Source of the DNA: Halapricum sp. CBA1109
GTDB taxonomy: Archaea > Halobacteriota > Halobacteria > Halobacteriales > Haloarculaceae
Reading direction: 5' to 3'
DNA length: 44,854 nucleotides
NCBI RefSeq assembly: GCF_009741825.1
Contig: NZ_WPCA01000007.1
Location: 1-44,854 of the forward strand
The notes beneath the pieces are model-generated. The model was not told the DNA's origin. It searched no databases and worked only from the letters and a program-made list of their open reading frames with translations. A program made the position numbers and the translations under genes. This document shows, in pieces, positions 1-44,854 of this stretch (positions within the stretch are counted from its first letter, which is position 1; each line of letters opens with the position of its first letter).

Positions 1-744
1 GCGGGAGGACGAACACGAACGCGAGCACCAGCGACTGGAAGGAAACGGCGGGGAGATGTCCGAGGGCGACCCGCTCTGGGTGCCGCTGCCGGCGAGACCG
101 GCGAAGCCGCCGAGGCCGCCACCGCCGCTACCGCCACCGCCGCCGGACCCACCGCCTGCGGCGCCGCTACCGCCGTCGCCGCTCGACCCGCCACCGCCGG
201 GGGTTCCGTCCCCGCCGCCACCGCCGGACCCGTCGGTGTCGTTGGTGTCGGTATCGTTTGGCCCGCTCCCGTCGCCGAGCGTGACGGTCACGTCGCGTTC
301 GACGTACTGGAGCGTCACCGTCACCGGGAACGCGGCGGACTGGTTCCCCTCCCCGGTCATCACCGCGTCGTTGTACGCGCCGATGCTGTCGCGTAGCTCC
401 GTCAGCGCCGCCCGCCCCTTGTCGGAGTTCGCGGTGTCGACGGCCACGCGCCTGCCGGGGCCGTCCCTGACGACGAGGTCGGCGCCCGCGCCGAGTTCGG
501 TCCCGTCCGCTGCGACGGCGAACGTCGAGTCGTTCTCGACGACGTCGTACAGCGGGCTGTCCTCGTCGACGTCGACCCGGTAGATGCCGTCGTCCAGCGC
601 GACGCCCTGACTGGCGACCGCCGGCGCGACGAGTGCGACGACGGCGGCCGTCGCGAGAACGATGGCGACGGTCTTGCGGTCGAGGCTCCCGGCGTTTTTC
701 AGGACCTCCCAGCGCGCGATGCGGAGTATCTTGCGCGGCCGCAC
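1..744 (-). CDS. ABC transporter permease (partial, cut by the left edge, probable frameshift)
   Basis: This is the N-terminal part of an integral membrane subunit of an ABC exporter. It starts with GTG at 744, two bases after the stop of the ATPase gene, so the two are an operon. Residues about 25-44 form one hydrophobic segment. An extracytoplasmic region follows that ends in a Gly/Ser-rich low-complexity stretch (about residues 160-225). The next expected membrane segment (LVLAFVFVLP) is only readable in another frame: around 41-42 one base seems to be missing after codons for PPF, and the annotated frame turns into Ser/Cys/Arg-rich nonsense for its last 13 or so codons. Haloarchaeal permeases paired with this type of ATPase have this architecture, as I remember them. 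The substrate is unknown. The gene continues beyond base 1. Confidence 0.75.
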   Translation of the reverse strand, partial: MRPRKILRIARWEVLKNAGSLDRKTVAIVLATAAVVALVAPAVASQGVALDDGIYRVDVDEDSPLYDVVENDSTFAVAADGTELGAGADLVVRDGPGRRVAVDTANSDKGRAALTELRDSIGAYNDAVMTGEGNQSAAFPVTVTLQYVERDVTVTLGDGSGPNDTDTNDTDGSGGGGGDGTPGGGGSSGDGGSGAAGGGSGGGGGSGGGGLGGFAGLAGSGTQSGSPSDISPPFPSSRWCSRSCSSSR

Positions 745-746
745 GC

Positions 747-1658
747 TCAGGCCTCCGGTTCGGGCTGTGGCGTCTGCTCCGCCGCGGCCGCCCGTTGGTC
801 CTCGGCGACGTTGAGGAACACCTCCTCCAGACTCGACTCCTCGGTCCTGATGTCGACGACCTTCCCGCCGGCGGCCTCGGCCGCCTCGCGGGTCCGGTCG
901 ACGGCGTCCATCGACTCGACGACCCGGTGATAGCGGCCGTTCTTGGCGACGCTGTCTTCGAGTTCGACGGTCGTGTAGACGTGGTAGGTCGTCTCGCCGT
1001 GTTCGGCCTGTAACTGTTCGAGGTCGCCCGAAGCGACTATCTCGCCGTCGTTCATAATCGCCACGCGGTCACAGATGGTCTCGACGTGGTAGAGGTTGTG
1101 CGCGCTGAAGACGATGGTCTTGCCCTCCTCGCTCAGGCGATTCGTGAACTCGATGATGTAGTTCGTCGTCAACGGGTCAAGCCCCGAGGCCGGTTCGTCG
1201 TAGATCAGCACGTCCGGATCGTTGATCAGCGACCGGGCGATGGCGACCTTCCGTTTCATCCCTTTGGACATATCGCCGATGCGCCGCTCGCGGTGTTCGA
1301 GGTCGAGTTCGTCCAGCGTCTCGTCGATGCGACGCTGGGCCGTCTCGTCGTCGACGTCGTACAGGTCCGCGAAGAAGTGGAGGTACGTCTGAGCGGTCAT
1401 CTCCTCGTAGAGGGGAGACTCCTCGGGCAGAAACCCCAACCGGTAGCGCATCTCCGTCTCGCCGGCGTCGTAGCCGGCGACGGAGACGCTCCCCTCGGTC
1501 GGTTCGATCAGCCCCGCGAGCATCTTCAGCGTCGTCGTCTTGCCCGCGCCGTTCGGGCCGACGATGCCGAATACCTCGCCCTGCTCGACCGAGAAGGTGC
1601 TCCCCTCGACTGCCGCGAAGTCGCCGTATTCCTTCCGGAGGTCACGGGCCTCTATCAT
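747..1658 (-). CDS. ABC transporter ATP-binding protein (exporter/NatA-like)
   Basis: A cytoplasmic ATPase of about 303 residues that powers the adjacent permease. From the start at 1658 the Walker A GPNGAGKT is at residues 34-41, the signature SKGMK at about 131-135, Walker B LIYDEP at about 151-156 with the D-loop SGLD after it, and an H-loop His in FSAHNL. The signature SKGMKRK and the FLPEE segment are typical of the CcmA/NatA-type exporters rather than importers. The C-terminal 80 residues form the extra domain common in this group and end in a Pro/Glu/Ala tail. The ATG at 1658 is chosen over upstream GTG/TTG options because the conserved fold begins immediately (MIEARDLRKEYG). An AT-rich stretch near 1685-1695 could be the TATA box. 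The substrate cannot be told from the sequence. Confidence 0.9.
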   Translation of the reverse strand: MIEARDLRKEYGDFAAVEGSTFSVEQGEVFGIVGPNGAGKTTTLKMLAGLIEPTEGSVSVAGYDAGETEMRYRLGFLPEESPLYEEMTAQTYLHFFADLYDVDDETAQRRIDETLDELDLEHRERRIGDMSKGMKRKVAIARSLINDPDVLIYDEPASGLDPLTTNYIIEFTNRLSEEGKTIVFSAHNLYHVETICDRVAIMNDGEIVASGDLEQLQAEHGETTYHVYTTVELEDSVAKNGRYHRVVESMDAVDRTREAAEAAGGKVVDIRTEESSLEEVFLNVAEDQRAAAAEQTPQPEPEA

Positions 1659-1773
1659 TCGTCCCGGTCTACTGTCTGGGTGACCGTATAGTTTGCACCC
1701 GCCTATCAATCGCGAGAACAGCGACCGAGGAGACGCCTACCGGAACCGCGAACACACCGCCGAACAGTGGCCG

Positions 1774-2007
1774 TCAGGCCTCGATACGAGCGTCCGATAC
1801 GCGGTGGATATCGTCGCCGATATCCGTACCGTCACAGTCGGCTGTGGGGCATCGATACGTCCAGCCGTCGCGTGTCGCCGCCTCCTCGGTGAACCGCTCA
1901 CCGCAGGCCGAACAGTAGAGTTGCCCCGCCGAGCAGGTGTCCCGGTGGAGTTCCAGTTCCAGTTCCGTTCCGAACGTCCGTTTGCAGTTCCGGCAGGTGT
2001 GCGTCAT
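1774..2007 (-). CDS. Small zinc-finger protein (77 aa)
   Basis: A 77-residue protein with two Cys/His clusters that look like zinc-binding sites: C5-x2-C8 with H21 and C25 (C2H2-like knuckle), and C32-x2-C35 with C53 and C58 (ribbon-like). Small proteins of this type are common in haloarchaea and have been linked to regulation or nucleic-acid binding, but no specific function can be assigned here. The ATG at 2007 is preferred because a TATA-like CTATAT lies about 25 bases upstream, giving a leaderless transcript, and because the Cys clusters start directly after it. It is downstream of the sensor kinase on the same strand, 107 bases away with its own promoter, so co-transcription is not required. 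Confidence 0.75.
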   Translation of the reverse strand: MTHTCRNCKRTFGTELELELHRDTCSAGQLYCSACGERFTEEAATRDGWTYRCPTADCDGTDIGDDIHRVSDARIEA

Positions 2008-2027
2008 AATCTGAAGTTCGACACCGA

Positions 2028-2038
2028 CCCATATAGAA
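2028..2038 (-). promoter_or_regulatory. TATA-like promoter element for the 77-aa zinc-finger gene
   Basis: On the minus strand a TTTCTATATGG stretch lies about 21-31 bases upstream of the ATG at 2007, the spacing expected for a leaderless archaeal transcript. No Shine-Dalgarno sequence is seen. Its placement is what decides the start codon of the downstream gene. Confidence 0.5.
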
Positions 2039-2114
2039 ACACCGGAACGTTCACAGCCGCTGGGAACGGCACACACGGGCCGGAGAAACCGAGAGACGGA
2101 CGGCCGGTAGGGTC

Positions 2115-3500
2115 TCAGACAGTGGCCAACCCCGAGAGGCGGACCCGCGTGCCGCCGCCGTCGCTCTCGGCGACCGAGAGGTCCCAACCGTGGGCGTCGG
2201 CGATCCACTGGGCGATGGCGAGGCCGAACCCCGTCCGGTCGGTGTCGGTCGTGTACCCCGCCTCGAACACGCGGTCGCGCTCTCCCTCGGGAATGGGGTC
2301 GCCGTCGTCGGCGACGACGATGGCGTCCCCCTCGACCGTGACGCGGACGGCCGTCCCCTCGCCGCCGTGGACGACGGGGTTCGACAGCAGTTCGGCGACC
2401 AACCGTTCGATCCGGTCGGCGTCGGCCTCGACCGCCGGAAGGTCGTCGCCGACGGTCAGCGTCGCTCCGTCGGTGTCGAGGTCCGACCAGACCGCCTCGA
2501 CGACCGCCGCCGTCTCGACGATCCCGGCCTCGTGGACCGGGACACCGGCGCTGGCGAGGTCGCGCATATCCTCCAGTAGCGTCTCCATACTGTCGACCGA
2601 CCGCTCGATGGCGTCGAAGTGCATATCCTCGCCCGTCTCGCGTGCCAAGTCGATCCGGCCGGCGATCACGTTCAGCGGGTTCCGGAGGTCGTGGGCGACG
2701 ATGCTTGCGTACTCCTCGAGTCGCTGTTCCTGTCGGTGGCGCTCGGTCACGTCCCGGACCGAGCCGAGGACGGCGTACTCGCCCTCGTAGGTGATCTGTC
2801 GGACGCTGAACTCCAAGTGGCGCACCTCGCCGTCCTCGCGTGTGATACGAGCCTGATACCGCTGGGGCGCGTCCTCGCCGGCCCGGCGGCGCGCGGCTAT
2901 CTCCCCGACCCGGTCGCGGTCGTCGGGATGGAGCAACTCGAAGGCGTCTACCCCCAGCAGCGACTCGCGGTCGTAGCCCGTTATCTCACACACGCGGTCG
3001 TTGAGAAAGACGAACGACCGGTCCGACATAATGTAGATGCCGTCGTGGCTCTGCTCGACGAGGGTCCGGTAGCGCTGTTCGCTCTCCTCTAGGGCCGTCT
3101 CCGTCCGCTGGTGTTCGACCGCGTTCCGGATAGTGTTGGCCAACAGCGTGTACTGGTCGGTGCCGGTCTCTTTCTGCATATAGTCGGTGACGCCGGCCGA
3201 GATAGCCTCGCTGGCTATCTCCTCGCTCCCGTGACCGGTGTAGAGCACGAAGGGTATCTCCGGGTGGGCCTCCCGGACCGCTTCGAGGAAGGCGAGGCCG
3301 TCCATCTCCGGCATCCGGTAGTCGCTGACGACGCAGTCGATGTCGTCGGCCTCGATCCGGTCGACCCCGTCGGCGGCGGTATCCTCGGTGAACACCGTGA
3401 GGTCCTCGTCCTCGTTCTCCAGATACGTAGCGACTACCTCCAGAAAACTCGGGTCGTCGTCGACGTGCAACACGCGGATGCCCCTGCCGGTGTCGGTCAT
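2115..3500 (-). CDS. Receiver-PAS-histidine kinase
   Basis: A soluble 461-residue sensor kinase with an N-terminal response-regulator receiver (about 8-125, phospho-acceptor Asp60 in VVSDYRMPEMDG, conserved Lys110), a PAS domain (about 143-255), a HisKA dimerisation helix with His270 in SIVAHDLRNPL, and a C-terminal HATPase_c domain (N-box Asn374, DDG at 398-400, G2 box TGFGLAI at about 423-429). There are no membrane segments, so it senses an intracellular or relayed signal. The receiver-first order is common in haloarchaeal kinases. The G1 box reads DDGDPIP rather than DDGPGIP, a small deviation that may affect the ATP lid. No partner regulator gene is adjacent. The ATG at 3500 begins just before the receiver fold. 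Confidence 0.9.
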   Translation of the reverse strand: MTDTGRGIRVLHVDDDPSFLEVVATYLENEDEDLTVFTEDTAADGVDRIEADDIDCVVSDYRMPEMDGLAFLEAVREAHPEIPFVLYTGHGSEEIASEAISAGVTDYMQKETGTDQYTLLANTIRNAVEHQRTETALEESEQRYRTLVEQSHDGIYIMSDRSFVFLNDRVCEITGYDRESLLGVDAFELLHPDDRDRVGEIAARRRAGEDAPQRYQARITREDGEVRHLEFSVRQITYEGEYAVLGSVRDVTERHRQEQRLEEYASIVAHDLRNPLNVIAGRIDLARETGEDMHFDAIERSVDSMETLLEDMRDLASAGVPVHEAGIVETAAVVEAVWSDLDTDGATLTVGDDLPAVEADADRIERLVAELLSNPVVHGGEGTAVRVTVEGDAIVVADDGDPIPEGERDRVFEAGYTTDTDRTGFGLAIAQWIADAHGWDLSVAESDGGGTRVRLSGLATV

Positions 3501-3560
3501 TGGGGCTACCTTGTGGAGTCGTGGTAATCAAAGTTCGCTCGGAGACGGGCCGCGAGCGAC

Positions 3561-4433
3561 CTACAGGATGTCCTCGACGTGGTCGGCGACTTCCTCGGGC
3601 GTGTCGCCGACCGGCACGCCGTTGTTCTCCAAGGCGGTGATCTTGCTCTCGGCGGTCCCCGTCCCGGACCCGGAGACGATGGCGCCGGCGTGGCCCATCC
3701 GCTTGCCCGGCGGCGCCGTCCGGCCGGCGATGAAGCCAGCGACCGGCGTGTCCATATGCTCACCGATGAAGCGAGCGGCCGCCTCCTCGTCCTCGCCGCC
3801 GATCTCGCCGCACATCACGACGGCGTGGGTGTCGGGATCGGCCTCGAACAGCTCTAAGGCGTCGATGAAGTCCGTCCCGATGATGGGGTCGCCGCCGATA
3901 CCGATGGCGGTCGTCTGCCCCAGCCCGCGGTCGGTGAGATTATCGACTACCTGATATGTCAGCGTCCCCGACCGCGAGACGAGCCCGACGTTGCCCGACG
4001 AGAAGATGTTCCCCGGGAGGATGCCGAGTTTGGCGACGCCCGGCGTGATGACGCCCGGACAGTTCGGTCCGACGAGGTGGGTGTCGGTCTCGCGCAGTTT
4101 TCGGTAGACCCGACTCATATCCTGTGTCGGGATGCCCTCGGTGATGGCGACGACGAGGTCCAGTCCCTTCGCGTCCAGCGCTTCGAAGCAGGCGTCGCCG
4201 GCGAACGCCGGCGGGACGAAGACGACCGAGGCGTTGGCGTCCTCCTCGCGGGCGGCCTGCTGGACGGTGTCGTACACCGGGACGCCGGCGACTTCCTGTC
4301 CGCCTTTGCCCGGCACCGCGCCGGCGACGACGTTGGTCCCGTATTCGAGCATCTGCTCGGTGTGGAACTTCCCCTCGCCGCCGGTGATTCCCTGTACCAC
4401 GACGCGCGTGTTCTCGTCGACTAGGACACTCAT
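3561..4433 (-). CDS. sucD: Succinyl-CoA synthetase (ADP-forming) alpha subunit
   Basis: The alpha subunit of the TCA-cycle enzyme that interconverts succinyl-CoA and succinate with nucleotide triphosphate synthesis. The 290-residue protein has the N-terminal CoA-binding Rossmann fold ([11 protein letters not shown]), the conserved LVGPNCPG segment, and the phospho-histidine at about His248 within [10 protein letters not shown]. The ATG at 4433 is chosen over a GTG three codons upstream because family members begin with a very similar MSVLVD segment. It lies 79 bases after sucC on the same strand and is probably co-transcribed with it. Length and active-site residues are complete. Confidence 0.95.
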
Positions 4434-4512
4434 TCGAACCACCCCGTGGTGAGAATGAAGTTATCAGTCGCAGTGCTACGAACGTCGTGAGTAGTGAATC
4501 GTCTGATAGAAC

Positions 4513-5667
4513 TCATTGTTCTGCCTCCGCTTCATCCGCGTACTGGACGGCACGCTGGACGGCGTCCTCCAGTGTGTGTTCGACGGTCACGAGGTCCTCG
4601 TTCAGAATCTCCATCCCCTCCTCGGCGTTGGTACCGGCGAGGCGGACGACGACCTGCTTGGGTATCTCGTCGAACTGTTCGAGCGCTTGATTGATGCCGT
4701 TCGCCACCTCGTCGCCGCGGGTGATGCCGCCGAAGATGTTGAAGACGACGGCGTCGACGTTCTCGTCGGAGAACACCATATCCAGGGCGTTGGCGATGCG
4801 GTCGGCCTTGGCGCCGCCGCCGACGTCCAAGAAGTTCGCGGGCGACCCGCCGTAGTGGTCGACGAGGTCGAGCGTCGTCATCACGAGGCCGGCACCGTTG
4901 CCGATGATGCCCGTGTTGCCCGACAGGCGGACGTAGTCGAAGCCGTACTCCTCGGCCTTGGCTTCGAGGCTGTCGTCGTCGGCCACGTCGTCCTCCATCT
5001 CGGCCAGTTCGGGTTGGCGAAACAGGGCGTCGTCGTCGATGTTCATCACCGCGTCGGCGGCGACGACCTCACCCTCGCTGGTGACCATCAGCGGGTTGAT
5101 CTCGGCGTCTGCGCCGTCGCGGTCGTCCCACAACTGGTAGAGCGTCCGCAGGATCGAGGCCACGTCGTTTGCGACCTCGCGGTCGACGCCAGCCTCGTAG
5201 ACGACCTTCCGGGCCTGATAGGGGTGCATCCCGAAGGCGGGGTCGATGTGCTCGCGCGCGATGGCCTCGGGGTCCTCTTCGGCGACCTCCTCGATGTTGA
5301 CGCCGCCGCGCGTCGAGACCATCGCCACGGGTTCGCCCTCGCCGCGGTCCATCGTCACGCCCACGTACAGTTCGTCGACGAAGTCGACGGCGCCCTCGAC
5401 GAGGACGCGGTCGACGTGGATGCCCTTGAGGTCCATCCCGATGATGTCCTCGGCGGCCTCCCGGGCCTCCTCGGCGTCGTCGACGAGTTTGATACCGCCG
5501 GCCTTCCCGCGGCCGCCCACCTGTACCTGTGCCTTGATCGCCACCGGGTAGCCGATCTCCTCGGCCGCCGCGACCGCCTCGTCGGCAGTCCGGGCGAGCT
5601 GTGACGGGGGTGTCGGAATCCCCGCCTCGGAGAAGACCTGCTTGGCCTGATATTCGTGAAGCTTCAT
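4513..5667 (-). CDS. sucC: Succinyl-CoA synthetase (ADP-forming) beta subunit
   Basis: The beta (ATP-grasp) subunit of succinyl-CoA synthetase, 384 residues. The N-terminus MKLHEYQAKQVF and the nucleotide-binding QVQVGGRGKAGGIK segment are diagnostic. The C-terminal CoA-ligase domain shows GNTGIIGNGAGL, NFLDVGGGA and NIFGGITRGDEVA. The ATG at 5667 is chosen because the family begins with MKLHEYQ and because a TATA-like TTTAAG (minus strand, 5693-5698) is centred about 28 bases upstream, which fits a leaderless mRNA. It is the first gene of a sucC-sucD operon read on the minus strand. The C-terminal tail is acidic, as usual for halophiles. Confidence 0.95.
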   Translation of the reverse strand: MKLHEYQAKQVFSEAGIPTPPSQLARTADEAVAAAEEIGYPVAIKAQVQVGGRGKAGGIKLVDDAEEAREAAEDIIGMDLKGIHVDRVLVEGAVDFVDELYVGVTMDRGEGEPVAMVSTRGGVNIEEVAEEDPEAIAREHIDPAFGMHPYQARKVVYEAGVDREVANDVASILRTLYQLWDDRDGADAEINPLMVTSEGEVVAADAVMNIDDDALFRQPELAEMEDDVADDDSLEAKAEEYGFDYVRLSGNTGIIGNGAGLVMTTLDLVDHYGGSPANFLDVGGGAKADRIANALDMVFSDENVDAVVFNIFGGITRGDEVANGINQALEQFDEIPKQVVVRLAGTNAEEGMEILNEDLVTVEHTLEDAVQRAVQYADEAEAEQ

Positions 5668-5690
5668 CACACGAACCCCGGACTGGCGCG

Positions 5691-5700
5691 TGCTTAAATC
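5691..5700 (-). promoter_or_regulatory. TATA box of the sucCD operon
   Basis: Minus-strand GATTTAAGCA lies 24-33 bases upstream of the sucC ATG at 5667. The spacing fits a leaderless haloarchaeal promoter and supports the chosen start. Confidence 0.55.
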
Positions 5701-5810
5701 CCGGTCTTTCGACCTGCGACCGACCCACACACGGTCGACGGGCGGTCATCTTCGGGCCCAAAAACGGGACGGGCGGTCAAAAGTATCGGCGTCGGGCGGT
5801 TACGGAGAAT

Positions 5811-5847
<37 letters not shown>

Positions 5848-5851
<4 letters not shown>

Positions 5852-6045
5852 AGCAGCAGCCCCTTCGACGGGAGATAAGTGTCCTGACACGACTGGCAGG
5901 TGATCATATCGAAGCGGTCGAAACAGCGCCGCTGGTTGCCGCATATCTCACACACCCGAATCTCGCCGGGCGCGGTCCCAGGGCTGTCAGTCGTTCTATA
6001 CGGCGACGGTAGCTTCTCGCCGTCGTCGCGTGATCGATCGAGCAT
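5848..6045 (-). CDS. Small Cys-rich (zinc-finger-like) protein, possibly 3'-truncated
   Basis: A 65-residue ORF with C-x2-C (VCEICG) and a second C-x2-C (TCQSCQ) about 17 residues further on, suggesting one four-Cys zinc site. The function is not recognised. The ATG at 6045 is supported by a TATA-like TTATACG on the minus strand about 25-33 bases upstream. The stop codon TGA (5850-5848) falls exactly inside the TGTCA boundary of the putative IS200/IS605 end, so the natural C-terminus may have been replaced when the element inserted. It could be a real small gene or a truncated remnant. Confidence 0.5.
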
Positions 6046-6216
6046 CAGTTGACGGAGTTTAGGATTCTATACGTATAAGCACATTTTACCACGATAATTG
6101 CCGACCTCCAGTAACTATACGTTATAAAATGCTAGAGATACGAGAGCGAAGACGGCCAAACCGGCGGGCGGCACGCCACCGGAGTCGACTTCCTGCCCCG
6201 GGACCTACGACCGGGT
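6046..6216. promoter_or_regulatory. AT-rich divergent promoter region
   Basis: This 171-base gap separates the minus-strand small Cys-rich gene from the plus-strand sirtuin gene. It holds a TTATACG (minus, near 6067-6078) suited to the small gene and a TTATAAAAT (plus, 6122-6130) that could drive the sirtuin. The latter is about 90 bases from the sirtuin ATG, so that transcript would carry a leader of about 60 nt. Confidence 0.45.
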
Positions 6217-6963
6217 ATGGACGAGGTGCTCGACGCACTGGCGGCGGAAATACGGAGCGCCGACGGGACAGTTGCGCTCACCGGGGCCGGCGTCTCCGCG
6301 CCCTCGGGCGTGCCGACGTTCCGCGGCGAGGACGGTATCTGGGAGCGGTTCGACCAGCGGGACTTCCATTTCCGTCGGTTCCAGGCCGACCCGGCCGGGT
6401 TCTGGGCCGACCGGGTCGACCTCCGGGCGGCGATGCTCGGCGACGGCGACGTCTCCCCGAACGCCGCCCACGAGGCGCTGGCGGCGATGGAGACGACCGG
6501 CCACGTAGACGGCGTCGTCACCCAGAACGTCGACGGCCTCCACCAGCGGGCCGGCACGGAGCGCGTGGTCGAACTCCACGGGAGCAACCGCGAGGTGGAG
6601 TGTGTCGACTGCGAGGCGCGGCAGCCGGCCGGTCCGGTCGTCGAACGCGCCCGCGGGGGCGAGCGGCCGCCGACCTGTGACTGCGGCGGCGTCCTCAAGC
6701 CGGCGGTGGTCCTGTTCGGGGAGTCGATGCCCGACGACCCGCTACTGGAGGCCTACGACCTGCTGGGCGGGGCGGACGTGGTGCTGGCGGTGGGGTCGTC
6801 GCTGACGGTACAGCCGGCGGCCGGGTTGCCAAAGCGGGCACAGCAGTCCGGCGCGGCGCTCGCGGTGATCAATCTCGAATCGACGCCAGTCTCGGGCCGC
6901 GCCGAGTACGACATCCGCGCGGACGTGACGGAGGCGCTCCCGGCGCTTGCCGACCGGGTGTGA
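6217..6963 (+). CDS. NAD-dependent protein deacylase (sirtuin)
   Basis: A 248-residue Sir2-family enzyme that removes acyl groups from lysine using NAD. Visible motifs are the NAD-binding GAGVS (23-27), TFRG (34-37), TQNVDGLH (102-109), the catalytic His121 in ELHGS, and a zinc site of Cys129, Cys132, Cys154 and Cys156 (spacing C-x2-C and C-x-C, the second pair tighter than usual). GSSLTVQP (193-200) is the usual C-terminal NAD-binding segment. The length is normal for archaeal or bacterial CobB-type sirtuins. It stands alone on the plus strand; its TGA directly abuts the stop of the convergent gene at 6964, forming TGATCA. No acetyltransferase partner is adjacent. Confidence 0.93.
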   Translation: MDEVLDALAAEIRSADGTVALTGAGVSAPSGVPTFRGEDGIWERFDQRDFHFRRFQADPAGFWADRVDLRAAMLGDGDVSPNAAHEALAAMETTGHVDGVVTQNVDGLHQRAGTERVVELHGSNREVECVDCEARQPAGPVVERARGGERPPTCDCGGVLKPAVVLFGESMPDDPLLEAYDLLGGADVVLAVGSSLTVQPAAGLPKRAQQSGAALAVINLESTPVSGRAEYDIRADVTEALPALADRV

Positions 6964-7389
6964 TCACAGTTCGACGCTGCCGGGGATGAGGCTGGCCGAC
7001 CGGTCGAGACTGCCGTCGCTGTCGTAGACGAGAAGGGTCTGTTTCTCGGCGACGAGAGGGTCGTCGTCGCCGGGTTCGATACTGAGTCGGTAGTACGGGT
7101 CGTCCCCGTCGGTCGCCGTCGCCTGCGTGACGAGGGTGGCTATCGCGTCCGCCTCGGCGGTGGCCTCGAAGACGAACGCGCCGGTCAGCCGGTCGGTCAC
7201 GCCGACGACGCCGTCGTGGTCGGCTTCCTCGGGCGTTCGGCGGTAGGCGACGTCGAGGTCGGTCGCGTCGCGGGCCTCGCCGTCGTCCGCGAGGCGTGCC
7301 CGGAACGATTCGGCCGCGCCCGTACAGGTGACGCGCAGCGTCGGGGGAGTGCCGTCTTCTATCGTGACGGTGAGATCTTCGCGCCTCAT
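6964..7389 (-). CDS. Small haloarchaeal protein (DUF5793-like)
   Basis: A 141-residue acidic soluble protein without membrane segments or known catalytic motifs. The N-terminus MRREDLTVTI and the C-terminal LLVYDSDGSLDRSASLIPGSVEL pattern match, from memory, a conserved haloarchaea-specific family (DUF5793) of unknown function. The ATG at 7389 is the only sensible start. It converges with the sirtuin gene with no intergenic base, so the two must share any termination signal or overlap at their 3' ends. Confidence 0.75.
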   Translation of the reverse strand: MRREDLTVTIEDGTPPTLRVTCTGAAESFRARLADDGEARDATDLDVAYRRTPEEADHDGVVGVTDRLTGAFVFEATAEADAIATLVTQATATDGDDPYYRLSIEPGDDDPLVAEKQTLLVYDSDGSLDRSASLIPGSVEL

Positions 7390-7476
7390 TCGATGATGGT
7401 TCGTACGGCGTCTGTTCGGAAGAACGTAACGCCGACAGCGACAGCTTTAGGCCGCCGGCCCGCACGTTCACGGGTA

Positions 7477-8059
7477 ATGGCTTGGGTCAAATCGGAGTAC
7501 GCCGGCGAACTCGCAGTCGTGTCGGCGTGGCTCTCGATGGTACTCCCGTGGAACGTCGTCTACCACCCGTCGGTCCCGACACAGCCCCTAGAGAGCACGA
7601 TAACCATCGTCCGTCTGTCGCTGTTCGAACTCCAGTTCCGGGCCCCCGTCGTCCTCGAGATAGACGGCCGCCGGACCAGCCCCGACGGCGTGATGGACCA
7701 GCTGTACCCCGGGACGAACGTCCTCGCGGACGTCTACGTCGCGACGCCGCTGGGCGCCGTCTCGACGTACGACGGGTTCATGCTACTGGGGAGCGTCGCG
7801 TGGCTCGTCGCCGCGGGTGCGCTGCTGGTCGCGCTCGCCGTCAGCATCGCGCTCTACCGCGACGAGGAGGGGTTCACCGAGCGGAGTTCGGTCGACCCGG
7901 TCCGGCTGGTCGGCGGCCTCCTCGGCGCGGCCGCGGTGGCCGGCGCCGCCGCTCGGCGCTGTACGTTCTCGACCGTGACCTCGGCGGCATCCCTATCCCC
8001 GTCGCGTCCTGATCATCGGCGCGCTGTCGGTCGCGTTGCTCCGCGTCGAACGGACGTGA
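7477..8059 (+). CDS. Haloarchaeal multi-pass membrane protein (two apparent frameshifts)
   Basis: Read across two single-base losses this gives about 194 residues: an N-terminal membrane helix (AVVSAWLSMVLPWNVVY), a polar extracytoplasmic stretch, and further helices around LLGSVAWLVAAGALLVALAVSIAL, LLGAAAVAGAAA and VLIIGALSVALL. The reading frame changes at about 7954-7955 (after GAAA, into ALYVLDRDLGG) and again at about 8004-8005 (after GIPIPV, into VLIIGALSV), ending with TGA at 8057-8059. The junctions restore a continuous, plausible membrane protein that I recognise as a conserved haloarchaeal family of unknown function starting MxWVxSEYAGELAV. A TATA-like CTTTAGG lies near 7444-7451, the right distance for the ATG at 7477. 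Confidence 0.7.
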
Positions 8060-8081
8060 CCGAGCGCCCGACGGGGGTTGC

Positions 8082-8092
8082 CAATTTAAGTA
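8082..8092 (+). promoter_or_regulatory. TATA-like element of the plus-strand secretion locus
   Basis: CAATTTAAGTA lies about 60-70 bases before the ATPase start at 8151, implying a leader of about 35 nt. It is the only AT-rich motif in this interval. Confidence 0.4.
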
Positions 8093-8150
8093 GTTGGGGG
8101 CGGTATCCCTGTGACAACGACGCTCGGGGACCCACCCCCGACCCCCCATC

Positions 8151-9776
8151 ATGGCAGATTCCGAGTCGACCATCGACCGCGGACCGCTCGGGAGTCTCCG
8201 CTCGTGGCTGGGTCGAACCGCCCGCGCTATCACCGGTTCGACCGTCGACGTCGAGCGGTACGACCCCAACCGGCACCAGCCACTGGTGAGTTTCGACGGC
8301 CGAGCAGGGATGGAAGAGGTCGACCGCTACTGGGTCAACGCCCCCTTCGCCTTCGTCTCGATCAACCTCGACCGCGAGGAGAACGAGTACCACTACCAAG
8401 TCGTCGAGCCGACGCTGTCGGAACTCGAACGGGACCTGCTGGAACGGCTGTTCGAGGACATCCGCGACCCGCTTCTGTATCGCGAGGACCTCAGCGACGA
8501 CCCCGAGTCGGCGCTGGCCGAGGAGCTACAGACCCGACTGGAGGAGTACGGCGTCGACGTCGACGTCGAGACGTTCTACCGCCTGTTCTACTACCTCTAC
8601 CGGCAGTTCCAGGGGTACGGGAAGATAGACCCGCTGATGCACGACCCCGCCATCGAGGACATCTCCTGTGACGGGGCCGACCTGCCCATCTTCGTCTACC
8701 ACGACGAGTACACCGACATCGGCACCTCGGTCACCTTCGACGAACGGGACCTCCAGAACTTCGTCATCCAGTTGGCCCAGCGCTCTGGCCGGCACATCTC
8801 CGTCTCGGACCCCGTCGTCTCGACGACGCTGCCCGACGGCTCCCGTATCGAACTCGCGCTCGGCAAGGAGGTCACGCCGCGCGGGTCGGCCTTTACCATC
8901 CGGAAGTACGCCGACGAACCGTTCACGCCGGTCGACCTGCTGAACTACGGCACCGTCGACCGCCGGATGCTGGCGTTTCTGTGGCTGGCCATCGAGTCCA
9001 ACAAGTCGCTCATCTTCGCCGGCGGGACCGCCGCGGGCAAGACCACGAGTATGAACGCCGTCTCGATGTTCATCCCGCCGCGCGCGAAGGTACTGACAAT
9101 CGAGGACACCCGCGAACTGTCGCTGTATCACGACAACTGGCTGTCCTCGGTCACCCGCGAACGGTTCGACGAGACGGACATCACGATGTACGACCTGCTG
9201 CGGTCGGCGCTGCGCCACCGACCAGAGTACATCATCGTCGGCGAGGTCCGCGGGGAGGAGGCCGTGACGCTGTTCCAGGCGATGAACACCGGCCACACCA
9301 CCTACTCGACGATGCACGCCGACTCGGTCCAGACGGTCATCAACAGGCTGGAGAACGACCCCATCAACGTCCCACGGCCGATGGTCGCCAGCCTCGATTT
9401 GCTCTGCGTGCAGGTGTTGACCCGCCACGACGACGAGCGAGTCCGTCGGATCCAGACGCTGGCCGAGATAGAGGGCATCGACCAGCGGACCGGCGAACTC
9501 GACTACTCCCAGACGTTCTCGTGGGAGGCCGACGACGACAGCTTCCGTCAGCGCAACTCCGACCTGCTGGAGGAGATAGCCGACGACCGCGGGTGGACTC
9601 GCTCGCAACTGCTGAGCGAACTCCGTGACCGCCGCCGGGTGTTGGCGTACCTCCAGGAGCAGGACATCACCGACTACCGGCGGTTCACGTCGATGGTCAA
9701 CTACTACTACGCCGACAAGGACGGACTGATGGACGAGATAGCCGAGAGCGACGTCGAGACAGACGTGCAGGAGTAG
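8151..9776 (+). CDS. Type II/IV secretion system ATPase (FlaI/PilB/TadA family)
   Basis: A cytoplasmic hexameric motor ATPase of 541 residues for assembling a type IV pilus-like fibre. The N-terminal third has the family-specific VDRYWVNAPFAFVSI and VEPTLSELER segments. The motor domain shows Walker A GGTAAGKTT (about residues 290-300), the Asp box TIEDTREL, Walker B IIVGEVRGEE and the His box GHTTYSTMHAD. The ATG at 8151 precedes an acidic start. It ends one base before the platform gene (stop 9774-9776, ATG 9778), so both are one operon. It is clearly paralogous to the ATPase at 16914-18665. Pilus, archaellum or Tad-like assembly are all possible; no archaellin or chemotaxis genes are nearby, which argues against an archaellum. 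Confidence 0.92.
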   Translation: MADSESTIDRGPLGSLRSWLGRTARAITGSTVDVERYDPNRHQPLVSFDGRAGMEEVDRYWVNAPFAFVSINLDREENEYHYQVVEPTLSELERDLLERLFEDIRDPLLYREDLSDDPESALAEELQTRLEEYGVDVDVETFYRLFYYLYRQFQGYGKIDPLMHDPAIEDISCDGADLPIFVYHDEYTDIGTSVTFDERDLQNFVIQLAQRSGRHISVSDPVVSTTLPDGSRIELALGKEVTPRGSAFTIRKYADEPFTPVDLLNYGTVDRRMLAFLWLAIESNKSLIFAGGTAAGKTTSMNAVSMFIPPRAKVLTIEDTRELSLYHDNWLSSVTRERFDETDITMYDLLRSALRHRPEYIIVGEVRGEEAVTLFQAMNTGHTTYSTMHADSVQTVINRLENDPINVPRPMVASLDLLCVQVLTRHDDERVRRIQTLAEIEGIDQRTGELDYSQTFSWEADDDSFRQRNSDLLEEIADDRGWTRSQLLSELRDRRRVLAYLQEQDITDYRRFTSMVNYYYADKDGLMDEIAESDVETDVQE

Positions 9777-9777
9777 C

Positions 9778-12357
9778 ATGGCCGTCACCAGCTACCTCCC
9801 GCTGGCGGTCGCGGCCGCCCTCGCGGGACTGCTCTCGCTGGCTGCGGTCGTCCCCGCGTTCGACCGGGTCCTCTCCCGACTGGCCAGCCTCTGGTTCGGG
9901 CGGTTCGTCACCGACTCCGTCGAGCGCCGCCGGACCCTACAGGCCGCCTACTCGGAGACGACCTACCGCGTCTACACCGCCAAGACGCTTTTGTACACCG
10001 TCGTCGTCGGCGGGATATTCGGTATCGTCGGGGTGTACCTCATCGCTGGCGTCCTGATCGTCCTCCCGGCGGTCACCGCACTGCTGGCACAGCTTCCCTC
10101 GGTGATGGGAGAGGTGCTGGGCAACCCGAACCTCGAAATCGTCCTCTCGACGGAGGCCCGGGCGGCGCTGTACGTCGTCTCCGGGCTCGTGCTGGGCGGC
10201 CTCGGCGCGACCGGGACCTACGTGATGCGGTGGCAACTGCCCAAAAGCACCGCCGAGGTCCGCCGGCGCTCGATCAACGAGGCCCTGCCCCGGACGGTCG
10301 CCTTTATGTACGCGCTCTCTCGTGGCGGGACGGCCTTCCCGACGGTGATGCGGACGCTCGGTGACAACACCAGCATCTACGGCGAGGCCGCCGCGGAGGT
10401 CAACGTCGGCGTCCGGGAGATGACGCTTTTCAACACTGACATCATCACCGCCGTCCGCCGGGTGAGCTACCGGACGCCCAGCGAGAAGTGGAAGACCTTC
10501 ACCGAGAACCTAGCGTCGGTGCTCCAGAGCGGCCAGAGCCTCCCGGCGTTCCTCGAACAGCAGTACGACCGCTTCCAGGAGGACGCCGAGGAACGGCAGG
10601 AGGAGATTCTCGAACTACTGGCGACCATCGCCGAGGCGTACGTGACGACGCTGGTCGCCGGGTCGCTGTTCCTCATCACCATCCTGCTGGTGTTCGGGCT
10701 GACGACCACCGACACCCTGCTTTTCATCCAGTTGCTGGTCTACCTCATCATCCCCCTCGCCAACGCCGGGTTCGTCGTCTTCCTGATGCAGAAACTCGAA
10801 CAACTCGGCGTCGCCCGGGAGTCCGGCGTCTCCGAACTGGAGACGGACAGTCCCAGCACGACGGCCCCGGAGACGGACGCGACCGGTCGCGACCCGAGCC
10901 TGACGGCCCCGGACACCAAGACGACCAGCCCCGACGGCGGGACCACCGCCGGCATCCAGCAGAACCTCGCCCAACTGGCGCTGTACGACCGACTCCGACG
11001 GGTCAAACGCATCCTCGGCCAGCCGTTACAGACGGTGCTGTGGCACCCGACGCGCATCCTCTACGTGACGGTCCCGCTGGCGCTTCTGTGGGTCGTCCTC
11101 CGGGGTCCGGCGGCCCTCGCCAGCGAGGGAGTCAGCATCCGAGTCCTCGACGACGTGCTCATCCAAGCGCTTTTGTTCCTGCTGGGCACCTTCGCCGTCG
11201 TCAGACAACTGTACAAGCGCCGCATCGACCGCATCGAGGCCGCGACCCCGGAGATGCTCGAACGCCTCGCCAGCCTCAACGACGCCGGGATGTCCATCGT
11301 CGAGAGCCTCGACCGGATCCGGGACACCGACCTCGGCGTCCTCACGAGCGAGATAGAGCGCATCTGGGCGGACGTGACGATGGGCGCCAACACCGACGAG
11401 GCGCTGGTCCGGTTCGGTCGTCGGGTCCGGACGACCTCTATCGCCCGCGTCGTGACGCTGGTGACCAACGCGATGCGGGCAAGCGGGAGCCTCGGGCCGG
11501 TGTTGCGCATCGCCTCCGAACAGGCCCGCTCGGACATGCGACTGCGCCGCCAGCGCCGCCAGCAGATGTTCACTTACCTCGTGGTCATCTACATCTCCTT
11601 CGCCGTCTTCCTCGTCATCATCGTCGCGGTCAAGGAGGTGCTGGTGCCGAGCCTCCCCAACACCGTCCCGACGCCGGACAGCACCAACCGACTGGGCGTC
11701 AACGTCGAGCAGTTCGCCCGGATCGGATCGGTCGACAAGGCCGCCTACACGCTCGTCTTTTTCCACGCCGCGATGATACAGGCCATCTGTTCGGGGTTCA
11801 TCGCCGGGCAACTCGGCGACGGGACGGTCAAAGACGGCGCGAAACACGCCGCCGCGATGCTGGGCATCGCCTACGTCGCGTTCCTATTGCTCTCCTCGCC
11901 CGTCGCGTCGATGGACTTCGTCGACCAGACGACCGCCGGGGAGGAGATGACCGTCCAGTCGGCCTCGCTCTCTGACGGCGGCTTCGTCGTCCTCCGGCAG
12001 GGCGGGACCGACGGCGAGATGCTCGGCCACTCGGAGTACCTCCCGGCGGGCACGCACACCGACGTGCGGATCCAACTCGACCGCCCGCCGTCCCGCGACC
12101 TGGTGACGGTCTACGCCGTCCCCCACTTGGACGAAAACGACAACGAGGCCTTCGACGGCAACGCCACCGACGGTGCCTACCCCGAGGCCGGCTTCCAGGT
12201 GTCGGTGTCCGCCGAAGTGACCTACACCCCGGAGACGGACGACGGAGCGGACGACGCGCCGTCGACCGACGGAGCGAGTACGACGACGGCCGACAACGGG
12301 ACGACGCCCGCCGACCGTCTCCCGCCCGCCGCGATACGGGCACGTCCCGTGCGGTAG
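9778..12357 (+). CDS. T2SF/FlaJ-type membrane platform protein with an extra C-terminal domain
   Basis: An 859-residue integral membrane platform protein of a type IV pilus-like machine, partner of the upstream ATPase. Hydrophobic segments occur near residues 5-27, 71-105, 127-148 and 285-340, with a first T2SF domain (LPRTVAFMYALSRGG) between them. After a Thr/Pro/Asp-rich linker (about 350-400) come more membrane segments and a second T2SF domain. The last about 130 residues follow the final membrane helix and look like an extracytoplasmic domain (GGFVVLRQG, HSEYLPAGTHTDV, VYAVPHLDENDN). This resembles a domain I know from haloarchaeal surface proteins (DUF7282-like). The Thr-rich tail and final residues could not be checked for a frameshift. 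Confidence 0.88.
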   Translation: MAVTSYLPLAVAAALAGLLSLAAVVPAFDRVLSRLASLWFGRFVTDSVERRRTLQAAYSETTYRVYTAKTLLYTVVVGGIFGIVGVYLIAGVLIVLPAVTALLAQLPSVMGEVLGNPNLEIVLSTEARAALYVVSGLVLGGLGATGTYVMRWQLPKSTAEVRRRSINEALPRTVAFMYALSRGGTAFPTVMRTLGDNTSIYGEAAAEVNVGVREMTLFNTDIITAVRRVSYRTPSEKWKTFTENLASVLQSGQSLPAFLEQQYDRFQEDAEERQEEILELLATIAEAYVTTLVAGSLFLITILLVFGLTTTDTLLFIQLLVYLIIPLANAGFVVFLMQKLEQLGVARESGVSELETDSPSTTAPETDATGRDPSLTAPDTKTTSPDGGTTAGIQQNLAQLALYDRLRRVKRILGQPLQTVLWHPTRILYVTVPLALLWVVLRGPAALASEGVSIRVLDDVLIQALLFLLGTFAVVRQLYKRRIDRIEAATPEMLERLASLNDAGMSIVESLDRIRDTDLGVLTSEIERIWADVTMGANTDEALVRFGRRVRTTSIARVVTLVTNAMRASGSLGPVLRIASEQARSDMRLRRQRRQQMFTYLVVIYISFAVFLVIIVAVKEVLVPSLPNTVPTPDSTNRLGVNVEQFARIGSVDKAAYTLVFFHAAMIQAICSGFIAGQLGDGTVKDGAKHAAAMLGIAYVAFLLLSSPVASMDFVDQTTAGEEMTVQSASLSDGGFVVLRQGGTDGEMLGHSEYLPAGTHTDVRIQLDRPPSRDLVTVYAVPHLDENDNEAFDGNATDGAYPEAGFQVSVSAEVTYTPETDDGADDAPSTDGASTTTADNGTTPADRLPPAAIRARPVR

Positions 12358-12394
12358 GGGAGACACTTTACCGACGGCCCGCCATCCTCCGTGT

Positions 12395-13144
12395 ATGACC
12401 ATCGTCCACGACGAACTCAGTATCGAGTGGCTCGGCTACGCGACCGTTCGACTCGAACACGAGGACGTCGTCGCCTACCTCGACCCCGGCCGCTACGGCG
12501 TCCTGACCGGCGAGTGGGAGCCGGACACGCCCGGTATCGCCCACCCGCCGAGCCGTGACTACCGTCCCGAGGACGGCGACATCGTCTGTGTCACGCACGT
12601 CCACCACTACGACGACGACGCCATCGACCGCGTCGCCGACGACGACGCCACCGTCGTCGTCTTCGAGGGCGTCAACCGACGCGACACCGACCGAGACGTG
12701 CGCCGCCCGGTCGAGTTGGACTACGACCTGCGCCGGGTGAGCCAAGAGGAGGACCTCTCGGTCGACGGCGTCCCGATGTGGACCGTCCCGGCGTACAACG
12801 ACCCCGACGGCGACCACGTCCGGCCGAGCGGCGACCCCTACCACCCTGAGGGCTTTGGCTGTGGATTCTTGCTCGCGCTGGGCGATTTGACGGTGTTCTG
12901 GCCGGGCGACACCGACGTGCTGGAAGGTCACGCCGAACTGGACGTCGACGTGTTGCTCCCGCCCATCGGCGGCAGTTTCACGATGGACCGCGAGCAGGCC
13001 GCCGGACTGGCGGCTGACCTCCGGCCCGAGTTGGTCGTCCCGATACACTACAACACCTTCGAGGCGCTGGAGACCGATTCGGGCGCGTTCGCCACCGACG
13101 TTGCGCGGGCGGGCGTCCCGGTCGCGTTAGACGAGAGCGGGTGA
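12395..13144 (+). CDS. MBL-fold metallo-hydrolase
   Basis: A 249-residue metallo-beta-lactamase-fold protein, closest in look to the UlaG/RNase Z-like hydrolases. The metal-binding motif THVHHYDDDAID (residues 67-78, His68, His70, Asp73, Asp74 region) is followed by FWPGDTDVLEG and VPIHYNTF, which would supply the later metal ligands. The N-terminal SIEWLGYATVRLE strand is typical of this group. There is no signal peptide, so it acts in the cytoplasm; the substrate is unknown. A TATA-like CACTTTACCG at 12368-12377 lies about 20-27 bases upstream, giving a leaderless start. It sits between the two secretion loci but has its own promoter. Confidence 0.88.
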   Translation: MTIVHDELSIEWLGYATVRLEHEDVVAYLDPGRYGVLTGEWEPDTPGIAHPPSRDYRPEDGDIVCVTHVHHYDDDAIDRVADDDATVVVFEGVNRRDTDRDVRRPVELDYDLRRVSQEEDLSVDGVPMWTVPAYNDPDGDHVRPSGDPYHPEGFGCGFLLALGDLTVFWPGDTDVLEGHAELDVDVLLPPIGGSFTMDREQAAGLAADLRPELVVPIHYNTFEALETDSGAFATDVARAGVPVALDESG

Positions 13145-13153
13145 CCGCCAGCC

Positions 13154-14968
13154 TCAGCCACCGCCGCGGCCAGCGTTGACCGACACACGTTCCGTTATCG
13201 TCTCGACCGCCCCGTCGCCGTCGGTCACGGTGAGCGTGACGGTGTACTGTCCCGGACTCGGGAAGGTGTGGCTGACCGTCTCGCCGGTCGCCGTCGTCCC
13301 GTCGCCAAAGTCCCACTCGTAGGAGACGATGGAGCCGTCGGGGTCGGTCGAACCGCTCGCGTCGAACTCGGTCGGCGAGCGAGTCGTGGGCCGCGAGGGC
13401 GAGTAGGCGATGCTCGGCGTCGGGGCCGCGTTCGCCCCGGTCGTCGTGTTGTCGACCGTGATCACCATCTCGTCGGCGTCGCCGCCGCCGACCGCGTAGA
13501 CCGACACCGGCCCGTCGTCGGCGGCCTCGAAGGTGACCGAGTCACGGCCGTCGGGCCCGGTCGTCCCCGACTCCGGCGCGACGGTGCCCACGCTCTCGTT
13601 GTCGACGAGATAGGAGACGTCCATCCCGGCGACGAGCGGTTCGCTTTCGACCGTCAGCGTCGCCGTCCCGTCGTTCGCCCCGGCGTCGAAGGTGTAGCGG
13701 TCGTCCGTGCCGTTGCTCGGCGCGACCCACTCGACGCCGAGGGACGCGTTGGCGCCCGTGGTCCCATCGCCGCCCGGAATCCCTCCGCTCGTCGTGAGCG
13801 ACACCGACGCGGTCCGCATCGGGTCCGTGTCGTTGTCAAAGCTGGCCGTGACCGTCGCCGCTCCGGGGTCGGTCCCCTCGTAGCGGAACACCGCCCGACC
13901 GTCGGAGTCCGTGACGGGGTCGACGGCCGTGAGGTTCCCAACCGCGCCCGGAGGCTTCGAGGCGTCGACGGGCACGCCGCTGACGGGGTTGTTGTAGCGG
14001 TCACGGACGACGAAGGTGAGACGCTCGGCCGCGCCCGGGGTGACCTGTCGCTCGGCCGGCCCCTCGGCCGTGATGTAGTGGGCGTCGGGTTCGTCCAGCC
14101 GCGACCCGACGCCAATCTTGGCCATCCGGAGGTCGTACGTCCCGGGGACCAGCGTCAGCGTCAGCATATCGTAGGGGTCCCCGGGCGTCACGGACAGCGA
14201 GTCGGCGTCGACGCGGCCGTCGTTGGTGTCAAGTTCCGCCGCCAGCAGGTCACGCCACGTCGATTCCGAGAGCCGCGTCGGCACCGACAGTTCGAGGTCG
14301 CCGTTCGAGCGGACGGTCGTCACTGTCTCGGAGGTGCTCAGCGGGACCGCCTCCAGGTCGTAGGTGCCGGACCCGCCGCGGTCGAGCGTGCCGTTGAGCG
14401 CCACGACCGTGATGTCGTCACCCCTGACGAGACGCTCTGGCGTGATCGGGAGAGAGCGCTCGTCGAAGCGGTTGTACAGCACCGAGTTCTCGAAGACGGT
14501 CGTCGGGGCCGTCCCGTACTCGTTGTAGTCCGGACTGTACGCGAGGTGGCGCGTGGTGAACGTCCGCGGCGTGCCGTTCCAGTAGGCCCCCGCGTCGCCG
14601 GTGGCGTTCGCGCCGGCGACGGTGATCGTTCCGGGCGCGGTCGTCCGAACGGTTCCGGACGGGTCCGGCGGGTTGATCAGGAACGGCCGGGTCGGGTAGC
14701 GGGTGCCGAGTTCGACCGATTCGGAGGTGAGACGACCGGTATCGGCCGTCCGGAAGAGGCCGTCACGATACTGTTCGAGGCTGTCCTGGACCCGCTCGTT
14801 GTGGTCGAACTCCTCGCCCTGATTCCACGTCGGGACGGCAGTGACCTGCAGGACGACCAACAGCAACAGGACGATACTGAACATGAGGACGAAGCCGATA
14901 GCGGCGGACTGCCCGCGTCGGTCGGCCGCCCTGTCCGCCGCCCGCCGGAGTGTGAGTCCGTACATCAT
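13154..14968 (-). CDS. Pilin-like surface protein with Ig-like and PKD domains
   Basis: A 604-residue exported protein. From the ATG at 14968, residues 1-20 are basic (RRAADRAADRRGQ) and followed by a 20-residue hydrophobic stretch (about 22-45), the layout of archaeal type IV pilin-like or membrane-anchored N-termini. The long outer part carries an Ig-like invasin-type repeat (RDRYNNPVSGVPVDASK, about 310-395), a second Ig-like region and a C-terminal PKD domain (about 520-600) with the YEWDFGDGTTATG motif. The start overlaps the platform gene stop by 4 bases (ATGA), so translation is coupled. It is likely a surface fibre subunit or adhesin of the adjacent machine. It is unusually large for a pilin, so a minor tip protein is also possible. 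Confidence 0.82.
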   Translation of the reverse strand: MMYGLTLRRAADRAADRRGQSAAIGFVLMFSIVLLLLVVLQVTAVPTWNQGEEFDHNERVQDSLEQYRDGLFRTADTGRLTSESVELGTRYPTRPFLINPPDPSGTVRTTAPGTITVAGANATGDAGAYWNGTPRTFTTRHLAYSPDYNEYGTAPTTVFENSVLYNRFDERSLPITPERLVRGDDITVVALNGTLDRGGSGTYDLEAVPLSTSETVTTVRSNGDLELSVPTRLSESTWRDLLAAELDTNDGRVDADSLSVTPGDPYDMLTLTLVPGTYDLRMAKIGVGSRLDEPDAHYITAEGPAERQVTPGAAERLTFVVRDRYNNPVSGVPVDASKPPGAVGNLTAVDPVTDSDGRAVFRYEGTDPGAATVTASFDNDTDPMRTASVSLTTSGGIPGGDGTTGANASLGVEWVAPSNGTDDRYTFDAGANDGTATLTVESEPLVAGMDVSYLVDNESVGTVAPESGTTGPDGRDSVTFEAADDGPVSVYAVGGGDADEMVITVDNTTTGANAAPTPSIAYSPSRPTTRSPTEFDASGSTDPDGSIVSYEWDFGDGTTATGETVSHTFPSPGQYTVTLTVTDGDGAVETITERVSVNAGRGGG

Positions 14969-16917
14969 ATCACCGTAAACGCCGCGACCGTGAGGACGAC
15001 CAACAGCAGGCTGTACTTCAGGCCGGCCAGAACCGACCCGCGCGAGAGCTTCCCGGTCACGAGGCCGACACACAGGCCTTGGACGAGCGCCGAGTGGAAG
15101 AAGGCCAGTTCGAACCCTTCGACGTCGATACTCGAGAGGGTCGCCGGGAGCTCCGGGCCCTCGGTCGGGGCGGCTTGGCTGACGGCCACGGCCTCCTGAA
15201 AGTAGAACTGATCGACGATCAGGACGACGCCCAGAAAGACCAGAAACGAGACGGCCGACGCGACGGTGTAGGACGACAGCTCCCGGACGCGTTCCCGGAC
15301 GAGTTCCCGCTGGGTCCGGGCGTCCCGCGAGGCGACGCTCAGCGTCTCCGAGAGGTTCCCGCTGGCGTCGTTGCTGTCGGCGATCAGCCGGAGCGTCCGC
15401 ACCTCGATGCCAGTCTTGGCACGGTTTGCGGCCCGGCGGAACGCGACCCCGAGTTCACTGAACCAACCGATCTCGTTGTTGAGCGACGAGAGGTCCCGCG
15501 CGAGGACGTCGTCGGTCCGCTCGGTCGTGTTGTCGATGGCCTCCGTCAGCCTGATTCCCATCCGGTTGGCGCTTGACAGCGACGACAAAAGGTCCGGATA
15601 CCGCCGGTGGATAGCGTCGAGGCGGCGCTGTCTGCGCTCGTGGAACGCGGCCAGCGGTGCCGTGGCGACGACGAACGGAACCACGAACAGCAGTGTCGTC
15701 ACGGCGACCGGCGAGTCGTACAGCGCGGTCACCGTCGGCTCGACGGCTCCCGTCCAGACCAGCGCGGCCGCGACAGCCAGCGCCGCCGGGACGGTGAGAT
15801 ACAGGACGGCCGTCGGGCGCGAGCGGAACGTCCGGAACGGATGCCGGACCGCTTCGATGCGGGCGTACCGGCGCTTCCGACGGGCGTACGAAGCGGCGTC
15901 CGGGTCGTCCGGCCGGTCGGGTCGCTCCGGGCCGATGTCCGTCCGGGTCGCCCGGAACTGCGAGAACGGCCCCCGGAGCAGGTCCAGCGCGAGGATAGCG
16001 ACCAGCGAGACGGCGGGGATACCGGCGTAGACGAGGGCGTTCACTATCGACAGCGTCGGCGACCCGAGGATGCCGATGACCATCAGCAGGATCAGGCCCA
16101 GCAACACCCCCGCGACCGCGACCGTGACGTAGACTTCCGCGAACAGGGACATGTTCTCCAGATAGGAGTCCTGTGCGTTTCGGGCCTCCTGTATGGCCTC
16201 CTCGCGTTTTTCCAGGAGGAACGACTCGACGTCCCCGCCGGACTCGACGACGCTCAGCAGGTCCTCGAAGAAGTCGGATAGCGCGGTGCTGGGCGTCACC
16301 TCGGCGGTCTCCCGGAGCGCTTGCATGAAGTCCGCGCCGAGATACTCCGTGTGGTTGACGACCATCCCCATCTCCCGGGCCACCTCGCCGTAGGTCGGTT
16401 CCGAGTCGGCGAGCCGTTCGATGGCCGTCCCGATGTCGACGCCGCCGCGGGACAGCGCGTACAGGTACGTGACCGCGTGGGGGAGCATCAGGTCTATCGT
16501 TCGCGCTCGGGCCCGGGCGCGTCGTCGCGGAATCGAATACCGCAGCCACCAGACGCCGAGGCCGAACGCGGACGCGAGCACGACCGGCAACGCGACCGTG
16601 ACCACTACGAACCGGTACTGGCCGACGAACGCCCCGACGCCGCCCGTCCAGTCCGGGCCGGTCAGTCCGGCGAGGACGCCGGTCCGAGCGAGGACGACGG
16701 CCGCGAGCAGGCCGGTGACGGCACCCGCCACGGCCGCGAGGATGGCGAACACCGCCGACCGGGCGAGATAGCCGCTGAGCGTGGCCGGCACCCGGGCGCT
16801 GTTGAGCGACGTCCGGAGGCCCTGGTGGCGACCCTCCCTGTCGGCAAACCAGCGGCGAAGCGGCTCGTAGAGCCACCCGGTACGGCGGATCAGCCACGAG
16901 TTCGTCCGGTCGATCAT
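14965..16917 (-). CDS. T2SF/FlaJ-type membrane platform protein
   Basis: A 650-residue integral membrane platform protein for a type IV pilus-like machine. It has two T2SF domains: the first around LMLPHAVTYLYALSRGGVDIG and AEVYVTVAVAGVLLGLILLMVIG, the second around DLLSSLSSANRMGIRLTEAI and VSFLVFLGVVLIVDQFYF. Several membrane helices occur near residues 55-80, 100-125, 265-315 and 375-420, with a C-terminal pair. It starts at the ATG at 16917, overlapping the ATPase stop by 4 bases, and ends overlapping the pilin-like gene by 4 bases, so all three are one translationally coupled operon. Unlike its paralogue at 9778 it stops at the last helix and has no extracytoplasmic tail. Confidence 0.9.
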   Translation of the reverse strand: MIDRTNSWLIRRTGWLYEPLRRWFADREGRHQGLRTSLNSARVPATLSGYLARSAVFAILAAVAGAVTGLLAAVVLARTGVLAGLTGPDWTGGVGAFVGQYRFVVVTVALPVVLASAFGLGVWWLRYSIPRRRARARARTIDLMLPHAVTYLYALSRGGVDIGTAIERLADSEPTYGEVAREMGMVVNHTEYLGADFMQALRETAEVTPSTALSDFFEDLLSVVESGGDVESFLLEKREEAIQEARNAQDSYLENMSLFAEVYVTVAVAGVLLGLILLMVIGILGSPTLSIVNALVYAGIPAVSLVAILALDLLRGPFSQFRATRTDIGPERPDRPDDPDAASYARRKRRYARIEAVRHPFRTFRSRPTAVLYLTVPAALAVAAALVWTGAVEPTVTALYDSPVAVTTLLFVVPFVVATAPLAAFHERRQRRLDAIHRRYPDLLSSLSSANRMGIRLTEAIDNTTERTDDVLARDLSSLNNEIGWFSELGVAFRRAANRAKTGIEVRTLRLIADSNDASGNLSETLSVASRDARTQRELVRERVRELSSYTVASAVSFLVFLGVVLIVDQFYFQEAVAVSQAAPTEGPELPATLSSIDVEGFELAFFHSALVQGLCVGLVTGKLSRGSVLAGLKYSLLLVVLTVAAFTVI

Positions 16918-18665
16918 GTATCGAGGAGGCGGTCGACGTCATCGTCGTCCAGCGCCGCCATCACCTTCCGGGAGTCGCTGGCGTACTGCCAGACGAGCCG
17001 TCGGAACGACTCGTAGTCCGAGATGTCGTGCTCGACGAGGTACCGAAGGAGTCGTTCGCGCTGTCTGAGTTCGTCTTCGAGGCGTTCGGGACCCCAGCCG
17101 TTCATATACATTATCTCTCGGAGCTGCCGCGAGCGGTTGGTCGCTTGGATGCTGTCGGTGTCGGGACTCCACTCGTAGACCTGGTTCGTGTCGACGCCGC
17201 CGCCTTCGGCGCGGTCTATCTCGACCAGTTCGGTGTTTCGCCGGACCCGCTTGTCGCCGACGAATATCTGGCGCTGGATGGCGACGATGTCCAGTTCGCG
17301 GATCATCTGGCGGGGGACGTTCAACGGCTCGTTCTCCAACCGCGAGAGCACCGTCTCCGGGGAGTCGGCGTGCATCGTGGTGTAGGCCGCGTGGCCGGTC
17401 GCCATCGCCTGGAAGAAGGCGAGCGCGACCTGCTGTTCGGTCCGTATCTCGCCGACCAGCAGATACTCCGGACGCTGTCGCAGCGCCGCCTGCAGGAGGT
17501 CGTACATCGAGACGGTGCCGCTGTCGGCGGTCCGGCCCTCCCGGGTGACGCTCTGGATCCAGTTGTCGTGGGGGAGGGTTATCTCCCGGGTGTCCTCGAT
17601 GGAGATGATCTTGTTCTTGCGGGGGATGAACATCGAGACGGCGTTCATGCTCGTGGTCTTCCCGGAGGCCGTTCCGCCCGCGAACAGCAGCGAGAGGTTG
17701 TTCTCGATAGCCAGCCAGAGGTACGTCATCGTCTCGACGGAGAAGGTTCCCCACTGGATCAGGTCGATGGGCGTCAGCGGCACGTCCGAGAACTGCCGGA
17801 TGGTGAAGTTCGACCCGCGCGTGCTCACCTCCCGGCCCAGCGTCAACTGGACGCGCGAGCCGTTGGGGAGGCTGGCGTCGACCATCGGGTCGGCGACGGA
17901 GATGTGCTTGTCGCTGCGCTGGGCCAGCCGCACGACCAGCGAGTTCAGCCGCTGCTCGCCGAAGGCGACGCCGGTCTCCATATCCCGGTAGTCACGGTGG
18001 TAGACGTACACCGGCACGTCCACGCCGTCACAGGAGATGTCCTCCAGCCGCCGGTCCCTGACCATCGGGTCGATACGGTCGTAGCCAAGCAGGTCCCGCT
18101 GGATGTAGTACCTGATCTTGTACAGCGACCCCGCCGGAGCGTCGTGGGCGTACCGGCCCATCAGCGTCTTCAGCTCGCTCGTGAGGCGCTCTCTGGTGTC
18201 GGTGTCGGGGTCGACGTGCATCAACACGTCCCGGAGGTCGGCCATGATGTCCTCCCGGACGTAGCGCTCGTACTCCGAGAGCGTCGGCTCGACGGCGTGA
18301 TACCGGTGGTCGTCGGTGTCTTCGTCGTACAGGACCGCGACGTAGGCGTAGGGCTCGTTCACCCAGTAGCGCTCGACCTCGCGGACGCCCTCGCGGTAGT
18401 CGAAGTCGAAAAAGTCCGACTCCAGAAACGATCGGTCGGGCGTCGTGGCGAACTCGCTCTCGTGGTCGTCGAAGTACGCCACCACGTCTTCGATGACCGA
18501 CTCCTCGGGCGGCGGGAGGTCGGACCCGTCGTCGGTGAGGACGACCGGATCCTCCTCGCCGATCTGTGCGTCCGACTCCGAGTCCGCCGGACCGCCGTCG
18601 TCGATCCGGTCCTCCCACGCGGTTTCTGGCTCGACCTGTCCGTCGGACCATCCCGAGTCTGCCAT
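16914..18665 (-). CDS. Type II/IV secretion system ATPase (FlaI/PilB/TadA family)
   Basis: A 583-residue motor ATPase, first gene of a three-gene secretion operon on the minus strand. The first about 100 residues are a very acidic extension (DDGSDLPPPEES, YFDDHESEF). The conserved VERYWVNEPYAYVAV and VEPTLSEYER segments follow. The motor has Walker A GGTASGKTT (about residue 330), the Asp box SIEDTREI, the Walker B region LLVGEIRTEQ and the His box GHAAYTTMHAD. It is paralogous to the ATPase at 8151 with matching motif order but a longer acidic N-terminus. The ATG at 18665 is followed immediately by the acidic leader. Confidence 0.92.
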   Translation of the reverse strand: MADSGWSDGQVEPETAWEDRIDDGGPADSESDAQIGEEDPVVLTDDGSDLPPPEESVIEDVVAYFDDHESEFATTPDRSFLESDFFDFDYREGVREVERYWVNEPYAYVAVLYDEDTDDHRYHAVEPTLSEYERYVREDIMADLRDVLMHVDPDTDTRERLTSELKTLMGRYAHDAPAGSLYKIRYYIQRDLLGYDRIDPMVRDRRLEDISCDGVDVPVYVYHRDYRDMETGVAFGEQRLNSLVVRLAQRSDKHISVADPMVDASLPNGSRVQLTLGREVSTRGSNFTIRQFSDVPLTPIDLIQWGTFSVETMTYLWLAIENNLSLLFAGGTASGKTTSMNAVSMFIPRKNKIISIEDTREITLPHDNWIQSVTREGRTADSGTVSMYDLLQAALRQRPEYLLVGEIRTEQQVALAFFQAMATGHAAYTTMHADSPETVLSRLENEPLNVPRQMIRELDIVAIQRQIFVGDKRVRRNTELVEIDRAEGGGVDTNQVYEWSPDTDSIQATNRSRQLREIMYMNGWGPERLEDELRQRERLLRYLVEHDISDYESFRRLVWQYASDSRKVMAALDDDDVDRLLDT

Positions 18666-18739
18666 ATGATACCAACCAATCGCGGCTATCCGACCAAAGA
18701 AGTTGTGCCTCTCGGCGTGACACCACCGATGGCCGCGAC

Positions 18740-19837
18740 TCAGAGGACGCCCATCTCGTCGAGTCGTTCCGGCAGGTAGGTGTCGGTGACGAAGTCCAGC
18801 CCGTAGGAGGCAAGCGCCTGCTGTTCGGACTTTTTCTCGATGTCGAGTTGAAGCTCTATCTCCTCTTCCCAGTAGTCGGTCTGGAAGCGCGGGTCCTCCA
18901 GTTCCGACTCTAAGGCGTTGACGTCTGAGTCGCTAAGCGGGTCCGTCGGGAGGTTGTACTCCACGATATCGGACGGTTGGACGCCAACGAACTGAGCCTG
19001 TGGCGTCGCCAGATACTCCGAGAGGTGGGCGGACTTGATCGACCCGTAGGCGACCGACCCGTAGATGCGGTAGGACCACGGGTCACCGTCAGTGAACACC
19101 GTGACCGGCAGGTCCAGTTCGTCGTGGAGGCGCTTGGTGATCCGGCGGGTCGCCCGGGCCGGTTGGCCCTTGAGGTGGACGATGAGGGCGTTGTACTCCT
19201 CGTCGAAGCCGTTCTCGACCAGTCGGTCGCGCATCCCGCCGGTCTCCACCGCGAGGACGAAGTCGGCGTCGTTGTCCAGAAACTCGATCTGGTCGGGGTT
19301 GTTCGGAATCTGGTAGCCGCCCTCGCCGACGTCCTCCTGACAGTGGATCTCACGCTCGCCGCGGCGGGTCTGCTCGCGGAGCAACAACGGCCCCATCAGC
19401 GTCGCCCCGGACTCCTCGGGGCGCATGTGGAAGTCCTCGCGGGTCACGCCCGAGACGATCTCGAGGTCCTCGATCATCTGGTTGGACTCGTCCTGACTGG
19501 AGAACTGCGCCTCGTCTACGTCCCACGACTCGCTGAGGTAGTACAACTCACGCAGCGTCGAGGAGCGTCCCTCCTCCAGTTGGTTGGCGAGGAACTCGAT
19601 GGTGTACACCGATTTGAGAAGCTTCTGGGCGCCGCTGATGGACTTGGCGCTGCGGGTGGAGGTGCGGTCGCCGTACACCCAGACGTGGCTGTCCTCGTCG
19701 TACTCGATGTTGCTCTTGGTCCGGGTCGGCAGCGTCATCCGCGGGACGTCGCCGTCCTCGAACTGGTCGTAGAACTCCGCCGCCAGCGCGAGCAACCGCT
19801 CGCGCGCGTCCGCCTGTTGTGGTGTGTCCGTGCTCAT
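18740..19837 (-). CDS. top6A: DNA topoisomerase VI subunit A
   Basis: The catalytic subunit (Spo11-like) of the archaeal type IIB topoisomerase, 365 residues. The winged-helix part carries the catalytic tyrosine region [11 protein letters not shown] (Tyr99/Tyr100). The Toprim domain shows the acidic residues in VLAVETGGM and VFTDGDPWS. Complete and in frame. The ATG at 19837 overlaps the TGA of top6B by 4 bases, so the two are translationally coupled in the order B then A on the minus strand. Together they relax and decatenate DNA. Confidence 0.96.
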
Positions 19838-22247
19838 GACTGAACCGTCAGTTTCTGCTCGTCGATCCCTTCGACGACGATCTCCGTGTCGGCGTCGGTC
19901 CCGTACTCCAGCGTGGCCGTCTCGCCGCTACCCACCGTCGGCGACCACTTGATGTAGTACTCCTCGTCCATATCCAGCACCGTCGCGTCCGTGACCTCAC
20001 CGGGGTCCTCGGCGACGATGGCCGTGATCTCAGCGTCGGCGTTGGTGTCGGTGTTGTTCTCGACCGAGAGGGTCGCCGTCTCCGACTCGACGGTTCGTTC
20101 GACGAGGACGTTGTTCATAATCCGGGCTATCGAGTCGTCGATATCCAAGGCCGGGCGACCGGTCACCTCCGCGAGTTTCTCGGCCATCTCCGGGAGGATG
20201 GTCGCCAGTTTGTCCTGTTTCTCCCGGCGCTGTTGCATCGAGCGGCGCTTGTTGAGGTAGCTCTTGAGGTCCCGGGCGGCCTCCCGGATGGCGAGTTCGA
20301 TCTCGCTCTCTATCTCGGGAATGTTGGCCACGGCGTCTTTGGACTCGCTGGTGAACGGCACGTTCGTCGAGGCGACGTGGACCATGATCACCGCCGGGCC
20401 GTTGGGGATACCGCTGCCGCCCGGTTGGTCCAGCCCGTAGTTGCGCCAGTTGATGTTCTTGATCACGTCCGTCGTCGCACACGCCCCGCGCTGGTAGACA
20501 AGGGCACGCGGTTGGCAAACCGCATCACGTCGACCGCGCCGCCGTCTTCGAGGTCGCCGCCGTAGGCGATGCCCGCCTCGACGATGAACGGGTCGCCGCC
20601 GTGGACCGCCGCGTCGCGGGTCGCCGCCGCGAAGAAGTCCGCGTCGAACTCCTTTTTCAGGCCCGACAGCACCAGGTCCTCGGTGATGGGTGCCAGACAC
20701 CCCGTCGGCGGCGCGATGATGTCCGTCGCCCGCATCGCCTCCAGCAACTCCGAGGCGGCGTCGCGGTCGGCCGCGATGTCCGAGACGTTCGGCACGTCGT
20801 CCGGGACGGTCACCATCGCCGACCACAGCGCCTCGACGACGTTCTCGCGGGCAGTCTCACCGAAGGTCACGTCGTCGTACTCCTCGGTGTTGTCGGCGGC
20901 CCGGTCGACCACGTCCTGCAGGTCGGCGTGCGTGTAGCGGTGGCGGCGGTCCTCCGCCCGGGCGAACGCCGACGCCAAGCGGCCGGCGACCCCCTCGACG
21001 GTTGCGTCGTCTTTCCGCGTCGAGGTGGCCGCATCGACGAGGCCGTACAGGTCCGCCGAGAGCCGGTCGCGGACCGCCTCGTCGTCCTCGCCGCCCAGCA
21101 ACGCGGTCCAGCCCGCGTCGAGGGCCTTCTCGCGGACGGTCGACCCGAACGTCGTCCCGAACTCCGACTCGACGTCGTCGGCCGCCGCCGCGACGATGTC
21201 CCGGAGTTCGCTGTGGGCCACGCGGTCTCCGTCGGCGACGACCTCGGCCACCGCCGACGAGAAGGCCTTTGTCGCCTCCTTGCCCTTGTTGGCGACGGCC
21301 GCCCTGACCGCGGCCTCGACGTCGACGTCCTCGTGGACCTGCGGCGGCCGCCACGCCATCTCGCGGCCGAAATAGCGGTCGCGGAAACTGTCGAGGACGC
21401 CGTCGGCTGTCTTCTGTCCGACCCGAGTGAACTCCTCCTGGAGAAAGCCCGACACCGAGTACGAATCGGTCGCGTCGAGCATCTTCAACAGCGTCCCGAG
21501 TTCGACACCGTGGGGGTGGGGTCGAATCTCCTCGGTCTCGGCGGGGAGTTGGGCGTCATCGGCGCGTTCGAACTTCAGCGGTTCGTCCAGACTGGGTTCG
21601 ACGAACTCGATGCGGGCGTGGGGGTTGACGACCGCCGTCTGGGAGATGTACTCGTGGAGGCTCTTGCGGGCCCGCATGTTCGCCTCCATCTCTATCTCGA
21701 TGCGGGTGCCGTGGGGACGGTCCCACGTGGTCGTCTCGTCGACGCTTATCTCCGGTTCGTTCGTGTCGGTGTCGATGATCAACTCGAAGTACTGGGCGTC
21801 CTCCCGACCGCGGGCCCGCGAGGTGATCTTCGCGGGCTTGCCGCTGGTGAGTTGGGAGTACAGCACCGCCGCGGAGATTCCGATCCCCTGCTGACCGCGC
21901 GACTGCTCCCGCTTGTGAAAACGAGATCCATACAGTAATTTTCCAAATACTTTCGGGATCTGTTCTTTGGTAATACCGGGACCGTTGTCCTCTATAACGA
22001 GTCGGTAGTAGTCTCCTTTATCCGATATTTCGACGAATATATCAGGAAGTATATCAGCCTCCTCGCAGGCGTCTAAGGAGTTGTCGACTCCCTCTTTGAC
22101 CGCCGTCACGAGCGCCCGGGCCTCCGAGTCGAACCCGAGCATATGCTTGTTCTTCTCGAAGAACTCGGCGATGGAGATCTGTCGCTGGCTCTCGGCCAGT
22201 TCCTCGGCGATCCCCTGGTCGCCGAGCGTCGACTGCATCGGTGTCAT
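19834..22247 (-). CDS. top6B: DNA topoisomerase VI subunit B (apparent frameshift)
   Basis: The ATPase subunit of topoisomerase VI, about 804 residues when read across one missing base. The N-terminal GHKL ATPase domain is clear: [27 protein letters not shown], and the lid [11 protein letters not shown] with [11 protein letters not shown] long helix-two-turn-helix/insert and the transducer domain follow. Around 20498-20506 the frame changes: ...MRFANRVPL continues as [22 protein letters not shown] only if one C is added to a CCCTTGTC run. Without it the protein ends at 20463 with an unrelated Arg-rich tail. The C-terminal part finishes at the TGA at 19834, overlapping top6A. A TATA-like CTTTACG (minus, 22271-22277) is 24-30 bases upstream of the ATG. 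Confidence 0.93.
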
Positions 22248-22270
22248 TGTCGATACCCTGCCACCCCTGA

Positions 22271-22278
22271 CGTAAAGA
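22271..22278 (-). promoter_or_regulatory. TATA-like promoter of top6BA
   Basis: Minus-strand TCTTTACG lies 24-31 bases upstream of the top6B ATG, fitting a leaderless operon start. Confidence 0.45.
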
Positions 22279-22321
22279 GTGTTCGGTGCCGGGGTGAAAG
22301 TGAAAACCGACGGTAGCGGAC

Positions 22322-23650
22322 TCAGCGAAGGATCGTCCGTTCGACGTCGCGGGCGGTCGCCCGGCGGACGATGCCGGCGATGGGGTCAACGACGTTTTTC
22401 AGTTCCATCGACGTGTCGAAGACCGTCAACCGGGCGCGTTTGCCCTCCTCTATCGACCCGATCCGGTCGGCACGCTTCGAGAGGCGCGCGCCGTTGATCG
22501 TCGCCATCTTGAGTACTTCCGTCGGCGTGACGTCGAACAGTTTGCTGGTGAACTCCATCTCCCTGAGCATCGACGCGGCGTTGAGCATCACGTTGTCCGT
22601 CCCCAGTGCGACAGTCGTCGCCTCGTGGAGGCGTTCCAGCGGCGGGAGTTCGTCGAGGATGACGAGGTTCGACCGCGGGAGCGCGACCACGCCGATGTCG
22701 TCGTTCGAGAGCGTCTCGTAGTCCTGCTCGCGGGCGTGGACCATATGTGAGGTGTAGTCGGGGTTCAGCGCCAGACTGGCGTCGATGTCGTCGGCGTCCG
22801 GTTCGCCAGAGTGGAGCGCGAACACTTTGTCGAGGTCGTCGCATATCTCGCGGGCCCGTTCGGCCTGTTCTCCGTAGGGTGCGTACGTGTTGTACCCGTC
22901 GGCCTTCTCTATCTCGGCTTCGAGGTCCGCGTCCTCGTCGATGGCTCCCGTTAGGAGACCGACCGCGTCGACAGCGGTTCCCTCGTCGACCATGTTCAGG
23001 TCCTCGATGCCGGGGATGCCCTCCTCTTTGAAGTCGACGAACGTCCCCGTCCCGGAGGCCCGCATAAACTGCATCGTCTGTGCCATCGCCGTACGCTTCT
23101 GTTCACGGGTGGCGGCGTCGTTGATCTCGCTTTTCAGGCCGGGATCGATGAACAGTTCGAACCACGAGAAGTTCCGGGCGCGTTCACCGTCTTTGGCGGT
23201 CGCGTCCGTGATGTGCGTGTGCGGGTTGACGAAGGCCGGGGCGATCAGTCGGTCGCTGTCGACCCCTTCCTCGGTGATCGATTCGATCTGTCCGTCCTCG
23301 ATCCGGATACGGCCCTCGGTCACGTCCATCTCCTCGCCGAGGACGAGCGTCCCCTCGACGACTGTCGCGTCGGCAGCGTCGCTGTCCGCCGTGGCCGTCG
23401 TCACCGACTCGTCGGTTGTCGTCGTGGAGCCGGATGGCGACGCCGGCCCCGCCGTGGACGTCGACGCGTCGGAGGACGAACACCCGGCGAGTATCCCGGC
23501 TGCGGCGGCACCACCGAGCGCTTGCAAGAACCGCCGCCGGCCGCCGAGTTCTTCCGGGGCGTAGACGCGCTCGAACCGCTCACGCATCGCCGGCGTCAGC
23601 CGTTTCGACCGCGATCCACAGCAGCCGTCGTGGTCGTCGTGTCCGCTCAC
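22322..23650 (-). CDS. Amidohydrolase with Tat lipoprotein signal
   Basis: A 442-residue protein with an amidohydrolase (TrzA/AtzF-like) domain behind an export signal. Residues 38-57 show a twin-arginine motif RRRFLQ, a hydrophobic stretch and the lipobox LAGC with Cys57, so it is predicted to be exported by Tat and lipid-anchored outside. A Ser/Thr-rich linker (58-90) follows. Metal and active-site residues are seen in NPHTH, FALHSGE, HMVHARE and ALGTDN, so the enzyme looks complete. Before the signal there is a His/Cys-rich stretch ([12 protein letters not shown]) of unclear role. The start is GTG at 23650; an ATG 21 codons downstream would keep the Tat signal. The substrate is unknown; a cyclic amide or amino-triazine-like compound is only a family guess. 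Confidence 0.85.
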
Positions 23651-23795
23651 GAACTGTCTCCCTCCCGTAGACGGCCTATTATCAATCGTTTTCTTCTACA
23701 CCGTATTCTGCATATTCCGTCGGCCATTGTAGCATATGGCGTGACGAAAAGAGATCAAAAGACGCTTATCCTTTAATTATACGTACTCGGAGGTA

Positions 23796-23818
23796 GTCTT
23801 CCGAACAGTACGGAAGAC
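23796..23818. terminator. Perfect inverted repeat after the trmB stop
   Basis: GTCTTCCG and CGGAAGAC (8-bp perfect arms) flank a 7-base loop, three bases beyond the trmB stop codon on the minus strand. It could be a terminator, but no clear T-run follows on the minus strand. Its loop and right arm contain GAACAGTACGGA, which also occurs upstream of trmB at 24954-24965, so it may instead be a protein-binding site. Confidence 0.4.
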
Positions 23819-23820
23819 GC

Positions 23821-24882
23821 TCAGTCGCCGTGGTCCAGCGTCACCTTGCGGGCCTCGTAGTCCTCGAGGAACGAGTCGGGGCCGCCGACGGTGACGCGTT
23901 CGCCGTCCAGTTCCATGACCAGCGAGTGCTGGATCGGGATGGTGTTGGTCGCGGGTTCGACCAGTCCCTGATGGGTGTCGACGACGGTCCCGGAGATGGT
24001 CCGGAACTCCTCGTCCTCGCCGACGCGTTGGGCGGTCGCCCGGGCGTAGACGGTCGCCTCGGCGCGGTCGTGCAACGTCGCCTGGAGGACTGCGTGGCGG
24101 AAACTTCCGTAATCCTGTGGCAACGCGACCGGATCGGCGACGTACAGTTCCTCGGCGAACGGCCAGTAGTTCGCCAGGAACGACCCGCCGATGATCGGGA
24201 CGATCTGTCCTTGCACGAGGGCGATGGCGCGGTCGTCGCTGTTCGAGCGTGTGACCATCTCGGCAGGCGAGGCGATGCCCATCTGTTCGTCCGCCGCGAC
24301 CAGTATCGGCAGGCCGCGACTCCACGCGCGGACGACGCTTGAGACCTGTCGGTCCTGCCCGTCGAGGATCGACGCCGGTTCGTCGACGTCGCTGATCAAC
24401 AACAGAACCATCACGCCGCGTTCGCGGGCGTCCGCGAGTTCGTCGGCGACTTCCGGGAGGTACCCCTCCGGGATGGCGACCATAATCTCCTGTTCGGCGC
24501 TCTCGATGTACTCCCGGACGCGCTTGATCACCGTGACGCGGGACTTGATCACGTCGAAACGCTGTTTCCGGGCCGCCGTCTCCGAGAAGCGCTGATCAAG
24601 TGCGGGTTCGATCTCCTCTAAGCGACTCGACAGCAACTCGATGACCTCCTCGGGCGGTCGTGCGCTGATCATCGTCGGCACGACGTGGTCGTTGACATCG
24701 ACGAACCCGCGGTCCTCCAGTTTCTCGCAGATACTGTAGACGTAGCGCTTGGAGACGCCGGTGTCGTCGGCGATGGTGCTCGCTTTGGCTTCCCCGTTCT
24801 CCAAGATGGTCAGGTAGGTCTTTATTTCCTTCTCGGAGAGGCCGAACTGCTTCAGACGGCTCTCTAGTGTGGCTTCGTTCAT
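23821..24882 (-). CDS. trmB: TrmB-family sugar-responsive transcription regulator
   Basis: A 353-residue regulator. The N-terminus is a winged helix-turn-helix (LKQFGLSEKEIKTYLTIL, then GVSKRYVYSICEKLEDRGFV). A coiled-coil linker follows, then an effector domain of the TrmB type (VAIPEGYLPEVADEL, SWLFAL-like segments missing, but PIIGGSFLANYWPF and LYVADPVALP present). In haloarchaea TrmB represses or activates genes of glycolysis, gluconeogenesis and polysaccharide use in response to sugar. Its place beside the glucanotransferase and in front of the maltodextrin island fits a local regulator. The ATG at 24882 is chosen over an upstream GTG at 24888. A palindrome at 24950-24961 may be its own operator. 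Confidence 0.87.
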   Translation of the reverse strand: MNEATLESRLKQFGLSEKEIKTYLTILENGEAKASTIADDTGVSKRYVYSICEKLEDRGFVDVNDHVVPTMISARPPEEVIELLSSRLEEIEPALDQRFSETAARKQRFDVIKSRVTVIKRVREYIESAEQEIMVAIPEGYLPEVADELADARERGVMVLLLISDVDEPASILDGQDRQVSSVVRAWSRGLPILVAADEQMGIASPAEMVTRSNSDDRAIALVQGQIVPIIGGSFLANYWPFAEELYVADPVALPQDYGSFRHAVLQATLHDRAEATVYARATAQRVGEDEEFRTISGTVVDTHQGLVEPATNTIPIQHSLVMELDGERVTVGGPDSFLEDYEARKVTLDHGD

Positions 24883-24949
24883 CGCCACACGCTCCCCGAC
24901 AGCGTGACCCGACGGCCGACTCCCCGGACGCGTCCCGCCGGCCGACAGT

Positions 24950-24961
24950 TACTGAACAGTA
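24950..24961. promoter_or_regulatory. Palindromic site TACTG-AA-CAGTA between trmB and malQ
   Basis: A perfect 5-bp inverted repeat lies 68-79 bases upstream of the trmB ATG and about 136 bases upstream of the glucanotransferase gene. The half-site TACT/AGTA resembles the ends of the published haloarchaeal TrmB motif (TACT, spacer, GAGTA) but the spacer is shorter. Autoregulation by TrmB is an inference. Confidence 0.4.
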
Positions 24962-25097
24962 CGGATACCCACATTACACCTACTACTGACACCCTCCGAA
25001 TACATATATTGTTTGTAATCTTTCCTCATCCCTGCGGGCCGAACGGATCCAAACCGGCTACTTTCAAGTCCCGCCTCAACGAAGCCCGTTAGTACGG

Positions 25098-26590
25098 ATG
25101 GACTTCGAAAGACAGAGCGGACTCTTCTTGCACATCGCGTCGCTGCCGGGCCCGGACGGGATCGGAACCCTCGGAGCACCGGCCAGAACGTTCGTCGACT
25201 ACCTGGCCGAGTCCGGCCAGTCGCTGTGGCAGTTTTGCCCCCTCGGACCGACGATTCCCCTCCACGACAACTCCCCATATCAGTCGTACTCGGCGTTCGC
25301 CGGCAACCCGCTTTTCATCGACCTCGACGAGTTGGCGGCCGACGGCTACCTCGACGACATCGACCGCCCCGACTTCGACCCCGAGACGGTCGAGTACGGC
25401 CCGGTCCGGGAGTTCAAGGAGGACCGTCTGGAGACGGCCTTCGAGAACTTCGAGGCCGACGCCAGCGAGGCCGACCGCGAGGCATTCGAGGCGTTCAAGG
25501 AGAAGTCCGGCGCGTGGCTCGACGAGTACGCGCTGTTCCGAGCGCTGCGGTCGCACTTCGACGGGAAGGGCTGGCTCGAATGGCCCGAGGAGTGCAAGAT
25601 GCGCGACTCCGACACCCTCGCGGAGTACCGCGAGGAACTAGCAGACACCATCGAGTACCGACGGTTCCTTCAGTGGCAGTTCGACAAGCAGTGGAGCGCG
25701 CTGAAGGCGTACGCCAACGACCGCGGCGTCGGCTTCGTCGGCGACATGCCCATCTACGTCGACTTAGACAGCGCCGACGTGTGGGCCAACCCCGAGAGCT
25801 TCAAACTCGACGAGGAGCGCGAACCCAAGTACGTCTCCGGTGTCCCCCCGGACGAGTTCTCCGACGACGGCCAGTTGTGGGGGATGCCCGTCTACGACTG
25901 GGACAGCATCGCCGAGAACGACTACGACTGGTGGGTCTCGCGGTTCGAGCGCCTGCTCGAACGGGTCGACGTCTTCCGCATCGACCACTTCAAAGGCTTC
26001 GAGAGCTACTGGGAGATTCCCGCCGGCGCCGAGACGGCCCGCGAGGGCGAGTGGGTCGACGGCCCCCACGAGGACGTCTTCCACGCCGTCCGCGATGAGC
26101 TGGGCGAGTTGCCCATCATCGTCGAGGACCTCGGCGAGGTCACCGACGAGATGGACCGCATCCGGACGGAGTTGGGCTTCCCCGGGATGAACGTCGCGCC
26201 CTTCGCCGACTGGTGTGACCCCGAGAGCCGCTATCATCCGGCCTCCTACGACGAGAACTCCGTGGCCTACACCTCCACCCACGACACGGACACCGTCAAC
26301 GCTGGTACGAGAACCTCGACGATGAACAGCAGGACTGTCTGGACTACGCCGTCGACTACGAGGGCGGCGACATCAACTGGGACATCCTCGGCGCTATCTG
26401 GGACTCGAACTCGGTCATCTCGCTGGCACAGCTACAGGACATCCTCGGGCTCGGCAGCGAGGCGCGGTTCAACGTGCCCGGCACCGAGGAGGACAACTGG
26501 AACTGGCGGGTCCGGGAGGAGCAACTGACCGACGACACCGCCCAGCAGTTGTACGCGTTGACCGACGAGACCGACCGGCTGACCGAATAA
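25098..26590 (+). CDS. malQ: 4-alpha-glucanotransferase, GH77 (apparent frameshift)
   Basis: A cytoplasmic amylomaltase of about 497 residues when read across one missing base. It transfers alpha-1,4-glucan segments between malto-oligosaccharides, releasing glucose. The N-terminus has the family segment RQSGLFLHIASLPGPDGIGTLG. The nucleophile Asp is in FRIDHFKGFESYW, the acid/base Glu in IIVEDLGEVT and the third Asp in YTSTHDTDTVN. Directly after this, at about 26301, AACGCTGG appears where AACGGCTGG would restore GWYENLDDEQQD and the conserved C-terminus ending at the TAA at 26588-26590. Without the base, the protein runs into a Ser/Thr/Arg-rich tail ending near 26528. No signal peptide. The weak TATA TACTTTCAAG lies near 25059-25068. 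Confidence 0.92.
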
Positions 26591-26648
26591 CGCGGCGATC
26601 CGTCTCTTTTCGCGGCACAAACGGCGAAGAAACGAGGGCGGCGACCGA

Positions 26649-28565
26649 TCAGTTCGCGGCCGGCAGGACGACGGCGTCCTCGACGGTGACGCCGTCCTCG
26701 GCGGCGACGTTCTCGCCGGTGATCTGGTCGACGGCGTCGACCTCCTCGTCGAGGCCGACGACCTCGGCCTCGCCCGAGAAGTTCAGGACGACAACGTAGC
26801 GGCCGTCCTCGCCGTCGCGGGCGAAGGCGGTGACGCTGTCGTTGTCGCTCTCGTAGTCGATGGCCTCGAAGTCGGCCTGTACCTTCAGGGCGTCAATCTC
26901 GTTCCACGTGCGGGCGAGGTCACGGTGGAAGTCCTGCAGGCCCTCGTTGGTGTACTCCCAGTGGGTGTGCCCGCGGCGCTGGCGTTCGCCGATCTCCTGA
27001 CCGGCGTAGACCATCGGGATGCCCGGCAGCGTCCACGAGGCGGTCGCGGCCGCGCGGACGGCGTCCTCGCCGCACTGCTCGATGTAGCGGGTCTCGTCGT
27101 GGTTCTCGATGTAGGTGAGGAAGCCGGCGTGGTTCGGGAAGCCCACGGAGTAGCGGTTCTGGATGGAGTCGAAGATCTGATCGGCCGGCTGGTCGCCCGT
27201 GCCGATCTGGACCAGATCGAAGTACAGCCCCGCGTCGAAGTGGACGTCGAAACAGAGGTTGTGGAAGTCCGCGACGTAGGGGATGGTCTCGTCCATCAGG
27301 AGGAACTCGCCGTCTTGGGCCTTCGTGAGGTCGCGGATCTCCTGCCAGAAGGGGCGCGGCACGGCCCACGCCATGTCACAGCGGAAGCCATCGACGTGTT
27401 CGGCCCACTTCTCGACGGCGTCCAGCAGGTGACGACGGACCGCGAGAGTGTCGTAGTTGAAGTTCGCGATGTACGGCCAGTCGAAGTAGGTGCCGGGGAC
27501 GTCGTTGTCCTCGTCTTCCCACTCGTACCACTCGCGGTACTCGGGGTCGCCGTCCTCGGCTCGCTGGTAGAACTCGTGTTCGCGGGCCGAGTGGTTGAGG
27601 ACGAGGTCGAACAGGACCTTCATCCCGCGGTCGTGGGCCGCCTCGACGAGTTCCATAAACTGCTCCTCGCCGCCCAGGTCGTCGGCGATGGAGTAGAAGT
27701 CCGTGATGTTGTAGCCGTGGTCGAAGTCGTCGTTCTGGAGGACGGGCGTGAACCACAGCGTGTTCAGACCGAGGTCCTGAATGTAGTCGAGTCGCTCGGT
27801 GATCGCCTCGAACACCGTCTGGTCGTCCTCGGGTTCAACGAACCCGCGGACGTACAGTTCATAACAGGACATCCCGTCGGTCCACTCCGGGGGTTCGTTG
27901 AGGCGGTCGACGCCGCCGTCTGCGTACAGTTCGGCGGTGTCGGGGACGCTGTACTGGTTGCCGACGGCGACGGCGTGGACGCGGACGGAGCCGTCGATGT
28001 CCGCGAGGGAGACGCGGGCCTCGTGGCCCTCACTCTCGAAGTTCTCGAGGTCGTCGCGGTCGTCGACGTAGAACTCGACGGCGAGGTCCTCGTCGGGCGC
28101 GCCCGGGGCGGTGTCGGTCTCGGCGGTGAGGACGATTTCGTCACCGACCTGTTCGCCGTGGAGGGTGATCCGGGGACGGCCCGGTTGGCCGTCTCTCGAG
28201 CCGAGACCGGAGCCGGCGCCGCTCCCGCTCCCGCTGAGTCCGGAGACGCCGGAGCCGCTGACGCCGCTGTAGCCGCTGTAACCGCTGTATCCGCTACGGC
28301 CCGGGCGCTGGGTGATCGCCTTCTCGCCGGGGTAGACGCGGGCGGTCAGTTCGTGGCTGCCGTCCGGAGCCTCCAGCCCGACCGTGTAGAGGCCGGCGGC
28401 GTCCGGAGCGAACGTCTCGACGTCCCCGTCACCGAGGACGAGGTCGCTGTCCTCGGGGGCATCGAGGATCGACCAGTCGTAGGACGCCTCGGGATCGGGG
28501 TCCCGGGGTGCGAGTTCTTGGGCTTCTCCGACTGCCATAAACCGTGGCGGACCTGGATGGTGCAT
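26649..28565 (-). CDS. malA: Alpha-amylase family glycosidase (GH13)
   Basis: A 638-residue cytoplasmic GH13 enzyme acting on alpha-1,4-glucans or maltodextrins. An N-terminal Ig-like part (1-88) is followed by a Gly/Ser/Tyr linker (about 91-122, repeated GYSG units), a second beta-domain (about 130-210) and the catalytic barrel from about 232. Catalytic residues are Asp397 in DGFRCDMAW, Glu426 in LLMDETIP and Asp490 in IENHDE; DLVLNHS is the usual second conserved region. The C-terminal beta domain ends in VVLPAAN. There is no signal peptide, so it works inside the cell. MHHPGPPRF at 28565 matches the start I know from other haloarchaeal members. It converges with malQ, with 58 bases between stops. 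Confidence 0.93.
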   Translation of the reverse strand: MHHPGPPRFMAVGEAQELAPRDPDPEASYDWSILDAPEDSDLVLGDGDVETFAPDAAGLYTVGLEAPDGSHELTARVYPGEKAITQRPGRSGYSGYSGYSGVSGSGVSGLSGSGSGAGSGLGSRDGQPGRPRITLHGEQVGDEIVLTAETDTAPGAPDEDLAVEFYVDDRDDLENFESEGHEARVSLADIDGSVRVHAVAVGNQYSVPDTAELYADGGVDRLNEPPEWTDGMSCYELYVRGFVEPEDDQTVFEAITERLDYIQDLGLNTLWFTPVLQNDDFDHGYNITDFYSIADDLGGEEQFMELVEAAHDRGMKVLFDLVLNHSAREHEFYQRAEDGDPEYREWYEWEDEDNDVPGTYFDWPYIANFNYDTLAVRRHLLDAVEKWAEHVDGFRCDMAWAVPRPFWQEIRDLTKAQDGEFLLMDETIPYVADFHNLCFDVHFDAGLYFDLVQIGTGDQPADQIFDSIQNRYSVGFPNHAGFLTYIENHDETRYIEQCGEDAVRAAATASWTLPGIPMVYAGQEIGERQRRGHTHWEYTNEGLQDFHRDLARTWNEIDALKVQADFEAIDYESDNDSVTAFARDGEDGRYVVVLNFSGEAEVVGLDEEVDAVDQITGENVAAEDGVTVEDAVVLPAAN

Positions 28566-28894
28566 ATGTGTGAAAGGTTAACCGCATACTCAATGAATGT
28601 TCCGGGATGGCGCAATCAATACTGCAGGATAGCGGGGTCTCTGCCACAAATCCAACCCGAAAGACCCTTACAGACACGCGAGAGACAGTAGCCAAAGAGC
28701 ATCAGTGAGGAGCAGTACCACGGATCGGGCGAGGTCGACACCTATAGCAGCCCCGGGAGATGTGTGCCGCCGTCTCGCACACTATTTTCGGCATATCTGT
28801 ACGCAGAGGCCCTCTTGCACAGTTTTATCATTGTTGTAATAAAACAACAAGGGTTTTAGGGAGGACTGTACTTAGCTTCACGAAGAGGTCGCAT
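28566..28894. promoter_or_regulatory. Divergent intergenic region between amylase and phosphorylase (329 bases)
   Basis: No gene is seen here; short Cys/Arg-rich ORFs have atypical composition. It should hold both promoters. Near the amylase start are the palindrome GGTTAACC (about 28572-28579) and a GAGTATG on the minus strand. On the phosphorylase side is an AT-rich block with the inverted repeat TTGTTG-N8-CAACAA (28831-28850) and a possible TATA GTACTTAGC about 20-27 bases before the ATG at 28895. Confidence 0.5.
28831..28850. promoter_or_regulatory. Inverted repeat TTGTTG-N8-CAACAA upstream of the phosphorylase
   Basis: Perfect 6-bp arms flank the AT-only spacer TAATAAAA. It lies 45-64 bases before the phosphorylase ATG, in the only long AT-rich block of this region, where an activator or repressor would sit. 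The cognate protein is unknown; TrmB is the nearest candidate, but its known motif differs. Confidence 0.4.
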
Positions 28895-30591
28895 ATGGTG
28901 TCGGCATCCAATCTGGACGGACGGATCGCGTATTACACGATGGAAATCGGTATCGAGAACGACGTCAAGACCTACAGCGGCGGTCTGGGCGTGCTGGCCG
29001 GAGACACGATCCGGTCGTTCGCGGACATGGAGCTTCCGGCAGTCTGTGTCTCACAGCTCAACGAGCGTGGGTACTGCAAGCAGACGCTGGAGGACGACGG
29101 GTCACAGATCAGCGAGGAGGACCCGTGGCCGGTCGAGGAGTACTGTGAGAAGCTGGACGTCGAGGTCACGGTCCCGGTCTACGGGCGCGACGTGACAGTG
29201 ACGGCCTGGCGCTACGACGTCGAGTCCGAGAAGACCGACCACACGGTCCCGATCATCTTCGTTGATACGAACGTCGAGGCCAACGACCCCGACGCACAGG
29301 AGTACACCAAGCGCCTGTACGGTCCGGGTCACGGCGACGACTTCCAGCTCGCTCAGGAGATCGTCCTCGGCATCGGCGGGACGAAGATTCTGGACGAACT
29401 CGGCTACGAGGTCGACACGTACCACATGAACGAGGGCCACGCCGCCCTCCTGACGCTGGAGCTGCTCAAACAGAACGACCTCGACCCCGAGGCCGTTCGT
29501 GAGCAGTGCGTGTTCACGACGCACACGCCGGTCGAGGCCGGCCACGACGAGTTCAGCTGGGAGATGGTCAACGAGGTCCTCGGCGAGTTCGTCCCCGAGG
29601 AGACCCTGCGGGAGTACAGCCACGAGGAGAACCTCAACATGAGCCTCCTCGCGCTGAACCTCTCGCGGTACGCCAACAGCGTCGCCAAGAAACACCAGGA
29701 GGTCTCGCGGAACATGTTCCCGGGGTACGACATCGACGCGATCACCAACGGGATCCACGTGCCCTTCTGGATCGGCGAGGACTACATCGACCTGTACGAC
29801 GAGTATCTGGAGGGCTGGCAGGAGAACCCCTACAAGCTCAAACACGCGATGGTCATCCCCGACGAGGAACTGTGGGAGACCCACATGGACCAGAAACGGG
29901 AGACCATCGAGTTCGTCAACGAGCGGACGGGCTCGGATCTGGACCCCGAGACGTTCACGCTCGGGTTCGCCCGGCGGGCGACGGCCTACAAGCGCGCCGA
30001 CCTGCTGTTCTACAACCACGAGCGCCTACGCCACATCGCCGAGGAGGTCGGCGACCTGCAGATCATCTTCGCCGGGAAAGCCTTCCCCGGCGACACCGAC
30101 GGCGAGAGCCTCATCCAGCAGATTTTCCACAACGCGTGGGAACTGGACGACGTCATCGACGTGGTCTACGTCGAGGACTACGATATGGAGGTCGGCGGGA
30201 AGCTGACCCAAGGCGTCGACGTGTGGCTCAACAACCCGCGACGGCCGCTGGAAGCCTGTGGCACCTCCGGGATGAAGGCTGCCTGTAACGGCATCCCCCA
30301 GCTCGGCACGCTCGACGCTGGTGGGTCGAGGGCCACATCGAGAACGAGACCGGCTGGAAAATCGGACCCGAGCCCGAGGAGAGTGAACCCGACGAGACGG
30401 CCGCCGAGGACGAGGACCGCACGGACGCGATGGATCTCTACGACCAGCTAGAGAACACCGTCGTCCCGATGTACTACAACGACCGCGAGAAGTGGACGAC
30501 GATCATGAAAAACACCATCTCGTTCAACGGCCCCTACTACCACACCCGACGGATGGCCCGCGAGTACGTGCTCGACGCCTACACGAGCTAG
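28895..30591 (+). CDS. glgP: Alpha-glucan phosphorylase, GT35 short archaeal type (apparent frameshift)
   Basis: About 565 residues when read across one missing base; cleaves alpha-1,4-glucan with phosphate to give glucose-1-phosphate, PLP-dependent. Visible family motifs are YYTMEIGIENDVKTYSGGLGVLAGD, YHMNEGHAALL, TTHTPVEAGHDEF, ITNGIHVPFWI, GFARRATAYKRADLL, AGKAFPGD and NNPRRPLEACGTSGMKAACNG with the PLP lysine. Shortly after, at about 30317, GACGCTGG appears where GACGGCTGG would give GWWVEGHIENETGW and the conserved C-terminus ending at 30589-30591. The ATG at 28895 is chosen because homology starts there. It lies between amylase and glucoamylase genes of the same pathway. The short form lacks the long N-terminal regions of muscle-type enzymes. 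Confidence 0.9.
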
Positions 30592-30618
30592 CGCGGCCAC
30601 CGCGGCCAGGGATTTTTT
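30592..30618 (+). terminator. Terminator-like T-run after the phosphorylase gene
   Basis: A GC-rich repeat (GCGGCC, ACC, GCGGCC) is followed by six T at 30613-30618, right after the stop codon at 30591. Archaeal termination relies mainly on the T-run, so this is a good candidate. Confidence 0.5.
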
Positions 30619-30688
30619 CGAGCGACGAACCGATAGCCGTCGGTATCCGACCGGCAACACTCCGGGGTCTGATATCGACCTGACGCCA

Positions 30689-30698
30689 GTCTTAAGAC
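30689..30698. promoter_or_regulatory. Palindrome GTCTTAAGAC at the glucoamylase promoter
   Basis: A perfect 10-base palindrome contains a TATA-like CTTAAG and lies 23-32 bases upstream of the glucoamylase ATG at 30721. It is thus both the likely TATA box of a leaderless gene and, through its symmetry, a possible operator whose occupation would block TBP. Confidence 0.45.
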
Positions 30699-30720
30699 AG
30701 TCTCTACCGGACCAACCAGC

Positions 30721-32750
30721 ATGACGCTCCGTAGCGCGATAGACGACTACAAGCGGCGACGCGACAGCGCCCGGGAGTTCCCGGGCGAGCGCCGGTCGGT
30801 CGAGGGCACCTTCTCCGGACTCGACGAACGCCTCGTCTACGTCTCCCGTGAGGGGTGGCATCGGGACTACTCCTACCCCGTCTCGGGCCTCGCCGGTGTC
30901 GAACGCTCCCGGTTCGGCGTCGAGACGCTGGACGGTCGCGCGTGGTTCGACGACATCGAGACGACGACACAGCGGTACGTCGGCGACACCGCGATGGTCG
31001 AGACGGTCCACGACGGCGGCCGCTTCACCGTCACCCAGACGGACCTCACCGTCGGCGCACTCCACTACACCCACTTCGAGGTCGACGGGGAGTTCCCACA
31101 GACTCCGAGCCTGCAGGCGTTCTTCGATCTCACGCCCGAACAGCAGGAGAGCCGCCTCGGCAAACTCGAACACGAGGACGCCGTCGAGGTCCACCACGAC
31201 CGCCAGCACAACTTCGTCACCGCGAGCACGGGCGTCGACGCCGTCTACGGCCAGTTGCCCGAGCAGTTCGACGAGCTCGCGGCCTTCTCCGAGACGGTCA
31301 CCTACCCACGCTCCCAAACCGGCGGCGAGAAGTACGAGGACGCCCTGCTCAACGGGACCGTCGTCCTCGACGTACCCCTCGACGTAGAGGACGGGACGGC
31401 CTCGACCACCGTCGTCTCGCTGTTGGTCGACACCGAGGACGACGCCCGGAGCGACGCCCTCGACCGGGTCAGGGCGGCCGCGGCGGAGCACGGCGACCGC
31501 GACTCGCTCGCATCACTCGCCCGGGAGCACGCGGTCGCAGTCCCCGAGAGCGTCCCACGCCGTGACCTCGCGGTCGCGGACCTCCGCGTGCTGGAGTTGC
31601 TCTCGGCCGAAACCGGTGCCCACATCGCCGGCCCGGATATGGATCCCTTCTACGTCTACACCGGCGGATACGGCTACACGTGGTTCCGCGACGACTCCGA
31701 GATAGCCCGCTTCCTGCTGGAAGCGACGACCACCTCGGGGTCGGACTGGACGCACAGTTGGCCGACAGCGCGGCCTTCTACCTCGACACCCAACTCGATG
31801 ACGGCTCCTGGCCCCACCGCGTGTGGGCGCACAACGGCAACGTCGCGCCCGGGTGGGCCCACGCCCGACTGGAGGCCGGCGACGACGTCGACTATCAGGC
31901 CGACCAGACCGGCAGCGTCGCCTCCTTCCTCGGGGCGTACCTCCGCATCGGCGACCCCGAACGGGCCGACGACGTGGCGTCGGCGCTCGCCCTCGCCGTC
32001 GACAGCCTCGACGGAACCGTCGAGGACGACGGCCTCCCCATCGAGTGTCAGAACGCGTGGGAGAACATGACCGGACGGTTCGTCCACACCGCGGCGACGT
32101 TCCTGCAGGGGTACGCCTCTGTGGCCCGTGCCCCTATCGGTGACGCCCTCCGAGAGCAGGCCCGAGAAGGGGCCGAGACCGTCTACGAGGGCCTCGACGA
32201 GTTGTGGGTTCCCGAGGAGGGCATCTTCGCACTCCGGGAGCGGCCAGACGGGACTCTCGACGCACGACTCGATTCGGGGTCGCTTGCGCTGGCGGAGGCT
32301 CACCGGGAGTACGCCGCCGTCGCCGACGTTGACGACCGACGGCTGGAGCGACTGGTTACTCACTTCGAGAACTCGCTGTCGGGGCTCCACCGCGAGACGG
32401 ACGCTATCAGCGGACTCTACCGGTTCGAGGGTGACGAGTGGCGACGGCGCGTCCAGGACGACGAGAAAGTCTGGACCGTCTCGACGGCGTGGGGGGCAAA
32501 CGCCTGTGCACAGTTGGGCGAACTACTGGAGACTCTCGGCGACGACCGGGCGAGCGAGTACTACGACCGGTCGCGGTCGCTGTTCGCCGCGGTCGACGAC
32601 GACGGGTCGCTGGTGCTTGACAACGGCTACCTTCCGGAACAGGTGTTCGACGACGGGACGCCCGACTGTGCGACGCCACTGGGGTGGCCCCACGCCATCC
32701 GCATAGCGACGGTGGCACAGCTAGACAGACTCGGACAGCGAAAGGAGTAG
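30721..32750 (+). CDS. Glucoamylase-type glycoside hydrolase, GH15 (apparent frameshift)
   Basis: About 676 residues when read across one missing base. GH15 enzymes release glucose from chain ends of maltodextrins or trehalose-like sugars. The N-terminal beta domain (1-280) is followed by the (alpha/alpha)6 barrel with GGYGYTWFRDDSEIARFLLEA. The frame then changes at about 31732-31734: the sequence continues as LGVGLDAQLADSAAFYLDTQL only if one base is added. The catalytic acid is likely the Glu in IECQNAWENMTGRF and the base the Glu in GYLPEQVFDD. The stop is at 32748-32750, only four bases from the convergent ATPase stop. No signal peptide, so intracellular. The assignment to glucoamylase rather than trehalase is by motif resemblance only. 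Confidence 0.85.
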
Positions 32751-32754
32751 AGGC

Positions 32755-33957
<1,203 letters not shown>

Positions 33958-33970
33958 TACCTAGGTGCAA

Positions 33971-33981
33971 CATAGTCTATG
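33971..33981. promoter_or_regulatory. Inverted repeat CATAG-T-CTATG downstream of the malK TATA box
   Basis: A perfect 5-bp inverted repeat lies between the TATA-like element (about 33981-33990) and the malK ATG, where a bound repressor would block transcription start. No protein can be assigned to it. Confidence 0.35.
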
Positions 33982-34228
33982 ATATAACTCTTGCCCTAGC
34001 GGTGCGCACGGCCGCCGGCCGACGATAGCCCCGACGGTTTATAACCCCGGCACCCTCGTGATATATAGGCATACCGGCAGCCCGTGATTCGAAGCAGGAC
34101 TCAGATTTTAAGAACACCCGTAATTAATACATAGAACCGCGTATCGCCCGATAGAGGGGCTACAGCGGCCCCTGATCTGTTCGTAATCATTAAATAGGTG
34201 AAGACATAACCCTTCGTCTGTTCACACC
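33982..34228. promoter_or_regulatory. Divergent malK/malE control region
   Basis: No gene is seen here. Several AT-rich elements occur: TTATATC for malK at its edge, GGTTTATAACC (34037-34047, itself an inverted repeat), GATATATAGG (34059-34068), GTAATTAATAC (34121-34131) and CATTAAATAGG (34188-34198). The last is about 31-41 bases before the malE ATG and is the best candidate for its TATA box. Confidence 0.45.
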
Positions 34229-35554
34229 ATGGCATACGATCGTCGAACACTATTGAAGGCAATGGCCGGGACGTCGGCCGCTGGCCTACTGGCAGGGTGC
34301 GGTGGAGATGGGAGCGGGAACACGACCGAGGAAGGCGGGGACGACCCGACGACGCTCAGTCTCGGCGGCGATACCTCGGACCTCCCGTGTGACCTCGAAG
34401 ACTACGGCACCATCCAGCCGGACGAGGGCTCCGGCGAGGTCACGCTGTGGCACGCCCGAACGGACGGCGGGACGAGCCTCCTCGAGGACGCCAAGAGCTC
34501 CTGGCAGAACAACACCGACAGCTCGCTGACGCTGTCACGGATTCCCCAGTCGAACTTCCAGGCGAAGCTCCAGTCCTCGATTCCGAGCGGCGACGGTCCG
34601 TACCTCTTCGAGTGGGCCCACGACCGCGCCGGCAACTACGACGCCAACGGCTTCCTTTCAGACCAAGCGGGCAACATCGACATCCCGAACTGTATGCTGA
34701 CCGAGGTGGCTCTCGAGGCGTCGGCGTACGACGGCAAGCGCATCGGTGTCCCGTGGGCCGCCGAGACGGTCACGCTAATGTACAACAAGGAGATGGTCGA
34801 CGAACCGCCCGAGACCCTCTCGGATATGAAGTCGATCATGGAGGAGTACCACGACCCCGAAAACGGTACGTACGGGCTCGGGTACGCGATCAACCCGTAC
34901 AACGTCAGCGGGTTCGCACAGGCCTACGGCGAAGAGGTCTATAACGGCGAGGAGGACACTCTCGGCCTCACCACCGACGAGGTCATCAAGGGCCTCCGCA
35001 TCGTGATCGACGACCTCGCGCCGTACATGCCCAACGACCCCGGCGGAGACGCGCAGCTCTCGGTCTTCCAGGAGGGCAACGCGCCGCTTTACATCAGTGG
35101 TCCGTGGGACGTCGCCGGTCTGCAGGACTCCAATGCCGTCGACCTCGGCCTGACGACGATGCCGAGCCTCCCCGAAGGCGGGCAGTTCCGCCCGTACACT
35201 GGGGTCAAGCTCATGTACTTCGCCAGCAAGATGGACAACGGCAGCGCCGCCGGCGCGGCGCGTGACTACGCCGAGTGGTTCGCCTCCAACGAGACCGAAC
35301 TGCTCCGCCACGCCAACGAGGGTAACTTCGTCCCGGTCCACACGAAACTCGCCGGTCAGGACCAGCTCCCCGAAGCGGTCAAGACGTTCGCACTGCAGGT
35401 CCAGAACGGGTATCCGATGCCGAAAAACCCCAAGATGGACCAGGTCTGGGGGCCGTACGGCGACGCCGTCACGTCGACGTTCAACGGCAACGGCAACCTC
35501 GAGGACAACCTCGAGACAGCCGCGGAGAACATCCGCGAGTCGTGGAGTAGCTGA
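34229..35554 (+). CDS. malE: Maltodextrin-type ABC substrate-binding lipoprotein
   Basis: A 441-residue exported sugar-binding protein (family 1 solute-binding). The N-terminus has a twin-arginine signal (DRRTLLKAMAG) and the lipobox LAGC with Cys24, so it is lipid-anchored after Tat export. A short Gly/Thr/Glu linker (25-45) precedes the binding fold (VTLWHAR, LFEWAHDRAGNY, VPWAAETVTLMYNKEMVDEPP, PLYISGPWDVAGL). It starts the operon with the two permeases (35616, 36662). The predicted ligand, malto-oligosaccharide, rests on the surrounding starch-enzyme genes, not on binding-site residues. Confidence 0.92.
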   Translation: MAYDRRTLLKAMAGTSAAGLLAGCGGDGSGNTTEEGGDDPTTLSLGGDTSDLPCDLEDYGTIQPDEGSGEVTLWHARTDGGTSLLEDAKSSWQNNTDSSLTLSRIPQSNFQAKLQSSIPSGDGPYLFEWAHDRAGNYDANGFLSDQAGNIDIPNCMLTEVALEASAYDGKRIGVPWAAETVTLMYNKEMVDEPPETLSDMKSIMEEYHDPENGTYGLGYAINPYNVSGFAQAYGEEVYNGEEDTLGLTTDEVIKGLRIVIDDLAPYMPNDPGGDAQLSVFQEGNAPLYISGPWDVAGLQDSNAVDLGLTTMPSLPEGGQFRPYTGVKLMYFASKMDNGSAAGAARDYAEWFASNETELLRHANEGNFVPVHTKLAGQDQLPEAVKTFALQVQNGYPMPKNPKMDQVWGPYGDAVTSTFNGNGNLEDNLETAAENIRESWSS

Positions 35555-35615
35555 CCACGACAGACCGGACGCACAACCCTTAACTAACACCGATTAATTG
35601 GTATTAATAGGACCC

Positions 35616-36665
35616 ATGAGTACCGTCTCTGACGTAGCACAGCGTTTCAGGAATAGCGACCTCCAGTCTAAACTCTCGGAGAACCAGGCGATATTCATGG
35701 TTCTCCCGGGGCTGTTCATGTGGTCGGCGTTCATGCTCATCCCGATGGGATACGTGTTCTTGTTGTCGATGACGAACGCCCAGCCCAGCAACCTGTTCAG
35801 TGGAGGGAACCGAATACTCGGGCTCGTCCCGATAGGGGAAGCGGAGTTCGTATACTTCACGAACTACTTCGAGTTGCTGTTCAGTCAAGAGGCGCTCAAC
35901 GGAGGAGTGTTCGACCTCCTGATGAGCAATCCGATAGCACTGTTCAACGGCACGTTCTGGAACTCGTTTTTGGTGACGTGGCTGTTCGTCATCCTGAGCG
36001 TCGCCATGAAGGTGGCTATCGGCATCGGTATCTCGCTCGTGATGACCGGGAACCGCGTCCGCGGGAAGCGGATGATGCGCGGGATCATCATCATGCCGAT
36101 GGGGATTCCGCCCATCTTCGCGATCACCGTCTGGCGGTCGGTGTTCAGCCCGGCCCGGTTCGGGCTCGCGAATCAGTTGCTGTCGGCGCTGGGGCTCGGG
36201 ACGGTCTCGTGGCTCAACCAGCGGTGGCCGGCCTTCTTCGGGTATCTCGTCACCGAGATGTGGCTGGCGTACCCCTTCATGGTGTTGATTACGGTCAGTG
36301 CACTCCAGAACGTCAACGGTGACCTCCTAGACGCCGCGGAGGTCGACGGAGCCGGGTTCTTCTCCCGGCTTCGGCACGTCATCCTGCCGGCGATCAAGCG
36401 GCCCGTGATGTTCGGGACCATCCTGACGGCGGCGGCGTCCTTCCAGCAGTTCCTCATCCCGTGGGTGTTCAACGAGGGCGGACCGAACAACTCCGCCGGT
36501 GACGGTGTCAACGAGATTCTGATGGTGTACGCCTACAAGGAGGCGTTCCGTGAGAACCTCTACGGCGTCGGTGGGGCGATCAGTCTGACCGCCGTGTTCT
36601 TCATGGGCATATTCATGTTCATCGCGGTCAAGAAAGGCAAACTCGCAGAGGAGGCTAACGAATGA
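35616..36665 (+). CDS. malF: Sugar ABC transporter permease (MalF type)
   Basis: A 349-residue membrane subunit with about six helices (AIFMVLPGLFMWSAFMLIP; FLVTWLFVILSVAMKVAIG; GIIIMPMGIPPIFAITVW; YPFMVLITVSAL; ISLTAVFFMGIFMFIAV). The EAA loop for docking the ATPase is at DLLDAAEVDGAGFFSRLRHVILP. The ATG at 35616 is chosen over a TTG 18 bases upstream; AT-rich TAACTAACACCGATTAATTG precedes it, which could be an internal promoter. It ends in a 4-base overlap with malG. Part of the malto-oligosaccharide importer. Confidence 0.92.
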   Translation: MSTVSDVAQRFRNSDLQSKLSENQAIFMVLPGLFMWSAFMLIPMGYVFLLSMTNAQPSNLFSGGNRILGLVPIGEAEFVYFTNYFELLFSQEALNGGVFDLLMSNPIALFNGTFWNSFLVTWLFVILSVAMKVAIGIGISLVMTGNRVRGKRMMRGIIIMPMGIPPIFAITVWRSVFSPARFGLANQLLSALGLGTVSWLNQRWPAFFGYLVTEMWLAYPFMVLITVSALQNVNGDLLDAAEVDGAGFFSRLRHVILPAIKRPVMFGTILTAAASFQQFLIPWVFNEGGPNNSAGDGVNEILMVYAYKEAFRENLYGVGGAISLTAVFFMGIFMFIAVKKGKLAEEANE

Positions 36666-37747
36666 GTATCGCAAGCGGCATCGTAAAGAGCGTGTACCAA
36701 GACATCAGGAACGGGGTCACCGCGCCGGTGCGGTTGGCCAAAGAGATACGGTACACGATAAACGGGCTCCAAGAGGGGAAGATTCCGCCCAAATGGGTCG
36801 CGTGGACGCTCATCTCGACGGCCGGCGCGGCAGCGTTGGTCATCGCGCTGATGTTCCCGATCTACTGGATCGCGACGATGGCGTTCAACCCGAACGCGTC
36901 GCTGTTCTCGACCGACGGGGCGGGCATCATCCCGACGGTGATCGCCATCGAGAACTTCGCGTGGGCGATAGGAAATATAACCGTCCCACAGACAATCGTC
37001 GTCAACGCGCCGCTGATCGGGGAGTTGTTCCAGTTCCCCGTTCCCGCTATCGGCGGTGAGATGGTCTTCAACGGCAAGGCGATTGCCGGCGGCGAGCAGT
37101 CGGACTTCCTCGGCTACTTCCAGAACAGCCTGTACGTCTCCTTCTGGACGGTCACCGTCGCGATGTCCGTCGTCATTCCGGGGGCGTACGCGATGTCCCG
37201 TCGGAGCTTCGTCGGGCGGAAGAAGATGCTGTACCTGTACATCCTCCTGACGCAGATCGGTGGCGGCCTCGGTATCGCCGTCCTGATCGCGCTGTACGCC
37301 ATCTTCTCGGGGATGGGCTGGTACAACAACAAACTCGCGCTGTCGTTTTACTACGCGGCGACGACGGTGCCGTTCAACACCTGGCTGTTGAAGACCTACA
37401 TGGACGGGATACCCACCTCCTACGAGGAGGCCGCAATCGTCGACGGTGCGCCGTCCTGGCGGATCGTCTACGAGATCATCATCCCGCTGTCGAAAGCCGG
37501 GCTCGCGACGGTGTTCATCTTCATCTTCCTCGCCGGGTGGATGGACTACATCGTCGCGGCGACGCTGCTTGAAGCCGAGAACTTCACGCTCCCGGTCGGA
37601 CTGTTCGCACTCATCGACGAGTTCGGCGTCCCGTGGGGGCGGTTCTCGGCATTCGCGCTGATGTTCGGGATGCCCATCATGCTGGTGTACTTCTTCGCAC
37701 AGCGGTACATCGAGCAGGGGCTCTCGTTCGGCGGAATGTCCGGCTAA
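36662..37747 (+). CDS. malG: Sugar ABC transporter permease (MalG type)
   Basis: A 361-residue membrane subunit with helices near AALVIALMFPIYWIATMAF, VSFWTVTVAMSVVIPGAYAM, LYILLTQIGGGLGIAVLIALYAIF and GLATVFIFIFLAGWMDYIVAA. The EAA motif is SYEEAAIVDGAPSWRIVYEIIIPL. Between the first and second helices there is a larger than usual periplasm-side loop (about residues 75-150), as in other MalG proteins. Its ATG at 36662 overlaps the malF stop by 4 bases (ATGA), so translation is coupled. It is the last gene of the operon. Confidence 0.92.
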   Translation: MSIASGIVKSVYQDIRNGVTAPVRLAKEIRYTINGLQEGKIPPKWVAWTLISTAGAAALVIALMFPIYWIATMAFNPNASLFSTDGAGIIPTVIAIENFAWAIGNITVPQTIVVNAPLIGELFQFPVPAIGGEMVFNGKAIAGGEQSDFLGYFQNSLYVSFWTVTVAMSVVIPGAYAMSRRSFVGRKKMLYLYILLTQIGGGLGIAVLIALYAIFSGMGWYNNKLALSFYYAATTVPFNTWLLKTYMDGIPTSYEEAAIVDGAPSWRIVYEIIIPLSKAGLATVFIFIFLAGWMDYIVAATLLEAENFTLPVGLFALIDEFGVPWGRFSAFALMFGMPIMLVYFFAQRYIEQGLSFGGMSG

Positions 37748-37774
37748 CACCGGCGACCTCTTCTCCGGACGACG

Positions 37775-37785
37775 CGCTTTTTTTG
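37775..37785 (+). terminator. T-run terminator after malG
   Basis: GCGC followed by seven T (37778-37784) lies about 30 bases after the malG stop, on the plus strand, before the gyrB promoter. Confidence 0.5.
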
Positions 37786-37826
37786 ACCACCCGCAGAGGG
37801 GCAGTACGAACAGCCTTACAATTGTC

Positions 37827-37856
37827 ATCCCACGCGCGCGCACGTGGGATTTAAGA
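37827..37856 (+). promoter_or_regulatory. gyrBA promoter with Z-DNA-prone inverted repeat
   Basis: The inverted repeat ATCCCACG-N8-CGTGGGAT (37827-37850) encloses an uninterrupted alternating pyrimidine/purine tract CACGCGCGCGCACGTG (37831-37846). The TATA box ATTTAAGA (37849-37856) overlaps the right arm and sits 23-30 bases before the gyrB ATG at 37879, so gyrB is leaderless. Alternating tracts next to a TATA box are known as a supercoiling-sensitive RY box at the haloarchaeal bop promoter. Confidence 0.55.
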
Positions 37857-37878
37857 CTCGGGGGAGTGAACACCGGGT

Positions 37879-39792
37879 ATGAGCAACGAGAGCGACTACG
37901 GGGCGGACTCCATACAAGCCCTCGAAGGGCTGGAGGCGGTCCGCAAGCGGCCGGCGATGTACATCGGGACGACCGGTACACGCGGGCTCCACCACCTCGT
38001 CTACGAGGTAGTCGACAACGCTATCGACGAGGCGCTGGCGGGGCACTGTGACAGCATCGACGTGACGATTCACGACGACGGGTCGGTGACGGTCACCGAC
38101 GACGGCCGCGGTATCCCCGTCGACGAACAGGAGGAGTACGAGCTCCCCGCGGTCGAAGTCGTGATGACCGTCCTCCACGCCGGCGGGAAGTTCGACAACA
38201 AGTCCTATCAGGTCTCGGGCGGCCTCCACGGCGTCGGCGTCTCCGTGGTCAACGCGCTATCGGAACGGCTGGACGTGACGGTCCGGCGCGACGGCGGCGT
38301 CTTCGAACAGTCCTACGAGGCCGGCGAGCCACAGGGCGAACTACAACGGGTCGGTGACCTCGGTCCCGGCGAGGACACCGGGACCGAGATTCGGTTCTGG
38401 CCAGACACCGGCATCTTCGAGACGACGGACTTCGAGTTCTCGACGCTCGAGGGACGGCTCCGGGAGTTGGCGTTCCTGAACTCCGGGGTCGAAATCATCA
38501 TCGAGGACGAACGCGACGACGCCGACCAGCGGTTCTACTACGAGGGCGGGATCAAGGAGTTCGTCGAGTACCTCAACGAGACGAAAGAACCACTCCACCG
38601 CGACGTGGTGTACTTCGAGGACGCCGAGGAGGACATCCACGTCGAAGTGGCGATGCAGGCGACGGACGAACTACAGGGGTCGATCCACGCCTTCGCCAAC
38701 AACATCAACACCCGCGAGGTGGGACACACCTCACGGGGATTCAAGACGGCGCTGACGCGCATCGTCAACGACTACGCGACCGACAACAGCCTCCTGAAAG
38801 ACTTAGACGACACGCTGAAAGGCGAGGACATCCGGGAGGGGCTGACGGCCGTCATCTCGGTCAAACACCCCGACCCGCAGTTCGAGGGCCAGACGAAGAC
38901 GAAACTCGGCAACAGCGAGGTCCGAGGCATCGTCGAGTCGGCCGTCCACGAGCATCTGGGGACGTACTTCGAGGAACACCCCGATACGGCCGAGGCCATC
39001 GTCGCCAAGGCCGTCGAGGCCGCAAAGGCCCGGAAGGCAGCCAAGAAGGCCGAGGAGTTGACCCGCCGCAAGAGCGCTCTGGAGTCGACAGCACTACCGG
39101 GAAAACTGGCCGACTGCCAGACCAAAGACCCCGACAGGGCCGAGCTGTTCATCGCGGAGGGGGACAGCGCCGGCGGGAGCGCAAAGCAGGCCCGGAATCC
39201 GGACTTTCAGGCAGTGTTACCCATCCGCGGGAAGATACTCAACGTCGAGAAACACCGCCTCGACCGCATCCTCGAGAACGACCAGATCAGGAACATCATC
39301 ACGGCGCTGGGGACGGGCGTCGGCGACGAGTTCGACGTCGACGACCTCCGGTACGGGAAGGTGATATTCGCCACCGACGCCGACGTCGACGGCGCACACA
39401 TCAGGACGCTGCTGCTAACCTTCTTCTATCGACATATGCGGCCGCTGCTTGAGGGCGGCCACATCTACGCCGCGCGGCCGCCGCTGTACCGGATTCGCTA
39501 CAACGGCAACACCTACGACGCGATGACCGACGCCGAACGCGACGAGATAGTCGCCGAGAAGTGCAACGGCAACCCGAGTCAGGTCCAGCGGTTCAAGGGC
39601 CTCGGTGAGATGAACCCCCAGCAGCTATGGGACACGACGATGGACCCGGAGAACCGGTTTCTCAAACAGATCACCATCGAAGACGCCGCCGCGGCCGACA
39701 AGATGTTCTCGGTGTTGATGGGTGACGCCGTCGAACCGCGCAAGGAGTTCATCAAGGAGAACAGCCCCGAAGCGGAGTGGGTGGACATATGA
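37879..39792 (+). CDS. gyrB: DNA gyrase subunit B
   Basis: The 637-residue ATPase and Toprim subunit of bacterial-type DNA gyrase. The N-terminal GHKL ATPase has [22 protein letters not shown] and [15 protein letters not shown]. The Toprim domain has [16 protein letters not shown] and [12 protein letters not shown], and the C-terminus the [11 protein letters not shown] segment. Complete and in frame. Its TGA overlaps the gyrA ATG by 4 bases. Gyrase introduces negative supercoils and is the target of novobiocin. It is read away from top6BA, 15.6 kb to its left. Confidence 0.97.
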
Positions 39793-42260
39793 GTTCGGAC
39801 GTACCCGACCCGGGGCCCGACGAGGATGTGGCCGCACGCGTCGAACGGGTCCGCATCGAGGACGAGATGGAGCAGAGCTACATCGACTACGCGATGAGCG
39901 TCATCGCGGGCCGGGCGCTGCCGGACGTCCGCGACGGCCTCAAACCCGTCCACCGGCGTATCCTCTACGCGATGCACGAGATGGGCGTCTCCTCGGGGTC
40001 GTCCCACCGGAAGTCCTCCTCCATCGTCGGGGAGACGATGGGGGATTACCACCCCCACGGCGACAGCGCCATCTACGACACCCTCGTCGGGATGGCACAA
40101 GAGTTCTCGATGCGGTACCCCCTCGTCGACGGACAGGGGAACTTCGGATCGATGGACGGCGACCCGGCGGCGGCGATGCGATACACGGAGGCCCGAATGA
40201 GCCCCATCGCCGAGGAGTTGCTGGCCGACATCGGGAAGGACACGGTCGACTTCTCGCCGAACTACGACGACCGCTTGACGGAACCGGAGGTCCTCCCATC
40301 GTCGTTCCCGAACCTGCTGGTCAACGGCTCGACCGGTATCGCCGTCGGGATGTCGACGAAGATTCCGCCGCACAACTTACAGGAGGTCATCGACGCGACG
40401 GTCCACCTCATCGACAACCCCGACGCCGAGGTGGCCGACCTGATGGAGTACATCAAGGGACCGGACTTCCCGACGGGCGCGAACGTCGTCGGCAAGGACG
40501 CTATCTACTCGGCCTACGCCACCGGCCGGGGTCGCCTGACCGTCCGCGCGGAGTTCGAAGTCGAGGAACGCGAGAGCGGCGGCGACCGCATCGTCGTCAC
40601 CGAACTCCCCTATCAGGAGAACAAGGCACGCGTCGTCGAGCGAATCGCCGACGACGTCAACGAGGGGATCATCGAGGGCGTCGCGGACCTCCGCGACGAG
40701 TCAGACCGCAACGGCGTCCGCGTCGTCGTCGAGTGCAAACGCGGCGCGAACGTCGAGGTGGTCAAAAACCAACTGCTCGAACACCACCTCGAATCGACCT
40801 TCGGGATGATCAACCTCGCGCTGGTCGACGGCCAGCCACAGGTGCTGACGCTGAAAGAGACCTTGGCGGAGTACATCGACCACCGAAAGGAGGTCGTCCG
40901 GCGGCGCTCTGAGTACGACCTCGCGGAGGCCGAGGACCGCGCACACATCCTCGAAGGTCGGCTGAAAGCGCTGGAGAACGCCGAGGACGTGGTGGAGTTG
41001 ATCCGCGACGCCGAGGACCGCGACGGCGCGAAAGAGGCACTACGGGAGGCCTACGGCTTCTCGGTCGATCAGGCCGACCACATCGTCCGGATGCAACTGG
41101 GGTCGCTGACCTCGATGGAGGCCGCCGAGATAGAGTCCGAGTACGAGTCGGTTCAGGCCGAGATAGAGCGATTAGAGACCATCCTCGACAGCGAGTCGGA
41201 GTTGCTCTCGGTCATCAAAGACGAACTCCGGGACATCGCCGAGACCTACGGCGACGACCGCAAGACCTCCATCCTCGAGGACGAGGGGACGGTCACCCGC
41301 GAGGACCTCATCCCCGAGGAGGACGTGGTCGTGGCGATGACCGCCGACGACTACATCAAGCGGATGCCGGCCGCACAGTTCGACCCCCAGCGACGGGGCG
41401 GCAAGGGGATCATCGGCGGCGACCCCAAAGACGAGGACCGGATCACGACGGTCTTCCGGGCCAACACCCACGACTACCTCCTGTGTTTCACCAACCGGGG
41501 GCAGGTCTACCGGCTCAAGACCTACGAGATACCGGAGATGTCCCGCACCGCCCGCGGGAAGTCGGCGGTGAACCTGCTCGATCTGGACGACGGCGAGCAA
41601 CTGACGGCCGTCGTCCCGACGGACGACCTCGACGCCGAGGAGTGTATCACGATGGTCACCCGGCACGGCTACGTCAAGCGGACGTGTGCCGCCGAGTTCG
41701 AGAACATCCTCTCGACGGGGATCATCGCCGCGAAACTCGAAGACAACGACGAACTCGTCGACGTCGAGGTGACCGACGGGAGTATGGACCTCGTCGTCGC
41801 CACCGAGGGCGGGATGACCATCCGCTTCGACGAGGACGAGGTCCGACAGATGGGCCGGAGTGCGCGCGGCGTCCGCGGCATCGACCTACAGGACGGCGAC
41901 GCGGTCGCGGGACTGGTGGCGACCAGCGACGACGACGAGCGGTCGCTGTTGACCGTCACCGCCAACGGCTACGGCAAGCGGACGCCCCTCTCGGAGTATC
42001 GCCGCCAGTCCCGCTACGGCAAGGGACTGATCGACATCAAGACCGACGAGCGCAACGGCCCAGTCAGGTCCGTCAAGGCCGTCTCCGAGGACGACCACAT
42101 CGTCGTGATGAGCGACCGGGGCCAGATTATGCGCTGTCCGGTCGCGGATATCTCGACGGTCGGCCGCAACACCAAGGGCGTCGTCATCATGACAGTCGAG
42201 GAGGGCGACAGCGTCGCCAGCGTGGACGTGCTTCCCTCGGACAGCGGTACCGCGGACTGA
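39789..42260 (+). CDS. gyrA: DNA gyrase subunit A
   Basis: The 823-residue DNA breakage-reunion subunit of gyrase. Catalytic Tyr132 is in [10 protein letters not shown]; the quinolone-resistance region reads [17 protein letters not shown]. The C-terminal wrapping domain has six blade-type repeats and a GyrA box [14 protein letters not shown], which marks gyrase rather than topoisomerase IV. The ATG at 39789 overlaps gyrB by 4 bases; an ATG four codons upstream is possible but would lie inside gyrB. The last 18 codons are echoed by a second copy of the tail at about 42333-42383. Confidence 0.97.
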
Positions 42261-42383
42261 CGGTCCCGCGTGCGGTGCGGTTTTCCCCACGTTTTGGCCG
42301 GGGTGAGCGGAGCGAACCCCGGGAAAAAGTGGGATGGCGTCGCCAGCGTGGACGTACTCCCGGCTGACGGGACGACGGAGTGA
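42261..42383 (+). repeat. Partial duplication of the gyrA 3' end around a long hairpin
   Basis: A 19-base word GCGTCGCCAGCGTGGACGT is present inside gyrA (42211-42229) and again at 42337-42355, exactly 126 bases apart and in the same reading phase. The second copy reads [16 protein letters not shown] then TGA, against [17 protein letters not shown] in gyrA. Between them is a hairpin (42286-42333) with outer arms CCCAC/GTGGG and inner arms CCGGGGT/ACCCCGG around GAGCGGAGCGA. No coding function is likely. Confidence 0.75.
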
Positions 42384-42424
42384 CCGACGGGAAACACTAC
42401 CACGGGTGCCGTCCAAGCGGGAGT

Positions 42425-43474
42425 ATGGACGTGTCGCGGCATATGAGCCAGCACGAACGCGCCGAGTCGATGCGGTTGGTGACCGACGACGGGACGGTCA
42501 CGCTGGTCGAAGCGATGGACGAGAGCCGCAACGACGAGATACTCGCCGCCGTCCGCGACCAGTTGTCCCGGTCGGTCGGCGACCCGTCGTGGCTGAGGGC
42601 CGTCGACTCGGGGGCGGACTACGAGTGGGGACGGCTCTACGAGCGACTCAGAGAGGCCGACGCCAGTCAAGAGCGCATCGACGCCATCCGGACGCTGGCC
42701 GAGCGATTCGAGCGACCGTACCCCTCCCTGACCCGGGTTCGGGTCGCCGTCGACCCGCCCATCGACTTCGTTCCGGGGCAGTACGTAACGCTGCGGGCTC
42801 ACGGGACACCGCGGGCGTACTCCATCGCGAACTCCCCCAGCGAGGACGAACTCGAACTGTGCATCCGGCGGGTCCCCGGCGGGCGACTGACGAGCGAACT
42901 GTTCGTCCACTCGAAGTCGGGGGACTCGGTAGTCGTCCGCGGCCCGAACGGCGAGATGGTGCTGGACGACCCCTCGGAGAAGGATATGGTCTTTCTCGCC
43001 ACCTCGACGGGCGTCGCGCCGTTCAAGAGTATGATCGACTACACCTTCGAGCAGGGGTGGGACACCGTCGACGGCGACCCGCGGGACATCTGGCTATTTT
43101 TGGGATGTGGCTGGGAGGACGACCTGCCGTACGACGCGCAGTTCAGGGCCTACGACCGCGAGTACGACCACTTCCACTACGTCCCGACGCTGAGCCGCGA
43201 GCGACTGCTGACGGAGTGGGACGGCGAGACCAACTACGTCCAGCAGGTGTTGTTGGCGTACATAGAGTCGGACGCCATCGCGGACGTCGAGTTGCCGTCG
43301 TCGCTGTCGGCCTACCGGTCGGCGCGGCCGCGGCAGGATGTCGACGCGCGCATCGACCCCGCCGAGTCCGAACTGTACGCCTGCGGAATGAGCGCGATGG
43401 TGCGGGTGCTGGTCAGAGCCGGGCGGGCCGTCGGATTCGAGGACGCCGAGATGCAGTACGAGGGGTTCGGGTAG
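42425..43474 (+). CDS. FAD/NAD(P)-binding oxidoreductase (ferredoxin-NADP reductase-like)
   Basis: A 349-residue flavoprotein of the ferredoxin reductase type. The FAD-binding beta barrel carries the RAYS motif (PRAYSIANSPS), with the preceding VPGQYVTLRAHG, and the nucleotide-binding domain has FLATSTGVAPFKSMI, WLFLGCGWEDD and a C-terminal YACGMSAMVRVL motif. The first about 100 residues, before the barrel, are a predicted helical region of unknown role, so it is longer than a simple reductase. The ATG at 42425 is chosen over an upstream one inside the repeat; an ATG six codons downstream is also possible. The redox partner is not evident from the neighbours. Confidence 0.87.
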   Translation: MDVSRHMSQHERAESMRLVTDDGTVTLVEAMDESRNDEILAAVRDQLSRSVGDPSWLRAVDSGADYEWGRLYERLREADASQERIDAIRTLAERFERPYPSLTRVRVAVDPPIDFVPGQYVTLRAHGTPRAYSIANSPSEDELELCIRRVPGGRLTSELFVHSKSGDSVVVRGPNGEMVLDDPSEKDMVFLATSTGVAPFKSMIDYTFEQGWDTVDGDPRDIWLFLGCGWEDDLPYDAQFRAYDREYDHFHYVPTLSRERLLTEWDGETNYVQQVLLAYIESDAIADVELPSSLSAYRSARPRQDVDARIDPAESELYACGMSAMVRVLVRAGRAVGFEDAEMQYEGFG

Positions 43475-43506
43475 GGTTTAGGCCCGCGGAGCACCTACTG
43501 GAGGAC

Positions 43507-44247
43507 GTGTGTACTATCGTCTTCGCGTGGCAGGCGTTCCCGGACACGCCAGTCGCCGTCGCGGCCAACCGCGACGAGGCCCTCGACCGACCCAGCGAGC
43601 CACCGTCTATCGTCGACTCGGACCCGCGGGTACTCGCGCCGACGGACGGCGAGGCCGGCGGGACGTGGATCGGATACAACGAGGCCGACGTGGTCGTCGC
43701 CGTCACGAACCGCTGGACCGACAGCGACCTGCCGGGCGAGCGCTCGCGTGGGTTGCTGGTCAGGGACGCGCTACGCTACCAGAGCGCCGAGGCGGCCGTC
43801 CGCCACGTCGAGGAGGAACTCGACCGGCGGACCTACGAGGCGTTCAACCTCGTCGTCGCGGACCCGACAGCAGCGCTGTTCGTGGAGTACGACGGCGGCG
43901 TTCGGATACGGAATCTCGACCCCGGCGTCCACGTCGTCGGCAACACCGGGGCGGACGGACAGTACGCGATTCCACGACGGCGCCGGGAACACGCCGAAGA
44001 GCAGGCGGCGAACCTCGATACGCTCCGGGCGGCGCTGGCGCCCGACCCCGGCGAGTCGGCGGGCGCGTGGCTCGACCGTGCGGGAGCGGCACTTAGCGAC
44101 CACTCCTACGGCGTCTGTATCCACGGCGAGGGCTTCGGGACGCGGTCGTCGTCGCTGCTCTCGATAGGGTCCGAGGGGGCGAGCTATCGGTTCGCGGACG
44201 GGCCGCCCTGCGAGACGGCCTACCGGCCCGTCGAGAGCCAAATTTAA
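43507..44247 (+). CDS. NRDE family (TANGO2-like) protein
   Basis: A 246-residue protein of the NRDE/DUF833 family. The N-terminus MCTIVFAW with Cys2 and the NRDE motif in AANRDEALDRPS are diagnostic; further family segments are GGTWIGYNE, VAVTNRW and RSRGLLV. The family is related to N-terminal nucleophile hydrolases and, in animals, to TANGO2, but the biochemical role is not settled. The start is GTG at 43507: the TATA-like GGGTTTAGG (about 43477-43485) is 22-30 bases upstream, and translation from there puts Cys at position 2. The stop overlaps the TATA box of the next gene. Confidence 0.9.
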   Translation: MCTIVFAWQAFPDTPVAVAANRDEALDRPSEPPSIVDSDPRVLAPTDGEAGGTWIGYNEADVVVAVTNRWTDSDLPGERSRGLLVRDALRYQSAEAAVRHVEEELDRRTYEAFNLVVADPTAALFVEYDGGVRIRNLDPGVHVVGNTGADGQYAIPRRRREHAEEQAANLDTLRAALAPDPGESAGAWLDRAGAALSDHSYGVCIHGEGFGTRSSSLLSIGSEGASYRFADGPPCETAYRPVESQI

Positions 44248-44249
44248 GC
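44239..44249 (+). promoter_or_regulatory. TATA box of the winged-helix gene
   Basis: AAATTTAAG lies 24-34 bases before the ATG at 44273 and overlaps the stop codon of the NRDE gene, so the regulator has its own leaderless promoter. Confidence 0.5.
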
Positions 44250-44272
44250 GAGTGCGACTGCGAGGGGAGTGT

Positions 44273-44623
44273 ATGAGTGCGACACCGTCCGAGGAGGACC
44301 TCTCGGAGGACGAGTTGCGCGGACTGGCCCTCGTCCGCGAGAGCGGCGGCATCCACCAGAGCGAGTTCTGGAAGGAACTGGACGTCAGTTCCCGCAAGGG
44401 GAGCCGCATCGTCGAGTCGCTGGTCGAAAAGGAGATGATCGACCGCGAGGAGACGGTCTACGAGGGGCACAACACCTACTACCTCTCCCCGACCGCCAAG
44501 GATCTGGACTTCTCGCTTCTGATGGCCGGGGATCAGCTCTCGCCGTACATCGGCGACGAGGAGGTCGACCCACACAGCGACACGTTCACGCAGTGGGTTA
44601 TGAACCTCGCCTATCAGGAGTAA
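44273..44623 (+). CDS. Winged helix-turn-helix transcription regulator
   Basis: A 116-residue single-domain DNA-binding protein with a winged helix (GLALVRESGGIHQSEFWKELDVSSRKGSRIVESLVEKEMI; wing YEGHNTYYLSPTAKD). A conserved C-terminal segment (SLLMAGDQLSPYIGDEEVDP, QWVMNLAYQE) is seen in its haloarchaeal homologues as I remember them. It has a MarR/Lrp-like HTH with no ligand-binding domain. The ATG at 44273 is chosen over one seven codons upstream because the TATA box spacing fits it. Its target genes are unknown. A run of five T at 44632-44636 may terminate it. Confidence 0.85.
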   Translation: MSATPSEEDLSEDELRGLALVRESGGIHQSEFWKELDVSSRKGSRIVESLVEKEMIDREETVYEGHNTYYLSPTAKDLDFSLLMAGDQLSPYIGDEEVDPHSDTFTQWVMNLAYQE

Positions 44624-44699
44624 CGCGGCTGTTTTTCGCGGGTAGACGGCACTGAGTGGAGTACTCGAACGAACGCGAGTGAGAAGACGGCGCCGCGCG

Positions 44700-44854
44700 T
44701 CAGTCTTCCAGTGCGTCGGCGACGCGGTCGACCGACCGCCGGAGGTCGTGGACCTCGTCCCGGAGCTTTCGGAGTTCGCGGACGACTTCCTCGTTGTCCT
44801 CGCCGCCTTCCTCGCGGCCGCGGCCGCCCGGGCCGGGGCCGCCGGGGCCGCCGC
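44700..44854 (-). CDS. C-terminal end of a coiled-coil protein (partial, cut by the right edge)
   Basis: The minus strand from the right edge down to the TGA at 44700 encodes about 51 residues: a Gly/Pro-rich linker (GGPGGPGPGGRGREEGG) followed by an acidic/basic amphipathic helix (EEVVRELRKLRDEVHDLRRS) with heptad-like Leu/Val spacing, ending VADALED. This is typical of a short C-terminal coiled coil for oligomerisation. No function can be assigned because the N-terminus lies outside the window. Confidence 0.6.
   Translation of the reverse strand, partial: GGPGGPGPGGRGREEGGEDNEEVVRELRKLRDEVHDLRRSVDRVADALED

Follow-up and report, generated by a model that had tools for sequence, protein, structure and literature searches.

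An alternating pyrimidine-purine element at the gyrB promoter of haloarchaea and its possible link to the supercoiling control of gyrase

That bacterial gyrase is kept in balance by feedback is textbook knowledge. In haloarchaea, a promoter element that responds to supercoiling has reportedly been described at bop by Yang et al. in 1996, the RY box of this promoter being 11 bp long, centred 23 bp before the start site, located at or after the TATA box and stimulated by supercoiling. Z-DNA is also said to have been addressed in these organisms; going by the titles, Kim et al. in 1996 reported that, in plasmids of E. coli and H. halobium, the Z-DNA of short d(CG)n gains stability from repeat length and supercoiling but none from salinity, and Kim and DasSarma in the same year, 1996, reportedly surveyed the natural Z-DNA-forming sequences of the Halobacterium chromosome.

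Archaea acquired gyrase by transfer, and control of supercoiling by gyrase in the bacterial manner was described in 2021 as not established there, the evidence from halophiles being indirect (PMC8643681). The gyrase inhibitor novobiocin raises the transcripts of gyrase and of type I topoisomerase in Hbt. salinarum R1 (Tarasov et al. 2011, PMC3184054), and strong induction of a gyrB gene by novobiocin has been reported for Haloferax/halophiles (Holmes and Dyall-Smith 1991, cited in PMC9348778 and PMC8643681). Higher expression under novobiocin has been reported for the genes of topoisomerases I and VI as well (PMC8643681). For bop, the sign of the response is disputed: novobiocin is said to inhibit bop in NRC-1, yet a 5-fold rise has been given for R1 (PMC3184054), and two other papers report that bop is induced by novobiocin. 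Among the literature matches listed, no title or abstract opening mentions a conserved alternating element at haloarchaeal gyrB, an earlier mention in a single species being possible. Here, we describe such an element and weigh the explanations that can be given for it.

The gyrB locus of the window

In the window, the whole stretch of 44,854 bases that was analysed, the sequence CACGCGCGCGCACGTG alternates between pyrimidine and purine without a break over 16 nt, and the C and G that flank it break the alternation on either side. The tract lies in the 131-nt gap between the end of an upstream permease gene and the ATG of gyrB and ends 3 nt before the TATA-like box TTTAAG (Table 1); an earlier note on this DNA had placed it at the gyrB TATA box, and the tract is real. 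It is the sole alternating run of at least 14 nt in the window, and the exact 16-mer was found by pattern search once only in its own assembly (2.97 Mb in 266 contigs, 79% complete). Since mononucleotide shuffles of the window yield 0.45 runs of at least 16 nt per window, the length of the tract alone is not extreme, and it is conservation in relatives that raises it far above chance. Within the tract, the conserved octamer CGCG-YR-CG takes the form CGCGCACG, which is found in 15 of 206 haloarchaeal gyrB promoters, with CA as the YR step at 37841-37842. The CGTGG at 37843-37847 would, judging by its position, occupy the place of the TFB recognition element (BRE).

The reading frame downstream matches the GyrB profile TIGR01059 with 957.7 bits against a cut-off of 882.4. 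The true start of gyrA probably lies after the gyrB stop, since the TIGR01063 match begins at residue 23 of the open reading frame. With the gyrB ATG standing 29 nt past the first T of the TATA-like box, a leaderless or near-leaderless start is plausible in the window. This distance is 29 nt in the window (37850-37879) and 35-40 nt in 198 of the 206 promoters; a short leader appears to have been shortened by about 8 nt in the window's species.

Two further observations concern topoisomerase reading frames. The window's top6B (topoisomerase VI subunit B), on the minus strand at 20218-20711, has its Pfam domain match split between two frames (20493-20711 and 20218-20502), so that the reading frame is broken, either by a real change or by an assembly error. 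At L007 and L008 of the same genus (genome G001), gyrB forms one frame of 1215 aa in which the GyrB match is split near residue 500, a split that resembles what an intein-type insertion would produce.

Table 1. Features of the gyrB promoter and its neighbouring genes in the window
Feature	Coordinates	Strand	Basis or remark
Alternating pyrimidine-purine tract, 16 nt unbroken, CACGCGCGCGCACGTG	37831-37846	+	gyrB promoter element
Octamer CGCG-YR-CG, here CGCGCACG	37837-37844	+	Column table and octamer counts
CGTGG, fitting the conserved CGNGR directly 5' of TATA	37843-37847	+	Columns -7 to -3
TATA-like box TTTAAG	37850-37855	+	Commonest form, 53/206 promoters
Inverted repeat, 8 bp, ATCCCACG (37827-37834) / CGTGGGAT (37843-37850), spacer 8 nt	37827-37850		
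gyrB, DNA gyrase subunit B, 637 aa	37879-39792	+	TIGR01059
gyrA open reading frame	39777-42260	+	TIGR01063; directly next gene after gyrB
MalG-like ABC transporter permease, upstream neighbour	36662-37747	+	Below curated cut-off; outside the element

Conservation and composition of the element

Loci of gyrB were taken from named genomes and from the genus, the family, the class and two further families, as a sample of the matching genomes chosen for spread. After promoters with identical last 80 nt had been collapsed, 217 haloarchaeal loci gave 206 distinct promoters, which were aligned on TATA; L025, with 31 nt of upstream sequence only, was left out, while L026 and L035, which have no tract, were counted as misses, and L391 is the L035 promoter again. 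The 30 nt that precede TATA contain an alternating run of at least 8 nt in 204 of the 206 promoters, of at least 10 nt in 198 and of at least 12 nt in 166, the median of the longest run being 14 nt. In 177 of the 204 promoters this longest run stops 3-6 nt short of TATA, and in the remaining 27 it ends elsewhere. In control windows further upstream of the same genes (n=618), 5.5% reach 8 nt and 1.3% reach 10 nt, and in shuffles of the same 30 nt these shares are 9.9% and 2.3%. Comparison promoters were the 76 genes with a comparable TATA box among 351 genes in 400 kb of one same-genus genome, of which four have a run of at least 8 nt and none a run of at least 10 nt.

The alternation can also be followed step by step. 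Anchored on TATA and without re-registering, it amounts to 0.91-0.99 per step in columns -15 to -7 and to 0.41-0.58 in columns -60 to -28, and in the registered columns -16 to -6, 9.55 of 10 steps alternate against 5.43 in shuffles. Compared with within-sequence shuffles, the excess of alternation reaches -26, with none beyond. The earlier note had proposed that gyrB promoters be aligned across haloarchaea and had taken a lack of conservation among relatives as evidence against its idea; the alternation is instead conserved. Haloarchaeal gyrB promoters are thus shown to carry a conserved, nearly position-fixed alternating element, composed mostly of CG steps and running into CGNGR at the BRE position.

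For the numbering of base columns, each tract was allowed to slide against TATA by up to 3 nt, and the resulting consensus approximates CGCGCGCGYRCGNGR-NN-TTTAWR. Several columns are base-specific, with CG at -13/-12 in 200 of 206 promoters, G at -6 in all 206 and G at -4 in 194. The step -9/-8 reads TG in 121 promoters, TA in 39, CA in 37, CG in 3 and something else in 6, so that TG, TA and CA interchange in 197 of 206; on a GyrB tree of 133 N-termini, 15 changes at this step are among these three and 2 lead to anything else. CG is not preferred over TG, CA and TA at every step, unlike in a tract optimised for Z-DNA, and its presence in only 3 of 206 promoters at -9/-8 argues against simple Z-DNA maximisation. 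The element is composed of a fixed CG core, a YR step nearly always containing an A-T pair, CGNGR and a looser alternating tail upstream.

Substitutions on the same tree of 133 give a ratio of transitions to transversions of 44:14 in columns -15 to -8, compared with 441:865 upstream. This core ratio depends on sliding, falling to 33:110 when the sequences are pinned to TATA alone, and the same sliding makes no excess in flanking DNA (254:480, 240:517 and 264:498). The transition excess is weaker when the core is set against the slow BRE columns (35:30, p 0.014), and slow columns are less saturated than the fast control columns, which calls for caution in reading it. The TATA-anchored counts of alternation are independent of sliding.

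Base-specific columns of this kind are to be expected if the element is an operator, with a consensus near CGCG-YR-CG-N-G read partly via the flexible YR step, for a putative haloarchaeal DNA-binding protein that activates or represses gyrB; this protein, rather than DNA shape by itself, would then sense supercoiling or growth state. Avoidance of CG at -9/-8 and the near-fixed spacing to TATA point the same way as the conserved CG at -13/-12 and the G columns, and haloarchaeal activators are known to bind just before the BRE. However, an operator sits less easily with a centre at which TG, CA and TA are interchangeable, with alternation that spreads past the fixed core as far as -26, or with a dyad symmetry that is not conserved. 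We regard the operator as a serious possibility, though short of probable, and as the chief competitor of the supercoiling sensor discussed below.

The earlier note had further described the tract as framed by an 8-bp inverted repeat able to form a cruciform. The repeat is present, its right arm overlapping TTTAAG by one base, and arms of 8-9 bp, with differing letters, occur in both the window and the congener L003. Across the 206 promoters the mean perfect arm is 5.17 bp, above the 4.18 bp of letter shuffles that keep the RY pattern, and this excess could be taken to indicate that the functional part is the repeat itself, as a cruciform or as a dimer site. Recombined halves of different species, however, give a mean arm of 5.04 bp, nearly that of the real promoters, and arms of at least 8 bp in 4.4% of cases against 11 of 206 (5.3%), so that the base composition of the columns suffices to produce the excess over the RY-pattern shuffle. 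In the 206 promoters, dyad symmetry conserved beyond column composition was not found against this control, which rules out the inverted repeat or cruciform as a conserved feature. The cruciform part of the earlier proposal therefore falls, a functional repeat being very improbable, and the simplest account of the window's 8-bp repeat is that it arises from the alternating, CG-rich nature of the tract together with chance.

Specificity to gyrB and phylogenetic range

A sequence-only model of the element was built from 45 diverse promoters and run on 59 genomes, in 57 of which gyrB is the best match; the exceptions are G045, with a higher-scoring place elsewhere, and G164, with a gyrB that lacks the element. 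The 53 lowest E-values come one per genome, each just before a gyrB start, with gyrB identified by locus coordinates in 48, by tblastn in four and by retrieving the place in one. Seed promoters match the model by construction, and the informative part of this result is that places other than gyrB seldom score alike. When the model was applied to the window and to 400 kb of a congener, the element reached 20.7 bits, against 9.3 bits for the second-best place. A strict degenerate pattern returned 60 rows from 57 family genomes, 41 of them at gyrB (40 sites) and 19 elsewhere; compared with 11 rows for the reversed control, the matches elsewhere are not far above chance, and the strict pattern gives no indication of a regulon beyond gyrB in these genomes. 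As an observation apart, CGTGTGCGAGGATTTAATA, which is like the gyrB element, stands at a non-gyrB site in four genomes of genus g2 (L272, L273, G036:C1:1469788 and G037:C65:204497).

For an operator, the lack of any comparable site that stands out at other genes is unusual unless the regulator is dedicated to gyrase. The same specificity bears on whether the tract is a core-promoter feature, consisting of a GC-rich BRE with flexible YR steps for one TFB/TBP pair, which would set promoter strength only and sense no topology. Such a role would suit a tract that abuts and overlaps the BRE position with CGNGR kept, as well as the presence of 6 TBP and 7 TFB genes in Halobacterium NRC-1 (PMC1447603), and topoisomerase genes without the tract are also reported to be induced by novobiocin. 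Yet no run of 10 nt is found in the 76 other TATA promoters of the same-genus genome, the model singles out gyrB, and the tract reaches about 10-15 nt past the BRE position; a purely core-promoter role appears unlikely.

The promoters of other topoisomerase genes, as far as they were placed, do not share the element. From 29 topA loci, 28 distinct promoters were placed, of which 13 possess a good TATA box. A run of at least 10 nt is absent from the 30 nt before the best TATA in all 28, and equally before the TATA of the six top6B promoters placed from 34 loci; on these counts, an element common to other topoisomerase genes was rejected. Some individual sites are recorded here as observations. 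At the topA loci L346 and L347, a run of 10-11 nt is found some 60-70 nt before the start, and L346 (genome G157) has CGCGCGTGCG followed after some 7 nt by CTTATA, which stands 5' of an ordinary CGAAA-type BRE and the TTTAGA box of topA; judging by sequence, something resembling the gyrB element may thus be present at this one topA. All six placed top6B promoters (L012, L022, L023, L027, L029 and L030) have a different motif, close to TTTCACTTTCAC, slightly 5' of TATA, and 46 of 206 loci have this motif, which reads GTGAAA[GC]TGAA on the gyrB strand, in the 250 nt preceding gyrB.

In halophilic archaea, the genes of topoisomerase VI and gyrase are described as contiguous and probably divergent (PMC9348778), an arrangement in which the tract might serve the upstream neighbour, as a terminator or as a divergent topoisomerase VI promoter. 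However, the position of the tract at the gyrB TATA does not change with the gene next upstream, which is a co-directional permease in the window, a divergent top6B in other loci and another ORF in L009, and the placed top6B promoters have no such run of their own. Service to the neighbour can practically be set aside.

The range of the element among lineages is broad and has limits. In families f8-f10, runs of at least 10 nt are found in 10 of 11 loci, L391 being the miss, and in L396 the run lies some 14 nt away from TATA. In the divergent families f5 and f11 (GyrB 68-70% identical), none of four gyrB loci has a run of at least 10 nt, and the tract is thus not needed for gyrB expression everywhere. 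Neither the second gyrB copies of three genomes (L397, L398 and L399; 0 of 3) nor the gyrB loci of non-haloarchaeal archaea (0 of 15) show a run of at least 10 nt within the last 90 nt upstream of the start, the longest being 9 nt in both sets, in which the starts were chosen by script and are uncertain for a few. The element appears to be a property of the main gyrB copy in crown haloarchaea.

Possible supercoiling sensing at the gyrB promoter

The leading candidate explanation for the element is the supercoiling homeostasis of gyrase. The element would act in cis as a sensor of negative supercoiling and close a negative feedback on gyrase, a proposal to which we give not quite even chances. 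Under strong negative supercoiling the tract would leave the B-form for Z-DNA, with a B-Z junction perhaps at step -9/-8, where the A-T pair lies. Since the tract adjoins the BRE position and partly covers it, a departure from the B-form would affect the binding of both TFB and TBP; the B-form BRE/TATA surface for these factors would be gone and transcription of gyrB-gyrA would fall. With gyrase inhibited or the DNA relaxed, the tract would return to the B-form and transcription would rise, which would place gyrase in a negative feedback loop on its own product. In one reading, the A-T-containing step marks the B-Z junction and keeps CGNGR in the B-form; in another, it is read by a protein.

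The B-Z transition was modelled as a rough two-state process, using low-salt dinucleotide and junction energies and a 4-kb domain. The predicted threshold lies at |sigma| of about 0.056 (median of 205 promoters), with 0.051 in the window, and it is at or below 0.06 in 154 of 205 gyrB promoters against none of the 76 other promoters; as modelled, the threshold is in the physiological range, with the reservation that the energies are those of low salt. The thresholds have a spread of 0.0084, compared with 0.0103 when the steps are dealt anew (range 0.0087-0.0118 over 60 deals), but kinship confounds this comparison and tuning of the Z thresholds is not claimed.

Expression data from other haloarchaea also bear on the sensor model. 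The earlier note had held that gyrB expression unaltered by DNA relaxation would speak against supercoiling control; published reports describe a rise of gyrase with novobiocin (PMC3184054, PMC9348778, PMC8643681), a direction that agrees with the sensor model. Since the placed topA and top6B promoters lack the tract and topoisomerases I and VI are nevertheless reported to be induced, induction does not need the tract in general, and this comparison makes the sensor, its strongest form included, slightly less probable and the protein operator slightly more so. The fixed CG at -13/-12 and G at -6, together with the avoidance of CG at -9/-8, look like base-specific reading, which also argues against the sensor. 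In the strongest form of the proposal, crown haloarchaea as a clade would control gyrase by a topological switch that needs no protein: a tract tuned to form Z-DNA and provided with a junction step would lie against the BRE/TATA of gyrB, flip at physiological superhelical density and shut off initiation. We put this forward only tentatively and consider it rather doubtful.

If this is true, gyrase would respond to its own product by way of promoter shape. The element would provide an example of a defined promoter at which selection may act on DNA shape. A short element that is conserved in most sampled haloarchaeal families and distinctive of gyrB makes the question of gyrase feedback in archaea accessible to promoter mutagenesis in a tractable organism.

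The closest known case is the bop RY box, which resembles the gyrB element in being a short alternating tract near a haloarchaeal TATA box, in a promoter whose activity changes with gyrase inhibition. In contrast to that box, the gyrB tract has a median length of 14 nt, precedes TATA and is conserved over most sampled families, and its gene is reported to go up on gyrase inhibition. The positional parallel is loose: the earlier note had assigned both tracts the same position relative to TATA, whereas the longest gyrB run ends 3-6 nt 5' of TATA in 177 of 204 promoters and the bop box lies reportedly at or after TATA. The chromosomal survey attributed to Kim and DasSarma shares with the present work an interest in Z-DNA-forming sequences of a haloarchaeal genome, its title making no link to gyrB. 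The induction of haloarchaeal gyrase by novobiocin concerns the same gene and the same response that the element would explain, and the available excerpts of the reports name no promoter element as its cause (PMC3184054, PMC9348778, PMC8643681). Bacterial gyrase promoters, such as those of E. coli gyrA and gyrB and of mycobacterial gyr, are similar in that supercoiling feeds back on gyrase with promoter DNA as the sensor, but they use other elements, and an alternating tract 5' of an archaeal BRE/TATA would represent another design (PMC4770202).
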